64,000 nucleotides of DNA. Origin: Verrucomicrobium spinosum DSM 4136 = JCM 18804 (GTDB taxonomy: Bacteria > Verrucomicrobiota > Verrucomicrobiia > Verrucomicrobiales > Verrucomicrobiaceae). A model generated the notes under the pieces. It saw only the letters and a program-made list of their open reading frames with translations. It was not told the DNA's origin and made no database searches. The DNA lies in contig NZ_ABIZ01000001.1 in NCBI RefSeq assembly GCF_000172155.1, forward strand, positions 496,001 to 560,000. The letters are read 5' to 3'. Position numbers and translations under genes: made by a program. Position 1 is the stretch's first letter. Each line of letters starts with the position of its first letter. Shown here one piece after another: positions 1 to 64,000 of this stretch.

Positions 1-1590
1 CTGGACGGGGCCTTCACGTTCGACTTCACGGCTGCCCAGAGCAGCCTAGCCTCGGGCTACACGTGGGACACCAGTAATTTCCTCGTGGACGGCACCATCT
101 CCATTGTGGCCTCCGCCAACGCCCACATCTGGCTGGGCACCAACGGCGGCTCCTGGGCGGACGACGCGAACTGGCTGGCGGGCACGGTGCCCGCCACGAC
201 CAACGACGTCATCTTCGGCAGCGAGGGGGTGACGACGGTGACCGCCATCAATGGCAACAAGAATGTGAAGAACATCATCTTCACAGGGGACAAAAACTAC
301 ACGGTCAACTCCGGCTCCGGCGGGGTGATCTTCGCTTCCGGCACCCGTCTGGAAGTGCGCGGCGGCACGCAGGTGATCAATGCCCAGCTCCGCCCCACCT
401 CGGCGGGGAATTTCACGATCGCCAACGACGGCCAGTTGACCTTCGGGGGAGCCATCCTCACCAACGCGGGCGGTACGTTGAACCTCATATTCGACGGCAC
501 GGGCAACACCAGTCTGACCTACGTTTCCCGGCGTGAGAACCGTGTGGTGAACCTGGTGAAGAACGGCACCGGCACGGTGACGTTTTCCGGGTTCACGGAA
601 AATGCCGTTTTCGACGCCAGCGGAGCCTACATCACCGGCACCACCACCATCAATGCGGGGAAGGTGCGCATCAACGACGAGCGGAACCTGGGCAACGGGC
701 CGGCGGCGTTTGATGATGACCACCTCACCCTCAATGGCGGGACTCTGTCAGCGTATGCGAATGTCACCATCGACGACGCCAATCGCGGAGTGAAGTTTGG
801 CACCGATGGCGCGACGCTGGAGGTGGAGCAGGCGGCTCACACCCTGACCGTTGCCAATACGGTCACCGGGGACGGCGGCCTCAACAAGACGGGCCCTGGC
901 ACCGTGGTGTTTTCAGGAGACAACACTTACACAGGCGACACGCTGATCAGCAGCGGGGTCTTCCTGGCCAACAACGCGGCTGGATCCGCCACTGGGGCTG
1001 GCAGCGTGAGCACGCTCGCGAACAGCGGGGCCACCCTGGGCGGCACCGGCAGCCTCTCTGGTGGCAGCGCGGGCAGCATCACCATCAGCTCCGGTACTCA
1101 GTTGCGGATTGGCACCACCCACGGCGTGGCCGGGGGCGGAGCCCAGGATTTCCAACTGGGGCAGGGGGGCGATGTGGCCATCACTCTTGCTGGCACGCTC
1201 CAGTTCGACCTCTTTGGCAATGATGACGGGCTCACCGGGACGGAGGCAGACCGTCTGATCATCCACACCTCAGCCAGCGAGATTGAACTGGGCGGCACTA
1301 TTGTGGTGGCGGATGTGAGCGGTGCCAGCGGATGGACCTCCGGCGTTTGGCAGCTCATTGACTGGACCAGTCTGGGCACGAACCCGACCCGCACGGGCTC
1401 GTTCAACTTTGACTTCAGTGCTGCCATGAGCAGCCTCGCCGACGGCTACACCTGGTCAATCGATGATTTCCTGACCAACGGCACCATCTCCGTGGTGGCG
1501 GTGCCGGAGCCCTCCCGCGTCATGCTGGTGCTGCTGGGGGCGGGGGCTCTGCTTGCCCGCCGCCGCCGGGCCGGTGCCGCCCGCCTGTAG
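1..1590 (+). CDS. PEP-CTERM beta-strand-repeat surface protein, 5' truncated by window edge
   Basis: The reading frame is already open at base 1, so the start lies outside the window; the ATG at 85 is internal. The product is Gly/Thr/Asn-rich with passenger-type repeats of the form GxGTVxFSGxNTYTGxT (clearest near 894-960), known as autotransporter-associated beta-strand repeats. The C-terminus is a PEP-CTERM tail: VPEPS, a hydrophobic helix, then RRRR. In characterised systems such tails are read by an exosortase, so an exported, surface or matrix protein is likely. Residues encoded by bases 10-111 resemble those encoded by 1390-1500 (FDF-A--SSLA-GYTW---FL--GTIS), so the same module end occurs twice, the second time followed by the sorting tail. 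No autotransporter beta-barrel is present. Cargo or binding role is unknown. Confidence 0.85.
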   Translation: MDGAFTFDFTAAQSSLASGYTWDTSNFLVDGTISIVASANAHIWLGTNGGSWADDANWLAGTVPATTNDVIFGSEGVTTVTAINGNKNVKNIIFTGDKNYTVNSGSGGVIFASGTRLEVRGGTQVINAQLRPTSAGNFTIANDGQLTFGGAILTNAGGTLNLIFDGTGNTSLTYVSRRENRVVNLVKNGTGTVTFSGFTENAVFDASGAYITGTTTINAGKVRINDERNLGNGPAAFDDDHLTLNGGTLSAYANVTIDDANRGVKFGTDGATLEVEQAAHTLTVANTVTGDGGLNKTGPGTVVFSGDNTYTGDTLISSGVFLANNAAGSATGAGSVSTLANSGATLGGTGSLSGGSAGSITISSGTQLRIGTTHGVAGGGAQDFQLGQGGDVAITLAGTLQFDLFGNDDGLTGTEADRLIIHTSASEIELGGTIVVADVSGASGWTSGVWQLIDWTSLGTNPTRTGSFNFDFSAAMSSLADGYTWSIDDFLTNGTISVVAVPEPSRVMLVLLGAGALLARRRRAGAARL

Positions 1591-1650
1591 TTTCCTTGTT
1601 GCCTCCCGCCTTCACTTTCTTATTCGACCCCATTTTATCCGCTCTTCGTC

Positions 1651-4600
1651 ATGTTCAAGAGTCTCCTTTCCCGCTCTGCAAAGTGTGTCACCCGCAAGGG
1701 GGCATGGGCCGCCCTGGGGCTGTTGTGCCTTGGTGCTTCTGGGTTGAGGGGGGAAGAGGGGGAGTGGATCGGTGGCACCGGTATCCGAGCCTGGAACGAC
1801 GCAGCCAACTGGGATGCCATTGCCGGAGAGGTTGGGACCACGGGTACGGGAGATTCTGCGCACTTCTACCCGCCCACGGGGGCCACAATCATCACCATCG
1901 ATGCCGGACGGAACATCAACAGCATGTTCTTTTACGTAGGGGCGGGTACGGGCGGGTACACGATCGGGAGTTTGGGGGCGAACTTGGGCGAGGCTCTGCA
2001 CCTCACAAGTGGGGGGGAAATCGCCATGGGTCCGGGAGTGACAGCCACTCTGACGTTGGATGCCCCCCTCATTGTGCATGCTCCCGCAAGCAATGCGCCC
2101 GGATCCTACACGTTCATCAACAACGCGACCACCGGAGATACAGACACCAACCCGTACAAGATGATCATCAACGGGAGCATCACTGGTGGAGAGACCAACC
2201 CGGGGGTTGCGATCACGTTGAACTTCCAGACCACTGCGGGCCATCGCAGCAATGACGGCTCTGCCAACCAGGTGAACGGTCTCATCTCCGATGGCGGTGC
2301 AGGAGGGGGCGTCATCGTCAACTACTCTGGACCCCTTGCCAACGGGGGGCAGCGTGGTGCGTGGAGCGTGACCAACGACAACAACAGCTACACGGGCAAC
2401 ACCACCGCGAGTGCCACAACGCTCATCTTCACCAGCATCGCGAATAAAGGAGTCAACAGCTCCCTCGGGGCGGGAACGACCTTCACCTTCAACAATGGCT
2501 CCCACGTGAAGTACAAGGGAGGTGCCGCTTCCACGGACCGCGACATCATCGGCTCGGGCTCTTTTTACAACAATGGGAGCGGTGCCCTCACTCTCAATGG
2601 CTCCGTGACCACCGGCATCACTTACCGCGGCGATCAGAACTTCATCATCAATGGGCTCATCACCGGCACAGGCGGCATCTCCCGCACGGATGGCGGCACG
2701 GTGTTCCTCAACAATAACAACAACAGCTTCACGGGAGATTTGAGCATCTCCGACGGGGCCTTCCGCTTTTCCACCATCTCCAACAACGGCACGATTTCCG
2801 CGATCGGCTCCAACGGTCGCATCCTTTTCGGCCAGGGCAGCAGTACCATTGGCCGCCTGGAGTACACGGGCAACACGGCCACGACGGACCGGTTGATCGT
2901 GATGCGCAATGATGCGGACGACAACACCACGGGTCGAGGGAAGATCGAAGTGACCACCGCCGGGCAGACGCTGACCTTCACGGGCGGGGTGCGCACCAAC
3001 AGCAACAGCCTGAAAAGAATGTCGGATCTGGAATTGATGGGGGCGGGCAATGGAATCATCGACAGCGTGATCGGCGGCACCACTGCAGCTGCTGGCCCGG
3101 TGGGCATACGAATCATAAAGTCCGGCACGGGCACCTGGACCTTTACGCAGGCCAACACCTACGGCCGGGAGACCCTGGTGAATGCGGGCATCCTTAATAT
3201 CCAGCACAGCAGTGGCCTGGGCACCGTGATGTCCCATGAAGCCGCTCCCACTGCAGCCAATGCCGGCACCGTGGTCGCCAGCGGGGCCACGCTTCAGTTG
3301 CAGAACAACATCGCCATCGGTGCGGAGGCGCTGAGCCTCAACGGCACCGGTGCCGCGGGGCAGACGGGTGCGCTCGTGAACGTCAGCGGAAACAACAGCT
3401 TCGGCGGGGCCATCACCCTCACGGGGAATACGACCATCGCCTCAGACAGCGGCAACCTCAGTCTCACGAACACGGCGGCGATCGTCGGCTCCGGCGGCAG
3501 CCGTGCGCTGACTCTGGCCGGGGCGGGCAATGGCAGCCTCGCCAGCAATATGAACACAGGTGTCGCCAGCCTGACCAAGACGGGCGCGGGCATCTGGACG
3601 CTCTCCGGCACGAACACCTACACAGGTGCCACCACGGTGAACGGGGGCACGCTCAATGTGACCGGCTCGCTGGGAAATACGGCCGTTACCGTAAACAGCG
3701 GGGGGGCCTTCTCCGCCGCAGGCACGCTGAGCGGGGCGGTGACGGTGGCTAACGGGGGCACGCTGGGCTTCGGCAATGCCACGGTGGCGGGCAGCACAGG
3801 CTCTCTCACGCTGGGCAGCACCCTGACGTTGAACAGTGGTTCTTTCCTGAACTACGATCTGGGCACGGCGAGTGATCTGCTCACGGTGAATGGCGCGCTG
3901 ACCCTGAACGGTACGGCCCGCATCACCATGGGCACGGGCTTCGGCGCGGGCACCTACAAGCTCGTGGACTACACGGGCACGCTCACGGACAACGGACTGG
4001 TGGCGCAGGTGCGGGTGGGATACAACTTTGCCATCCAGGTGGACACGGCGAACACGGATATCAATCTGGTGGTGACGCAGGTGGCGGGCCAGTACTGGGA
4101 CGGGGGGGACTCTGCAGCGGACAACACGGTGGATGGCGGCAGCGGCGTGTGGACGAATGCGGGGACGAACTGGACCTCGGTCAATGGCAGTGCCAATGGC
4201 ACTTGGGCGGATGCCGCCGACAAGGTGGCCATCTTCGCCGGGGCGGCGGGCGGCACGGTGGAGGTGCAGGACCAGGTGGCAGTCACCGGCCTGCAGTTTG
4301 CACAAGACTACACGCTGAACGGGGCAGGCGCGCTGGTGACGAGCGGGACGACGGAGGTCCGCCTCGACCCCGGCGTGACGACCACGATCACGACGGCCAT
4401 CACCGGTACGGGCGGCCTCAACCAGACGGGTGAGGGCACCCTGATCCTGAATGCGGCGGCGGGGCAGAACACTTACAGCGGCACCACCGCAGTCACCTCC
4501 GGCACCCTGGTGATCGGCGCGACGAACACGCTGCCCACCAGCGGTGCCGTGACGGTGGGTGCGAGGGAATACAGCGCGAACCTGGATGTGAGAGACTACA

Positions 4601-6549
4601 GCCAGAGCGTCGCGAGTCTCGTGGTCTCCTCCAGCAGTGTGACCACGCCCAGCACGGTGACCATCGGTGCGGGGCAGACGCTGAGCATCACCGGCACAGG
4701 CAGCCTGAAGACCGGTGTGCTCAACTATTTCAAAACCACGACGCAGGTGGTCTTCGCCGGTGGCGGCGCGCTGGTGGTGGACAATGCCGCAGGCATTTTC
4801 GAGGCGGGTCTGCAGGCCTCCACCACCCTCCTGCCGGGTGCCGACACCCCGGTAGATGCGGCGGGGAATGCCAACTCCACCACCACCGACATGACTGGGC
4901 TGGGCTCTTTCACGGCGAATGTGAACGAGTTCCGCGTGGGCTACGGACTGCTCAATACCAGCACCCTAAGCCTCTCCAACACGAGCAACACCATCACGGC
5001 CAACTCGGTGCAGATCAGTCACAGCAACAACTGGAACGCAGGCACGGGCATCCTGGTGCTGGGGACGGGTACAAACACCATCACAGCAGACAGCCTGAAC
5101 ATCGGCGTCTCCAAGGGCACCGGCAGTGTGCGTTTTGCCTCCCAGGCGGCGGGTGGCTCCGGCTCCGTGGTGATTCAAGGAAAAACCGGAGCGGGCATCA
5201 ACATCACGGTGGGCTCCTCCCTCACCACCGGCACGGGGGCGAGCCCCGCGGGCACCCTGGACCTGCGAGGAAACAACGCCACCGTCACTGCGAACAACCT
5301 GGTCATCGCCAAACGCAGCAGCGACGGCGGAGGCGGGGTGACGGGCACGGTATCGTTCGACACAGGCGCCTTCACGGCGAACACGGTGGACTTGGGCACC
5401 ATGGGCGGCAACGCGGGCAGTTCGACCTCGCCCAACCCGCTGGCAAACGGCACGCTGAACATCGGCGGCGGCACCTTCACCGTGGCGAACTCCTTCGTCA
5501 TGGGCACTTACACCAACACCAATGGCTACGGCCGGGTGAGCGCGACCCTGAACCTCACGGGCGGGGTGCTGCGCACAAATGCCGCGATTCTGGAAGGGGG
5601 CGGGGCAAACTCCACAACCACCAACACCGCCACCACCATCACGCTGAATGGCGGCATGCTCGACATGACAGGGCATGACATCGGCTCCCTCGCCAACAAG
5701 ATCGACACGCTGAACCTGCAATCCGGCGTGCTCAAGGACACGGGCGAGATCAACGGCGGCGACGCGATCACCAAAACGACAGCGGGCACCTTGATCCTCG
5801 AAGGAGACAACAACTTCACCGGGGACACCAATGTGAGCGCGGGAACGCTGCTGGTGAGCAGCAGCTATGAAACGACGGTGAGCGCCACCGGTGCGGGGAA
5901 TGTGGCCGTGGCCAGCGGGGCCACCTTCGGCGGGAACGGTCGAGTTCAAGGAAACGTGACCCTGGCCTCCGGGGCCACCCTCGCACCAGGCGGGAACGCC
6001 TACAGCATCGGCCGCAACGCCACGGGGCTCACCTCGGATGTCGGCACCCTGAACATCGTGGGCAACCTCAATGTCGCCAGCGGTGCCAGCATGGCCATGC
6101 AGTTGAAGACGGGCGGCACGCATGGCCTCACGGCCACCTTTGATCCCACCACCCACAGGCTCACCTCCGTGGCGGGCACCTCATTGGACGGCGGCAATGA
6201 TCGCATCGTCGTCGCGGGCACTTTCACCCTGGATGCAGGCTCCACGATCAAGGTCACCTTTGGGTCGGGCTACACGCCTGCCTGGCATGATGTCTTTGAC
6301 CTGATCGACTGGGCGGGTCTGACGCTGCCCACTTCCTACTACGACCCCGATGGCGATGGCATCCGCCTGGGCGGGGAAGCCGGGCTGGGACTCGATTTGC
6401 CAAGCCTCACCGCCTACAACAGCGAGTGGTACTGGGACGTGAGCCAGTTCGGCACCACAGGGGTCATCGCCATTGTCCCGGAGCCTTCCAAGGCCCTTCT
6501 CCTGCTGGCCGGACTCCTCGCCCTGGCCTTCCGTCGGCGGCGTGTCTGA
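1651..6549 (+). CDS. Large PEP-CTERM beta-strand-repeat surface protein
   Basis: A 1,632-residue exported protein. The N-terminus has a basic region and a hydrophobic core ending near residue 34, as in a Sec signal peptide. The body is beta-helix-like and contains passenger-type repeats (W/L-T-x-x-x-N-T-Y/F-x-G-x-T followed by G-T-L-x-V) near residues 492, 644, 927 and 1377. A new module appears to start near residue 813 (QYWDGGD...). It ends with VPEPSK, a hydrophobic segment and RRRR, a PEP-CTERM signal. It lies 60 bp after a related PEP-CTERM gene on the same strand, so the two may be co-expressed. No enzymatic domain was recognised; an adhesin, sheath or matrix role is inference. No clear Shine-Dalgarno sequence precedes the ATG, but the signal peptide supports this start. 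Confidence 0.88.
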   Translation: MFKSLLSRSAKCVTRKGAWAALGLLCLGASGLRGEEGEWIGGTGIRAWNDAANWDAIAGEVGTTGTGDSAHFYPPTGATIITIDAGRNINSMFFYVGAGTGGYTIGSLGANLGEALHLTSGGEIAMGPGVTATLTLDAPLIVHAPASNAPGSYTFINNATTGDTDTNPYKMIINGSITGGETNPGVAITLNFQTTAGHRSNDGSANQVNGLISDGGAGGGVIVNYSGPLANGGQRGAWSVTNDNNSYTGNTTASATTLIFTSIANKGVNSSLGAGTTFTFNNGSHVKYKGGAASTDRDIIGSGSFYNNGSGALTLNGSVTTGITYRGDQNFIINGLITGTGGISRTDGGTVFLNNNNNSFTGDLSISDGAFRFSTISNNGTISAIGSNGRILFGQGSSTIGRLEYTGNTATTDRLIVMRNDADDNTTGRGKIEVTTAGQTLTFTGGVRTNSNSLKRMSDLELMGAGNGIIDSVIGGTTAAAGPVGIRIIKSGTGTWTFTQANTYGRETLVNAGILNIQHSSGLGTVMSHEAAPTAANAGTVVASGATLQLQNNIAIGAEALSLNGTGAAGQTGALVNVSGNNSFGGAITLTGNTTIASDSGNLSLTNTAAIVGSGGSRALTLAGAGNGSLASNMNTGVASLTKTGAGIWTLSGTNTYTGATTVNGGTLNVTGSLGNTAVTVNSGGAFSAAGTLSGAVTVANGGTLGFGNATVAGSTGSLTLGSTLTLNSGSFLNYDLGTASDLLTVNGALTLNGTARITMGTGFGAGTYKLVDYTGTLTDNGLVAQVRVGYNFAIQVDTANTDINLVVTQVAGQYWDGGDSAADNTVDGGSGVWTNAGTNWTSVNGSANGTWADAADKVAIFAGAAGGTVEVQDQVAVTGLQFAQDYTLNGAGALVTSGTTEVRLDPGVTTTITTAITGTGGLNQTGEGTLILNAAAGQNTYSGTTAVTSGTLVIGATNTLPTSGAVTVGAREYSANLDVRDYSQSVASLVVSSSSVTTPSTVTIGAGQTLSITGTGSLKTGVLNYFKTTTQVVFAGGGALVVDNAAGIFEAGLQASTTLLPGADTPVDAAGNANSTTTDMTGLGSFTANVNEFRVGYGLLNTSTLSLSNTSNTITANSVQISHSNNWNAGTGILVLGTGTNTITADSLNIGVSKGTGSVRFASQAAGGSGSVVIQGKTGAGINITVGSSLTTGTGASPAGTLDLRGNNATVTANNLVIAKRSSDGGGGVTGTVSFDTGAFTANTVDLGTMGGNAGSSTSPNPLANGTLNIGGGTFTVANSFVMGTYTNTNGYGRVSATLNLTGGVLRTNAAILEGGGANSTTTNTATTITLNGGMLDMTGHDIGSLANKIDTLNLQSGVLKDTGEINGGDAITKTTAGTLILEGDNNFTGDTNVSAGTLLVSSSYETTVSATGAGNVAVASGATFGGNGRVQGNVTLASGATLAPGGNAYSIGRNATGLTSDVGTLNIVGNLNVASGASMAMQLKTGGTHGLTATFDPTTHRLTSVAGTSLDGGNDRIVVAGTFTLDAGSTIKVTFGSGYTPAWHDVFDLIDWAGLTLPTSYYDPDGDGIRLGGEAGLGLDLPSLTAYNSEWYWDVSQFGTTGVIAIVPEPSKALLLLAGLLALAFRRRRV

Positions 6550-6668
6550 AGTGCCCGGGCCCGTGTTCTGGCAAAAGAGTCTGAAAAAAGCGCGCAACTT
6601 TTCCGCATCACCGGAGTTGATCCGGGCCTGATGGTGAGGCCCGTGGTGGGCAAAAACGGAAGTCGCTT

Positions 6669-7358
6669 ATGCCCATTTGTCGTGTTGGAATCGTTGAGGA
6701 TCACATCCTGATGCAGGCGGGATTGAAGGTGCTGGTGGGCAATATCGAAGGATTTGAGTGTGCTTGGGTGGCCCATAGCGCGGCGCAAGCCGTCGCGAGG
6801 ATGCAGGAACTGGTGGCCGACATGTTGCTGGTGGACATCTCCCTGCCTGACCGCAGCGGGTTTGAGCTGATCCGGGATCTGCAGGCGACGCACCCGGAGG
6901 CGGCGGTGCTGGTCGTTTCCATGCACGACGAGGAGTTGTACGCCGAGCGTGCGCTCAAGGCTGGGGCGAGGGGCTACCTGATGAAAAACAGCTCCATCGA
7001 GGTGTTTGAACAGGCTTTGAAAACCGTGGCCCAGGGTGGGGTGGCCGTCAGCCGCAGTCTGTCCGACCGGCTGCTCATGGCCTACTCCTCCGGCGCGCCT
7101 CCCCGGTCAGAGACCGGCCTGCACATGCTCAGTGACCGGGAGTTCGAGGTATTTCAGATGCTGGGGGAGGGGCGAAGCACCTTCAAGACGGCGGAGATCC
7201 TGGGCATCAGCCCCAAGACGGTGGATGTTCACCGCAGGAACATCCGGAGCAAGCTGGAGCTCGAAGACGGCGGCGATGTGGTGCGCTATGCCATCCGCTG
7301 GACGGAGTCGCGCAAGCATCTGGGCCTGCCTCACGATGACCGGCAGCCGCCGGGCTAG
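6669..7358 (+). CDS. NarL/FixJ-family response regulator (REC + LuxR-type HTH)
   Basis: A 229-residue two-component response regulator. The receiver domain spans about residues 3-120 with the acidic pair E10-D11, phospho-acceptor D56 (LLVDISLPD), the switch residues S84 and Y103, and K106 (LMK). A LuxR/GerE-type helix-turn-helix follows at about 148-210 (LSDREFEVFQMLGEG, then KTAEILGISPKTVDVHRRNI). It is expected to bind DNA when phosphorylated. No histidine kinase is adjacent, so it is an orphan here. It follows the PEP-CTERM genes on the same strand by 119 bp and could regulate them, but nothing in the sequence proves that. Confidence 0.93.
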   Translation: MPICRVGIVEDHILMQAGLKVLVGNIEGFECAWVAHSAAQAVARMQELVADMLLVDISLPDRSGFELIRDLQATHPEAAVLVVSMHDEELYAERALKAGARGYLMKNSSIEVFEQALKTVAQGGVAVSRSLSDRLLMAYSSGAPPRSETGLHMLSDREFEVFQMLGEGRSTFKTAEILGISPKTVDVHRRNIRSKLELEDGGDVVRYAIRWTESRKHLGLPHDDRQPPG

Positions 7359-7578
7359 GCCCGGTGCTTATCGGATGAAGAGTTGTTGCAATGAACCTTC
7401 CAGGGCGTTTGCGGACGCTCCCGGCACCGACTGGCGCGCAGGCTGCGGCAGAGCGGAGGGGGGTGGGGGGCGAACCTCGTTGCCGCACGCACGGGGTCAG
7501 GGTAGGGTGCGGGCGGGGTGTCTGCACCTCGTTAGTCTAAACCCGACATCCATCCCCACTCGCAAACGTACAATTCCC

Positions 7579-8112
7579 ATGTCCGACGTATTGTTGATCT
7601 CTGGTAGCCCGGCTCGAAAATCCCGCTCCTCCCTCCTGCTGGAATTCGCTGCCAACGCTCTCGAAGCCTGGAATGTCTCCAACGAGACGGTGAGCATTCT
7701 CGACTTCCCCGCAGAGGATCTCATCCAGGCGCGCTATGAGAGTGAGTCCTTCACCGCTTTCAAAGCCAAGGTGGAGGCCGCCAGGGCCATCATCATCGCC
7801 ACCCCCATTTACAAAGGGTCCTTCACGGGCGGTCTGAAGGCGCTGCTGGACATCCTGCCCCAGAACTCGCTGCGCGGCAAGACCATCGTCCCCATCGCCA
7901 CGGCGGGCACCCAGGCGCACCTGCTGGCCATTGATTATTCCCTGAAGCCCGTGCTCTCCGTGCTGGGGGCCACAGATCTACGCCAGGGCGTGTTCGTCGT
8001 GGACACCCAGTTTCACTACACGGATACCGGCTTCCGGCTGGATGACCACCTGCAGGAGCGCTTTGACACCAGCCTGGGACGGCTGGCCGTCACGCTGAAG
8101 GCGCAGGGTTGA
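7579..8112 (+). CDS. ssuE: NADPH-dependent FMN reductase, SsuE/MsuE-like
   Basis: A 177-residue flavodoxin-fold protein. The ATG at 7579 begins MSDVLLISGSPARKSRSS, the nucleotide-binding strand-loop typical of the family; the frame stays open upstream but that part has no family resemblance. The segment TPIYKGSFTGGLKALLDILP and the later AHLLAIDYSLKPVL-LGA match the SsuE/MsuE branch, which supplies reduced FMN to two-component alkanesulfonate monooxygenases. No ssuD or transporter genes are next to it, so the physiological partner is unknown. Assignment to the FMN-reductase family is firm; the specific sulfonate role is inferred from resemblance. Confidence 0.82.
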   Translation: MSDVLLISGSPARKSRSSLLLEFAANALEAWNVSNETVSILDFPAEDLIQARYESESFTAFKAKVEAARAIIIATPIYKGSFTGGLKALLDILPQNSLRGKTIVPIATAGTQAHLLAIDYSLKPVLSVLGATDLRQGVFVVDTQFHYTDTGFRLDDHLQERFDTSLGRLAVTLKAQG

Positions 8113-8192
8113 TCTTGCCGTGGGGGCGGCCTACGCCCCTGCCGTGCCATTGCACCTTGCTTCATCAGGCCCCCCTCTCCACTGCCAAGCCC

Positions 8193-8274
8193 CCATTTCG
8201 TTGATTTCGTGCATTTCGTGCTTTTCGTACTTCGTACGGAGAATTTATGAGCGTTCAGGATGAGGGAGTTATGA
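8193..8274 (+). repeat. Left arm of 82-bp imperfect inverted repeat
   Basis: This arm matches the reverse complement of 9018-9099 with only about ten mismatches by eye. It carries a short internal tandem of ATTTCGTGC units, then TACTTCGTACGGAGA and CAGGATGAGGGAGTT. Similarity seems to continue inward past a small indel (TTTTGG-GCCAGGT--AGGGG). Confidence 0.85.
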
Positions 8275-8651
8275 AAAATGGGCTTTTGGGGGCCAGGTGA
8301 AGGGGAAAAATGGCGCACCTGCTGGGGGCCAGGTATTGGAGTTGAAGTGGTACGGACTACAGGCGTGAGCCTGGTGACGCCGAGCGCTGATGCTTGGAAG
8401 GTGGGGCACACAACTGACTGCCCCCTCTGCCCTCGCTGACGTGTCCTGCTGAGATGACAGGACGGGGGAGGATGAGGCGTTCCCGTGGGCAGTTGAACCT
8501 TCCAGGTGCAGAGCGGTGCTCGGTGCCGCCTCACGACCCGGTGGGCCTCCCGCCGCCCCAAAGCGGCTGCGCCGCCAGTTGTCGGACGGACCTTTGACCA
8601 AGAGGCTTCTGCACCATGCAGAAGGCTCAGGCCTTCCTTCCTGGCCTGCTT

Positions 8652-8697
8652 AGTTAGAAGTAAGGTAAGTAGGTAGTAAGGTAGGTAGGGTAGGGTG
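8652..8697. repeat. Degenerate GTAAG/GTAGG simple-sequence repeat
   Basis: A run of GTAAGGTA, AGTAGGTA and GTAGGGTA variants lies within a few bases of the midpoint of the flanking inverted repeat. It is non-coding. No function can be assigned. Confidence 0.7.
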
Positions 8698-9017
8698 AGA
8701 AGCCCTACCGCGATGGTTCGAGGAAACATCCACATGGCTGGCCAGCGTTCACTCTGGCCCGCCCTTCAAGGTGGGGGTGGAGCGCAGTCGGCCCGACTGC
8801 CGATCCTGGCGGCTCGCCGGGATCTCTTGAGCGGAGCAATCATACGTGCTCTTGCGGTGGCGCATTCTGGCTTCGGGCGGGTGACCGTTGCAGCAGCCCC
8901 GACAGTGGGGACTGCGCTCCCCCAGTGTCCAAGCTGCGACCCTCCGGCCCACACCAGCGAGCGCCCCCGCACTCACCCCTAGACCTGGCACCAAAACACC
9001 CCTCAAAAACCGATTCG

Positions 9018-9099
9018 TCACAACTCCCTCATCCTGAGGCGCGATAAAATCTCCGTACGAAGTACGAAATGCACGAAATGCACGAAATCGACGAATTGG
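9018..9099 (-). repeat. Right arm of 82-bp imperfect inverted repeat
   Basis: Inverted copy of 8193-8274. The outermost part (ATTTCGTGC tandem and the TACTTCGTACGGAGA core) is nearly identical between arms; the stretch after the core is the most diverged. Confidence 0.85.
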
Positions 9100-9486
9100 C
9101 ACCTTCCCTGACCTCAAGTCATGCGTCATGCGACATCCAGTCTTGCGTCTTTTTCTGGGCCAGCTCGACCTTCTTCCCAGCCTTGCTGAAACACCCTGGA
9201 TCACTGCGGCGCAGCACTCCACGGACCTCTCAAAGAGATCGGCCAACGAAGCGGCGGATTTACCCCGGGCCGCTCGGCGGGGGCCAGGCGGACGTCATAG
9301 TCCGTCGGGTTGAGGCTGCGGAGGATGCCCTTTCGACCAGGTGACAGGCGACCGGCTTCCAAGGCCTCCATTCACCGGCGGCGTCGCATCAAACAGCGCC
9401 CCAGCACGCCCAAAATCTCCAGTTGGAAGTATCGCGCCGCACCTTACAGCACGGTTCCTGAAGCCATTCCAAGCTTGAAAAAAGAG

Positions 9487-9558
9487 TGCGCAGGGAGGGG
9501 ATCGAACCCCCGACCAACTCGGTGTAAGCGAGCCGCTCTACCGCTGAGCTACCTGCGC
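9487..9558 (-). tRNA. tRNA-Val, anticodon TAC
   Basis: On the minus strand the 72 bases fold as a full cloverleaf: acceptor stem GCGCAGG/CCTGCGC with discriminator A, D stem GCTC/GAGC, anticodon stem GCTCG/CGAGT with loop CTTACAC (anticodon TAC, valine GTA codons), and T stem GGGGG/CCCTC with loop TTCGATC. The 3' CCA is not encoded. The short open frame crossing it on the plus strand is an artefact. Confidence 0.96.
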
Positions 9559-9740
9559 GTCATAGAGGGCTGCTTTACTCGCCTCGAACTCGTCCGAGAG
9601 CAAGGAGAAAAACTGGCGAAGTGTTTCAATTACTGAGCTTGCCAGTGCCATAAAATTCACCCAAAATCGCCAACAATTGAGACTGGCTGCGACGAGCATA
9701 AGAATCGGTTAAATCGCGCTCCAAGCCCCATGGGACGGAC

Positions 9741-9760
9741 TTTGTGAAATTTTTCACAAA
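9741..9760. promoter_or_regulatory. CRP/FNR-type palindromic operator upstream of atpB
   Basis: The 20-bp palindrome has arms TTTGTGAAA and TTTCACAAA separated by two T. It contains TGTGA-N6-TCACA exactly, the consensus of CRP-family regulators. Its centre is about 84 bp before the atpB start in the only sizeable intergenic gap before the ATP synthase operon. The motif match is direct; a role in atp regulation is inference. Confidence 0.55.
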
Positions 9761-9834
9761 TAAATCTTGCGGGAAATTGCAGGGTCGGTTTAATAAGTGG
9801 CCCTTCTCTCAGCCGAGCCTCGGATTTCCAGTAT

Positions 9835-10716
9835 ATGTCGCACGTTTCTGAATCCTTTTTCATTCTGCCTCCCTTGTTGGCAGAAGGTGTGAGTCCGTAC
9901 GCAATTTCGCTCTTCGGCGAGAAGAGCACTCTCTCCTTTTTCACGAACTCCTTCCTCCTCGCCGGCATCGTGCTGGGCGTGCTTCTGTGGGTCTCCCGCA
10001 AGGCCACTTCCAACATGCAGCTCATCCCGCATGGCTGGCAGAACGGGTTCGAGGGTGTGGTCGAGTTCTTGTACGGCAAAGTTGAGGACATCATCGGGCC
10101 CAAGGTCGCCAAGCGCGCCTTCCCGCTGCTCGCTTCCGTCTTCATGTTTGTGTTGGTCTCGAACTGGTTCGGTCTGATTCCCGGAGTGGGCACCATCGGC
10201 TGGGGCCAGGGCAGCGGCAATCTGACGCTCTCCTCGGTTCACGCCCCGCTTTTCCGTCCGGCCACTGCTGACCTTAACATGACCCTCGGCATTGCGCTGA
10301 GCTTCATGATCGTCTGGTTGATTCTGACGATCAGCGAGGTGGGCGTCATCGGCTTCCTCAAGCACATGTTCGCGCCCAAGGGCAAGTTCAAGGGCATCAT
10401 GATGTTGATGATGGGCGTGATCTTCGCCTTTGTGGGCCTCATCGAGGTGGTCTCCATCGCCTTCCGCCCCATGTCGCTCTCCCTGCGACTCTACGGCAAC
10501 ATCTACGCTGGTGAAACCCTCCTGCACACGATGATGTCCATCCTGCATGGGGCCCATCCGGTCATCAATTTCATCGGCAGCATCCTGATCCCGCTGCCCT
10601 TCTATTTCATGGAGCTGCTGGTGGGTCTCCTCCAGGCGGTCGTCTTCACCCTCCTTTGCTCAGTGTACATCCTGCTCTCCACCGCGCACGACGAGGAGCA
10701 CGACGAACACCACTGA
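9835..10716 (+). CDS. atpB: ATP synthase Fo subunit a
   Basis: A 293-residue integral membrane protein forming the stator half-channels for protons. The conserved fourth-helix motif SLSLRLYGNIYAGE is present, with the essential arginine at residue 218. Five or so hydrophobic helices are visible, and a His/Asp/Glu-rich tail ends the protein. It is the first gene of a complete atpBEFHAGDC operon; no atpI precedes it. The ATG at 9835 follows a non-coding leader carrying a CRP/FNR-type palindrome. Confidence 0.97.
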   Translation: MSHVSESFFILPPLLAEGVSPYAISLFGEKSTLSFFTNSFLLAGIVLGVLLWVSRKATSNMQLIPHGWQNGFEGVVEFLYGKVEDIIGPKVAKRAFPLLASVFMFVLVSNWFGLIPGVGTIGWGQGSGNLTLSSVHAPLFRPATADLNMTLGIALSFMIVWLILTISEVGVIGFLKHMFAPKGKFKGIMMLMMGVIFAFVGLIEVVSIAFRPMSLSLRLYGNIYAGETLLHTMMSILHGAHPVINFIGSILIPLPFYFMELLVGLLQAVVFTLLCSVYILLSTAHDEEHDEHH

Positions 10717-10795
10717 TAAACCCCTTTGCCGTCGGGACCGTGGCTATGACTGCGGGCGGCGGTAGTAACAACGAAACACGATACCTACTAAGACT

Positions 10796-11062
10796 ATGAT
10801 GATGGAACTTATCACTGCGGCTTCCGAAGTCGCCGCCACCGCCGCTCCTGTTGTCGCTTCCGGCGTGAACGGCAGCCTTACCCTCGGCGTTGCCGGTGCT
10901 GGCGCCGCTGTCGCGATCGGCATGATCGGTGGCAAGGCTGTTGAAGCCGTTGGCCGTAATCCCGGCGCTTATGGCAACATCATGACCCTTGGCATCATCG
11001 GCATGGCGCTGGCAGAAGCTATCGCCATTTACGCTCTGATCATCGCTTTCGGCGGCCGTTAA
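10796..11062 (+). CDS. atpE: ATP synthase Fo subunit c
   Basis: An 88-residue two-helix hairpin (three consecutive ATG codons at 10796, 10799 and 10802; which is used cannot be decided). The polar loop RNP separates the helices and the ion-binding carboxylate is E74 in GMALAEAIAIYALII. Helix 1 (GAAVAIGMIGGKAVEAVGRNP) lacks the glutamine, and helix 2 the serine after the glutamate, that mark Na+-binding rings, so proton coupling is expected. It oligomerises into the c-ring next to subunit a. Confidence 0.96.
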   Translation: MMMELITAASEVAATAAPVVASGVNGSLTLGVAGAGAAVAIGMIGGKAVEAVGRNPGAYGNIMTLGIIGMALAEAIAIYALIIAFGGR

Positions 11063-11161
11063 TCGCTGCTGTTGGTCCTTCAGATTCCGGGTGGCGGAGC
11101 TCGCCTCCGCCACCCTTTTCCCGCCCCTTCCCCACCCTTACTCATTCAACCAGGCTTTCAT

Positions 11162-11683
11162 ATGATCGCGGCAGCGTCGGCAGTTTCGGCAATCACAGAC
11201 CAGTTCGGGCTCCAGTGGGGCCACCTGATCGCCCAGATCATCATCTTTGCGATCGTGGTCTTCATCCTGCGTCGCTACGCCTTCGGCCCCATCCTTGCGA
11301 TGCTGGAAGCCCGCCGCAAGCGCATCGCCGACGGCGAGTCCAAGCTTGAGAAGATCGCCCGCGACCTCGCTGCTGCTGAGCAGAACGCGAAAGCCATCGT
11401 CACCAAGGCCGACGACGAAGCTGGCCGCTTGATCAAAGAAGCTGGTGAAAGCGCCAACATCCTGGCTGAGAAAAAGCGCCAGGAGGCCGTCAACGAAGCG
11501 TCCGCGATCATCGCCAAGGCTCGCGAAGCCGCCCAGCTTGAACAGGAGCAGCTCGTCACCCAGCTTAAGCGCGAATTCGGCCGCATGGTTGTGGATGCCA
11601 CCTCCCGTGTCACCGGCAAGGTCCTCAACAACGACGACCAGGATCGCATCAACCGCGAAACCGCCGCCCAAGTCTCCCTCTAA
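11162..11683 (+). CDS. atpF: ATP synthase Fo subunit b
   Basis: A 173-residue peripheral-stalk subunit. One N-terminal membrane helix (about residues 20-40, LIAQIIIFAIVVFILRRYAF) is followed by a long charged coiled coil rich in Ala, Glu, Lys and Arg. The start at 11162 is chosen because it gives the usual short periplasmic N-terminus; an in-frame extension upstream to 11072 is proline-rich and not family-like. Only one b-type gene is present, so a homodimeric stalk is expected. Confidence 0.93.
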   Translation: MIAAASAVSAITDQFGLQWGHLIAQIIIFAIVVFILRRYAFGPILAMLEARRKRIADGESKLEKIARDLAAAEQNAKAIVTKADDEAGRLIKEAGESANILAEKKRQEAVNEASAIIAKAREAAQLEQEQLVTQLKREFGRMVVDATSRVTGKVLNNDDQDRINRETAAQVSL

Positions 11684-11729
11684 GGTTCAAGGTTCGCCCG
11701 CTTCTTCCTTCTTTCACTCCCTCCCGGTT

Positions 11730-12128
11730 ATGAAGATCAGCAAAGACGCCCTTCGCTCAGCCCGCCAGCTCTTCCGCGCCTGTGTGGACTCCAGCGGCCG
11801 TCTCCACAACAGCCGGGTAAAACGCGTTGTGAAGCGCGTCGCCGAGGAAAAGCCCCGCGACTACCTCGCCGTTCTCACGGCCTTCCAGCGCTTTGTGCGC
11901 CTTGAGACGGAGAAGCGCACGGCTGTGGTCGAGAGCGTCTCCCGTCTCTCCAATGAAATGCGCGAGCAGCTTCGTGTGGACCTCCAGAAGAAGTACGGCG
12001 ACGACCTGACGCTGGAGTTTTTTGAAAATCCCTCTCTTATCGGCGGTCTCCGTGTGAAAGTGGGCAGCCACGTTTGGGACGGCAGTGTCGCCGCCAAGCT
12101 GGAAGCCCTCCGTCAGAGCCTTGCCTAG
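11730..12128 (+). CDS. atpH: ATP synthase F1 subunit delta (short form)
   Basis: A 132-residue protein at the atpH position between atpF and atpA. The C-terminal part (LTLEFFENPSLIGGLRVKVGSHVWDGSV) matches the OSCP/delta C-terminal domain with its I-G-G-hydrophobic-V-V/G-D-x-DGS pattern. The family is normally about 175-185 residues, so most of the N-terminal helical bundle that binds subunit alpha is shortened. The ATG at 11730 is the first that excludes the atpF overlap; a longer frame beginning at 11445 lies inside atpF and is unlikely to be used. Confidence 0.85.
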   Translation: MKISKDALRSARQLFRACVDSSGRLHNSRVKRVVKRVAEEKPRDYLAVLTAFQRFVRLETEKRTAVVESVSRLSNEMREQLRVDLQKKYGDDLTLEFFENPSLIGGLRVKVGSHVWDGSVAAKLEALRQSLA

Positions 12129-12212
12129 CCCCATCCCGTCAACGATTCCCTCCGATTCGTTCCCTTCCGCCCCGCCCAGCCCCGTCAATTTGATCCAACA
12201 CCAGAACACGTT

Positions 12213-13745
12213 ATGAGCAGCATCCTCCAGGAGATTGAAACCGAAATCGCCGGACTGAAGACTTCCGTCACCAGATCCAATGTGGGCGTGGTGCGGGAAA
12301 TCGGCGACGGCGTTGCCAAGATCGAAGGTTTGAGCGATGTCATGCTCAACGAAATGATCGAGTTCCCCGGCGGTCTGTACGGCCTGGCGCTCAACTTGGA
12401 AGAGACCGAAGTCGGCGCGATTCTTCTCGGCGACGGTCTGAACGTCAAGGAAGGTGACGAAGTCAAGACCACGGGCCGTCTGCTCGAAGTGCCGGTGGGC
12501 AACGGCGTTCTGGGCCGCGTGGTGAACTCCCTCGGTCAGCCTCTCGACGGCAAGGGTGACATCAAAGGTGACGCCTTCTACCCCGTTGAGAAGATCGCTC
12601 CTGGTATCGTTAAGCGCAAGTCCGTGAGCGTCCCCCTCCAGACGGGCATCATGTCCGTGGACGCAATGATCCCGATCGGCCGTGGCCAGCGTGAGCTCAT
12701 CATTGGTGACCGCTCCACCGGCAAGACCACCATCGCCGTGGACACCATCATCTCCCAGGCCCGCCAGAACAAGGCCGCCGAGGAAGGCCAGCTCCAGGGC
12801 CACAAGCGTGTGATCTGCATCTACGTCGCCGTCGGTCAGAAGCAGGCGAACATCGCCCGCGTCATCAAGACGCTCGAAGACGCCGGGGCGCTTCCCTACA
12901 CGATCATCGTCAGCGCCTCCGCTGCCGACTCCGCCACGAACCAGTACCTCGCTCCTTACGCTGGTTGCGCCATGGGTGAGTACTTTATGGACAAGGGCGA
13001 AGACGTTCTCATCATCTTCGACGACCTTTCCAAGCACGCCGTGGCCTATCGCCAGGTGTCCCTGGTGCTCCGCCGCCCCTCCGGCCGTGAAGCTTATCCC
13101 GGCGATGTGTTCTACCTCCACAGCCGCCTCCTTGAGCGCTCCGCCCGTCTTTCCGACGCCGCTGGTGGTGGTTCCATGACGGCACTGCCGATCATTGAGA
13201 CGCAGGCGGGTGACGTGTCCGCGTACATCCCGACGAACGTGATTTCCATCACAGACGGCCAGATCTTCCTTGAGACCGACCTCTTCTACCAAGGTGTGCG
13301 TCCGGCCATCTCCGTGGGTCTCTCCGTGTCCCGCGTGGGTTCCGCCGCCCAGACCAAGGCCATCAAGAAGGTCTCCGGCACCACCAAGCTTGACCTCGCC
13401 CAGTTCCGCGAGCTCGCCGCTTTCGCCCAGTTCGGTTCCGACCTCGACGCCGCCACCAAGGCCAAGCTCGACCGCGGTCAGCGCATTGTGGAGCTCTTCA
13501 AGCAGGGCCAGTACAATCCCAAGTCCCTTGAAATCATGGCCTCCATTCTCTGGGCCATGCAGAACGGCGGCTTCGATGACGTCCCGGTGGATCGCGTGAA
13601 GGAGTTCCAGGCCAAGTTCGAAGAGTTCCTTGAGACCCGCAAGTCCTCCTACCTCGACAAGCTTCGCAACGCGAAAGAGCTCAAGGAAGACATCGTTGCG
13701 GAACTGAAAACCGCCCTCGCTGACTTCAAAGCCAGCTGGAAGTAA
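12213..13745 (+). CDS. atpA: ATP synthase F1 subunit alpha
   Basis: A 510-residue regulatory/non-catalytic nucleotide-binding subunit of the F1 hexamer. The P-loop GDRSTGKT is at residues 165-172; most bacteria have GDRQTGKT, so the Q-to-S change is a small oddity. The beta-barrel, nucleotide-binding and C-terminal helical domains have normal length, and the signature [17 protein letters not shown] is present. Confidence 0.98.
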
Positions 13746-13830
13746 GCCCAAGCCAGCCCGGCCCGCCGCCGGGCGGAGGTCCCGCCCGCGCCGCTCCCCG
13801 CCATCCTGACACCGGAACGCAACACCCCAG

Positions 13831-16199
<2,369 letters not shown>

Positions 16200-16306
16200 T
16201 GCTGTTTCCTCAAGCCGGGTTTCGAGCACGTGGAGCACCCCTCCCTGGCTGAAACCCGGTTCGTTTCTCCCTCTTCAGCGTCCAAACCGACCACCTTCCC
16301 TTCCAG

Positions 16307-16729
16307 ATGTCCCTCAAGCTCGAAATCGTCACTCCTGAAAAGCGCGTGTTCTCTGATACGGTGGACACCGTCGTGCTTCCGGGCAGCGAAGGTGAACTGG
16401 GTGTGCTCGAGTCTCACGTGCCCCTGGTCACCGCCCTTCACCCCGGTGAGCTGGCCTACACCAAGGAAGGTGTCGTGGAGCACCTCGCGGTGGGTACCGG
16501 GTTCGTGGAGATCACCGGACATCGCGTGGCCGTCCTCACCGACATGGCCATGGCAGAGAGCGACATTGATGAGAAGGCCGTCGAAGAGGCCCTCAAGCGT
16601 GCCGAAGAAACGGTCGAGAAGCTCAAGCATTCCCCGGACATCGGCGGCGAGGAACTCGCCACCGTCATGGCCAGCATCCAGCGCTCCACCGCCCAGCTTC
16701 GCGTGAAGCGCCGTCGCAACACGCTGTAG
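16307..16729 (+). CDS. atpC: ATP synthase F1 subunit epsilon
   Basis: A 140-residue central-stalk subunit. The N-terminal beta-sandwich (LKLEIVTPEKRVFSDTVDTV, then GSEGELGVLESHVPLVTAL) is typical, followed by a C-terminal helical hairpin region. It is the last gene of the operon, with a strong terminator 33 bp downstream. Confidence 0.95.
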   Translation: MSLKLEIVTPEKRVFSDTVDTVVLPGSEGELGVLESHVPLVTALHPGELAYTKEGVVEHLAVGTGFVEITGHRVAVLTDMAMAESDIDEKAVEEALKRAEETVEKLKHSPDIGGEELATVMASIQRSTAQLRVKRRRNTL

Positions 16730-16761
16730 GCAAATCCGTTTTACATCGCGTCGTTTTTCAG

Positions 16762-16805
16762 ATGGATGCCGTGGTGCCCTGGCGCACTGTGGCATCCATT
16801 TTTTT
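16762..16805 (+). terminator. Rho-independent terminator of the atp operon
   Basis: The perfect outer stem ATGGATGCC (16762-16770)/GGCATCCAT (16791-16799), with partial inner pairing, is followed by seven T residues. It lies just after atpC and just before the first copy of a long direct repeat. Confidence 0.88.
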
Positions 16806-17341
16806 GCCCGCTGCGCGGGAGACAGAAGACTGCCAGACACCAGACAGAAGACATGAGCTCACGCATGGCAGTTCGCATCCAGTGACCCTTCAGCAAAAGA
16901 GCGAGGGACATTCCTGTCCCGGTCCGCCCCAAACGTTCCATGACGTTGCATCCCGTCCCAACCTCCAACCACCTCGGGCTGTAGGGCGACCGCTCCGGTT
17001 GCCTCAATCAGGGGCCATTCGCGGCAAGCGGAGCGCTTGCCCTACAGCGTCAATAACCGATTAAAATCGGAACAGTGTTCCAGGGAAGTCGAGATGCCGG
17101 AGGCGACGTCGCTGGCATCCGCTCCGGGATGCAATACTGAATCTGATCTTCCGGAGGTATCAGTCGCTCCGCTCCTTCAACCTTCCGGCTAATGGCTTTG
17201 ATGCCTCCGGCATCGGGCAATCCGGGCTGGGACACCAGTAGATCGTCAAAGTCGACAAGTCAACTTCCCGATGAGGCGGCCACCTTCTCGTGTTGCTCAC
17301 AACCCATCGACATCCGCTTGCCCAATCTCTCCGCTCCCGCC
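16806..17341 (+). repeat. Copy 1 of ~536-bp direct repeat (non-coding)
   Basis: This copy recurs 595 bp later at 17401-17935 with roughly ten differences, most of them in the last third. It contains a long imperfect hairpin (16979-16997 with 17029-17047, 17 of 19 pairs), a competing short hairpin GGCAAGCG-GAG-CGCTTGCC, and the palindrome GATGCCTCCGGCATC. Short open frames inside have no domain. Together with the 59-bp spacer and copy 2 it makes a gene-free block between atpC and the TraB/GumN gene. Confidence 0.9.
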
Positions 17342-17400
17342 CCGACGGAGACCGTCGGACCACCCCCGCAGCGTCGCCCCGGGCGTAGTCCGGACGTGCC

Positions 17401-17935
17401 GCCCGCTGCGCGGGAGACAGAAGACTGCCAGACACCAGACAGAAGACATGAGCTCACGCATGGCAGTTCGCATCCAGTGACCCTTCAGCAAAAGAGCGAG
17501 GGACATTCCTGTCCCGGTCCGCCCCAAACGTTCCATGACGTTGCATCCCGTCCCAACCTCCAACCACCCCGGGCTGTAGGGCGACCGCTCCGGTTGCCTC
17601 AATCAGGGGCCATTCGCGGCAAGCGGAGCGCTTGCCCTACAGCGTCAATAACCGATTAAAATCGGAACAGTGTTCCAGGGAAGTCGAGATGCCGGAGGCG
17701 ACGTCGCTGGCATCCGCTCCGGGATGCAATACTGAATCTGATCTTCCGGAGGTATCAGTCGCTACGCTCCTTCAACCATCCGTCTAATGGCTTTGATGCC
17801 TCCGGCATCGGGCAATCCGGGCTGGGACACCACCCGATCGTCAAAGTCGGCAAGCCAACTTCCCGATGAGGCGGCCATCTTCTCGTGTTGCTCACACCCA
17901 TCGACATCCGCTTGCCCAATCTCTCCGCTCCCGCC
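17401..17935 (+). repeat. Copy 2 of ~536-bp direct repeat (non-coding)
   Basis: Second direct copy, offset 595 bp from the first and one base shorter because of a single-base deletion near its end. The first ~360 bp differ from copy 1 at only about one position, while the last ~175 bp carry most changes. It ends about 100 bp before the TraB/GumN start. Confidence 0.9.
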
Positions 17936-18037
17936 GTCTCACATCCCCCCTGGGGGAGAATCTGCAATTCAGACTGGCGCACTCTCCCGCGTCTGGTTAA
18001 CTGCAAGCTGGCGGATGAAAACCCCCGTCATGCCCCC

Positions 18038-18946
18038 TTGAAAAAAGCCCTCCAGCGCATCTTCCAATCTCTCGCTCTGTGCTGCATTGCCGTGGCCTGC
18101 GGAGCCTCCGGCAACCAGCCTGATACCGCCAGCCCCTCCAGCGTGTGGCGCGTGGAAAAGGACGGGAAGCAGGTCTATCTGGCGGGCACCATCCACCTGT
18201 TGAGAAAGGAAGACTACCCGCTGCCCTCTGTGTTTGAGCAGGCCTACACGGCCAGCTCCAAACTCGTGTTTGAGCTTCCACCTGGCAGTGATGAAAACAG
18301 CCAGGTGGCCAGTCGCATGCGCCAGCTCGGCATGTACTCCGGGGATGAGGAACTGGGCCACCATGTCAGCGCCGCGACCATGCAAAAGGTGCGCAAGTGG
18401 GCCGCGGAGAAGGGGTTGCAGGAGGCGGTCGTGAAGAAGTTCCGTCCCTGGTTCCTGTCGCTCACCATTGCCGCCACGGAATACCAGATCCTGGGTGCTG
18501 ACCCCGCCCGTGGCGTGGACACCTATTTCGAAAAGAAGGCCAAGGCGGATCAAAAGCCGGGGGAGGGGCTGGAGTCCGTCGAGTTCCAACTCGGCATCTT
18601 TGCCAAGCTCAGTGAGAAACTTCAGGAAAACCTGTTGGAGCAGACGCTGGGGGAGTCAGAAACCCTGCCCAAGGACTTCGACGAGCTCATTGTAGCCTGG
18701 CGCAAAGGGCGCAGTGACAAGCTTCAGGAACTGCTGTTCCGGGATGCCGACAAGTATCCCGAGCTTCTGGAGGAGTTCCTCCTCAAACGCAACCGGGCCT
18801 GGGTGGCCCCCATCCTGAAGTACATTGAGCGGGATGAGAAGGTGATGATCCTCGTTGGTGCCGGTCACTTGGGTGGTAAAGGCGGCGTGATTGCCCTGCT
18901 CAAGGAAAAAGGCTGCGTGGTGACCCAGGTAAAGGCCACTCCGTAA
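18038..18946 (+). CDS. TraB/GumN family protein (lipoprotein-like)
   Basis: A 302-residue protein starting at a TTG. This start is preferred because it gives a basic, hydrophobic N-terminus ending in a lipobox-like AVAC (near residue 23), whereas the upstream in-frame ATG at 17885 lies inside the repeat. The TraB/GumN signatures are present: VYLAGTIHLL near the N-terminus and a C-terminal VGAGHLGGKGGVIALLKEKG. The fold is related to Tiki metalloproteases and EreA-like proteins; the bacterial function is not settled. The gene stands alone. Start choice is less sure than family. Confidence 0.82.
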   Translation: MKKALQRIFQSLALCCIAVACGASGNQPDTASPSSVWRVEKDGKQVYLAGTIHLLRKEDYPLPSVFEQAYTASSKLVFELPPGSDENSQVASRMRQLGMYSGDEELGHHVSAATMQKVRKWAAEKGLQEAVVKKFRPWFLSLTIAATEYQILGADPARGVDTYFEKKAKADQKPGEGLESVEFQLGIFAKLSEKLQENLLEQTLGESETLPKDFDELIVAWRKGRSDKLQELLFRDADKYPELLEEFLLKRNRAWVAPILKYIERDEKVMILVGAGHLGGKGGVIALLKEKGCVVTQVKATP

Positions 18947-19143
18947 ATCGGAGCGAGCGCAGCCCAACGATGAGCCAAGGTGGAAGGAGCCGCCCCGGCT
19001 CTCTGGGGATGCTGGTGATGCGGAAGCAGGAACCGAGAAGGCTCTGCCATCATTGTCATGAGCAACCAGTCGCTAAAGCTACCTGCTTCAACGCAGGCTC
19101 ACCCCCCTGTCTCCCTAACTCTTAACGTCTAACCCCGAACTCC

Positions 19144-19743
19144 TCACCGCTTCCGGCGGAAAACCGCCACGTGCTTGTCCACGTATTTGCCGGGGGTGAA
19201 GAGTTTCCGCGCCAGCGGATTGTGCGTGGTGCTCACCAGTTCCGCCCCCATGTTCTGCAGAGCTCCCAGAGCCAGCTCATGCTCCTTGTCGAAGTAGCTG
19301 GTGATGACCAGAAGGCCCTCCTCGTCCATTTTGCTGAGGCCCTGCTCAAAGATCTTCTTCCACAGCTCCGGCCCATGCCAGTAGTTCTGGTGGCGCAGCA
19401 GGACCATGTTGAAATCCTCCCCCACCTGCTTGTGCAGGTGGAGCTTGGTGGCATCCTCCAGCAGAAACTCCGCTGGCAGATGCGCGTGGTTCTCCCGCGC
19501 CTGCAGGATCTCGCGGATGCGGATGTCCGCCCCCACCAGATTGACCTGCCCCGCCGTCTGGGACTGGCCAAATTTCACCAGCGTTTCGGCTTCATCGCAT
19601 CGCCCGCAGGCCAGGTTCAGCACCCGCAGATCCCCGGTGGGGGGCAGGTGCAAATGGGGGGCTACTGAACCTTGGAGAAGGTTGGTCAATACCGCCATGT
19701 CCCCGGCAATGGGGTTGGGATCGTCAAGAAAGGACTGGGACAT
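19144..19743 (-). CDS. Class I SAM-dependent methyltransferase, substrate unknown
   Basis: A 199-residue Rossmann-fold methyltransferase. Motif I is LNLACGRCDEAE (about residues 42-53), with an acidic residue ending the second strand in GADIRIREI and an ED-A motif (LLEDATKL). The motif IV region (FNMVLLRHQNYWHG) is unusual and gives no clue to substrate. It lies 38 bp downstream of trpB on the same strand and may be co-transcribed with it. Confidence 0.82.
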   Translation of the reverse strand: MSQSFLDDPNPIAGDMAVLTNLLQGSVAPHLHLPPTGDLRVLNLACGRCDEAETLVKFGQSQTAGQVNLVGADIRIREILQARENHAHLPAEFLLEDATKLHLHKQVGEDFNMVLLRHQNYWHGPELWKKIFEQGLSKMDEEGLLVITSYFDKEHELALGALQNMGAELVSTTHNPLARKLFTPGKYVDKHVAVFRRKR

Positions 19744-19781
19744 GGCGGCTAAAAGCGGGGCAGAGAGAGGATTGAACGAGG

Positions 19782-21008
19782 CTAGAACTTCAGTGTTTCA
19801 CCCCACACAAATCGGGCCGCTTGAGCCACGTCTTTGTCGCCACGACCGCTCACGTTCACGATGATGATCTTGTCCTTGCCCATCTGCGGAGCCACCTTCA
19901 TGGCGTAAGCCAGAGCATGGGAGCTCTCCAGAGCGGGAATGATCCCCTCGATCTTGGACAACGACTGGAAGGCCTTGAGCGCCTCATCATCGGTGGCGTA
20001 GGTGTATTCCGCCCGCCCTTGATCGTGCAAATAGGCGTGCTCCGGGCCCACGGCGGCGTAGTCCAGACCAGCGCTGACGGAGTGCGTGAGCTGGATCTGG
20101 CCGTCCTCGTTGGCCAGCAACCAGGTTTTGGCTCCTTGCAGCACCCCCAGGCGACCGCCCTGGAAACGGGCCGCGTGACGTTCCGGGATGATGCCTTCAC
20201 CCCCGGCCTCCACGCCCACCATGCGCACCTCTTTGTCATCCAGAAAGGGGTGGAACAAACCGATCGCATTGCTGCCGCCGCCCACGCAGGCGATGAGGAG
20301 ATCCGGCAGGCGTTCTTCACGCTCCAGAATCTGGCGGCGGGCTTCCACGCCGATCACGCGGTGGAAATCACGCACCATCATCGGGTAGGGGTGGGCACCG
20401 TAGGCGGTTCCCAGGATGTAGTGCGTGTCCCGCACATGGGTCACCCAGTCACGCATGGCCTCATTCACTGCCTCCTTCAGGGTGGCCTGGCCAGCCGTCA
20501 CCGGGACCACTTCCGCACCCAGGAAGCGCATGCGCGCCACGTTCAGCATTTGGCGCTCCATGTCCACCTGGCCCATGTAGATCACGCACTTCAGTCCGGC
20601 GCGAGCCGCGACGGTGGCCGTGGCCACGCCGTGCTGTCCCGCGCCCGTCTCAGCAATGATGCGGGTCTTGCCCAGACGCTGGGCCAGCAGGATCTGCCCC
20701 ATTGCGTTGTTGATCTTGTGAGCGCCGGTGTGGAGCAGATCTTCCCGCTTCAGGTAGATCTTGGCCCCGCCCAGTTGCTCGGTCCAGCGCTTGGCAAAGT
20801 ACAAGGGCGTGGGGCGGCCCACGTAGTCCGCCAGCAGTTGATCCAGCTCAGCGCGGAAGGCGGGGTCTTTCTTGGCCTTCTCATACTCCGCAGTGAGCTC
20901 CTGGAGTGCGGCCATCAGAGTCTCCGGCACAAACATGCCGCCGTACGGGCCGAAGTGGCCGTGGGCATCAGGCAAGGAGGCGAGGGGGGAGGGGGCGGTA
21001 GGGGTCAT
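19782..21008 (-). CDS. trpB: Tryptophan synthase beta chain
   Basis: A 408-residue PLP enzyme that joins indole and serine to make tryptophan. The N-terminal [13 protein letters not shown] and [13 protein letters not shown], with PLP lysine K98, are diagnostic, as is the phosphate-binding GGGSNAIG. Length fits the TrpB1 type that works with TrpA. No trpA or other trp gene is adjacent: the upstream neighbour is mutY and the downstream one a methyltransferase, so trpB is separated from the rest of the pathway here. Confidence 0.97.
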
Positions 21009-21074
21009 GGCAGGAGGGGGAGTCTATCGCAAATCCATCGCGGCTCAAAGGGTTGTTGTATGGATGCTTCGGCT

Positions 21075-22106
21075 TCAGGCCTTCAGTTCAAAGTCCCGCT
21101 GGGCCAGCACGGCGTTGAGCGCCTTGCGATAGGGGCTGGGCATCGGCAGAGCTTCCAGCCCGGCCAGCGGGATCCATTGCAGGCCCTCGGGAGGTGCCAC
21201 CCCGGCCTTATCAGGAGGGGCGTGCACCCAGAGATCCACCTTGTACCGGGTGATGGTGTACTTGGACCGGTGCAGTACCGCGGGTGGATCCGGCAGCGCG
21301 GGGAGTTCGGGCAGCTTCCACAACCCCGTACGGCGCTTTCCGGACTCCTGTTGAAGAAGCACCCCTTCCTCGCCAATCTGGAAGTACACACGCTCCGTTA
21401 CAGCCGTGATCACCGTCTGCTTGCTCTTTACCGGCAGGCTCGCCGGGTCGCGAGTGAGGCAGTGCGGTTGCACCGGGCACGAGCCGCAGTTGGGCGCACT
21501 CACGCGGCAGATTGTCTGGCCCAGTTCCATGAGGGCACTGTTGAACACGCGGGGACTTTGGGCCGCCTCCACCAGAGCCCGGGATCGCGTCCAGAGCCGC
21601 GCCATGCCCTCCCGGCTGTCCACCGGGGTGGCATCGTCCCACACGCGGGAAAGCACCCGTGCCACGTTGCCATCCACAATCGGTGCCGCCGCATCGTGGG
21701 CAAAGCTGCACACCGCCCCCGCTGTGTAGTCGCCCACTCCGGGCAGGGCGCGTACGCCTTCCAAGGTGGCTGGAAAAATACCACCGTGCTCACTTTCCAC
21801 CCGTTGCGCCATCTGCTGGAGGAACCTGGCGCGGCGGTAGTAGCCCAGCCCTTCCCAGACGCGCAGCACCTCGGCTTCATCCGCCACCGCCAGAGTTGCC
21901 GTGTTGGGGAAGCGTTCCATCCAGCGGGCGTAGTAGCCCCGGTCCAGCACCGTGCTGATCTGCGTCTGTTGCAGCATCATTTCCGAGACCAGAATCGCGT
22001 AGGGATCCGTCGTCCTCCGCCAGGGGTAGTCACGGCCGGACACTGCAAACCAGGCCTCCAGGGCATGGGCTATTTTTGCGGGATCAGGCTCGATGACGTT
22101 TTTCAC
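21075..22106 (-). CDS. mutY: A/G-specific adenine DNA glycosylase
   Basis: A 343-residue base-excision-repair enzyme that removes adenine mispaired with 8-oxoguanine. The catalytic glutamate E42 is in SEMMLQQTQ, the helix-hairpin-helix is LPGVGDYTAG, and the catalytic aspartate D145 is in IVDGNVARVL. The [4Fe-4S] cluster ligands C-x6-C-x2-C-x5-C are in CRVSAPNCGSCPVQPHC. A C-terminal NUDIX-like domain (about 230-340) recognises 8-oxoG. It is 66 bp upstream of trpB on the same strand. Confidence 0.96.
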   Translation of the reverse strand: MKNVIEPDPAKIAHALEAWFAVSGRDYPWRRTTDPYAILVSEMMLQQTQISTVLDRGYYARWMERFPNTATLAVADEAEVLRVWEGLGYYRRARFLQQMAQRVESEHGGIFPATLEGVRALPGVGDYTAGAVCSFAHDAAAPIVDGNVARVLSRVWDDATPVDSREGMARLWTRSRALVEAAQSPRVFNSALMELGQTICRVSAPNCGSCPVQPHCLTRDPASLPVKSKQTVITAVTERVYFQIGEEGVLLQQESGKRRTGLWKLPELPALPDPPAVLHRSKYTITRYKVDLWVHAPPDKAGVAPPEGLQWIPLAGLEALPMPSPYRKALNAVLAQRDFELKA

Positions 22107-22197
22107 AGGCGGGAAATCAATCGTGAAGAAACCGGGATGCGGAGTCCGATTTCAAGTCTAACCTGCATGGATTTCACGTCTTTAGCCCAGACCTTCC

Positions 22198-23115
22198 ATG
22201 CCCGCCGTCACCACCTACACCAAAGCGCTCACAGAATCCCAGGCTGCCAGGCTCCGGACCGTGCTCCAGGCGAAGGGTTTCAAGTTTCTGGAGAAGCCCT
22301 ACTGTCTGTACGCAGCAGAGGGGACGAAGGTGAATGTGGCCGTGTATGAAAAAGGACCCAAGATCGTCGCCCAGGGGAAGGGGGTGGAGGAGTTCATTAC
22401 TTTCACCCTCGAACCCGAAGTGCTCGGAGTCGCCGAGCTGGGGTATGAGGAGGTGAACCAGCCTGAGATGTTTGAGCCCCACCTCGGGATCGATGAAAGC
22501 GGCAAAGGCGATTTTTTCGGCCCGCTGGTTATCGCGGGTGCTTACGTCGAGGCATCCATGGCACGGAAGCTGCGCGATATGGGGGTGATGGACAGCAAGC
22601 GCATTGGCAGTGATGCCCGGATTGAAGCGATCGCCGGGGACATGCGTGCGGCCCGGGTGGTGCATGAGGTGATCGTGATCGGCCCGGAGAAGTACAACGA
22701 GCTGTACACCAAGTTTGGCAACCTGAACCGGCTCCTCGCCTGGGGGCACGCCCGCGTCATCGAGAATCTTCTTGAGCGTGTGCCCGACTGCCCGATGGCC
22801 CTGTCTGACCAGTTCGCCAACCCGCGGGTGCTTCAAAGCGCCCTCCTGGAAAAAGGGAAAACCATCGACCTGCAGCAGCGCACCAAGGCGGAGAGCGACC
22901 CGGCCGTGGCGGCGGCCTCCATCTTCGCACGGGAGAAATTTGTGCGCTGGCTCAAGGAGGCGGGCGACCGGCTCGGCATCCTCCTGCCCAAGGGGGCATC
23001 TCCTGCGGTGAAGCAGGCAGGAGCGGAGCTCATCCGCAAGCACGGAGCCGATATTCTGCCAAAAGTGGCAAAGATGCATTTCAAGACCGCCATTGAAGTT
23101 GCAGCAATTGCATGA
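22198..23115 (+). CDS. rnhC: Ribonuclease HIII
   Basis: A 305-residue RNase that cuts RNA in RNA/DNA hybrids. The N-terminal ~85 residues form the TBP-like substrate-binding domain of HIII enzymes. The catalytic core starts with IDESGKGDFFGPLV (D99, E100), where G-K-G distinguishes HIII from HII, and continues with MDSKRIGSD and the ALSDQFAN and KAESDPAVAAASI segments carrying the remaining acidic residues. It is divergent from mutY, with 91 bp between the starts. Confidence 0.94.
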   Translation: MPAVTTYTKALTESQAARLRTVLQAKGFKFLEKPYCLYAAEGTKVNVAVYEKGPKIVAQGKGVEEFITFTLEPEVLGVAELGYEEVNQPEMFEPHLGIDESGKGDFFGPLVIAGAYVEASMARKLRDMGVMDSKRIGSDARIEAIAGDMRAARVVHEVIVIGPEKYNELYTKFGNLNRLLAWGHARVIENLLERVPDCPMALSDQFANPRVLQSALLEKGKTIDLQQRTKAESDPAVAAASIFAREKFVRWLKEAGDRLGILLPKGASPAVKQAGAELIRKHGADILPKVAKMHFKTAIEVAAIA

Positions 23116-23227
23116 TATTTTCTCTGGAGACCCTTGGAAAGCTGGTTTATGAGTTGCTCACGACCAGCGATCTGCAAAAGTTCCTGACTGCCGTTCGAAA
23201 ATCAGCCAAGCAACCTGTTACAGGCTT

Positions 23228-23542
23228 ATGTCAACCGTAACCAAACGTGATCTGGTGGTAGAATTGAGCAACCGTACGGGTTTGACGCAGAGTCAGGCCT
23301 TCGACCTCTTCCAACAGGCCCTCGACCTCATCACAGAGGAGCTCGCGAAGGGCAACGAAGTCACCCTGCGTCGTTTTGGCACCTTTGAGGTGCGCGTGAC
23401 GAAGCCCAAGATTGGTCGCAATCCCAACAAGCCAGGTTCAGAGATGCAGATCCCGCCGCGCACAGTGGTCCGGTTCAAGCCTGGCAAGGAAATGAAAGCC
23501 CAGGTGGGAGCCGTGCCCCCCACGAACGTGGCGGAGGACTGA
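23228..23542 (+). CDS. HU/IHF-family DNA-binding protein
   Basis: A 104-residue nucleoid-associated protein. The order is two N-terminal helices (TKRDLVVELSNRTGLTQSQA), LRRFGTFEVR, the DNA-clamp arm with the conserved proline in IGRNPNKPG, and TVVRFKPGKEMK. It forms dimers that bend DNA. The C-terminus extends about ten residues past the usual end. HU versus IHF cannot be told from sequence alone. Confidence 0.93.
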   Translation: MSTVTKRDLVVELSNRTGLTQSQAFDLFQQALDLITEELAKGNEVTLRRFGTFEVRVTKPKIGRNPNKPGSEMQIPPRTVVRFKPGKEMKAQVGAVPPTNVAED

Positions 23543-23560
23543 GTCATCCGCCGGCCGGGC

Positions 23561-24151
23561 TCAAGCTTCAGGCCGGGAGACCACCACCGCCTCATAGACA
23601 AAGGCGGGTGGCAGATTGCCCCAGACCGTGGAGCTGGTCCGCAGCTCCACACAGCGCTCTTTGAGCAGCGCGCGGAATCGCTGACCCTGTGGCAGCATGT
23701 GGAACCCCGCGTAGGCAAAGGTGACAAACACCCCGCCCGGTCGTAGCCTGGGCAGCACGTGATCGAGGATCGCCTCCTGCAGCCCTGCGGGAAAGTTGGT
23801 CCACGGCAGGCCGCTCACAATGCTGTCGAAGCTACAGTCCGGCCCCAGGGAGCCTGCAAAGTCGAACTCCTGGCAGGGAGCTGCCTCAAACCGCATGCGT
23901 GGATGCTGCTGGCGCAGTTGGTCCACAAAGGTCTGATTGAGCTCCAGGCCCAGGTAGCTGGCTCCTTCCGGGAGCACCTCATCGATCGCCGTGGTGAATG
24001 CCCCCGTGCCTGGCCCAAGCTCCAACACGGAGCGGGCTTTGGCCACCTGGGCGCATTCGACCATGCGTCGTGCCAGTGCCGGTGAGGAGGGCGCGATCGC
24101 CCCGGTGGTCTGCCAATTGGTTAAGAACTGTTGAAAAAATCTCCACGACAT
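23561..24151 (-). CDS. PmtA-like phospholipid N-methyltransferase
   Basis: A 196-residue SAM-dependent methyltransferase. The N-terminal FLTNWQTTGAIAPSSPALARRMV and motif I VLELGPGTGAFT are typical of the PmtA branch related to rRNA adenine dimethylases. The post-motif IVSGLPWTNFP replaces the N-L/I-P-Y of true KsgA-type enzymes, matching PmtA (SGLPF). Likely role: methylation of phosphatidylethanolamine toward phosphatidylcholine. Convergent with the HU gene, with 18 bp between stops. Confidence 0.78.
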   Translation of the reverse strand: MSWRFFQQFLTNWQTTGAIAPSSPALARRMVECAQVAKARSVLELGPGTGAFTTAIDEVLPEGASYLGLELNQTFVDQLRQQHPRMRFEAAPCQEFDFAGSLGPDCSFDSIVSGLPWTNFPAGLQEAILDHVLPRLRPGGVFVTFAYAGFHMLPQGQRFRALLKERCVELRTSSTVWGNLPPAFVYEAVVVSRPEA

Positions 24152-24214
24152 TCAAGTCACGCTATCCAATGTTGCAGGGGCGTGCGAATGGTTTTATCAG
24201 AACAAGGTCAGCCC

Positions 24215-24436
24215 ATGAAATCGCGCCTCGTTGTTCTCCTAACGTGTGCCGGCACCTTGCTCGTGTCCGGTTGTGGCTCCTCCCCGTACAAGATCACCTT
24301 GCGGGACGGGCGTGAGTACTTCACGGCCAGCCGGCCAGAGTTCAACGAGAAGACGGGATATTACAAATTCCGGAGCCTGAATGACCGGGACGCGCTCATT
24401 CGGAGTGATGAGATCCTGATGATGCAGGAGCTCTGA
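24215..24436 (+). CDS. YgdI/YgdR-like small lipoprotein
   Basis: A 73-residue protein starting MKSRLVVLLTCAG with the lipobox LLVSGC, so the mature lipoprotein is about 50 residues. The mature part (YKITLRDGREYFTASRPEFNEKTGYY ... RSDEILMMQEL) matches the small SH3-like YgdI/YgdR (DUF903) fold. Function in other bacteria is not well defined. The ATG at 24215 is chosen over longer in-frame options because it places the signal peptide at the N-terminus. It is 19 bp before maf. Confidence 0.8.
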   Translation: MKSRLVVLLTCAGTLLVSGCGSSPYKITLRDGREYFTASRPEFNEKTGYYKFRSLNDRDALIRSDEILMMQEL

Positions 24437-24455
24437 CCCCCCCCAGTTGCTGACG

Positions 24456-25055
24456 ATGAATGTGAATCTTGGCCATCTTGTTCCGCTGGTATTGGCTTCA
24501 GGCTCCCCCCGCCGGGTGGAGTTGATGGAGGAGGCGGGCTATGTCTTTGAGGTGCTGGTGCCCGAGGTGGAGGAGGCTCATGACGAGTCCCTCACCTGTG
24601 AGGCTCTGACCATGGAGAACGCCCGGCTCAAGGGGCGGGTCATCGCCGCCTCCCGGCCGGACGCCGTGGTGGTGGCCGCAGACACCCTCGTCTATCTGGA
24701 TGACAAGCCCCTGGGCAAGCCGCGTGATATGGAGGACGCCGCGGCCATGCTGCGACGTCTCAGCGGGCGCACCCATCGCGTCTGCACCGGCGTGGCCGTC
24801 CTGGCCAAAGGGGGCACGGTGGAGCATGCCTTCCCAGTCATCAGTGAGGTCACCTTCAAGCTTCTCACGGAGGAGGTCATTCGCGAGTATCACTCGAAGA
24901 TCCAGCCGCTCGACAAGGCGGGTGCCTATGCCGTGCAGGATGAGAGCGCCATGATCATCGAGCGGGTCGAAGGCTCCTGGTCCAATGTCAAAGGCCTCCC
25001 CATGGAGCGCCTGCAGGATGAGCTGGCTGGTTTCCTGAATCCCTCTGTTGATTGA
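24456..25055 (+). CDS. maf: Maf-family nucleoside triphosphate pyrophosphatase
   Basis: A 199-residue house-cleaning NTP pyrophosphatase acting on non-canonical or modified nucleotides. The signature LASGSPRRVELM is followed by MENARLKG, VAADTLVYLDDKPLGKP and DKAGAYAVQD, in the order expected for the family. An in-frame TTG nine bases upstream could be used but ATG is simpler. Substrate class (dTTP/UTP versus m7GTP type) cannot be fixed from sequence alone. Confidence 0.92.
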   Translation: MNVNLGHLVPLVLASGSPRRVELMEEAGYVFEVLVPEVEEAHDESLTCEALTMENARLKGRVIAASRPDAVVVAADTLVYLDDKPLGKPRDMEDAAAMLRRLSGRTHRVCTGVAVLAKGGTVEHAFPVISEVTFKLLTEEVIREYHSKIQPLDKAGAYAVQDESAMIIERVEGSWSNVKGLPMERLQDELAGFLNPSVD

Positions 25056-25083
25056 GGCACGCCGGGGACACGAGGAGTCAACG

Positions 25084-26979
25084 TCAACGTCCGCCTCTGG
25101 GTTTTTCGTTTTCGCGTCGAAGCGCCTCTGTATCCCAGCCTCCGTCCGGTTTGCTGAGACCCTTCATGTCCGCAGCGAAGAGCTTCTCCATTTCCTCGAT
25201 CTGGTCCCGCGCCGCGTTCACATAGGCGGCACCCAGTTTGTGCTCGTACCAGACGTCCGCCATGGACCGCAGGCTGCGTTCGTCCAGCTCCTTGAAAAGG
25301 CGCGTGGCCCGGAGCGCTTCATGCGCAGGGTAGCCCAGTGTGCGCAGCGTTTGCGCCGCCATGTCCAGGGAGCTGCCCAGCGTCTCGCGGTAAATGTGCT
25401 CGATCCCGCGTTTTACCATCTCATAAGCGTGCAAGCGGCCCGAGGCGCGGGCCAGAATCGCCAGATGCGGGTAGTGATGCTGGACGGTGTCGATGATTTG
25501 CAGCGCCTTCGCCTCATCGTCGATGGCGATGACAATCAGCTTGGCCCGGGCGGCACCCGCGCTCTCCAGCAGATCAGGGCGTGAGGCATCGCCGTAGAAC
25601 AGCTTCAATCCCATGCGTCGGAGCAGATCCACCTGATCAGAGTCCATGTCCAGCACCGTGGCCCCGATGCCGTACGCGCGCAGCAGACGGCCCACGATGT
25701 GACCGAACCGGCCAAACCCGGCGATCAGCACTGCGTTCTCCTCATCAGGGATCTCGTCCATGGGCCGTTCTTGCTGGGATTTTAGCAACCAGGGCAGGAG
25801 CACCTTCTCATGCAGCAGCAGGAGCAGCGGCGTCATCGCCATGGAGAGCGCCACCACGGCCACCGTCGGCTTCGTGATGGAGGAAGGCAGGATGTGCCCG
25901 GCATCCGCCATGGAGAGCAGCACGAAGCAGAACTCCCCCCCCTGCGCGAGTGCCAGCGTGAAGAGACTCGTGTCCGTGCCCGGCAGGCGTGAGAACCGCG
26001 CCACGATGAAGAGCACCAGCATCTTCAGCCCCAGCAGACCCGCTACGGCCTGGATCATGATCAGCGGCTGGGACGCGATGAGGCTGAAATCAACCCCTGC
26101 ACCCACCGCGATGAAGAAGATGCCCAGCAGCAGCCCTTTGAAGGGCTCGATGTCAGACTCCAGCTCGTGGCGGAACTCGCTTTCTGCCAGCACCACCCCT
26201 GCCAGGAAGGTACCCAGCGCCGGGCTCAGTCCCACGCTCTGCATGAGCAGCGCGATGCCGATGACCAGGAGCAGCGCCGTGGCGGTGAAGATCTCCCGCA
26301 GCTTCGTGCTGGCCACAAAACGGAAGAGCGGTCCGATGAGGAAGCGCCCGCCGCCGACAATCAAAGCAACAGCCCCGACGGTGAGCAACGCCTGGTGCCA
26401 GCCTGGCACTGCGTCCGCCGCCGCACCGTGGTGGGGATCCACGACCGCTGGTGCCCCGCCCACGGCCAACAAGGGGAGAATGGCCAGGATCGGGATGACT
26501 GCGATATCCTGAAAAAGCAGCACCGCAAAGCTGGCCCGCCCCGCCTCGCTCTTCATCTGGCCTTTCTCCGCCAGCGATTGCAGGACGATGGCCGTGGAAG
26601 ACATGGCCAGGATCATGCCCAGGGCCAGCCCCTGTTTCCACGGCAGACCCAGAGCCATTGCCGTCGCACCAATCAACAACGCCGTGGCGGCGACCTGTAC
26701 GCCACCCATTCCCAAGATCGGTCCGCGCAACCGCCAGAGCAGGCGCGGCTTCAGTTCAAGCCCGATTACGAAGAGCATCATCACCACGCCGAACTCGGCA
26801 AAGTGCATCACGTCGCCACCCTCACGGCCCACAAACTTCAGCACAAACGGCCCGATCAACACCCCGGCCAGCAGGTAGCCCAGCACCGAGCCCAGCCCGA
26901 GTCTTTTGGCGATCGGCACCGAGATGACGGCCGCGCAAAGATAGATGAAGGCCTGGGCCAGAAAGGAATCAAGGTGCAT
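25084..26979 (-). CDS. Kef-type monovalent cation:proton antiporter (CPA2) with RCK domain
   Basis: A 631-residue membrane protein. About twelve hydrophobic helices fill residues 1-385, with the CPA2 landmarks GYLLAGVLIGPF and FAVLLFQDIAVIPILA. A cytosolic KTN/RCK Rossmann domain follows, with the NAD-binding glycines GFGRFG at 421-426 and an acidic residue ending the second strand (VLDMDSDQVDLLRRMG). Known relatives exchange K+ for H+ and protect against electrophiles. The preceding gene encodes a KefF-like oxidoreductase 15 bp upstream, as in kefFC operons. Confidence 0.9.
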   Translation of the reverse strand: MHLDSFLAQAFIYLCAAVISVPIAKRLGLGSVLGYLLAGVLIGPFVLKFVGREGGDVMHFAEFGVVMMLFVIGLELKPRLLWRLRGPILGMGGVQVAATALLIGATAMALGLPWKQGLALGMILAMSSTAIVLQSLAEKGQMKSEAGRASFAVLLFQDIAVIPILAILPLLAVGGAPAVVDPHHGAAADAVPGWHQALLTVGAVALIVGGGRFLIGPLFRFVASTKLREIFTATALLLVIGIALLMQSVGLSPALGTFLAGVVLAESEFRHELESDIEPFKGLLLGIFFIAVGAGVDFSLIASQPLIMIQAVAGLLGLKMLVLFIVARFSRLPGTDTSLFTLALAQGGEFCFVLLSMADAGHILPSSITKPTVAVVALSMAMTPLLLLLHEKVLLPWLLKSQQERPMDEIPDEENAVLIAGFGRFGHIVGRLLRAYGIGATVLDMDSDQVDLLRRMGLKLFYGDASRPDLLESAGAARAKLIVIAIDDEAKALQIIDTVQHHYPHLAILARASGRLHAYEMVKRGIEHIYRETLGSSLDMAAQTLRTLGYPAHEALRATRLFKELDERSLRSMADVWYEHKLGAAYVNAARDQIEEMEKLFAADMKGLSKPDGGWDTEALRRENEKPRGGR

Positions 26980-26994
26980 GGCAATGGGCGGGAG

Positions 26995-27600
26995 TCAGAA
27001 GCGCGTCTGGGGAAGAGGGACCGCAAGATTGAGCGAATCATGAGCCAACACCTTGCCAGGTTCAAAAGCATCGCTGCACAGATGGGTGAGCACGTGGCGG
27101 TAGTGATCCGCGTGCTGTTGCAGCTCGGCTTCCGAGAGCTGAAAGGTCCCGTGAACCACAAACGGGGGCAGAAACTGCATGCGACAGAGAGTGGCCGTTT
27201 GTTCCAGCGGTGCCAGCAGCTGGCGGATGGAGAAGCGATTGTAGCCCACCGCACAGTAAGCCTCTGCCATGCCCCCGGTGGAGATGGCCTGAATCCAGAA
27301 CTTCCCCTCCAGTTCCCGGCCGTTCTCCCCGTAGGCAAACCCGTGCTGCAACACCAGATCCGCCCACTGCTTCAAGATGGCGGGCGTGGAGTACCAGTAG
27401 AAGGGATGCTGAAAAACCACGCCATCATGCTGCCGCAACAGTTCCTGCTCCCTCGCCACCTGAATGTGAAAGTCCGGATACTCTTCGTAGAGATCATGCA
27501 CCGTCACGCCCTCCACCCCCTGCGCCGCCGCCAGCAGCGCCTTGTTGATGCGAGACCTCCGAATGGCAGGATGCGCGTGGACGAGGAGGATGCGTTTCAT
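26995..27600 (-). CDS. KefF-like NAD(P)H-dependent flavodoxin-fold oxidoreductase
   Basis: A 201-residue quinone-reductase-family protein. The N-terminal MKRILLVHAHPAIRRSRINKAL binds FMN phosphate and the HPFYWYSTPAILKQWADLVL segment with GFAYG is the conserved active-site region. The ATG at 27600 is chosen; the upstream extension is not family-like. The next gene on the strand is the CPA2 antiporter, and KefF is known to be a required activating partner of KefC, so a KefF role is likely. Confidence 0.87.
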   Translation of the reverse strand: MKRILLVHAHPAIRRSRINKALLAAAQGVEGVTVHDLYEEYPDFHIQVAREQELLRQHDGVVFQHPFYWYSTPAILKQWADLVLQHGFAYGENGRELEGKFWIQAISTGGMAEAYCAVGYNRFSIRQLLAPLEQTATLCRMQFLPPFVVHGTFQLSEAELQQHADHYRHVLTHLCSDAFEPGKVLAHDSLNLAVPLPQTRF

Positions 27601-27608
27601 AACTTTCT

Positions 27609-28340
27609 CTACCAGATTTGCTTGATCAAGGCACCGATTCTCGATCGGAGCAACGCCTCCGACTCGGAATCGCCGTTGCAAACTTCAGCCAGTACGAGTG
27701 CAAAGTCCCGGTGTCTCGAAAGCTCGTGAAAGGCTGATGCGATGAAATTTCTCAACCCAAGATCGCTCGCCAAGATTTCGTCATGGAGTCGGGCACGTCG
27801 TCTGACAACTGCCAAAATGTCTCTCAGGTCTTTGGCGTGATAATAATCCTCAACCCCACGATCTCTAAACGCATCCAGCTTGGCTCCAATGAAGGAAGGA
27901 GGATGAGCCAGCCAGATCGCCTTGCCTGAAGGCAACGTCAATCGAAGCGCCCCCTGCCACGCGAGTCGAAACCAGCGATTGTGATTGCCTCCCCAGTCAA
28001 AGTCTGTGGACAGAATGTCCACCTGAATCTTCATCTGAAACCACCATCGGAAAGGAAGAGCCCTTCCTGCGGAAGTCATACCAGAGTCGCGGTCCCGGAC
28101 AAGACCATGACGTGCCAGAGTGTTCTCTACGAACTCCCGGTCTCGGTCACTTACAATCGAGGTCACGACATCCAGGTCTTTGGTTGCAGAAAACCCGTCG
28201 AATGTAAGGGTGTCGGCATACAACGGCACAGCTGCCCCGCCCAGAAAAACCAAACGCAGTCGGCCCTCTTTCTCCATTGCTTCGAAGACCTCGGCAGCTT
28301 CTGAAAGGACCGATGCGATGTTGTCTTGGTCGATGTTCAT
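27609..28340 (-). CDS. Nucleotidyltransferase-fold protein, candidate toxin of a type IV TA-like pair
   Basis: A 243-residue protein with the DNA polymerase beta-like nucleotidyltransferase core: GG at residues 34-35 (FLGGAAVPLY), the metal-binding pair D55 and D57 (TKDLDVV), and a third carboxylate at D108 (VDIL). A later segment, FIGAKLDAFRDRGVEDYYHAKDLRDIL, resembles the post-core helix region of AbiEii-like proteins. Its start overlaps the stop of the upstream winged-helix gene (ATGA), so the two are translationally coupled. It ends 8 bp before the KefF-like start. Toxin function is inference; a housekeeping nucleotidyltransferase role is possible. Confidence 0.7.
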   Translation of the reverse strand: MNIDQDNIASVLSEAAEVFEAMEKEGRLRLVFLGGAAVPLYADTLTFDGFSATKDLDVVTSIVSDRDREFVENTLARHGLVRDRDSGMTSAGRALPFRWWFQMKIQVDILSTDFDWGGNHNRWFRLAWQGALRLTLPSGKAIWLAHPPSFIGAKLDAFRDRGVEDYYHAKDLRDILAVVRRRARLHDEILASDLGLRNFIASAFHELSRHRDFALVLAEVCNGDSESEALLRSRIGALIKQIW

Positions 28341-28861
28341 CGCGTGTGAAGTTTTCGCAGTCTTGACTCTAGCTCGACCATGGCGAGTTCACGTGCTCGG
28401 GGCTCTTGCCCTCGGAGAGAGTCGGTCAATGCCAGCCACTCGTAGAGCTTGGGGTCTGCTTTGGCCGCAAATGGGACAGAGGGGTAGAGCGGGGTAACGG
28501 CGGTGCCCAGAACATCGCTTGCAGCATCCGGCCAAACCAGAGGCATACTGGATGACTCCATTAGCAACTGGTTGGTAAAAGGTTCTGCGGCGTACGAGGT
28601 TGGCATCCCTTTGGCTGGAGCTCCTTTTTCCAAAGGCAGGAGGAGGGGCAAGGCGTGAACTAGCAGAGTCTGAAGGTTTCGAAGAACGAGTGACGGATGT
28701 GACTCCCGAGTTAGAAGACGACATCGTTGTGCCCGTTTCACTGCTGCATGAGTTTCTGAAACGCTCAGGCCCAACGATTTAGCTAGCTCTGCATAGGTAT
28801 TTCCAGCCGGATCCGCGGCAAACTTGAGGGCTAGGAGCGCGTCTTGCGGCTTGAGAAGCAT
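28337..28861 (-). CDS. Winged-helix protein, candidate antitoxin/regulator
   Basis: A 174-residue protein. Residues 1-50 form a winged helix-turn-helix (KPQDALLALKFAADP, then TYAELAKSLGLSVSETHAAVKRAQRCRLL). The C-terminal half has no recognised domain. It is the first gene of a two-gene operon with a nucleotidyltransferase-fold protein, and a palindrome at 28880-28889 lies directly upstream of its start, consistent with autoregulation. The arrangement (DNA-binding protein first, overlapping nucleotidyltransferase second) parallels AbiEi/AbiEii modules, but sequence similarity to AbiEi is not evident. Confidence 0.68.
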   Translation of the reverse strand: MLLKPQDALLALKFAADPAGNTYAELAKSLGLSVSETHAAVKRAQRCRLLTRESHPSLVLRNLQTLLVHALPLLLPLEKGAPAKGMPTSYAAEPFTNQLLMESSSMPLVWPDAASDVLGTAVTPLYPSVPFAAKADPKLYEWLALTDSLRGQEPRARELAMVELESRLRKLHTR

Positions 28862-28879
28862 AGCTGAATAGTATTCGCA

Positions 28880-28889
28880 ATTCGCGAAT
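28880..28889. promoter_or_regulatory. Palindromic candidate operator between divergent island genes
   Basis: The perfect palindrome ATTCGCGAAT, with an additional half-site ATTCGC at 28873-28878, lies in the AT-rich 80-bp gap between the winged-helix gene and the divergent NTPase gene. A TATATT hexamer at 28927-28932 ends 9 bp before the NTPase ATG and could be a -10 box for a nearly leaderless transcript. Confidence 0.4.
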
Positions 28890-28941
28890 CACAAACTATT
28901 TTTGAGCAAGCGTTCGTCCTGCTCGTTATATTCTACTACTC

Positions 28942-31900
28942 ATGCCTGCGTCCAACGAACTCCCCATACCGCGCTATTTCTCTGCCACAGTTGGCAGTAG
29001 CAAGGGGCGAGTTGGGTGGACTCGACTTTGGTCCCCGTTTGGGACGCCCATCAGCCTTGAAAACTTGGGGCAATTGGATGGCAGCCAGCGCGGCGGGTTT
29101 CTGGCCACTCCAGATAGCGAGATCAATCCCAACTGCAGATCCCTGGACGAGCTGAGTCGACAGCATCGTGCACTGATTCTCTGTGGCGCTCCAGGTGCCG
29201 GCAAATCCGTCGAAATCTACGCCTATTGCCAGAGGTTGATAGAAGATGAATCGGTATGCCTGCTCGCCTACGGTGCGGATGCGATCGATGACAGCGGGGC
29301 GTTACGTGAAATTAGTACTGGACATCCTGAATGGGAAAAGGCCCAACAGGAGGGGCGAAAAATCGTATTGGTGATTGATGGTTTCGATCAGATTCGCTTT
29401 CCATCCGGTAAACCATTGGCTGTGCTCTCTCGTTTACTTGGGAGCTGCGATCTAGCAAACGTGAGGTTGATCCTCGGGTGCCGTACTTCCGATTGGGACA
29501 GCTCGCTCGGGGAGTCCCTGTTGGCCCGATGGGGGCAGTCGTTGGGGGAAGGCGTATTTGAGATTTGTCCCCTCCAGCGTAGCGACGTAAGTGAGGCCGC
29601 TGCGTCGATAGGCATAGAGAATCCAAAGGAATTCCTTGATGCCATACAGGAGATGCGAGCGGAGGTGCATGCGCAATGGCCACTAACATTGGAACCGCTC
29701 CTTCATCGGCATGCCAATGGACTTGAATTGTCCGTTTCAGCCAAGGAACTCTACAATGACTCTGTAACCAGATTACTCGACTCGGCGAGGGACGAACAAT
29801 CTGACTCTTTATTGTCGGCGACAACGACCCGCCAGATCGCCCGACGCATCGCTGCTCTTCAGGTTTTCAAGCAAAGTCAGTCGATTCAATTGTCGGTCGA
29901 TCTTCCGAGTCGCGACGAGCTTACATCCAGTGACATCATTGGGCCTGAAGGTGAGCAGATGGAATGGTCAGCCACAACAGGGGCACCATCCGAATTGAAC
30001 CTGCGGCAGATCAAGCATGTAGTTGGAACGGGACTCTTCACGGCACATGGTGTGAAGAACCGCGGATTCGTTCATCAAGCGTATGCGGAATTTCTTGCGG
30101 CAGAGTATGTCAAGGGGTTGAGCGTAACTGCCCTGAAGGAGATTCTTACGGTCCATGTCGATTGGCGGGAAGCTGTTCCTCCGCAACTGACTGAAACCGC
30201 AGCATGGGCTTCTGTGATGAATGAGGAGTGGTTTCAGTGGTTGTTGAGCCACTATCCTCAAATACTCCTCCGTGCAGACGGGACCCAGCTTTCGACCACA
30301 CAAAAGGGTGAGCTGCTGCAACGTTTGTTGGCCAGAGTTTCATCCTACGATGCTCTCCCTTTTCGCGAGATCGACCGTTTGACGCCGTCCTTCGCCTTTC
30401 CTGGGATGGCGTCCCGTCTTTCGGAGGTGATTAGAGATGCCAGCGCGGATTCATCGGCAAGGCGATTTGCCATACAAGTAGCAGAGAGGTGCCGCTTACT
30501 TGAGGTGGAGCCGGCACTATGGGAACTCCTTGAACGGGGGGGGGACGAAACATTGAGGAGGGATGTCTGTCGTGCGCTTCATGTTTTGTTGCCATTGCGC
30601 GACGATCTCGACCCGGACACTCAGGAGAGGCTTGTCCGCCTGGTACGGAAAGAGATGGGCCCCGATGATTTGGACGACCTGAAAGGTCTGGCGCTTGAGC
30701 ATTTGGTGCCGAAGTACCGCGAGGTTTCTGATGTTGCCGAATGGCTCACTCCGCCCGTTTTTGACAACTATACGAGCTCATACATACGGTTTCTTCGAGA
30801 CAAGCTACCTAACATCTTGTCTCGAAGTGATGTCCCGGTATTGCTGTCTAGGCTTGCAGCAAATCGTTGGTGTTCTTCAAGGTCAGGGCACTGGAAGCTA
30901 GCGAAGGCAGTTGTTTTCGAGGCGATGAACCAGTTGCATGAAGTTGCAACCAGGCAAGCTATGATCGCCCTGATCGAAAGCTGTGTTCTGCATTCCATCA
31001 GACTGCCTTTCTCCGATTCTTCATGGCAAGAAGAGGAGGAGAGCCCTGACGAACAGTGGCAAATGCGAGTTGACCTTCTTCACCTATATTTGAATGAAGG
31101 TCCAGGTTCTGTCGAGGATGTGTGGAGTGTGAAGGAGATGCTGGGGCTTCGTCATGTTCCTCTGAGGCTGCTCCTTGATGAGTTTGAGGCGGCACCAATG
31201 ACAAGTCGTCCGCACTGGGCGGAGTGCATTCGGCTTTCAATCTTCAATGAAGAAGATCGAAAGTCGGTCTTGCCACGCCTCCTGGAAGTGTACGTGAGCA
31301 ATTCAGAGCTTCGAGATGCACTGTTGCCATGTCGCCCGGGTCTGAATATTCATGAAACGCTTGTAGCTTATCGCGAAGAGCAATCGGCCAAGCAGAAGGA
31401 ATTTTCCCGAGAAACTGTGGATTCCGCTACAGACGAAATCACCGCGGATCGAATAAGGCTGGCCATAGGTGAGCTAAGTGACGGTGATTTCCGTCATATG
31501 CTTGACGTGCTGCACTGGGTCCACGGATCTGATGCGGGGCTGTTTGAAGACGCTGTGAACTCACAACGCTGGGACGTCCTGCTCAATGATGAGCAACGGC
31601 TCGTGCGTGATGCAGCCAGAACATGGCTTGCGGCTTCAACCGATCCAAAAGGAAAAGATAGTGTGTGGCGAAACACAGATGACAGCTATGCGGCATGTCT
31701 ATCTTTCGGGCTGCTGGCAGACGAGTTGGAAGGAGATAGTCACCTCGCACGACATGCGGCGCTAAATTGGACTCGTGCTTTCATCCTGCAGCCAAGGAAC
31801 AGTACGCCTGGAGATGTGAAGATTGCAGCGACTTTGCTTAAGTTCAATTCCAGCGGGGTGGTGAGTGCGCTATCAGAACGCCTTGAGATCGATAGCAATT

Positions 31901-33198
31901 TGAAAAGCAATGCCAGCGCATTGCGATACTTTGAGCATTGTTGGAGTGGTGAGCTTTCGGCAACAGTAGTTTCCTTTCTCAATCACCCTGACATCTATCC
32001 AGGAACCTATAAGTCGGCCTGCCGGTTTTTGGTGGCCGTGGATTTTGTCGCTGCAAAATCCATGTTGGCCTCGCAGCTTCTCAGAATTCCCTTGCAGCAG
32101 GGGGGCGAGCTATCTGCATTGCAAAGAGCAGTCATTTTCTGTGCTGCCTTTCGCACCCGTGGGCAGCTTTGGGGGCAGGCGGTCTTGCATTTTCAATCGT
32201 TGGAAAATGCTCGCACGATTTTTGAGGAAAATGCTGATGCGTTCGGCTCGTGGCATATGCGCAGGGATACAAAGAATGAACTGCTCCAGGGGCTAGGAGT
32301 GGACGAGTTGGAGCAGCTTTATATTTTGTTGGCGACGATTTCACCGGAATCTGAATCGGGAATCAACAAGCGATTCCTAACTGGTGGAGATACGTTGGGG
32401 GAAGTGCGTGCTCTTGTTGAGCGTACATACGCGGCATTGCCGGCTCCGGAGGGTAGGTCCAAAAAAGTCATGGCTCAATTGTCGCAATCACTGCGGGAAT
32501 CATTCGCGTTCAGCAAAGGTTCAGCGTTGATTTCTAATGCGGAATCCGAATTCAAGCCTGTTCCCCCAGCGACTTTGCTCAAACTGGTCCGTCTCTCTGA
32601 CGCCAGACTGATCCGGTGTGAGGAAGATCTCGTGGACTTCTGCGTCGAGCAGATCAAACGCTTTGAGCATGATTCAATTGAGCTCCGACAAGATTACTTT
32701 TGGAATAAAAATGGCACGGAGAGGCATGAAACCGATCTTTCGAAGGCGCTGACTGGGTGGTTCCAACGAGGTCGTGAGCTGATCGCAAATTGCGAAGCGC
32801 AAGCGGTTCACATCACCGGGGACCGCACTGACATCAAAGTGGAACTCCCGCACATCAGACCTGTGATCATCGAAGTCAAAAAGGCGCACAATCCTAGCGT
32901 TGAAACTGACATCCAGACGCAGCTTGTTGACCGCTACTTGCCTCAACACCAAACATCCTTCGGGCTCTACGTCGTTGGATGGTTTGGTCACAAGTCCAGT
33001 TTCCTGGGTGGTGAAACCCCAAAACAGGACGAAAAGGTTCTTCAAAAGTTGGTGAAGAAACTAAAGGGCCCGGCCGACCTCCAAGTTCGGGCGATGGTCT
33101 TGGATTGCCGGAGAAGGCTGTCTGCTCCCAAAGATTCAAAGGGTCGCATGACTGCTTCAAAGAAGGGGAGATCCAGGAATGCCGCCCCGAAGGGGTGA
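28942..33198 (+). CDS. Large STAND/NACHT-type NTPase with C-terminal PD-(D/E)XK-like nuclease
   Basis: A 1,418-residue protein. After a short N-terminal region (1-70), a P-loop NTPase has Walker A GAPGAGKS at 82-89, Walker B IVLVIDGFD at 141-149 (D146, D149) and the arginine-bearing strand LILGCRTSDW around R181, the pattern of NACHT/STAND ATPases. Residues ~330-1200 are Leu-rich and helical, suggesting HEAT/ARM-like sensor repeats. Near the C-terminus, D1297, then E1311-V-K1313 and Q1327-L-x4-L form a PD-(D/E)XK nuclease pattern, followed by a basic tail. The gene has lower G+C than its surroundings and is divergent from the winged-helix/nucleotidyltransferase pair. A defence role (ligand-triggered DNA cleavage) is inferred from architecture. 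Confidence 0.75.
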   Translation: MPASNELPIPRYFSATVGSSKGRVGWTRLWSPFGTPISLENLGQLDGSQRGGFLATPDSEINPNCRSLDELSRQHRALILCGAPGAGKSVEIYAYCQRLIEDESVCLLAYGADAIDDSGALREISTGHPEWEKAQQEGRKIVLVIDGFDQIRFPSGKPLAVLSRLLGSCDLANVRLILGCRTSDWDSSLGESLLARWGQSLGEGVFEICPLQRSDVSEAAASIGIENPKEFLDAIQEMRAEVHAQWPLTLEPLLHRHANGLELSVSAKELYNDSVTRLLDSARDEQSDSLLSATTTRQIARRIAALQVFKQSQSIQLSVDLPSRDELTSSDIIGPEGEQMEWSATTGAPSELNLRQIKHVVGTGLFTAHGVKNRGFVHQAYAEFLAAEYVKGLSVTALKEILTVHVDWREAVPPQLTETAAWASVMNEEWFQWLLSHYPQILLRADGTQLSTTQKGELLQRLLARVSSYDALPFREIDRLTPSFAFPGMASRLSEVIRDASADSSARRFAIQVAERCRLLEVEPALWELLERGGDETLRRDVCRALHVLLPLRDDLDPDTQERLVRLVRKEMGPDDLDDLKGLALEHLVPKYREVSDVAEWLTPPVFDNYTSSYIRFLRDKLPNILSRSDVPVLLSRLAANRWCSSRSGHWKLAKAVVFEAMNQLHEVATRQAMIALIESCVLHSIRLPFSDSSWQEEEESPDEQWQMRVDLLHLYLNEGPGSVEDVWSVKEMLGLRHVPLRLLLDEFEAAPMTSRPHWAECIRLSIFNEEDRKSVLPRLLEVYVSNSELRDALLPCRPGLNIHETLVAYREEQSAKQKEFSRETVDSATDEITADRIRLAIGELSDGDFRHMLDVLHWVHGSDAGLFEDAVNSQRWDVLLNDEQRLVRDAARTWLAASTDPKGKDSVWRNTDDSYAACLSFGLLADELEGDSHLARHAALNWTRAFILQPRNSTPGDVKIAATLLKFNSSGVVSALSERLEIDSNLKSNASALRYFEHCWSGELSATVVSFLNHPDIYPGTYKSACRFLVAVDFVAAKSMLASQLLRIPLQQGGELSALQRAVIFCAAFRTRGQLWGQAVLHFQSLENARTIFEENADAFGSWHMRRDTKNELLQGLGVDELEQLYILLATISPESESGINKRFLTGGDTLGEVRALVERTYAALPAPEGRSKKVMAQLSQSLRESFAFSKGSALISNAESEFKPVPPATLLKLVRLSDARLIRCEEDLVDFCVEQIKRFEHDSIELRQDYFWNKNGTERHETDLSKALTGWFQRGRELIANCEAQAVHITGDRTDIKVELPHIRPVIIEVKKAHNPSVETDIQTQLVDRYLPQHQTSFGLYVVGWFGHKSSFLGGETPKQDEKVLQKLVKKLKGPADLQVRAMVLDCRRRLSAPKDSKGRMTASKKGRSRNAAPKG

Positions 33199-33225
33199 AT
33201 TCGATCAGGGATCGCACCCGCAGCT

Positions 33226-33633
33226 TCACTCCTCACATCCATTCTCCAGATCCTTCAACTGGTGATCCAGTGCCCCCACGGACATCTGGATTTCAATCAA
33301 AGAGAGGACAAGGGAGGTGATCATGGTCAGCAGACTGAGTCCAAAGAGGATCTTGCCTGCGGTGTCATAGCCAAAGAAGAGGAGGAGCATGCATACCGTG
33401 CAAATCAGAATGCTGAGGACGCCGAAGAACTGCATGTCACGGATGAGCTTGATCCGGTAACGCAGGTTGTGGATCTGCTTGAGGTAGATGGGGTCTGCAG
33501 ACGTCTTGTAATTGGCGTGCAGAGCCCGCACCACGCTGGCGAGGCCGTGGAACCGGTTGGTGTAGGCCAGCAGGAGGAGGGAGATGGCCGGGAAGATGAG
33601 GACGGGGGTGGTGAGTGTCATAACACGTGGCAT
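33226..33633 (-). CDS. DUF2721 membrane protein
   Basis: A 135-residue protein with three hydrophobic segments. The N-terminus TTPVLIFPAISLLLLAYTNRF is characteristic of DUF2721, whose function is unknown. The gene is convergent with the NTPase gene and returns to the high-G+C background, so it marks the right border of the accessory island. A second in-frame ATG 12 bp downstream (33621) could also serve as start. Confidence 0.82.
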   Translation of the reverse strand: MPRVMTLTTPVLIFPAISLLLLAYTNRFHGLASVVRALHANYKTSADPIYLKQIHNLRYRIKLIRDMQFFGVLSILICTVCMLLLFFGYDTAGKILFGLSLLTMITSLVLSLIEIQMSVGALDHQLKDLENGCEE

Positions 33634-33721
33634 GAGCGGCTTGGTTCTGGTCAGAACCGTCCGCCCTACAGCTTATGCCAGCGGGAATCGTGCCTCAATG
33701 CCGGTTTCCTGCCCGGAACGG

Positions 33722-36232
<2,511 letters not shown>

Positions 36233-36285
36233 GAATGAACTATACGCCTGAGGGCGGTCGGGGGTCGGTACGTGCTATTTCCTCA

Positions 36286-36753
36286 TTACTGGATGCTGGC
36301 GTGGTAGGCGACGGCGTTGGGAAGGATGCGGTTCACCATGTCGGCCAGCATGCGGGGAGTGTACGGTTTCGGGAGCACATCGTCAAAACCCATTTGCCGG
36401 CAACTGGTCATGCTTTCCTCATCGACAAAAAAACCGCTGCAGGCGATGACCGGGGTGCCGGGCTGGATGTTGCGCAGGGCCTCAAGCGCCTCCATGCCGG
36501 ACATGCCGCCGGGGAGCACCAGATCCAGAATGATCAGGTCCACCCTCGAGTGGTGCAGCACACAATATTTGAGTATCTGGGAGGCTTCCTCCGCGCTGCT
36601 CGCACTGAGCACCTCCCACTTGTGGGAAGTCAGTATCGTGCTGGCGAGCGCTCGCAGCACGGGTTCATCGTCCACCAGAAGGATCCGTCCTCTGAACGCA
36701 GGAAGGGAAACGGCGCTTTCAGCGTCGTTGGATGGGGAGTTGGCAAGGTTCAT
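36286..36753 (-). CDS. Single-domain response regulator (receiver only)
   Basis: A 155-residue receiver protein: D28-D29 acidic pair, phospho-acceptor D77 in LIILDLVLPGGMSG, a conserved hydroxyl residue in ACSGF and lysine in LPKPY. No output domain follows, so it may act by protein contact or phosphorelay. It sits 5 bp downstream of the PilB/GspE-type ATPase and 53 bp upstream of the hybrid kinase, all on one strand, which suggests co-expression with the pilus/secretion genes. Confidence 0.9.
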   Translation of the reverse strand: MNLANSPSNDAESAVSLPAFRGRILLVDDEPVLRALASTILTSHKWEVLSASSAEEASQILKYCVLHHSRVDLIILDLVLPGGMSGMEALEALRNIQPGTPVIACSGFFVDEESMTSCRQMGFDDVLPKPYTPRMLADMVNRILPNAVAYHASIQ

Positions 36754-36758
36754 GCAGG

Positions 36759-38912
36759 TCAGATGGCAGTATAGGAAAGACAGCGGATCTCGTCCATTGT
36801 CGTGTTGCCAGCAAGGAACTGCAACAGCCCCTCTTGATAAAGGGTCCGGAAGCCATGAGTAAGAGCGGCCGTCCTCAAACTTGAGAGGGGGGCTGCGGCT
36901 TCAATGAGATCACGAATTTCATCGTTGATCTCACAGAGCTCCATGAGGGCGAGCCGGCCGCTGTAGCCTGTGCCGTGACACTCATCACAGCCCACACTCT
37001 CGTACACCGGCTGGGTGAGGGCGTGGGTGATCGCACCTTGCTTGAAGAGATGCTCCTGTATCTCACGCGAGGCGGCCACCGGCCTTTTGCAGTAGCCGCA
37101 AAGTTTCCGCACCAGACGTTGGGCCTGGCTGAGCGCCAGGGAATCTGCGAGGAGGTACTTCTCAACGCCCATGGAAAGCAGACGGGAAACGGCTCTCAGG
37201 GAGTCGTTGGCATGCAGGGTGGTCAGCACCAGGTGACCCGTGAGGGAGGCGTTCACCGCTGCCTGGGCGGTCTCAGTGTCACGAGATTCCCCGATCAGAA
37301 TGATGTCAGGGTCGGCCCGCAGGAGGGCTCGCAGGCCGTTGGCAAAATCCAGCCCGTACACAGGGTTGGTCTGTGTCTGGTTGATGCCCTCCACCTCGTA
37401 TTCGATGGGGTCCTCAATGGTCTGAATGTTCACGCTCTCCTCGTTAACGCTGTTGAGCAGCGCGTAGAGGGTGGTCGTTTTACCTGAACCTGTGGGGCCG
37501 GTCACCAGCACCAGGCCCTGGTCCCGGCGCATCACGCGGGTGAAGATGTCCTGCTGGCGCTGGCTGAGGTTGAAGTCGCTGAGGTGGCGCACGCCGTCCT
37601 GCTTGTCCAGAAAGCGCATGATCACCTTCTGAAACTCCCGGCGCGTCGGCACGGCGGCCACGCGAACGTCCAGCCTGCGCCGGCCGATGCGCATGGCAAA
37701 GCGGCCATCCTGCGCCTCCTGGCGCGTCTGGCTCATGTTGGAGTAGTTCTTCACCAGTGCGACGAACCGCGAGAGCAGCTCTTCTGGTGCCGTCAGGATG
37801 ACCTTCAGATTGCCGTCGATGCGCGCCCGGAAGCGTGTCACGTTGTGAAACTTCTCAATGTGGAGGTCGCTGGCGCGGCACCGGATCGAGGTAAACAGGG
37901 CCCAGTGCATCAGTTCCTCGGCAGAGTGGTTGGGGTTCTGGGGATTCACCCGCCCCATGTCCTCCGCGCTGATCTCCACCACATCACTTTCCTCCCGCTC
38001 AGCCAGGTGAGTTTCCTCGACCTTCGCCACCGAGTTGGGATCGAAGTTGGCGGCGGCGCGTGCGATGGCCTCCCTGATGGCTGCTGGATCCGCCAGCACA
38101 GGGATGATCTTGCCCGCCTCGTTGCCCAGAGAGAGCCATTCGTCCTCGAAGGCATAGTTGTCCGGTGTCTCGCTGAGCAGATAGACGCAATGCCGGCCCG
38201 CATACAGTGGATAGACATTGAAGCGCTCCAGCAGATGGTGCGGGAAGAGCTGCTGTCGCGGGGCCTCCTGGGCGTTGTACACCTGTGCTTTCCCATCCGT
38301 GGTGAGGTAGCGCAGGGCCACCCCCAGATTGCGTTGCAGTCCGTTGAAGTCGGCCACACTCAGGACGGTCTTCTTCTCCCGCAAAGCAGAATGAAAGCCG
38401 CGCAACCGGGTCGCGTCCGAGGGCTCGTAGGGGTAGTGTTTTAGAAGCCACTCAAATGCAACATCCAGCCCCACTTCGCTCAAACGGGGCACTTCCAGCT
38501 TCTCCAGGGGATTTTCCTGCGGGATGGGATTCTGCTGGCAACGGCTGGCAAAGTCCTGTCTCGTCTTCTGGTACTGATCCTTGGAGATCAGCACCCGCAC
38601 TGCCAGAGCGTGTGGCACCCCCCACAGGTCTGTGGCCTTCGGATTGAAGTGCGCCATGACCAGCAGCGGGCCCAGGGTGGCCACCGGCAGCCAGGGATCG
38701 GCCGTGTAAGGCATCCGCCCGAGCTTCCTCAGAAGGCGCTCGGCCTCAGGCGGGCAGCTTTCCCGCAGGAGATTGACCGGCACCAGCCCATGCTGGAGGG
38801 CCACCCCTTCTATCGTCATCACCAGCGACTCTTTCGCCCCTATCGTGTCTGGGCCCGGGGCGGGTGCCCCGGTGGCGAAGCGGAGGGATGCAGGTGAGGA
38901 AACAACAGACAT
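36759..38912 (-). CDS. GspE/PilB-family assembly ATPase
   Basis: A 717-residue hexameric ATPase that powers pilus or pseudopilus assembly at the inner membrane. An N-terminal ~300-residue GspE-N-like region precedes the motor: Walker A GPTGSGKT at 472-479, Asp box IQTIEDPIEYEVEG, Walker B LRADPDIILIGESRD and His box TGHLVLTTLHAND. Walker B ends IGESRD instead of the usual GEIRD. Two CxxC pairs (CGYC and CDEC) form the zinc element. The ATG at 38912 is chosen because it lies between genes; a longer frame would run into the prepilin gene. Confidence 0.92.
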   Translation of the reverse strand: MSVVSSPASLRFATGAPAPGPDTIGAKESLVMTIEGVALQHGLVPVNLLRESCPPEAERLLRKLGRMPYTADPWLPVATLGPLLVMAHFNPKATDLWGVPHALAVRVLISKDQYQKTRQDFASRCQQNPIPQENPLEKLEVPRLSEVGLDVAFEWLLKHYPYEPSDATRLRGFHSALREKKTVLSVADFNGLQRNLGVALRYLTTDGKAQVYNAQEAPRQQLFPHHLLERFNVYPLYAGRHCVYLLSETPDNYAFEDEWLSLGNEAGKIIPVLADPAAIREAIARAAANFDPNSVAKVEETHLAEREESDVVEISAEDMGRVNPQNPNHSAEELMHWALFTSIRCRASDLHIEKFHNVTRFRARIDGNLKVILTAPEELLSRFVALVKNYSNMSQTRQEAQDGRFAMRIGRRRLDVRVAAVPTRREFQKVIMRFLDKQDGVRHLSDFNLSQRQQDIFTRVMRRDQGLVLVTGPTGSGKTTTLYALLNSVNEESVNIQTIEDPIEYEVEGINQTQTNPVYGLDFANGLRALLRADPDIILIGESRDTETAQAAVNASLTGHLVLTTLHANDSLRAVSRLLSMGVEKYLLADSLALSQAQRLVRKLCGYCKRPVAASREIQEHLFKQGAITHALTQPVYESVGCDECHGTGYSGRLALMELCEINDEIRDLIEAAAPLSSLRTAALTHGFRTLYQEGLLQFLAGNTTMDEIRCLSYTAI

Positions 38913-38943
38913 GGTGCGGGTTCTGGGACGGAGAAGGGGCCGG

Positions 38944-39447
38944 CTACTTTCCTGCCATCGTAAAGTTGGGAGGAAAGCTGAACGGCGTGCCGAGGTCAGA
39001 GCCGTCAAATGCCACTTTCAGGCCGGTGCCGGACGCGCCAGGAGGAAGAAGTTTGTACAGGGTGCCAGTCCACATCAAGCGGTAGTCATCCATGCTGCTG
39101 GAGATGCCGGGATTCCAATCATTTCTCATGTAGGGCGACCCGGGCTTGGGATTCTCAGGGTCGCGGTACTGCATGGTGCGCAGAATGAGCATTTCATCCT
39201 GACCGGAGGGGGCCACGCCGGTGAAGAGCAGTTCGTAGTTGCTCATGTTGAACCGGTGCACGGCTGTATTCAGCGTCTCCAGCGCGTTCTTCGCAACCGC
39301 AGCATGCGCACTGGTGGTCATGTCGCTGAATCTGGGGATCGCAATCGCAGCAATCACTGAGATCACGGCAATGACGACGATGATCTCCACGATGGAGATG
39401 CCCGCCGGCTTCCGGTGCGAGCCTGTCATGGCATGGGTTCCCTTCAT
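38944..39447 (-). CDS. Prepilin-type protein 1 (type III signal peptide)
   Basis: A 167-residue pseudopilin candidate. The prepilin peptidase site is G|ISIVEIIVVIAVISVIAAI, with Glu at +5 and a long hydrophobic helix; the leader is about 20 residues. The globular part has no recognised domain. It is one of four consecutive short prepilin genes between the PilC- and PilB-type genes and is probably a minor pseudopilin. Confidence 0.88.
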   Translation of the reverse strand: MKGTHAMTGSHRKPAGISIVEIIVVIAVISVIAAIAIPRFSDMTTSAHAAVAKNALETLNTAVHRFNMSNYELLFTGVAPSGQDEMLILRTMQYRDPENPKPGSPYMRNDWNPGISSSMDDYRLMWTGTLYKLLPPGASGTGLKVAFDGSDLGTPFSFPPNFTMAGK

Positions 39448-39465
39448 GGCTTTTTGGGCTGCCGG

Positions 39466-39873
39466 TCAATAGCTTATCGTCGTGGAGCCTTGTTTCAAGG
39501 TGACCTTTGCCAGAGGGTCAATGGTGCGGAAGGTGATGCTGTACCCGTTGGGAACGAAGTCGGTCAGGTTCGTTTCTGAGAAGGAGATGTAAGGGGCGAT
39601 CTTGGCGTACTTGGCCTGGTCAGTGGTGGCGGCGGTCCAGTCTGAGACGGCTTGGGTGCGGCCGCGCACCTGGATGAACGTGGCCATGCCCATGTTGATG
39701 GCCTCGGCGCGGGCGATGGCGACATTGCGCTCACTGTCACTGCGCATCTTGATCAAGTTCGGGATCGCCAGAAAGGCGATGATGCCGATGATGGCGACTG
39801 CCGCCAGCATCTCTACAAGAGAAAAAGCCGCTCGCATGGAACTGCGGCACCGGGTGGAAAAACTGCTGTGCAT
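39466..39873 (-). CDS. Prepilin-type protein 2
   Basis: A 135-residue pseudopilin candidate from the ATG at 39873. The site is A|FSLVEMLAAVAIIGIIAFLAI, with Ala instead of Gly before the cleavage point and Glu at +5. An internal ATG at 39837 would give a shorter leader and cannot be excluded; a longer frame to 40050 would overlap the preceding gene by 160 bp. The mature protein ends in TTISY. Confidence 0.85.
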   Translation of the reverse strand: MHSSFSTRCRSSMRAAFSLVEMLAAVAIIGIIAFLAIPNLIKMRSDSERNVAIARAEAINMGMATFIQVRGRTQAVSDWTAATTDQAKYAKIAPYISFSETNLTDFVPNGYSITFRTIDPLAKVTLKQGSTTISY

Positions 39874-39886
39874 AAGCGGGATTCTG

Positions 39887-40357
39887 TTACTCCGCATTGA
39901 GTTGGACCTGCGGATAAGAGCCAGATGCCCAAGTCGGAAGGGTGAGGAATTGCTTCGTCGCGGTGAGCGCTTCGCTCTTGATCTTGTCCGAATTGGTCGT
40001 GCTGCTGAAGAAGTGGTTCTTTGTGGGATCGTCAAGGTAGCCGGAAACAAGGTTCAACCGGGCCAGGGAGGTGGTGCGGCTGTTGTAGTCGGTGCGTATC
40101 TCCTCCACCGTCCGGAGTTTCCCTGCACCTGTGGTGGCGTTGATGACGTTCACCCGGTTCGTGTCCCCATTGACCCAGGCGTTGACGGCATTTTGCACTG
40201 CTGCCTGCTGCTGCCGGGCGATCATCCGGCTGGCGTCGGTCGTGGCGCTGGAGAAGGCGCTGATCAACACTCCCGCCATGATGGAAAGGATGGCAATGGT
40301 CACCAACGCTTCGACCAGGGTGAAGGCCCGTGGGTGCCGGCAGGTTGATGGATTCAT
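39887..40357 (-). CDS. Prepilin-type protein 3
   Basis: A 156-residue pseudopilin candidate. Type III signal peptide site A|FTLVEALVTIAILSIMAGV, again with Ala at -1 and Glu at +5. The mature part is Ser/Thr/Asn-rich with a predicted helical spine (SRMIARQQQAAVQNAVNAWV). Spacing to the next gene is 13 bp, consistent with one operon. Confidence 0.87.
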   Translation of the reverse strand: MNPSTCRHPRAFTLVEALVTIAILSIMAGVLISAFSSATTDASRMIARQQQAAVQNAVNAWVNGDTNRVNVINATTGAGKLRTVEEIRTDYNSRTTSLARLNLVSGYLDDPTKNHFFSSTTNSDKIKSEALTATKQFLTLPTWASGSYPQVQLNAE

Positions 40358-40451
40358 GAGAAGAGCAGGGGGTTTGGAATGCGGGCGGGCCCAATGGCCT
40401 GGCCAAAGGGCCCGCGCTGGGATTCAAGCCGGCGCTGCAGCTCGGCGACCG

Positions 40452-40838
40452 TTACTTTTTGTCCTTGTCGTAGTAGATTCCGGAATCGTTGGTGGAGATG
40501 TACTTCAGAGCTCCGGTTTTTTCGGCATCACCCAGGCCAGGAACTTGGAAGAGCTTGCCATCAAATGCTCCAGTGCCTTTTTTACCAGCGACGACGTCGT
40601 CGAACGCTGCTTCGGCGGAAGTGGTGTTCCAAGTCACACCGGCGGCCTGCCCCGCTTGAAAGACGGAAACAACGTTCTGGGCGTTGCGCTGGTCCTTGCC
40701 CTTGGCCGCGGCGTCATTGATGCCGCTGATGCTGGGGATGGCGATGGCGGCGATCACACCGATGACGGCGATCACGACCAGCATTTCAATAAGGCTGAAG
40801 CCTTGGGCGATGATGTTTTTACGTGCTGTGTTTTTCAT
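40452..40838 (-). CDS. Prepilin-type protein 4, probable major (pseudo)pilin
   Basis: A 128-residue protein with the most canonical type IV pilin N-terminus of the locus: G|FSLIEMLVVIAVIGVIAAIAI. The ATG at 40838 gives a 13-residue basic leader. It is compact and Lys/Asp/Gly-rich at the C-terminus. It has its own upstream AT-rich region of about 200 bp with a promoter candidate, which fits high expression and a major-subunit role, though abundance is inference. Confidence 0.87.
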   Translation of the reverse strand: MKNTARKNIIAQGFSLIEMLVVIAVIGVIAAIAIPSISGINDAAAKGKDQRNAQNVVSVFQAGQAAGVTWNTTSAEAAFDDVVAGKKGTGAFDGKLFQVPGLGDAEKTGALKYISTNDSGIYYDKDKK

Positions 40839-40932
40839 GGGTAGTGTTGTCTGAGTACTAGTTTTTATGGTTACTGATGGGAGCTGTCTCAAAAAGAGGA
40901 GCTGCGCTCGCTCATTTATGATAACAGTGGGG

Positions 40933-40960
40933 AATCTATCATTTTTTAGATTAGCGTCAA
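40933..40960 (-). promoter_or_regulatory. Sigma70-like promoter candidate for the probable major pilin
   Basis: On the minus strand TTGACG (40955-40960) and TAGATT (40933-40938) are separated by 16 bp in a strikingly AT-rich gap between the PilC-type gene and the pilin gene. A transcript from here would carry a leader of roughly 90 bases before the ATG at 40838. Confidence 0.42.
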
Positions 40961-41042
40961 CTCAAAATTATCGTCATTATGGCCAATCTGAGAAGGGTGA
41001 TTCGTTTTCAGGTGAAATTTACGTTTCTTCGCATGTTGATTC

Positions 41043-42272
41043 TCATTTTCGACCGGGGAGGATGGCGTCACCCAGGCTGAAGATGGGCGCGTAAATCGCG
41101 TAAACGAGAAAACCCACCATAAGACCCAGAAACATGATCGTGATGGGTTCGATGATCTTGTCCACCTGGTTGGCCAGTCCATCGAGCTCGTCCTCGTAGT
41201 CGTCCGCGATTTCGTTGAGCATTTCTGTGCCGGCACCCGTTTCGGATGCCAGCTCGATCAAACCGCAGATGGACCTTCCGTCTTCACCCAGCCAGTGGGA
41301 CTCGATGAGGAAAGACTCATGCATGGTCCGCCCGACGTTGATGTGGCTGGCCAGGCGTTCAAAGAACTCCTTGTATTGCCAGTGCCAGGAGGCTTCGGCA
41401 GTGATGGCCAGGGCGCTGGAGAGTCGCACATTAGCCTCTAGCAGCATGGCAAGGCACCGGAAACTCACTGCAGAAGCCGACTTCCGCACCAGTGTGGAAA
41501 TGACAGGCAACTTGAGAAACAACGACTGGGCGGAACGCGTGCTGGAGATGCGTCCCCAGTTCTTGAAGAAAAGGATCATGCCCACGATGGGGATGGCCAC
41601 CGTCCAGGGTTGGTGGACCAGCGTGTTGGAAACGAACAGCAGCGCCTTGGTCCCCATCGGCAAGGCCACATTGAGGGAGGTGTAGAGCTTCTGCATGGCC
41701 GGTACCAGGGTGAAGCTCATGATGATCACCACGGTCACGGCCAGCACGATGACGATCGCAGGGTAAATGAGCCCCGCTTTCAGCTTCTTGATGATGCGGG
41801 CAGTCTTCTTTTGGGCAGTGCCAATGCGCCGGCAGACGGCGGAGAGCTGGCCGGCTTCTTCGCCAGCGATGATCAGGCTGAGCAGTTCCTTTGGGAAAAC
41901 GGAGGGATGCTTGGCAATGGCATCGCTGAATTTCTCTCCAATGGAGAGGTCATAGACCATCTCTGCAATGACGCCGCGGTACTTGGGAGATTTGACGCGG
42001 TTGGCCTGGAGCTGCAAGCTCTTGATCATGCCGATGTTCCGCTCCAGGCAGCGGGCCAGGCCATTGAAGAACACGACGCGGTCCTCCAAGTTCTCCTTGG
42101 GCAGGGTCATTTTGTGCACCGTCTCATCCAGGCCCACGATGTCCTCGATGGTGGCGGTCTCGTTTCCGGACATGCCGGAGCCAATGATGGCCTTTTCATG
42201 CGTGTCCGTCTCCACGTACGACTCGTGCCTGCCGCCGGTGTGGATGTTTGTGATGAGGACTTTCTTGAGCAT
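41043..42272 (-). CDS. GspF/PilC-family inner-membrane platform protein
   Basis: A 409-residue polytopic protein that couples the assembly ATPase to pilus growth. Two GspF repeats are visible (about 75-195 and 275-400), each followed by hydrophobic helices (AGLIYPAIVIVLAVTVVIIM; PITIMFLGLMVGFLVYAIYA). The conserved PxLLxxLIxxGEEAGxL-type segment is present as FPKELLSLIIAGEEAGQL. It separates the two prepilin groups in the block. Confidence 0.93.
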   Translation of the reverse strand: MLKKVLITNIHTGGRHESYVETDTHEKAIIGSGMSGNETATIEDIVGLDETVHKMTLPKENLEDRVVFFNGLARCLERNIGMIKSLQLQANRVKSPKYRGVIAEMVYDLSIGEKFSDAIAKHPSVFPKELLSLIIAGEEAGQLSAVCRRIGTAQKKTARIIKKLKAGLIYPAIVIVLAVTVVIIMSFTLVPAMQKLYTSLNVALPMGTKALLFVSNTLVHQPWTVAIPIVGMILFFKNWGRISSTRSAQSLFLKLPVISTLVRKSASAVSFRCLAMLLEANVRLSSALAITAEASWHWQYKEFFERLASHINVGRTMHESFLIESHWLGEDGRSICGLIELASETGAGTEMLNEIADDYEDELDGLANQVDKIIEPITIMFLGLMVGFLVYAIYAPIFSLGDAILPGRK

Positions 42273-42296
42273 GACAAAAAGAATGAGCCTGATGAA

Positions 42297-42737
42297 CTAG
42301 CGGATGCTGGGGCGGTACACCTCTGAGGAAAGAGTCTGGTGTGCGGTGGAGACTGGATTGCGAATGGTCACGGTGCAGGTGACGTCCTCCAGCGTGCCCA
42401 TGCTGTTGGCCAGGGTGGTGGTGCCTTCCCCGGTGAAGCTCACCTGGATGCCCGGAGCGGTGCCAGAGGGGACGATGGCGGACTCCAGCATGCGGTTGTT
42501 CGTGACATGGGGCAGCACGGCGAGCACCTCGGAGGGGGTCAGTCCCAGCTGCCAGAGACGGGAGGCATTGTCATGGTAGTTGATCGCCACGGCTGTGACT
42601 TCTGCCGTCTCCACCTGGAGGTTCATCGTGCCTGCAAGTGCCACCGCACCGCCGATGACCACCCCCACCATGGCGGAGGCCACGAGCACTTCGAGGATGG
42701 TGTATCCGCCAGGGCGGCTCTGGAAAGATGGTTTCAT
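42297..42737 (-). CDS. Prepilin-type protein 5
   Basis: A 146-residue pseudopilin candidate with site G|YTILEVLVASAMVGVVIGGAV (Glu at +5). Its start overlaps the stop of the preceding large protein by four bases (ATGA), indicating translational coupling. The hydrophobic helix contains several Gly/Ala, as in minor pseudopilins of the GspI/PilV type. Confidence 0.85.
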   Translation of the reverse strand: MKPSFQSRPGGYTILEVLVASAMVGVVIGGAVALAGTMNLQVETAEVTAVAINYHDNASRLWQLGLTPSEVLAVLPHVTNNRMLESAIVPSGTAPGIQVSFTGEGTTTLANSMGTLEDVTCTVTIRNPVSTAHQTLSSEVYRPSIR

Positions 42738-44152
42738 CGAACGAGAAAGTAGGTTTCCATCCAGCCGTCCCGGGGCAGCAGCTTCTCCAAGTCTTGGGGG
42801 GTGGTCTCGCGCTGTAAAATGATGCGCACTGTGCTGCCGGAGTCGGTGCAGTTGACGGCCCAGTTGGTGCGGATGCCGCCGGTCATCTGGACGTTTACAG
42901 AAGAAGGCAGGCTGATGTAGGTGTTGCGGTACTCAGAGATGAGGTTCATCCTCCACCTCAGGGGGCCGCCGGACACGAGGCTGGTGCTCTGGAAATTGAG
43001 GTTCAGGTTGTCACCGTTGCCCGGGCCGGCGGCGAATATGAGGCGTCGGTTGTTTTCGCCGGTGATCTTGATGTTCAGGACGGAGCTGGACTCAAGCCAG
43101 ACGATGATGGGAGAGAGGGCGTCGGCGTTGGTGTAGTCGCTGGCGGTGGTCTGACCCTCCAGCACCAGTTCTGAAAAAGCGGCATTGATGCGCACATGAG
43201 TGAGGCCTGTGTGCTTCAACCGGACGGTGATTACTTTGGACGACTTCGAAATCTGGACCGCTGAAGAAGAGTTGCCCACGTCGCTGGAAGTGGAGGTGTA
43301 GTTTGTCCAGCTCCCCGTCGTTTGTCCCAGATGAAGGAGTGACCCCGGCGTGAAGTCCGTGTTGTTGATCATCTTCAACGTCCCGTTGGTGACGGCGGTG
43401 GGGGTGCTGGTGCCGCCGTACCCGGCAGTGGCGGTGGGCGTGATGGCGTAGTTCTCCGGCAGCTGCGCGGCCGTGCCTGCATTGTTCTTCACGGAGTTCG
43501 TGAAGCCCGGCTTCATGTGGATGTAACTGTTGGCGCGCACATCGGTGGTGAGGGCGGTCCCGTCATAGATGACCACGCGCCCGTCCACGCGGAGGTTGTC
43601 GGAGAGGTAGTAGTCACCGGATGTGACGGCTCTTTTGTGCAGCACCAGGAGGTCGCCCTGGAGCTGGGCTGGATAACTCTTGAGGTAGTTGAACATGCTG
43701 ACGTGCTCCGCCTGATTGCTGTTGGAGTCCGCCGTGGTGCGCTCGTAGAAGTACCCGTAGTCCACCGTGGGGGGCACCTGGATGTTGTTGAAGGGGTAGG
43801 AAACAATCTGGTCGTCGGGCCGCTGGGTGGATCTGAAGGCGGACAGATTGGTGTAGGCCGTCGCCTGCAGACCGCCCCAGTTGCTGGCGAGCGAGGCACT
43901 GCTGGCCGAGCGGCTCACCGTGTCCCGCATGCTGTACACATAGCCGTACTGGCGGTTGGCCGCCTCGGTGTTGGTCCAGGCCAGGCGTCGCTGGCTGGCC
44001 GACGCCATGCGTTCGGACTGCTGGAGCCGTGCCCCCAGCACGCAGATCATGCCTGTGACGGCTATGGCACCCACCAGCACCATGGCAAGCGCGAACATCA
44101 TCGCGGCGCCGCGAGGATGACGAGACTTGTTGCGGGAGAAGGGGCGGTGCAT
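42734..44152 (-). CDS. PilX-like large pilus/secretion-associated protein
   Basis: A 472-residue protein from the ATG at 44152. An N-terminal hydrophobic helix (GAAMMFALAMVLVGAIAVTGM) follows a short basic stretch and leads into a long helical region, but no prepilin E5 site is present, as in PilX/GspK-type proteins. The rest is Ser/Thr/Asn-rich and beta-strand-like, with no recognised domain. It lies between two prepilin genes, overlapping the next by 4 bp and separated from the previous by 7 bp. A minor-tip or priming subunit role is inference. Confidence 0.7.
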   Translation of the reverse strand: MHRPFSRNKSRHPRGAAMMFALAMVLVGAIAVTGMICVLGARLQQSERMASASQRRLAWTNTEAANRQYGYVYSMRDTVSRSASSASLASNWGGLQATAYTNLSAFRSTQRPDDQIVSYPFNNIQVPPTVDYGYFYERTTADSNSNQAEHVSMFNYLKSYPAQLQGDLLVLHKRAVTSGDYYLSDNLRVDGRVVIYDGTALTTDVRANSYIHMKPGFTNSVKNNAGTAAQLPENYAITPTATAGYGGTSTPTAVTNGTLKMINNTDFTPGSLLHLGQTTGSWTNYTSTSSDVGNSSSAVQISKSSKVITVRLKHTGLTHVRINAAFSELVLEGQTTASDYTNADALSPIIVWLESSSVLNIKITGENNRRLIFAAGPGNGDNLNLNFQSTSLVSGGPLRWRMNLISEYRNTYISLPSSVNVQMTGGIRTNWAVNCTDSGSTVRIILQRETTPQDLEKLLPRDGWMETYFLVR

Positions 44153-44159
44153 GGATCTG

Positions 44160-45116
44160 CTAGGTGGAGGGGAACATCGGCGTGGTGAACATGAAGGCCG
44201 TCCGGCCTGCCATATGGTTGTAGGCACGCCGGGGATCGGTGGTGCCGTAGCTGCCGTTGAGCACCCCGCCGGTGTTCACGTTGGCGGGCAGGGCCAGGGA
44301 ATCCATGGCGGGATCCGGCCAGAAGATGAAGTAGAATGGCTGCTCAGCGGCCACCTTGAACCGGTCAATGGTGGTGGTGCCCTCCGTGATCGCCTTCAGG
44401 GAGCGCCGCTCAAAGGCGACCACGGGCGGGACAAAGGACTCCGTCTCCCCGCTGGCGCGGTAGATCACGTCATAGTAGCCGGTCAGGCCGCCGTTCACAT
44501 AGCGGCGGACGCAGGCGTAAGTTCCTAGACTCGTACTGGTGGCGCTGGGATTTTTGGCGTCCACAAAGTCCACATCATAGACCGCGAGCACGGGAATGGT
44601 GGAGGCAGTCTGGGAGAAGCCCAGGAAGAACACGGAGTAGTTGGGGGTGACCCCCGTGTTGCGGTAGCTGGTGAAAATGGACCCTGAGCCGGAAACGGCG
44701 GTCGCGAGATAGGTCCGGAACGCCTCGGGGGTGTCCATGCGTGTACCCGAGGGCGGCGAGGCGATGCTTGCCGGCCGGACGGTGTTGAAGACATTGTTCC
44801 CGCGATACAGGCAATACACGGCCACGGACTGGGCGGTGTCCGTGATGAACTTCTCCCTCAGGGCCTCGGCCCGGGCCAGGCTGCCGTAGTTGGGCGCCAT
44901 GTAGGTGGAGATGTCCGTTCCCGACTGGCCGGGATAGAAGTTGCTCTTGGCATTGGACGGCAGACGCACTGTGGCCACGTCATTGAACCGTTGCTGAGCG
45001 CGTACAAAGGTGCTGTAAGCCAGGGCCGCTGCGCCCATGACCACGGCCCCCACCATCGTGGCGACGAGCATTTCCGCGGCTGAAAAGCCGGAGGGTTGTT
45101 TGGGAAGCACCTTCAT
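44160..45116 (-). CDS. Prepilin-type protein 6 (large)
   Basis: A 318-residue pseudopilin candidate with a short leader and site G|FSAAEMLVATMVGAVVMGAA, Glu at +5. The body is long for a pseudopilin and resembles GspJ/PilW-type minor subunits in position and size, but no domain was identified. It is 31 bp downstream of the PilP-position gene. Confidence 0.84.
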   Translation of the reverse strand: MKVLPKQPSGFSAAEMLVATMVGAVVMGAAALAYSTFVRAQQRFNDVATVRLPSNAKSNFYPGQSGTDISTYMAPNYGSLARAEALREKFITDTAQSVAVYCLYRGNNVFNTVRPASIASPPSGTRMDTPEAFRTYLATAVSGSGSIFTSYRNTGVTPNYSVFFLGFSQTASTIPVLAVYDVDFVDAKNPSATSTSLGTYACVRRYVNGGLTGYYDVIYRASGETESFVPPVVAFERRSLKAITEGTTTIDRFKVAAEQPFYFIFWPDPAMDSLALPANVNTGGVLNGSYGTTDPRRAYNHMAGRTAFMFTTPMFPST

Positions 45117-45147
45117 TTCAACCTGCGTCGATCTACAGAGGGGGGAG

Positions 45148-46005
45148 TTATTTCTTTTCTGCGCTGCCGCTGAGTGGCACCAGCTTCTTGAGAAAGCTCA
45201 TGGCCTCTTCCAGCTGGGGAAGCGGGGGAATGGCAAGCGGCTCGGAAGCCGGCTGTTTTCCGGCCTCTACCGGGGGCTGACCTGACAGCGGGGGCGCGGG
45301 ATGAGTTGCGCCCGGCGGCTTTGCCTGGCCCCGGTCATTTTGAGCCAGCTGACTGGGGGCTTGTGCCGCAGTCTGGGCGACTTCTGGGAACTCTGTGGCC
45401 ACCACTCCCCGGGCGGTTTCCGCCTTCTCTTTCTCCCATTGGTTCACGGTATTGGCCTGCCCTTTCAGGATGGACCGCACATAGGGACGCAGATCCACAG
45501 GAATCGTCAGAGTACGGGCGGGCAGTCCGGTGGGCTTCTTCTCCACCCACACCAGTTCAATGGCGCGTGAAGAGATGGCACCGACCCGGAGGGAGAGCGT
45601 CTGCTCCGGCAGGACTTGGGGAACATCCTCGCCGGGTTCCAGCACCATGTCCCCCAGCATGACCCGCAATCCTCTCTGGCCGGGGGAGACGCCGACCACG
45701 CGCAACTTTGCAAGCCGGTCGCGAATCTCGTTCTCCTCCGTCGTTCCATTGGCGTCCATGTTCTGGACGCCTTGATTGACCTTGGTGAACGGGTTGCGCT
45801 CACCTTCCTTCACCTGCTCGCTGGTCTTCTGATTGGGCAGGATCAGGGAGTACTTTACATCCACGGGTTTTTCCTCACCGGGCGCGGCGGCGTCCGGCAT
45901 GAAGTTCTCCTGGGCAGGGGCTGCGACGCATGCAACCGCCAGCACGAGGGCGGGCGCAGGGCGCAGGACGGATTTCAGGAAACGATGCAAGAAGGCTGCC
46001 TTCAT
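45148..46005 (-). CDS. Periplasmic protein at PilP/GspC position
   Basis: A 285-residue protein with an N-terminal signal or anchor (LRPAPALVLAVACVAAPAQ). The stretch RNPF ... LAKLRVVGVSPGQRGLRVMLGDMVLEPGEDVP resembles the homology region by which PilP or GspC contacts the secretin. The C-terminal third is Pro/Ala/Gln-rich. It overlaps the preceding PilO-position gene by 4 bp. The PilP assignment rests mainly on position and the short motif. Confidence 0.55.
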   Translation of the reverse strand: MKAAFLHRFLKSVLRPAPALVLAVACVAAPAQENFMPDAAAPGEEKPVDVKYSLILPNQKTSEQVKEGERNPFTKVNQGVQNMDANGTTEENEIRDRLAKLRVVGVSPGQRGLRVMLGDMVLEPGEDVPQVLPEQTLSLRVGAISSRAIELVWVEKKPTGLPARTLTIPVDLRPYVRSILKGQANTVNQWEKEKAETARGVVATEFPEVAQTAAQAPSQLAQNDRGQAKPPGATHPAPPLSGQPPVEAGKQPASEPLAIPPLPQLEEAMSFLKKLVPLSGSAEKK

Positions 46006-46562
46006 TTCTTCACCTCCGGATCGGCCTTGAGGTTCACCATCGGGATGTCAAAGTTGATTTCCATGTTGATCTGACGGCCGCTTTCCCCCTGGCGGATTCG
46101 GCACACGGCGATGCGGGCCAGCGGCAGGCGTCGCTCCAGCTCGCCGAGCCAGTTCATGGTCTTGGCATAGTCATCCTGCACGACCAGAGTGCCCTGCAGG
46201 CTTTTCGGCACCAGGGGGTTGGCGCGGTTCTCCTTCACTTCAAATTTCTGGGAGACGGTAAGGATGTGACTGTTTCTGACGATGCTGAGCAAGGCCTGCT
46301 CTGCCTCCTGGCCGGTCTGGATCTTCAGCAGTTCCGGCTCCCATTGTTTGAGGAACTCGCGCAGCTCGCGGGTGTCGTACTTGGTGCGGATGAGGGCGGT
46401 TTCCGCGACAGTACGCATCGTTTGGGCATTGGTGGCAGAGGACTCCGCACTCTCGGCCTCCTCACGCATGGCCTTGGCACGCTTTTGGAACATTTGTGCT
46501 CCGTAGGTGATGCCGGCCACGATCATCATGAGGATCACGCAGGCTATTTTCTTGCCGTTCAT
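46002..46562 (-). CDS. PilO-like bitopic alignment-complex protein
   Basis: A 186-residue protein: one N-terminal membrane helix (ACVILMMIVAGITYGAQMF), a coiled-coil segment rich in Ala/Glu (about 30-65), and a small alpha/beta domain. Topology, size and gene order (after a PilN-like gene, before the PilP-position gene) match PilO/GspM. Sequence similarity to characterised PilO was not verifiable here. Confidence 0.58.
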   Translation of the reverse strand: MNGKKIACVILMMIVAGITYGAQMFQKRAKAMREEAESAESSATNAQTMRTVAETALIRTKYDTRELREFLKQWEPELLKIQTGQEAEQALLSIVRNSHILTVSQKFEVKENRANPLVPKSLQGTLVVQDDYAKTMNWLGELERRLPLARIAVCRIRQGESGRQINMEINFDIPMVNLKADPEVKK

Positions 46563-46589
46563 GGTGGGTTGTGAGTGGAGCGTGAAAGT

Positions 46590-47138
46590 CTAGAACTGCT
46601 GCCAGACGAGCATGGATTTGTATTCCAGAGCCTCGCCGGCCTTGGCCTGCTGGCTGTTGAAGGGGCGGTAGTTGAGCAGTCCCACTGCCGCCTGAATGCG
46701 CGAGACATCCTCCAGGGTGCCATTGTTGAGCAGCACCGTCAGGCTCACCTGCTGGGGCAGCTCCAGGCTCCGTTCCAGGGACATCTCGGAGATCGTGATC
46801 TCTGGCGGCAGGCACCGGGCGATGGCGACGCTGATGGGCTGCAGGCTGCGTGTGCCCTCGATCCACTGGGCCATCTTCTCCGCCTTGAACTTCTCTTTCA
46901 GCACCCCTGCCGTCTCTGTGTCGAACTGCATGCGGGCCGTTTCATGTTCCGACTGGGCCTGCGTCCATTCATCCCGGCTCGCGAGGGCGTTGCGATAGCC
47001 CAGGTACGAAGTGACGCCCAGGTAGGCACCGCCGAGCAGCACCACGTAGAACATCACCGGCACCAGCATGAATATCTGGGGGAGGCGCTGGGAGCTGTCC
47101 GGGCGCGGGCTTTTAAAGTCGTGGCAGAGCTGGTGCAT
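46590..47138 (-). CDS. PilN-like bitopic alignment-complex protein
   Basis: A 182-residue protein with a cytoplasmic N-terminal ~25 residues, one membrane helix (MLVPVMFYVVLLGGAYLGVTSY), a helical stalk and a small periplasmic domain (PPEITISEMSLERSLELPQQ and after), the topology of PilN/GspL-C. It follows an actin-fold-like PilM-position gene. Assignment is by topology and context. Confidence 0.6.
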   Translation of the reverse strand: MHQLCHDFKSPRPDSSQRLPQIFMLVPVMFYVVLLGGAYLGVTSYLGYRNALASRDEWTQAQSEHETARMQFDTETAGVLKEKFKAEKMAQWIEGTRSLQPISVAIARCLPPEITISEMSLERSLELPQQVSLTVLLNNGTLEDVSRIQAAVGLLNYRPFNSQQAKAGEALEYKSMLVWQQF

Positions 47139-47173
47139 GGGGAAAAGGAATGCAGGTAGAAGGAAACAATGCG

Positions 47174-48046
47174 CTAGTTCAGTCCGATGGCTGACCAGAT
47201 CTGGTCCTCAATGGTGAGATCCTTCCCGTCCACCCTGGACAGGAGTTCCATCATGGCGGCGGCAAACTTGGGGTCATTGCCGTCGTGCACAAAATACACC
47301 GGCGTGCCGGGCTGGGCTTTCTGGATGAGGGGGGCGATGATCTGGATCATGGCGTCCAGGCTCTCAGAGCCGATGCCGCTGCGGCAGCGGAGGTCTGTCC
47401 ACTGACCGGCCTGCTGGACGAGCGCGGCGATGGATCCTTCACAGCAGACGATGAGAACAAAGCTGCCGTTGGGATCGGATTTCGGGTCGTTGCAGAGCTC
47501 TGCGAGCTTCTGCTCCAGGAGCGCAAAGAGACCGCAGCAGATGCGGCCGGCCTTGAGACCGTTGGCCTTCAAGACCTCCTCCGTCGTCTTCACCATGGAG
47601 TCATCGCAGGCAAGAAGCAGCGTGGCCGGCGAGTGCAGGTGGTGGAAAAGGGCGTACCTCTTGCCACGGTCAAACTTGGCTCCAAGAACCGCACGCGGAT
47701 TGGTGCGCAGCAGCTCGTCGCTGTTATTGCGGCGGCTCAGATTGTTCTCCAGGGAGATGATGAAGCGGTTGTTGATGGAGACATTGACCCAGCCACCCTC
47801 CGTGAGAGAGCGCCATTCCTCGGCCCTTTGAGGGGCCACCTCGGCGAACTCGCCCTCGCTGTTGCCGGCATCCTGGAAGCGCCCCTTTTTGGTCAAGCCC
47901 CGCCAGGAGACATGGCCGCGGCTCACATTGAGCAGCAAGCTGCGCCGTCCCTGAAAGCGCTTGTTCCATGCGACTTCTGCGTCGTCTGGCTCAGGCCGGA
48001 AGGCGGCGAAGGACAGCACACTTTTGATGTCATCAAGCAGCGGCAT
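47174..48046 (-). CDS. PilM/GspL-cytoplasmic-like protein (tentative)
   Basis: A 290-residue soluble protein with no membrane helix. It overlaps the upstream PilT-type gene by 14 bp and precedes the PilN-like gene, the place of PilM in pilus operons. Segments such as SFVLIVCCEGSIAALVQQAGQWTDLRCRSGIGSE fit the strand-turn-strand and glycine-rich pattern of the actin-like ATPase fold. The nucleotide-binding motifs are weak, so a degenerate PilM is the working idea. Confidence 0.5.
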   Translation of the reverse strand: MPLLDDIKSVLSFAAFRPEPDDAEVAWNKRFQGRRSLLLNVSRGHVSWRGLTKKGRFQDAGNSEGEFAEVAPQRAEEWRSLTEGGWVNVSINNRFIISLENNLSRRNNSDELLRTNPRAVLGAKFDRGKRYALFHHLHSPATLLLACDDSMVKTTEEVLKANGLKAGRICCGLFALLEQKLAELCNDPKSDPNGSFVLIVCCEGSIAALVQQAGQWTDLRCRSGIGSESLDAMIQIIAPLIQKAQPGTPVYFVHDGNDPKFAAAMMELLSRVDGKDLTIEDQIWSAIGLN

Positions 48047-49106
48047 AGGAGGAGAGAAGCTGTTCTTTCTGGAGGTAGTCGAGCACCTCGTTTTCTGTGA
48101 AACCCGTGGGGCGGTTGAAAGCGGGTTTCCAGCCTTCGTACTCCCGCTGCTGGAGGCTGCGGTCGAAGCTGATCATCCCGCGGGTCATGCCAGCCTCGAG
48201 CTCGTGATCGAGCTTCTTGAATTCGCCACGGCGGATGACCCCGCAGACGGAGTCATAAGGCAGGAGGAGTTCGTGAATGGCGAAACGACGTTGCTTCTGG
48301 TCGTCCGCCAGCAGGCGCTGGCAGAGGATGCCACGGAAGGAGTCGGCAAAGGAGAGCATGGCGTTCTCCAGCCGTTCAGAAGAAATGAGTTTGAGATAGC
48401 GCTGCACCGTTTGTGCGGCGCTGGAGGTATGCAGCGTGGCGACCACAAGGTGGCCGGTTTCAGCTGCCTGGAGGGCAATTTCAGCGGTTTCACCATCGCG
48501 TATTTCCCCCACCACGATCACATCAGGTGCCTGGCGCAACGCGGCGCGCAGGGATGTGCCGAAGTCTAGCTCATCACTCCCAATCTCGCGCTGGGAGATG
48601 AGGGAGGGCAGCCCTTGGGGATAGAGATACTCGATCGGATCCTCAAAGGTGATCACATGCTCCTGGCGGCGTTTGGCCCGCTCCAGCACCAGCGCGGCAA
48701 TGGTGGTGGACTTGCCGCTGCCCGTGGCTCCGCAGACGAGGAAGAGCCCGTTCTTCGCCTCCAGGAACGATTTGATGGCCGGCGGCGGAAGATAGATGTT
48801 CTCCAGGGTGGGGATGTTTTCTGGCAGAAGGCGCAGCACCCAGCGGGAGCGACCGCGGGTGGAGAGGCGGTTCACGCGGTAGCGACGCCCGCCCATGCTC
48901 ACCGCATAGTCTTGGGTGCCCGGCTTCGCCTCAATCGCCACCGTGGGCTCATAAGTATAGACGTCATAGTAGAGCTTGCCATTGAGCCGGTACACCAGCG
49001 GCTCCCACGGGGTGATGTAAAAATCACTGATCCCTGAGTTCTGGGAGATTTGCAGGATGCGCTGTCCCAGGATGCTGCGCTCGTGGATGTCGTCTTGCGG
49101 AGTCAT
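48033..49106 (-). CDS. PilT/PilU-family pilus ATPase
   Basis: A 357-residue secretion ATPase without the long N-terminal domain of GspE/PilB. Walker A GATGSGKS at residues 126-133, Asp box HVITFEDPIEYLYP, Walker B LRQAPDVIVVGEIRDGET and His box TGHLVVATLHTSSA are all present. Known PilT proteins drive pilus retraction. With a separate PilB-type ATPase in the block, its presence favours a dynamic pilus over a pure type II secretion system. Confidence 0.9.
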   Translation of the reverse strand: MTPQDDIHERSILGQRILQISQNSGISDFYITPWEPLVYRLNGKLYYDVYTYEPTVAIEAKPGTQDYAVSMGGRRYRVNRLSTRGRSRWVLRLLPENIPTLENIYLPPPAIKSFLEAKNGLFLVCGATGSGKSTTIAALVLERAKRRQEHVITFEDPIEYLYPQGLPSLISQREIGSDELDFGTSLRAALRQAPDVIVVGEIRDGETAEIALQAAETGHLVVATLHTSSAAQTVQRYLKLISSERLENAMLSFADSFRGILCQRLLADDQKQRRFAIHELLLPYDSVCGVIRRGEFKKLDHELEAGMTRGMISFDRSLQQREYEGWKPAFNRPTGFTENEVLDYLQKEQLLSSYAAA

Positions 49107-49139
49107 GCAGAGAAGGGGGAAAGTGAAATTGGGGGGGGG

Positions 49140-50864
49140 CTATTTGTTGCTCACGAACTTGCCCACCAAGGCAGCACGGGCAGAGGCGCCCTCGTAGATG
49201 TAGAAGGTGTTTCCTGACACCACGCCTGAGTCCGCATCCAGGCTGACGAGCCGGACCTGCAGGGTGTAGGTGACCCCCCCTGTGGTGACCTTGAAACTGG
49301 TGGTGGGGTTCTGGACCGTGACGGTGTCCGCGCTGGCCAGGCGGTCACTCGTGTTGGGCGTGCTCACCATCGTGAAGTTGATGTCGATGGTGCCGCTCTG
49401 CGTCACCGGCTGGGTGAGCGCCATCGTGAGCCGCAGGGTTGCGCTGGTGGCCTCCGAGTCATTGAAGGTGGTTCCATTGAGAATGATCATTTCCCCCAGG
49501 TTGAAGTCGGTGTTGGCCGTGGCTCCTGAGAAACTGCTCCGGTTGAAGTCCATCCGGTTCTCCACCCCGGCATCCAGGTACTGCCCGCCGCCCAGGTCCA
49601 GCCGGGTGTCCCCGTGGCTTACGGTGATGCTGTCCGGGTCAGTGTTGTCCGTGGTGTGCTTCAGGTTGCTGCCGCCCGCGATGCTTGTCCAGATGGGGGT
49701 GTGCGAGCCTGTGAAGCTGGCCACCAGCTTGTAGTAGGTGTCGGAGTCAGAGCTGCCGTCTTTGTACAGGAGCGGCAGCGTTGTGAAATTTTTGGACTCG
49801 ATCTTGTCCCCAGACACTACTGGAATCGGCCCCGTGTAGTCAGTCCACGAGCCGCTGTTTTTGCGGTAGCGCAGCACGCTTCCCACGGAGGGGGCACCAT
49901 TCGAGTTGATGGTCACCGTCGCGGGGAAGTTGGCCTCAGAGTAGGTGGCGCCGTTTGGCTGGTTGATGGGCTTGGGCAGCGTCGTCGGGGTCGTCGCACC
50001 TGTCGTGCCGCCGCTGGTGGTGCCACCAGACGTGGTGCTCCCAGAGGTGGTGCTTCCGCTGGTGGTACTGCCACTTGTTGTGCTCCCAGAGGTGGTGCTC
50101 CCGCTGGTGGTGCTGCCACTTGTTGTGCTCCCAGAGGTGGTGCTTCCGCTGGTGGTGCTGCCACTTGTTGTGCTCCCGGAGGTCGTGCTCCCGCTGGTGG
50201 TACTCCCGCTCGTCGTCTCCGTGGGCGGAGCGATGGTGGGGTCAAAAACGTTGTCTTGAAGACTCAAAGTGGCATTCGCGGGGTTGAGGAACGCGTTGTT
50301 CCGGTTGTTCCCGTCCGGTGCCCACACCCAGCCGTTGGCACCATTATATTGCATGGTGGTCCGCGTACGGCTTTCTGTGGGGTAGAGTGTTTCCGCGAGC
50401 GCATCATCAAGGACAAAGTCGGACACTCCCGCCGCCCCGGGGGCGCTGACGATGTCAAACCTCTTTGTCGTTGAGTTCCACAGGGCTCTGGGTGCGGAGG
50501 TGGACGCTTCAGTGCTGTTTTGCACCCTGGCTGCCAGCCGGATGTCCACATACCGCCCGGTCAACGCTCCAGCCTGGAGCTTTGCATCGGCATTCGTCCT
50601 CACCGTCTTCAATTTGTCCACCACGCTTTGGGGGGTGGTCGCACCTGCGAGGGATCCTCCATCTGCCACATAAAGGGAGATCAGGTTGTTCAGCTTGTTC
50701 ACGTCCACCTTCAGCTTTGTCTCCTCCGCCGCGATCTTGGTGCCAGCCATGTTCACCACGACCACAGCAGCCAGCACAGAGGTGATGGCGATCGCCAAAA
50801 TCAGTTCCACCAGCGTGAAGCCGGGTCGGTTCTGATTTTTATGTCGATGATTGGCGAGTGACAT
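49140..50864 (-). CDS. Prepilin-type protein 7 with Ser/Gly/Thr pentapeptide repeats and large C-terminal domain
   Basis: A 574-residue protein. The N-terminus has the prepilin site G|FTLVELILAIAITSVLAAVVV with Glu at +5. Residues ~40-200 form a helical/variable region. A repeat of about a dozen SGSTT pentapeptides plus two SGGTT units (roughly residues 215-285) makes an extended linker. The C-terminal ~280 residues are beta-rich; the part with FNLGEMIILNGTTFN and NFTMVSTPNTSD resembles choice-of-anchor-type domains seen on surface proteins. It is the first gene of the long minus-strand block and faces the divergent secretin. It may be a tip adhesin or a displayed minor pilin. Confidence 0.82.
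   Translation of the reverse strand: MSLANHRHKNQNRPGFTLVELILAIAITSVLAAVVVVNMAGTKIAAEETKLKVDVNKLNNLISLYVADGGSLAGATTPQSVVDKLKTVRTNADAKLQAGALTGRYVDIRLAARVQNSTEASTSAPRALWNSTTKRFDIVSAPGAAGVSDFVLDDALAETLYPTESRTRTTMQYNGANGWVWAPDGNNRNNAFLNPANATLSLQDNVFDPTIAPPTETTSGSTTSGSTTSGSTTSGSTTSGSTTSGSTTSGSTTSGSTTSGSTTSGSTTSGSTTSGSTTSGGTTSGGTTGATTPTTLPKPINQPNGATYSEANFPATVTINSNGAPSVGSVLRYRKNSGSWTDYTGPIPVVSGDKIESKNFTTLPLLYKDGSSDSDTYYKLVASFTGSHTPIWTSIAGGSNLKHTTDNTDPDSITVSHGDTRLDLGGGQYLDAGVENRMDFNRSSFSGATANTDFNLGEMIILNGTTFNDSEATSATLRLTMALTQPVTQSGTIDINFTMVSTPNTSDRLASADTVTVQNPTTSFKVTTGGVTYTLQVRLVSLDADSGVVSGNTFYIYEGASARAALVGKFVSNK
50030..50220 (-). repeat. 15-bp tandem repeat encoding SGSTT, with 45-bp higher-order unit
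   Basis: The coding repeat is built of 15-bp units; three successive variants make a 45-bp superunit that recurs with few changes (best seen 50088-50176). All changes keep the frame and mostly the amino acids. The right end (toward 50220) is the most diverged. Confidence 0.9.
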
Positions 50865-51164
50865 GATTCACAATATTGACAATGAGTGTGAAATCTCAAG
50901 CTTTTTGATAAACATTTTATGGTATTTGTATTTTGGACGGGTAGAGCATATTGCTTTTTTGAAAAAGCACGCTTTTCAATCATCCAGAGAGACAAACTGA
51001 GCTTAGTCGCGGGACCATTCTAAGGAAATCCCCGCAAATGGGTGATGATTAGGGGGTCGGACGCGTCCGGAATCTCGCAAAAATTAGATTATTCACGGTT
51101 AATATTAAAAGCCCTTTACAAATTGGCCGTCGAATCCATAATTGTCATAGCTAACACCACCACT
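50865..51164. other. AT-rich divergent intergenic region between pilus block and secretin
   Basis: This 300-bp gap separates the starts of the repeat-bearing prepilin gene (minus) and the secretin gene (plus). It is much richer in A+T than the flanking genes, contains short inverted repeats near 50951-50976, the palindrome CGGACGCGTCCG at 51058-51069 and TTAATATTAA near 51100. It probably holds promoters for both directions; no protein-like frame was seen. Confidence 0.6.
51058..51069. promoter_or_regulatory. Perfect 12-bp palindrome, candidate operator
   Basis: CGGACGCGTCCG is self-complementary and lies about 95 bp before the secretin start inside the shared divergent regulatory region. 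Its G+C richness contrasts with the AT-rich surroundings. Which regulator might bind is unknown. Confidence 0.35.
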
Positions 51165-53207
51165 ATGCAACACCTCCACCGCTCATGGCTTTGCTTTAGC
51201 CTCCTTTTCATGGGCTCGCTGCTCCCTGTCGCTGGGCAGGATGTCAGCCTCATGCGGCTGACCTCACCCCAGTATGAGGCTGAGGCCGCCAAGCTCCGGT
51301 CTCTTCCATCCCGCCCGTACGAGTTTTCGAAGGCGATGCTGGGTGATGTGATCCGCTTTCTTGCCACGGATGCAGGGATGTCCTTCTTTTCGCTACCGGA
51401 TGGCAGCCCTGAGGCGGACCGTTTGATCACCTTCACGCTGAACGCGAGCCCCTTTCAGGCGCTGGAGACGTTGTGCAAGGCCAACGGTCTGGCGCTGGTG
51501 CCTGATGGAGGCATCTGGTATGTTCGCTCGGCGGATGACAAGGAGCTCATCGGAAAGGCCTACCTGGTGAAGCACAACTCCATGGAGAGGGTCTCCAAGA
51601 TTTCCGCAGGCGGCGGCAGCGCCATCAGTATGCCGCAGTCGGGCTCAACCAGCGGTGAAGGCGGGAGCGGTTCTGGGAATGTGACGTCTGGCGGGGTGGA
51701 CCTCCAAGGTGCCCGCGAAACCTTCCGGACAGAGCGGAGCGAATTGATCAACGACATCCGCGCCATCCTCGACCTGGGGCCGGAGAACGGGAGCAGCGGA
51801 GGCGGCGGCATTGTCGCTCTTGCTGGTGCGGGATTCTCAGAGCCCACCGCAGCAGCTCCCGCAGGACCTGCAACCAATGGAGTGCCGCTGGATATCTATG
51901 GCAACATCCGCAAGCCCAAGGTGCTGTGGAAGTCGGACTCCAACACGCTCTATGTGGTGGCGACCCGGTTGCAGCACATGTGGGTGGAAGGCTATCTCGC
52001 CGCAGCCGACAAACCCCAGTCGCAAATCGCCATTGAGGTGAAGTTCTTTGAAACCAGCCGTGATCCAGCCAAGGAGTTTGGGGTGGACTGGTCCGGCACC
52101 TTTGGCCAAAGCGGTCTCTTTCGCCAGGTCGATTCGGTGACGTCAGACCCCGAGACGGGGCAGCAGACCGTCAACACAACGAACATTGCCCAGACTGAAG
52201 GCGGATACCGCGCAGACCTCTCGAACTTGCTATCCCTTGGCAACCTGAATGAGGCGAAGGCCTTCCTGGCCCCCTCCACCGCAGTGCTGAGCGCCCAGGA
52301 TGTGAACATCAAACTGCGCGCCATGCTCAAGGACCAGGAGACCAGGACGGTGAGCTACCCGCGCATGGTGACGACGAACAACCGCGAGGTGGTGATCCGC
52401 AGCGTGGTGAACCAGCCGGTGTTGGGAGGATCTGCATCCACCAGCCTGGGCACAGGCTCCACGACGACATCGTCCATCAGCTACCTGCCCATCGGCACGG
52501 TCATCAACATCCTCCCAAAGCGTATGATGGATGACAAGATCAACCTGAACCTCGCCATCACCGTCTCCAGCATCATCGGTACCGAGGTGATTCAAGGGAA
52601 TCCCTATCCCGTGGCTTCGAGCCGTGTGTACAGCGCCCCGGTGGAGTTGAACAACGGCTACACGGTCGCAGTGGGTGGCCTGGACGAAGCTCGTGAGCAG
52701 GAAGGTGAGCAGGGCATTCCGGTTCTAGGAAAAATACCCATCCTTGGGTACGCCTTCAAAACCAAGGGCAAGGCAAAGAATCACAAGAACCTCATGATCT
52801 TCATCACGCCCTCCCTCATTGATGTGCGCGATGGCGGTCTGCCGGAGAAGCCCCAGTCGGTGCTGCCTCGCAAGCCGGAGGAACTCATGCCCAAGACTCC
52901 ACGCATTGGAGAAGACGGCGGACTGGTTGGAGGAATCAACGCCATCCCGGGAGGCATCCTGTTCCTGCAACGCAGCAGCGACGAGATCAAGCAGACCATT
53001 CTGGAGGCCCGCGGCACCAAGGAGGACTATGCCCGTGTTGATGAACTTGAAGCCGCTGTGAAGAAGCTTGGCGCTGAAGTGGATCACTATCTGGCCGCGC
53101 AGCCAGACAAGTGGGAGGAGCTCAACAAATACAAGTGGCAGATTGCCGGTTTGCTGGACGATGTGAAAAAGCACCGCCGGGCGCTCTTCAAGAAGAGCTA
53201 TTACTGA
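51165..53207 (+). CDS. Secretin (GspD/PilQ family)
   Basis: A 680-residue outer-membrane channel subunit. The ATG at 51165 gives a signal peptide (LCFSLLFMGSLLPVAGQ). Residues ~45-125 resemble an STN/N0-like periplasmic domain. The C-terminal secretin domain has VSYPRMVTTNN, the YLPIGTVINILPK region and VAVGGLDEAREQEGEQGIPVLGKIPILGYAF--K, followed by LMIFITPSLID. A C-terminal extension of ~120 residues is helical. It is divergent from the pilus/secretion block and completes the envelope-spanning machine. Confidence 0.93.
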   Translation: MQHLHRSWLCFSLLFMGSLLPVAGQDVSLMRLTSPQYEAEAAKLRSLPSRPYEFSKAMLGDVIRFLATDAGMSFFSLPDGSPEADRLITFTLNASPFQALETLCKANGLALVPDGGIWYVRSADDKELIGKAYLVKHNSMERVSKISAGGGSAISMPQSGSTSGEGGSGSGNVTSGGVDLQGARETFRTERSELINDIRAILDLGPENGSSGGGGIVALAGAGFSEPTAAAPAGPATNGVPLDIYGNIRKPKVLWKSDSNTLYVVATRLQHMWVEGYLAAADKPQSQIAIEVKFFETSRDPAKEFGVDWSGTFGQSGLFRQVDSVTSDPETGQQTVNTTNIAQTEGGYRADLSNLLSLGNLNEAKAFLAPSTAVLSAQDVNIKLRAMLKDQETRTVSYPRMVTTNNREVVIRSVVNQPVLGGSASTSLGTGSTTTSSISYLPIGTVINILPKRMMDDKINLNLAITVSSIIGTEVIQGNPYPVASSRVYSAPVELNNGYTVAVGGLDEAREQEGEQGIPVLGKIPILGYAFKTKGKAKNHKNLMIFITPSLIDVRDGGLPEKPQSVLPRKPEELMPKTPRIGEDGGLVGGINAIPGGILFLQRSSDEIKQTILEARGTKEDYARVDELEAAVKKLGAEVDHYLAAQPDKWEELNKYKWQIAGLLDDVKKHRRALFKKSYY

Positions 53208-53322
53208 GCAGGAGCTTTTCCAGAACAGATTTCCTGGTCGAGTGGGCCAGGAGTGGTGCTGCGGGTGCAGCACCGTCCGGCGGACGTTTTTTCGGGCGCG
53301 GTGTGTGGAAGATGGGTTCCCA

Positions 53323-53888
53323 GCGCTGCCTTTGTGGCTGCGTTCGTGAGAACGCGGAGGAGTGTGTGGGCGGTGACGTGGTGAGAGGCAATGGTGCGTC
53401 GGGGGGCCGGGCGTACTGAACGCATTCTGACGAATGCATCCACGAGCATCCAAGCGCTGCCTTTGTGGCTGCGTTCGTGAGAACGCGGAGGGGTGTGTGG
53501 GCGATGACGTGGTGAGAGGCAATGGTGCGTCGGGGGCCGGGCGTACTGAACGCATTCTGACGAATGCATCCACGAGCATCCAAGCGCTGCCTTTGTGGCT
53601 GCGTTCGTGAGAACGCGGAGGGGTGTGTGGGCGGTGACGTGGTGAGAGGCAATGGTGCGTCGGGGGCCGGGCGTACTGAACGCATTCTGACGAATGCATC
53701 CACGAGCATCCAAGCGCTGCCTTTGTGGCTGCGTTCGTGAGAACGCGGAGGGGTGTGTGGGCGATGACGTGGTGAGAGGCAATGGTGCGTCGGGGGCCGG
53801 GCGTACTGAACGCATTCTGACGAATGCATCCACGAGCATCCAAGCGCTGCCTTTGTGGCTGCGTTCGTGAGAACGCGGAGGGGTGTGC
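53323..53888. repeat. 130-bp tandem repeat, four units plus a partial fifth
   Basis: Units begin at 53323, 53454, 53584, 53714 and 53844 (the first is 131 bp). Each full unit carries two perfect hairpins, GCGTTC-GTGA-GAACGC (53340, 53471, 53601, 53731, 53861) and GCATTC-TGAC-GAATGC (53422, 53552, 53682, 53812). The unit length is not a multiple of three, so the long minus-strand open frames here are artefacts. Units 1 and 3 share GGCGGTGACG, units 2 and 4 GGCGATGACG. With flanks this fills the gene-free stretch between the secretin and the dienelactone hydrolase. Confidence 0.93.
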
Positions 53889-53961
53889 GATCTCGCAAAA
53901 GCGTTATGACATCGAACCTTGATCGTTCGATCTCGGAACGAGGGTGGTGACTCCATCCATC

Positions 53962-53993
53962 TAAAAAAAGAAGCGCCGCAATCGCGGCGCTTC
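53962..53993 (-). terminator. Rho-independent terminator of the dienelactone hydrolase gene
   Basis: The perfect 10-bp stem GAAGCGCCGC/GCGGCGCTTC with a four-base loop is followed, on the minus strand, by a run of seven T residues (AAAAAAA on the plus strand). It lies 26 bp beyond the stop of the gene it serves. Confidence 0.92.
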
Positions 53994-54018
53994 GAAAGGG
54001 TTCAGATGTTGATACGGG

Positions 54019-54813
54019 TTACTTCAATGTCCCGGCGAAGAGCTCCTTCATCGCCTCCCAGGATTTGGCGTCGGCTTCGGCGTTGTAGGCGGCGCCTTTG
54101 CTGACATCGTCACCGGCGTGCTTCTGGGTGAAGGAATGCACGGCACCGGGATAGGCCACGAACTTGTACTTCACACCGGCGACTTTCATCTCGCTGTGGA
54201 AGGCTTCGACTTCGGCGCCGGGAACGAAGGGGTCATCCTCACCATGGCAGACGAGCACCTGGCCTTTGATGTTCTTGGCATCTTCCGGCGTGGGGGAACC
54301 CAGGCTGCCGTGGAAGCTCACCACCGCTTTCACCGGGGTGCCGCTGCGGGCCAGTTCGAGGGCGCCTGTGCCGCCAAAGCAGTAGCCGATCACGGCCATC
54401 TTGCTGACATCGGTGTGCTCGTTCTGGGCGAGCAGATTGAAGGCGGAGGTGAGGCGTTCGCGATAGAGTTTGCGGTCATTCTTGTACTTGCCCGCTTCCT
54501 TGCCAGCCTCAGGTGGCTGGGGGCGGATGCCCTTGCCGTAGATGTCGGCGACGAAGACATTGTAGCCCAGCTCAGCGAGCATGCGGGCCCGCATTTTTTC
54601 GTAGTCGCTGGGGCCGGTCCACTGGTGCACAATCAACACTGCGGGGAGTTTGCCGGTTTTGGCGTCGTCATAGACGTGCCAGCCTTCGCAGGTGGTGCCG
54701 GCAGACGTGTATTCCACCGCGGTTTCTTTGATTCCAGCCTGGGTGTTCATCGGAGTCAACACGAAGACGGTGCACAGGGCGGCCAGAAGGCCGGAGAGAG
54801 GCAAGGTTTTCAT
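54019..54813 (-). CDS. Dienelactone hydrolase family protein, exported
   Basis: A 264-residue alpha/beta hydrolase with a signal peptide (LSGLLAALCTVFVLTPMNTQA). The nucleophile is Cys145 in IGYCFGG, as in dienelactone hydrolases, with D193/D194 (GEDDPFVP) and H226 (GAVHSF) completing the triad. The ATG at 54813 is chosen since it directly precedes the signal peptide; the frame upstream is not protein-like. The actual substrate is unknown; many family members are not true dienelactone hydrolases. Confidence 0.9.
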   Translation of the reverse strand: MKTLPLSGLLAALCTVFVLTPMNTQAGIKETAVEYTSAGTTCEGWHVYDDAKTGKLPAVLIVHQWTGPSDYEKMRARMLAELGYNVFVADIYGKGIRPQPPEAGKEAGKYKNDRKLYRERLTSAFNLLAQNEHTDVSKMAVIGYCFGGTGALELARSGTPVKAVVSFHGSLGSPTPEDAKNIKGQVLVCHGEDDPFVPGAEVEAFHSEMKVAGVKYKFVAYPGAVHSFTQKHAGDDVSKGAAYNAEADAKSWEAMKELFAGTLK

Positions 54814-54942
54814 CGGGATATCAAGGCGGCATCCAGAGGGGATGGCAAGCAACTTGCGCCACGCCATCGCGACTAAATTTTCCCCGTGCAGACATCCAGT
54901 CTGACACTCCGGGGCGTATGCGCCCCCCGCCCCCGCTGTCCA

Positions 54943-54976
54943 CAAAAAGGCCGGTGTTCGCTGGGAACACCGGCCT
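54943..54976 (-). terminator. Rho-independent terminator of the PVC-type cytochrome gene
   Basis: The 12-bp stem AGGCCGGTGTTC/GAACACCGGCCT with a five-base loop (54948-54976) is followed on the minus strand by a run of T. It lies about 43 bp past the stop of the large gene to its right. Confidence 0.88.
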
Positions 54977-55019
54977 CAAGTGTTGTCAGAGTTTCAGGAA
55001 GCAACCTTGGGGTGCCGGC

Positions 55020-57644
55020 CTACCTGGAGGCCGCTTTGGGTGCTTCCTTCGCGGCTGGTTTCAAGGGCGTTTTCAGGTCATCTGCGGTCCAGGCCTTGGT
55101 GCGGCCAGCATTGGCGGTGCGGATGGCATTGATCTCCTTGGCCGAGACCGGGGAGGCGGTGTGATCCCACTCGCGGCGCATGTAAGTGAGGACGTTGGCG
55201 ATGTCATCGTCCGTCAGGTGAGGCAGCGGTGGCATTTCCAGATGCCAGGTGCGCCCGCTCACGGTCACAGGGCCGCTCAGCCCGTGCATGATGATGCGAG
55301 CGGGGCGGTCCACGGGGCCGGTGACCCACTCGGAATCCACCACGGGCGGGGCCAGTCCTTCCAGGCCCGTGCCGCCGGGTTGGTGGCAGGCGGCGCAGAG
55401 TCCGGCGTAGATGAGCTTGCCTTTCTCAAACTGGGCCTGTTGATCGGCGGTGAGCGGCTTCACCACTGGCGGCGGGGGCACGCCGGGTTTGCCGGGCCAG
55501 GCGAGCGCTTTGTCCACCGTGGTGAGCAGGGTCTTGGCCGCCTTGTTGCCAGCGAGTTTCGTGGACAGGGCGGTCAGAGCGGCGGGTTGGGCCTCCAGGT
55601 AGAGAAGTTTGCGCGGCTGGGCCTTGGCCTTCTTGTCCAATGGGGTGCCCGCCATGCCGTTCAAGAGAGCCAACTGACGGGGACTGTTGGGGGCCTGGGC
55701 GGCGACGACTTCCAGCAGGCCGCTGACTCGGGCCGCTTTGCGTTCTGTGGTGATGCAGTTGGCGAGCACCTGGACGAGGCCGCTGGTCACGAGGGTGTCC
55801 GTCTTGCCCGCAGGTTCCGCGAGGAGGGCTTGCAGGAACTCCAACTCACGACCGCGCAGGCCGGAGGTGATGGCGTCGTTGAGCAGCGGGCTGCCGCCTT
55901 TCTTCAAGAGGGTCAGCACGGCCTTCATCGCGTCCGCACCAGGCTGGGCGCTGAGCTGTAGCGCCAGCTGCACCCGCACCTCGGCGCTGGAGTCATTGAG
56001 CATCTTGTAGAGCTCTGGCATCACCAGGAGGTTGGCCAGACGCACGCCAGCCACGCGCACTTTCTCGTGTGAGTCTTTGAGGGCGGCAGTGAGCACCTCC
56101 GGGGTGAGGGCCTTCAATCCTTCCAGCGTCCAGAGTGCCTGGACTCGAGCCTGGGGCAGTTCCGCTGTGGCCGCGATCTCTGCGATGGCGGGAGCCAATG
56201 AGGCGTCGCCGCGCTCCACGAGCACGCGCTGGGCGGTGTCGCGCACATGACCATTCGCGTGGGCCAGAAGCGCCACGATACCTGCCGACTCCTTGGGCAG
56301 TCTCACTGCCACCGGGGCAGGCTTGTCCTCGGGGACGATGCGGTAGATGCGGCCCAGGTTGACCGGTTGCTCCAGTTTGCGGGCCTCAATGTTGGCCACC
56401 AGGTAGTGGGTGAGGAAGAACTTGTGCTGGATGATGCCGCGCGCCATGTCCACGATGTAGAGGGCACCATCGGGACCATTGTACGCATTCACCGGGCGGA
56501 AGCGTTCGTCCGTGGAGGTGAGGAACTCCGTCTCCGTGTAGGCGTTCTTTGCGCTCAAGACGCCGCCACTTTCGCTGAGCACGAGCCGTTTCACCAGGTA
56601 GCCGCAGGGTTCAGGAATGAACGCGTTGCCGCGGAATTCCTTGGGGAAGAGGTCGCCGCGATAGATGCCGGCACCGCAGGTCCCGGTGACGGTGGCCAGG
56701 CGGCCGTCAGGGCGCAGTTGTTTCTCAGTATAGCCGCGGTTCACCCCGGGGGTCGGCACGGCAGGCCAGGTGGTCTGGTCCTTCATCACCTGGTAGTTCA
56801 GCGCCAGGCGGTCGGTCAGGTTCGGGTTGCGCTCATACACCGCTGGCGGGAGGAGGTCGCTGCGCAGGAGATCGCTGTTGTAGTTGAAATAGCGCCGACC
56901 CCAGTCGTCCTGGGTCAGGCCCCACTGGCCACCGCTCTTGGTCGGCTCGGAGGTGAACTTGCCCTGGCTGTAACGGATGCGCTGACCGTAGCCAGCGCTC
57001 CAGATGAGGTTGTCCATGCACCAGGTGGGAGAGTTGGCCATGTGCTCCGGCTGCCCGCCCGCAGTGCCATAGCTGCCGCCGATGACTTCCTGTTTGTCAG
57101 CCACGCCATCGCCGTCCGTGTCATGGTAGAAGGTCAGATTCGGCGGTTCCGCGACAATGGCCCCATTCCCCAGCGCCATGACCCCTCGGGGCATGAGGAG
57201 CTTGTCCACGAAGACCGTGTACTTGTCCATCCTGCCATCGCCGTCCGTGTCTTCGAGCCGCTTGATTCGACCGATCGGCTGGTCCTCGCCCGCGCCGTTC
57301 ACATCGTTCATGTAGCCGCGCATCTCCACCACGTACAGGCGGCCCTGGTCGTCCCAGCTCATGGCCACGGGGGACTCCACCATGGGCTCTGCCGCCACGA
57401 GCTGCACTTTGAAGCCCTTGGCCACCTTGATCGCCTTCACCGCTTCTTCCGGGCTCAGGACGGGCGGCGGAGGCAGCTTGAATTTGAGCTCCACGGATTC
57501 TGGCCCGCGATTCTTGGTGCGGTCTTCCTTGGGGGCCGCTGTCGCAGGCGGGTTGGGTTTGGCAGCCTCCTGGGCTGGCGAGGTGAGTGTGGCCAGCGAC
57601 AGGGCGACCCCGGTCAAGGGCATGGCAAGGGAACGGATGCTCAT
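55020..57644 (-). CDS. PVC-type membrane-bound dehydrogenase/HEAT/cytochrome c fusion
   Basis: An 874-residue exported protein with a signal peptide (MPLTGVALSLATLTSPAQ). Residues ~60-460 form a beta-propeller-like dehydrogenase domain of the kind frequent in Planctomycetes and Verrucomicrobia, including DTDGDGRMDKYTVF and HDTDGDGVADK calcium-loop-like motifs. Residues ~470-690 contain HEAT-type repeats. The C-terminus is a class I cytochrome c with heme motif C750-A-A-C753-H754 and a distal Met candidate in WHLEMPPLPHLTDDD. It probably oxidises a sugar or alcohol in the periplasm, but the substrate is unknown. Confidence 0.9.
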   Translation of the reverse strand: MSIRSLAMPLTGVALSLATLTSPAQEAAKPNPPATAAPKEDRTKNRGPESVELKFKLPPPPVLSPEEAVKAIKVAKGFKVQLVAAEPMVESPVAMSWDDQGRLYVVEMRGYMNDVNGAGEDQPIGRIKRLEDTDGDGRMDKYTVFVDKLLMPRGVMALGNGAIVAEPPNLTFYHDTDGDGVADKQEVIGGSYGTAGGQPEHMANSPTWCMDNLIWSAGYGQRIRYSQGKFTSEPTKSGGQWGLTQDDWGRRYFNYNSDLLRSDLLPPAVYERNPNLTDRLALNYQVMKDQTTWPAVPTPGVNRGYTEKQLRPDGRLATVTGTCGAGIYRGDLFPKEFRGNAFIPEPCGYLVKRLVLSESGGVLSAKNAYTETEFLTSTDERFRPVNAYNGPDGALYIVDMARGIIQHKFFLTHYLVANIEARKLEQPVNLGRIYRIVPEDKPAPVAVRLPKESAGIVALLAHANGHVRDTAQRVLVERGDASLAPAIAEIAATAELPQARVQALWTLEGLKALTPEVLTAALKDSHEKVRVAGVRLANLLVMPELYKMLNDSSAEVRVQLALQLSAQPGADAMKAVLTLLKKGGSPLLNDAITSGLRGRELEFLQALLAEPAGKTDTLVTSGLVQVLANCITTERKAARVSGLLEVVAAQAPNSPRQLALLNGMAGTPLDKKAKAQPRKLLYLEAQPAALTALSTKLAGNKAAKTLLTTVDKALAWPGKPGVPPPPVVKPLTADQQAQFEKGKLIYAGLCAACHQPGGTGLEGLAPPVVDSEWVTGPVDRPARIIMHGLSGPVTVSGRTWHLEMPPLPHLTDDDIANVLTYMRREWDHTASPVSAKEINAIRTANAGRTKAWTADDLKTPLKPAAKEAPKAASR

Positions 57645-57849
57645 TTGGATGGATCAGATGACTACAACAATGGCAAGAGCGGGCAGATTGGGACCAGAGA
57701 ACAGCGCGCCGATGGTGGATTTGGACATTCCAATCCTCCAGCAGACCCGCCTGGGGGCGGCACGGGTCACATATCGGCCAGCAGATTCCCGCTGTTTCAG
57801 CCGGATCGCAAGAAATGAGCCGGGCTTGCCAGATTTAGCCGCTTTGGGT

Positions 57850-58626
57850 TCAGTCCGTGCCTTTGCGCCGACGGAAAATGGTCTCTACCACATTGCGGAC
57901 GTATTGCTCATCGCTCAGCCCGTGGATCGTTTCTTCGGGGAATTTGACCAGCTCGCGGAAGTGGGTGGCCAGATTCTCAAAAAGGGTGATGCGTGCTTGG
58001 GGGGTGAGTTCCTCCCGACGGACCAGGGCATTGAGCGCCACCTGCGCCTCCTCTGGTCCCACCTTCTGGCGAAGTCGCGCTTCCAGGTGGGGGTGGTCGC
58101 GCAGGGAGTTGTACTTGCCCGCCAGGACGGAGGCCACATCCGGTGGTGTCGTCTTGAGGGTGCGCACTACCACTGTGCCTGCCGCCAGGTCCCCAAGGCG
58201 CTGGGAACGGGGCGTGAACAGGGCCACAAGCCCGCCCACCGCGTAGAACAACGGCAGCATGTCCACGAAGCGCAGGAGATTGCGCACCACCACTTGGGAG
58301 GGGCGCAGCTTCAGCCCGCTCTCATCCATGACGCGGAGGCCCATCACCTTTTTTCCCAGCGTCTGGCCCCGCCAGAGCAGTTCCATCGCCATGCGGGCTC
58401 CCTCCATGCACACAAACTGGATCAGAATCGCCAGCCCCACGCCTGTGTCTCCCCCGAGGAACTGCATGGCGCGCAGGATTGGGGCGATGACGTTCATGGC
58501 GGCCATGATGGCTACGAAGTCAATGAAGAACGCCACCGCCCGGGTGAAGGGGCCGGCCAGGGGGAGGGAGAAGGATACACCCTCCGGAGTGGCGATCTGC
58601 AGCGTGGCGGTGCGGCTGGCGTTCAT
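57850..58626 (-). CDS. RDD family membrane protein
   Basis: A 258-residue protein starting MNASRTATLQIATPEG. The RDD hallmark helices are at about 28-120 (AGPFTRAVAFFIDFVAIMAAM with the R and D residues; GQTLGKKVMGLRVMD; VVVRNLLRFVDMLPLFY). The C-terminal ~90 residues are soluble and helical. It is the last gene of a MoxR-DUF58-SpoIIM-RDD operon; the family's transport role is poorly defined. Confidence 0.9.
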   Translation of the reverse strand: MNASRTATLQIATPEGVSFSLPLAGPFTRAVAFFIDFVAIMAAMNVIAPILRAMQFLGGDTGVGLAILIQFVCMEGARMAMELLWRGQTLGKKVMGLRVMDESGLKLRPSQVVVRNLLRFVDMLPLFYAVGGLVALFTPRSQRLGDLAAGTVVVRTLKTTPPDVASVLAGKYNSLRDHPHLEARLRQKVGPEEAQVALNALVRREELTPQARITLFENLATHFRELVKFPEETIHGLSDEQYVRNVVETIFRRRKGTD

Positions 58627-58673
58627 GGCAGGGCGCGTCGAAAAGGAGCAAAAAGAAACGGGTGTCCGTGAGG

Positions 58674-59693
58674 TCAGGCGGCGGGTGTCGAGGTGGCGCG
58701 ACGACCGCAGAGGAAGAGGAAAGCGGCCAGTCCGACCAACTCCACAGTACCGAAGGTAATCTTCACCCAGTAAGGGAGCACTGGGGCATGGTACTGGGAG
58801 AAGAAGGCCTCCACGATGCCCGCCCACACCAGCATGACGGCGGCACCGCCTGCCAGGGTGGCCAGATCCGGGGTGATGAGTCGAAGTCGCTTCCGCAAAC
58901 GGTGAGGCGTGCCCCAGCCGATGAGGGCGCGTCCCAGCACCAGCCCGCCCTGGCCCGCGACCAGGATGGCAGGGATCTCAATGGAACCGTGCGGCAGCAG
59001 CCAGCCCAGGAGGAACACGACCTGGCCGTCCATCACATAGTCCACCGCCACGGCGCCGAGAATGACACCGTTGTAGAACAGCAAGACTACGGTGAGAATC
59101 CCGAAAGTGATGCCAAAGGCCAGAGCCCGCAGGGAGACGGTGATATTGTTCTGCATTAACTCGGCAGAGAAGCTCGCCTTGTGCCCGGACATACGGTCAA
59201 ATTCGGTGGGTCGTTCCTCCCGGGCCACACGCTGACTGGGGGTCTGCTCCACCAGGTGGCCGAACTGGGACGGGAAGATCGCTTCACGCCCCTCTTGGCC
59301 ATGCAGGACGAGAATCCCTCCGAGCAGCGCCCCCACGAAGGTGAGGATGACCGCCATGTTGAAGCCCCAGATCTGGCGACGAAAGGTGTCAGGAAAAGTG
59401 CGGGTGAGCCAGTGCCAGGGTTTGAAGTGTCGGGGATTCCGGGTGGCGGAGTGGATCTCTGCGTAGCCAGTACCCACCAGATTCTCCAGGTAGGCTTTCA
59501 ACTCGGGCTCGGCGGAATATCCCTGAATGCGGGCGAGGTCCGCCGAGGCGCGCTGATAGAGGGCCAGCAGATGGCGGGAGTACTTCAAGTCTGAGAGGGA
59601 GGCCAATCCTTCGCGCACCCGCCCCAGCTCCCGCTCCAGTTCCTGCCAGACAGGGCGTTCCCGTTCGATGAAAGTCTTGAGATCGGCGATCAT
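58674..59693 (-). CDS. SpoIIM-like (stage II sporulation protein M family) membrane protein
   Basis: A 339-residue protein: a helical N-terminal region with FIERERPVWQELERELGRV and later RRQIWGFNMAVILTFVGALLG, then several hydrophobic helices with MQNNITVSLRALAFGITFGILTV, LLPHGSIEIPAILVAGQGGL and a basic stretch. These match the SpoIIM family found outside spore-formers next to RDD and DUF58 genes. SpoIIM in Bacillus works in engulfment, but there is no sign of sporulation here. Confidence 0.9.
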   Translation of the reverse strand: MIADLKTFIERERPVWQELERELGRVREGLASLSDLKYSRHLLALYQRASADLARIQGYSAEPELKAYLENLVGTGYAEIHSATRNPRHFKPWHWLTRTFPDTFRRQIWGFNMAVILTFVGALLGGILVLHGQEGREAIFPSQFGHLVEQTPSQRVAREERPTEFDRMSGHKASFSAELMQNNITVSLRALAFGITFGILTVVLLFYNGVILGAVAVDYVMDGQVVFLLGWLLPHGSIEIPAILVAGQGGLVLGRALIGWGTPHRLRKRLRLITPDLATLAGGAAVMLVWAGIVEAFFSQYHAPVLPYWVKITFGTVELVGLAAFLFLCGRRATSTPAA

Positions 59694-59722
59694 GGGTGCG
59701 TTTCGGTCCGGGGCTATCGGAG

Positions 59723-61081
59723 CTAGATGAGCTGGCGCTTCTTCACGCGCAGGTATTCGTTCACCACATCCGCCACCAAGTTCTCCTGGAGGGAGGAGGT
59801 CAGGTGCACCCCGCGCTGCTTGAGCACCCGCGTGGTTTCCTGAAGATCATTCCACAGTAGCTGGCCCGCCAGGCGACCATAGAGCTCCTCGTCGTTCTTG
59901 ATTTCATCGCCCTTGCCAAAAAGGGGGGCGATCTCCTTCTGCCCCAGCATGTGGGTGAGCACCACGTGGCGGCGCGCCACCAGGCTCACGCCTTCCACAA
60001 ACTGCTCGGACAGCCAGGGTTCACCCAGATCTGTGAGGAAGATCATCAGGGAACGGTGACGCAGGCGGTTGCCGATGTGGATGAAAACGTCCTCGTAGTC
60101 CGGGCTCACGGGATCGGCCTGCAGGGTGTAGAGAACGTCCCGGATGGTGTTGTAGTGACTGCGCCCACCCCCGGCGGGGATGATGCGCTGCACCCGATCG
60201 GAGAAGACGATGAGGCCAAATTTGTCCGTCTGCTGCTCGGCAGCCAGAGCCAGCACGAGTGTGGCCTGGATGAAGCGTTCCAGATGCGTCTTGGCCAGGA
60301 ATCCGGCCTCCTGTTGCTCGGCCAACTGGTCCAGCCGCCGGGCGCTGCGGCGGGACGCATCGATAGCCACGTACACCTCCTGCGTGCGCTCCAGTTGAAA
60401 CATCTTCGTCACCGGGAAGCGGCGCTTGGCCGTGCCCCGCCAGAAGATGTCATCGTAGCTGTCGCCCGGGGCATACTCCCGGAGCTGCTCAAACTCCCGC
60501 CCCTTGCCGATCTGACGCACATGGTGAATGCCGATGACTCCCCTGCGGAAAAAGAGAGGTGCCAGCACGTTGCGCTCCCTCGTCAGGTCGGGGTACACGC
60601 GGAACTCCGTCTTACAGGGCAGCGAGCGGCGGGCATGCCAGAGGCCCAGGCGCGAGCGGCCCTCCAGGTGCACCCGGTGGATGAGGTGATTTCCGCGCTC
60701 CACGGCCTTCAGATTCCAGGTCAGGCGGGTGTTTTCCAGGTCCTTCTTGAGTGTGGGATTGAGGATGGGGCGCTCACTGTCCAACCCCTCCGGGAAGCCC
60801 AGACCCACGCGCAACCAGCTGCAGCGCCCACCGGGATTGGTGAGGGTGGCTTCCATCACCAGTTCGCGCCCCTTTGAGGTGCGGATCGTCTCGGGGAGCT
60901 TCACTTTTAGCGCCTGCAGAGAGGCGGCGGCACTGGGGGCGTCCAAGGCCACCATGAGCAGCAGCAACACGGCCACACCCAGCATCGCCGCCACTGGGGC
61001 CTCGGCAAGACCCAGCAGGGCAAAGAGCGGGATGCCCAGAATGCCGGTGAAAAGTAGCAGGCGGTTGGAGGGGACGAGCAT
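59723..61081 (-). CDS. DUF58 domain protein (vWA-like)
   Basis: A 452-residue protein with two N-terminal membrane helices (about 8-50), a beta-sandwich region and the DUF58 core REYAPGDSYDDIFWRGTAKR, followed by a von Willebrand A-like segment (EVYVAIDASRRSA and later SLMIFLTDLGEPWL). Proteins of this family are commonly paired with MoxR ATPases in a presumed chaperone or metal-insertion pair. It is 65 bp downstream of the moxR gene. Confidence 0.92.
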   Translation of the reverse strand: MLVPSNRLLLFTGILGIPLFALLGLAEAPVAAMLGVAVLLLLMVALDAPSAAASLQALKVKLPETIRTSKGRELVMEATLTNPGGRCSWLRVGLGFPEGLDSERPILNPTLKKDLENTRLTWNLKAVERGNHLIHRVHLEGRSRLGLWHARRSLPCKTEFRVYPDLTRERNVLAPLFFRRGVIGIHHVRQIGKGREFEQLREYAPGDSYDDIFWRGTAKRRFPVTKMFQLERTQEVYVAIDASRRSARRLDQLAEQQEAGFLAKTHLERFIQATLVLALAAEQQTDKFGLIVFSDRVQRIIPAGGGRSHYNTIRDVLYTLQADPVSPDYEDVFIHIGNRLRHRSLMIFLTDLGEPWLSEQFVEGVSLVARRHVVLTHMLGQKEIAPLFGKGDEIKNDEELYGRLAGQLLWNDLQETTRVLKQRGVHLTSSLQENLVADVVNEYLRVKKRQLI

Positions 61082-61146
61082 GGGGGCGGTTCAGGTCAAC
61101 TCAGCACACACACCAGAGCAGGGCAGGCATGAGGGGAAGGCAGACC

Positions 61147-62112
61147 CTAGCGCGGCACCGGAACGGCTTCCAGCACGCGGCCGATCAGTTCCTCAAGGGT
61201 GAGACCTTCGATCTCGAACTCCGGACGCAGCACCATGCGGTGCCCCAGAACCGGGGCGGCCAGGGCGCGCACGTCGTCAGGCGTCACGAAGTCCCGCATG
61301 TCCAGCGCAGCGCGGGCCCGGCTCGCGAGCAGGAGAGACTGGGTGGCGCGGGGCCCGGCTCCCACCAAGACCGCCTCATGGTCGCGGGTGGCGCGGACGA
61401 GGTCCACAATGTAGGCGATGAGGTCATCTCGCACCACGATGTGGTGCAGAGCAGCCCGCAGGGTGGCGATGCGGTCGGCGGTGAGCACCTGACGCACGGC
61501 ACCGCTCTCCAGCACCGACTCTGGAGACTCGTTCCCCAGCATGCGGGTGGCCAGATCCAGCTCTTCGTTCCGGGTGGGGTAGGTCACCTGCACCTTGAAC
61601 ATGAAACGGTCCTTCTGCGCCTCTGGCAGCGGGTAGGTGCCCTCGTATTCCACCGGGTTCTGCGTGGCAAATACCGTGAAGCTGGAGGGGAGGGGGTGCG
61701 TCTCGTTATCGATCGTCACCAGGCGCTCCTGCATGGCCTGGAGCAGGGCGGATTGGGTCTTGGCCGGGGCGCGGTTGATTTCATCCGCGAGCAGGAAGCT
61801 GGTGAAGACGGGGCCTTTGACGAGGACGAAGGCGTTGTCTTTGAGGTTGAAGACGCTGGTGCCCGTGATGTCCGCCGGCATGAGGTCCGGGGTGAACTGG
61901 ATGCGGGCGAACTCGCCCCCCAGTACGCGGGCCAGGGTGCGCACCAGGAGGGTCTTGCCCACGCCCGGCACCCCTTCCACCAGCACATGGTGACCGGTGA
62001 AGATGGCGATCAGGGCGTGATCAATGACGTTCTGCTGGCCAATGATGACTTTGGCGATCTCGGCACGCGCATCAGAGAGCGCAGCCTTCACGGTTTCGAG
62101 GGTTTCAGTCAT
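61147..62112 (-). CDS. MoxR-family AAA+ ATPase
   Basis: A 321-residue AAA+ protein. Walker A GVPGVGKT at 47-54, then RIQFTPDLMPADITGTSVF, Walker B FLLADEINRAPAKTQSALLQAM and sensor 1 FATQNPVEYEGTYPLPEAQ are diagnostic of the MoxR branch. First gene of the operon with DUF58, SpoIIM and RDD. It likely acts as an assembly chaperone for the DUF58 partner or its substrate. Confidence 0.95.
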   Translation of the reverse strand: MTETLETVKAALSDARAEIAKVIIGQQNVIDHALIAIFTGHHVLVEGVPGVGKTLLVRTLARVLGGEFARIQFTPDLMPADITGTSVFNLKDNAFVLVKGPVFTSFLLADEINRAPAKTQSALLQAMQERLVTIDNETHPLPSSFTVFATQNPVEYEGTYPLPEAQKDRFMFKVQVTYPTRNEELDLATRMLGNESPESVLESGAVRQVLTADRIATLRAALHHIVVRDDLIAYIVDLVRATRDHEAVLVGAGPRATQSLLLASRARAALDMRDFVTPDDVRALAAPVLGHRMVLRPEFEIEGLTLEELIGRVLEAVPVPR

Positions 62113-62447
62113 GGCGAAAATTCAGGCCTGAGGGCGGACCGTTGGCAGGGTGACTTCATGCCTGCCGGATGACAAGCACAAGTCGCTCAGTGCACCCAGT
62201 TTCTCCGTGTCACCACATCGGTCAACTAAAGGTGCAACGTGCGGGTGCAAAATTCGCCAGGGTTGCGGGCCGGTGTTAGGGAGGCGTTTTGACGCTAGCA
62301 CTGCCGCTGCACCGGTAGGAGGTCGTCTTTGCCTCCGGTAGGTCCGCGCAGGAGGGCTCTGGCCTGCGGGTGCCGGGTCGTCATCTTGGGGAAGGGCGGC
62401 ACGATGCACTCTGGTTCCAGCGTTGTTCCTCTGCACTCGATGTCGAT
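62113..62447. other. Gene-free stretch upstream of the MoxR operon
   Basis: About 335 bp without a recognisable gene, repeat or strong hairpin. It separates the MoxR operon from the broken small gene upstream and probably contains the MoxR operon promoter, but no convincing -35/-10 pair was singled out. Confidence 0.45.
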
Positions 62448-62781
62448 CTATGAATGGTACTTCTTGTGGCGATGCAGGATGAACTCGGTGCAGGGAAACA
62501 GCCGGCCCCGATTGGATTCCGGCTCTTCGTAGTCTTCGACCGGGCCGTAGTCATACAGGTTACTGGCTCTGCAGAAAGAGCACACGACCATCCTCGAGTT
62601 CGATGAAGCACCCCGGTCCTTCATCACTCCTCTCGCTCACTTTAAAGGCGCGTCGGGCACATTGGGAAGTGGATGCCAGCAGTCCATGGGCCTTCAGGGC
62701 AGTTGGATCGAGGTCCTTTGTTTTAGGACCTAGCGAACCAAAGGGCGTGCTGTTTCCTGGGCTCAGGATCACAGTGGCCAT
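62448..62781 (-). pseudogene. Small hypothetical gene with a one-base frameshift
   Basis: From the ATG at 62781 the frame reads 73 residues to ...EDGRVLFLQSQ and a TAA at 62560. The next frame continues as protein-like sequence LYDYGPVEDYEEPESNRG ... FILHRHKKYHS to a TAG at 62448. Removing one A from AGTAACCTG restores Q-S-Q-Y-L-Y-D-Y and a single frame of 110 residues. This points to a one-base insertion, either a real mutation or a sequencing error. The restored product has no family recognised. Confidence 0.62.
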
Positions 62782-62981
62782 CGTCGATTCACAACAGGAT
62801 GCAAGGAGCGCTGCCGATGTAGCCTGGAAATGCAGACCCCAGCGGCTTCTTCAGGCGCGCTCATTCCGAGGTCAGCAGCCCCGTCGAATGAATTATTTCA
62901 TTGGCAAAGAAATTTCTCCAGCCAATGTAGGATTGACGAGGCGGGGCTCGGGTCGCAGCGTGGGGAAAGCCCTTGGATAAG

Positions 62982-63704
62982 ATGAAATTCCTGCTCCGCA
63001 CCCTCACCCTGACCATGTTGTCCGTATGCGGGGTGGGGTGCCGGGATTCTTCCGGAGCCAGCGGGCTCGGTCCCAGTCCCGGCAGTGCTCATCACTATCG
63101 CATCAGCCAGCCAGCCCCCGAAGAGGTGGCTGACTCCGCATCAGCGTTGCTGGCCTCCTGCGACGCTGCGGGCATTCCTCTGCGGGACGCTTTGGTGAGC
63201 ACACCCCGGGAGGGGGCGATCGAGACCCTCCTGCAGCGTCCAGTCCACCCTTCCGTACACAATTGGTTCGTCTGGATGGATGGCCTGGGATTGCCGGAAA
63301 GAGTGCGACGTCCCTTGGAGTTTCCACCTGGGGCGGCATTCCTTCCAAGAACTGGAGTCCGTGACCTGGCCAAGCAGTCTTCAACTGAGTTGCTTGGAGC
63401 GCCCGGCTTTGAAGGGAGTCAGCTCGTTCCCGTCTCAGGCATGTTGGCCACGGTGAGCGTGGAGTGCGATCCGGCGAGCCCGCTGTACGGGGCGGTGGTG
63501 GCCTCGTCAGAGCGGGGGTGGAACGGGGCACAGTTCTACCCCAGTCTCGTGGCCTATCTGAATTTTCTGCGAGCTTGCGTTCAGGAAGAGGCCCTCATCT
63601 GGGACGGGGACCGGGACATGCTGGTGGTGGACTTCCAGAAACTGCGGGTGATCGAGGGGGAGCTAGGCGTGACCTCTGCCTTCCCGGCGGGTGGCGACGA
63701 GTGA
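62982..63704 (+). CDS. Hypothetical lipoprotein
   Basis: A 240-residue protein beginning MKFLLRTLTLTMLSVCGVGC, a signal peptide with Cys20 as probable lipid-attachment site (the residue at -3 is not ideal). An in-frame TTG nine bases upstream is possible. The rest is soluble with no domain that I recognise; the C-terminal part (YGAVVASSERGWNGAQFYPSLVAYLNFLRAC) has an aromatic-rich helix. It stands alone, divergent from the broken small gene and convergent with ilvC. Confidence 0.7.
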   Translation: MKFLLRTLTLTMLSVCGVGCRDSSGASGLGPSPGSAHHYRISQPAPEEVADSASALLASCDAAGIPLRDALVSTPREGAIETLLQRPVHPSVHNWFVWMDGLGLPERVRRPLEFPPGAAFLPRTGVRDLAKQSSTELLGAPGFEGSQLVPVSGMLATVSVECDPASPLYGAVVASSERGWNGAQFYPSLVAYLNFLRACVQEEALIWDGDRDMLVVDFQKLRVIEGELGVTSAFPAGGDE

Positions 63705-63735
63705 TCCATCGGGTGCATCTCCCGGCACAAAGAAA

Positions 63736-63765
63736 AAGCGCGAATCCGTTGCCGGATTCGCGCTT
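63736..63765. terminator. Bidirectional terminator between the lipoprotein gene and ilvC
   Basis: The perfect 13-bp stem AAGCGCGAATCCG/CGGATTCGCGCTT has a four-base loop and is flanked by A-runs on the left and right. The left A-run gives a U-tract to transcripts from ilvC on the minus strand. The two genes converge on it. Confidence 0.88.
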
Positions 63766-63822
63766 AAAAATGAATGAGAGTCTTGTGCGAAGGAGAAGTG
63801 ATCGGGTGGACCGATTCTCTTC

Positions 63823-64000
63823 TTATTCGTAGCTGGCCTGGGAACCGCCGATTTCGCGCTTCTTGACCCAGCTCATCAGACTGCGGAGGCGGCCACCGAC
63901 TTCTTCGATCTGGTGAGCTTCGCCTTCTTTACGCAGACGGTTGAAGTTGGGCTGGCCAGCGTTGTATTCGTCGGTCCATTCCTTGGCAAACTCGCCGCTC
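63823..64000 (-). CDS. ilvC: Ketol-acid reductoisomerase, C-terminal fragment (cut by window edge)
   Basis: The minus strand reads SGEFAKEWTDEYNAGQPNFN, RLRKEGEAHQIEEVGGRLR and SLMSWVKKREIGGSQASYE before TAA at 63823. The pattern F-A-x-E-W-x-x-E, A-G-x-P-x-F, E-x-H-x-I-E-x-V-G-x-x-L-R and a terminal M-x-W is the C-terminal knotted domain of class I IlvC, the second enzyme of branched-chain amino acid synthesis. Only the last ~59 residues are in the window; the rest of the gene lies to the right. Confidence 0.9.
   Translation of the reverse strand, partial: SGEFAKEWTDEYNAGQPNFNRLRKEGEAHQIEEVGGRLRSLMSWVKKREIGGSQASYE

What the first reader, a model, noticed from the sequence alone, without database searches (positions are those of the whole stretch)
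28942..33198. STAND/NACHT-type NTPase fused to a C-terminal PD-(D/E)XK-like nuclease
Seen: Walker A (82-89), Walker B (141-149), a long Leu-rich helical middle and D1297 / E1311-x-K1313 / Q1327-L near the C-terminus. Known: antiviral STAND proteins (Avs) couple a ligand-sensing repeat region and a NACHT-like ATPase to an effector, usually placed at the N-terminus. Here the nuclease-like part is C-terminal, after the putative sensor repeats, and the gene sits in a low-G+C island. Inference: a phage-sensing suicide nuclease with a reversed domain order.
Basis: partly seen in the sequence, partly recalled or inferred. Interest (0 to 1): 0.75.

Follow-up and report, generated by a model that had tools for sequence, protein, structure and literature searches.

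The report
NLR-like immune protein with C-terminal nuclease
This bacterial gene encodes a large immune-receptor-like protein whose predicted DNA-cutting domain sits at its tail rather than its head; it belongs to a widespread family related to two proteins already listed as antiphage, and in its own lineage it travels with a small regulator/enzyme gene pair that carries a conserved DNA switch.

Summary
In detail: 28942-33198 (+) is one intact 1418-aa ORF with the stated motifs at the stated residues. Predicted structure gives an NLR-type NACHT module (residues 13-489, best match NLRC4/NLRP3, Z 18), a HEAT-like solenoid and a C-terminal PD-(D/E)XK core. About 60 relatives at 20-30% identity, from many phyla and archaea, keep this order; E1263, D1297, E1311, K1313, Q1327 and L1328 are (nearly) invariant. 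The reversed order is not unique: NCBI's antiphage families EruA and HyoA share it, but the window protein is far below their cut-offs.

New here is the context. The gene lies on a 5.6-kb insertion absent from one congener. The insertion also carries a divergent pair, PDC-M21A (winged helix) and PDC-M21B (nucleotidyltransferase). The three genes recur together in five other Verrucomicrobiales loci with unrelated flanks. The palindrome ATTCGCGAATTGCGAAT between them also lies upstream of most M21A genes elsewhere, so M21A probably controls the nuclease receptor.

Best reading: an abortive-infection NLR-like nuclease receptor under M21A control. Architecture is well supported; defence function and nuclease activity are inferred. 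The paper behind EruA/HyoA was not in the library.

The parts
28942..33198 (+). NACHT / HEAT-like solenoid / C-terminal PD-(D/E)XK protein, 1418 aa
   Evidence: Intact ORF; sub-cut-off relative of NCBIfam antiphage EruA (6.6e-37) and HyoA (7.9e-35); AF2 models
28978..30408 (+). NLR-type NACHT module (NBD and following helical/winged-helix regions), residues 13-489
   Evidence: VIA-align Z 18.0, 391 residues aligned, rmsd 4.6, to NAIP5-NLRC4 6b5b_B
29185..29208 (+). Walker A GAPGAGKS, residues 82-89
   Evidence: Sequence; G87 invariant, K88 in 20 of 22
29362..29391 (+). Walker B IVLVIDGFDQ, residues 141-150 (Q150 instead of E)
30409..32511 (+). Alpha-solenoid (HEAT/ARM-like), putative sensor, residues 490-1190
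   Evidence: AF2 model; profile matches to alphaRep HEAT-like designs; sub-threshold HEAT_2
32704..33111 (+). PD-(D/E)XK-type nuclease core, residues about 1255-1390; E1263, D1297, E1311-x-K1313, Q1327
   Evidence: AF2 pLDDT 84.7; VIA matches Can2, PaqCI, BspD6I, BglII, McrC; invariant residues
28337..28861 (-). M21A: winged-helix protein, 174 aa (PADLOC PDC-M21A), likely repressor
   Evidence: PADLOC 1.8e-30; weak MarR_2; operator
27609..28340 (-). M21B: nucleotidyltransferase-like protein, 243 aa (PADLOC PDC-M21B), overlapping M21A by 4 bases
   Evidence: PADLOC 1.3e-36; GG...KDxD...D residues conserved in six members
28873..28889 (.). Candidate M21A operator; on the minus strand ATTCGCGAATTGCGAAT
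   Evidence: Only exact copy in the 8.2-Mb genome; core TTCGCGAA upstream of M21A in 20 of 23 loci, background 0.009 per 170 bases
27604..33227 (.). Insertion carrying all three genes
   Evidence: Homology to congener G003 stops at 27603 and resumes at 33228, with no island between; in G001 the site holds only an M21 remnant

Best explanation
A bacterial NLR-related immune receptor with its effector at the C-terminus. The HEAT-like solenoid recognises a phage component or a phage-caused change. The NACHT module then switches nucleotide state and oligomerises. This brings C-terminal PD-(D/E)XK domains together and activates them to cut DNA, causing abortive infection. The divergent M21A protein binds the palindrome in the shared promoter region and limits expression of its own operon and of the receptor. 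M21B, an AbiEii-like nucleotidyltransferase, is a co-inherited partner of unknown role (toxin, antitoxin or modifier). Shown here: domain order, folds (predicted), invariant active-site residues, insertion boundaries, three-gene linkage, operator conservation. Inferred: phage trigger, oligomerisation, DNA cleavage, cell death, regulation by M21A.
For: NLR-type NACHT fold, Z 18 to NLRC4, with Avs4 as best Foldseek match. PD-(D/E)XK core with all catalytic residues invariant across a superfamily of 16-30% identity that includes EruA and HyoA members. Co-linear match of relative G111 to EruA positions 16-1317 of 1318, a family NCBI names as antiphage. Variable insertion site, empty in G003 and decayed in G001. 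PADLOC defence-candidate pair alongside. The same three genes in G032, G034, G040, G063 and G121 with no other convincingly shared flanking genes. All carriers fall in one supported clade. M21A operator lies between the divergent genes.
Against: No functional data. The nuclease fold match is moderate (Z 7.7; Foldseek gave no hit with E below 0.001), so it rests on the motif plus the order of secondary structure. No Pfam model hits the nuclease domain. Q150 replaces the usual Walker B glutamate in this copy, so ATPase may be weakened. M21AB also occurs alone in many genomes and plasmids, so it is not dedicated to this receptor. The sister group of the clade, and G111 inside it, lack M21AB. The publication behind EruA/HyoA could not be found, so 'antiphage' rests on the NCBIfam name. 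Part of the relative set was fetched with a pattern containing IEVKG, which biases E1311/K1313 in that subset; one search uses a set fetched without it.
Confidence: 0.6

Rival explanations
1. The receptor is a stand-alone defence gene like EruA/HyoA, working as above. M21AB is an independent AbiE-like toxin-antitoxin pair that only stabilises the same mobile segment and has no role in immunity.
For: M21AB alone on many plasmids and genomes; the EruA and HyoA loci examined show no M21 pair; G001 keeps M21A without the receptor.
Against: Tight divergent spacing with the operator in the shared intergenic region in all six cassettes, and retention of the trio across different chromosomal sites and deep divergence.
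Confidence: 0.25
2. The C-terminal PD-(D/E)XK domain acts mainly as a recogniser of invading DNA, and cuts phage DNA directly without killing the host, as a restriction-like system.
For: The C-terminal position is where STAND sensors usually sit (PMC12169576); cleavage of invading DNA is common for REase folds (general knowledge).
Against: A long solenoid typical of sensors is already present between the NACHT and the nuclease, and no other effector domain precedes the NACHT (only about 60 residues).
Confidence: 0.1
3. A regulatory STAND NTPase with a nuclease-like domain that is not connected with defence.
For: No phage tests; Q150 substitution in this copy.
Against: Patchy distribution, variable insertion site, invariant catalytic residues, relatedness to antiphage-named families.
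Confidence: 0.05

Closest known systems
NCBIfam NF058535 antiphage_EruA (NACHT domain-containing antiphage protein EruA)
   Same: Co-linear architecture, NACHT then long middle region then C-terminal domain with the same E/D/ExK/QL residues; match 6.6e-37
   Different: 127 bits against an equivalog cut-off of 1000; about 16% identity; no M21 homologue near the EruA copy examined
NCBIfam NF058534 antiphage_HyoA
   Same: NACHT plus C-terminal ExK domain; a true HyoA member occurs in same-genus genome G001
   Different: 120 bits against cut-off 1200; separate clade
bNACHT proteins (e.g. bNACHT25, clade 6)
   Same: NACHT module coupled to a PD-(D/E)XK effector (PMC12169576)
   Different: Nuclease is N-terminal there and the C-terminus is the sensor; here the order is reversed
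Avs (AVAST) STAND systems
   Same: Large STAND ATPase with helical sensor; Avs4 is the best Foldseek hit
   Different: Effectors are N-terminal; no PADLOC Avs model matched
PADLOC candidate PDC-M21 / AbiE-type pairs
   Same: Neighbour pair matches PDC-M21A and M21B; plasmid relatives are annotated AbiEii/AbiGii
   Different: Here fixed divergently to a NACHT-nuclease receptor; window M21B does not reach Pfam AbiEii
RptR-regulated defence island
   Same: Small repressor with a palindromic operator controlling an adjacent defence locus (PMC12255303)
   Different: Different protein (79 aa, four helices) and site (TAGCTA); controls a type I restriction system

Membership tests
STAND/NACHT NTPase | Walker A, Walker B and downstream arginine motif | tested here: met
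   82-89, 141-149, R181; conserved in relatives. Q150 is atypical
STAND/NACHT NTPase | NLR-type NACHT fold | tested here: met
   Predicted model: Z 18.0 to 6b5b_B over residues 13-489
STAND/NACHT NTPase | Pfam NACHT gathering score | tested here: not met
   16.6 bits against 26.7; divergent sequence, so this is a matter of sensitivity
PD-(D/E)XK nuclease | Core alpha-beta-beta-beta-alpha-beta with D...ExK in place | tested here: met
   AF2 order H74-87, E98-100, E109-113, E116-125, H131-146, E151-158, with D at 108, E/K at 122/124, Q at 138 of the model; top VIA hits mostly REase-fold nucleases, Z up to 7.7
PD-(D/E)XK nuclease | Metal-dependent nuclease activity | not testable with these tools
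   Needs biochemistry
EruA (NF058535) | Score over curated equivalog cut-off | tested here: not met
   127.2 against 1000 bits
HyoA (NF058534) | Score over curated equivalog cut-off | tested here: not met
   119.8 against 1200 bits
EruA/HyoA superfamily | Co-linear homology including C-terminal domain | tested here: met
   The window gene matches the EruA model at positions 65-604 and 1120-1317; invariant residues shared
Canonical bNACHT / Avs | N-terminal effector, C-terminal sensor | tested here: not met
   Only about 60 residues precede the NTPase; nuclease-like domain at the C-terminus
Avs | Binding of phage terminase or portal | not testable with these tools
   No experiment
PDC-M21 pair (PADLOC) | M21A and M21B adjacent | tested here: met
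   1.8e-30 and 1.3e-36, overlapping genes
AbiE type IV TA | AbiEii Pfam match | tested here: not met
   M21B matches only NTP_transf_8, E 0.019, below cut-off

The most novel reading that the evidence does not exclude
The three genes form one immune system: an M21A/M21B repressor-nucleotidyltransferase module is wired to an NLR-like receptor with a C-terminal nuclease, so that phage-caused loss of M21A, or modification by M21B, sets or triggers the receptor. This would be a toxin-antitoxin-type module serving as the control arm of a bacterial NLR.
Probability: 0.28. Interest if true: 0.75.

Novelty: new variant of a known kind. Interest (0 to 1): 0.52.

Why it matters
A 2025 study of bNACHT25 describes the effector-NACHT-sensor order (N- to C-terminus) as shared by all STAND NTPases (PMC12169576). 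This family, present in many bacterial phyla and in archaea, places an apparently intact nuclease active site on the other end, so it asks how NLR oligomerisation can drive an effector on the far side of the sensor. The conserved operator makes the regulation of an NLR-like receptor directly testable in a short list of experiments.

Tried and rejected
EruA/HyoA papers: not found in the library; the one paper with EruA in its title concerns an unrelated E. coli regulator. Viral and phage collections: no relative. Single-protein scan of genome contigs with the window protein: nothing, as its relatives are at most about 31% identical. Alignment A2 was too divergent for pattern scans. No solved structure by sequence for the whole protein or convincingly for the nuclease profile. 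Promoter and terminator scan of 28700-29100: nothing above chance. Idea that M21AB is dedicated to the receptor: rejected, as the pair occurs alone widely. Idea that other M21AB pairs also face large effectors: no consistent pattern. Neighbour survey of the wider family: defence genes occur (BrxL, type I methyltransferase, AbiEii, PbeA) but each in only one or two of 141 neighbours, with no control set, so no enrichment is claimed.

Full report
Observation. The ORF at 28942-33198 (+) is intact and encodes 1418 residues. The gene is 52.8% G+C in a window that is mostly 60-65%. Pfam recognises only sub-threshold STAND/NACHT models. NCBIfam recognises the antiphage families EruA and HyoA strongly but far below their equivalog cut-offs. 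The genome has 8,220,857 bases; with the kinship pattern this suggests Verrucomicrobium spinosum, which is an inference.

Relatives. Whole-protein searches found relatives in 11 of 143 nearby genomes and 8 of 388 genomes of the phylum, counting the window's own genome. A pattern scan seeded with three relatives found 67 loci in cyanobacteria, Nitrospirota, Planctomycetota, Chloroflexota, Bacillota, Bacteroidota and others, plus a few archaeal MAGs. Most intact ones have about 1400 residues and align end to end. Identity to the window is about 15-31%. No phage or viral contig has one.

Active sites. In an alignment of relatives found without any motif pattern, including EruA, HyoA and an Akkermansia-like relative (genus inferred), E1263, D1297, E1311, K1313, Q1327 and L1328 are invariant in all 19 sequences covering the region. 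D146, D149 and R181 are also invariant, and position 88 is K (20) or R (2). In the larger set the same holds almost without exception, but part of that set was fetched with an IEVKG pattern and is biased there. Position 150, the Walker B glutamate, is Q only in the window.

Structure. AlphaFold2 of residues 1190-1418 with 58 sequences gave pLDDT 84.7 and the order helix, three strands, helix, strand, helix, strand, with the acidic residues and lysine on the expected strands. Second-look structural matches are mostly REase-fold nucleases (Can2, PaqCI, BspD6I, BglII, McrC, FokI) at Z 5.8-7.7; Foldseek alone was weak. Small GTPases appear lower in the same list at about Z 5, so the fold call rests on fold and motif together. 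Residues 1-1189 gave pLDDT 77.7. Residues 13-489 match active NLRC4 and NLRP3 inflammasome structures (Z 18 to 16.6), and Avs4 is the best Foldseek hit. The rest is a solenoid; the family profile touches HEAT-like alphaRep designs.

Is it EruA or HyoA? Not by score. A tree puts both in a separate group from the 51 other sequences (quick tree, long branches, so placement is tentative). They share the architecture, and a relative of the window aligns along nearly the whole EruA model (G111, positions 16-1317 of 1318). So this is a large third branch of the same superfamily. Why NCBI calls EruA and HyoA antiphage could not be read here.

Insertion site. Congener G003 has the flanking flavodoxin and DUF2721 genes next to each other, so 27604-33227 was inserted here or lost there. 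In G001 the same site holds M21A with a shortened M21B and no receptor.

The linked pair. Immediately divergent lie M21A and M21B, which match PADLOC candidate PDC-M21. The same pair lies divergently next to the receptor in G032, G034, G040, G063 and G121. Comparing those loci and the window, only these three genes are shared convincingly; the flanks differ. The carriers form one clade with the window in the receptor tree (97% SH-aLRT), in which only G111 lacks the pair. The M21AB tree is compatible with a single association (67/84, not significant). M21B keeps the GG, KDxD and third aspartate positions of nucleotidyltransferases. M21AB is also found alone: 19 of 388 genomes of the phylum have an M21B match, and about 100 plasmids have a relative.

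The operator. The sequence upstream of M21A contains TTCGCGAA within 170 bases in 20 of 23 loci, including pairs without a receptor in Deinococcus, cyanobacteria and Betaproteobacteria. The background is 0.009 per 170 bases. The exact 17-mer occurs once in the window's 8.2-Mb genome. In the receptor cassettes it lies in the shared divergent intergenic region, its core starting 17-58 bases before the receptor homology in five of them and ending about 53 bases before the start codon in the window. This is what an autorepressor site that also controls the receptor would look like, but binding is untested.

Verdict. Architecture: well supported. Defence role: likely. Reversed domain order: real, but shared with already named antiphage families. 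Regulatory coupling to M21A: a new, specific and testable proposal.

Noticed in passing
window 29389-29391 (residue 150): Walker B ends DGFDQ; all 21 aligned relatives have E at this place, so this copy may have altered ATPase.
   Followed up: partly
L031, L067, L068, L119: Cyanobacterial copies appear to lie next to DNA polymerase III delta (holA) and gamma/tau (dnaX) genes, a recurrent neighbourhood, in one annotated case on a conjugative plasmid.
   Followed up: no
L095 and L096: An identical 792-residue version lacking roughly profile positions 154-777 occurs in a Desulfobacteraceae MAG and in an Argoarchaeum MAG: recent transfer or mis-binning.
   Followed up: no
L032 near 7968: The Bradyrhizobium plasmid copy has TTCGCGAA 30 bases upstream of the receptor although no M21A homologue was detected there.
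   Followed up: partly
L025 and L042 (HyoA-like): Two HyoA-like members have arginine in place of the Walker A lysine.
   Followed up: no
L135 (G001): Same site in the congener keeps M21A and a truncated M21B but no receptor, suggesting decay of the cassette or a receptor-free form.
   Followed up: partly
L164, L165: Some plasmid M21AB pairs are followed by a third gene annotated as a serine/threonine or PP2C-type phosphatase.
   Followed up: no
window 36759-42737: Type II secretion / type IV pilus-like gene set (T2SSE, T2SSF, N_methyl proteins) on the minus strand.
   Followed up: no
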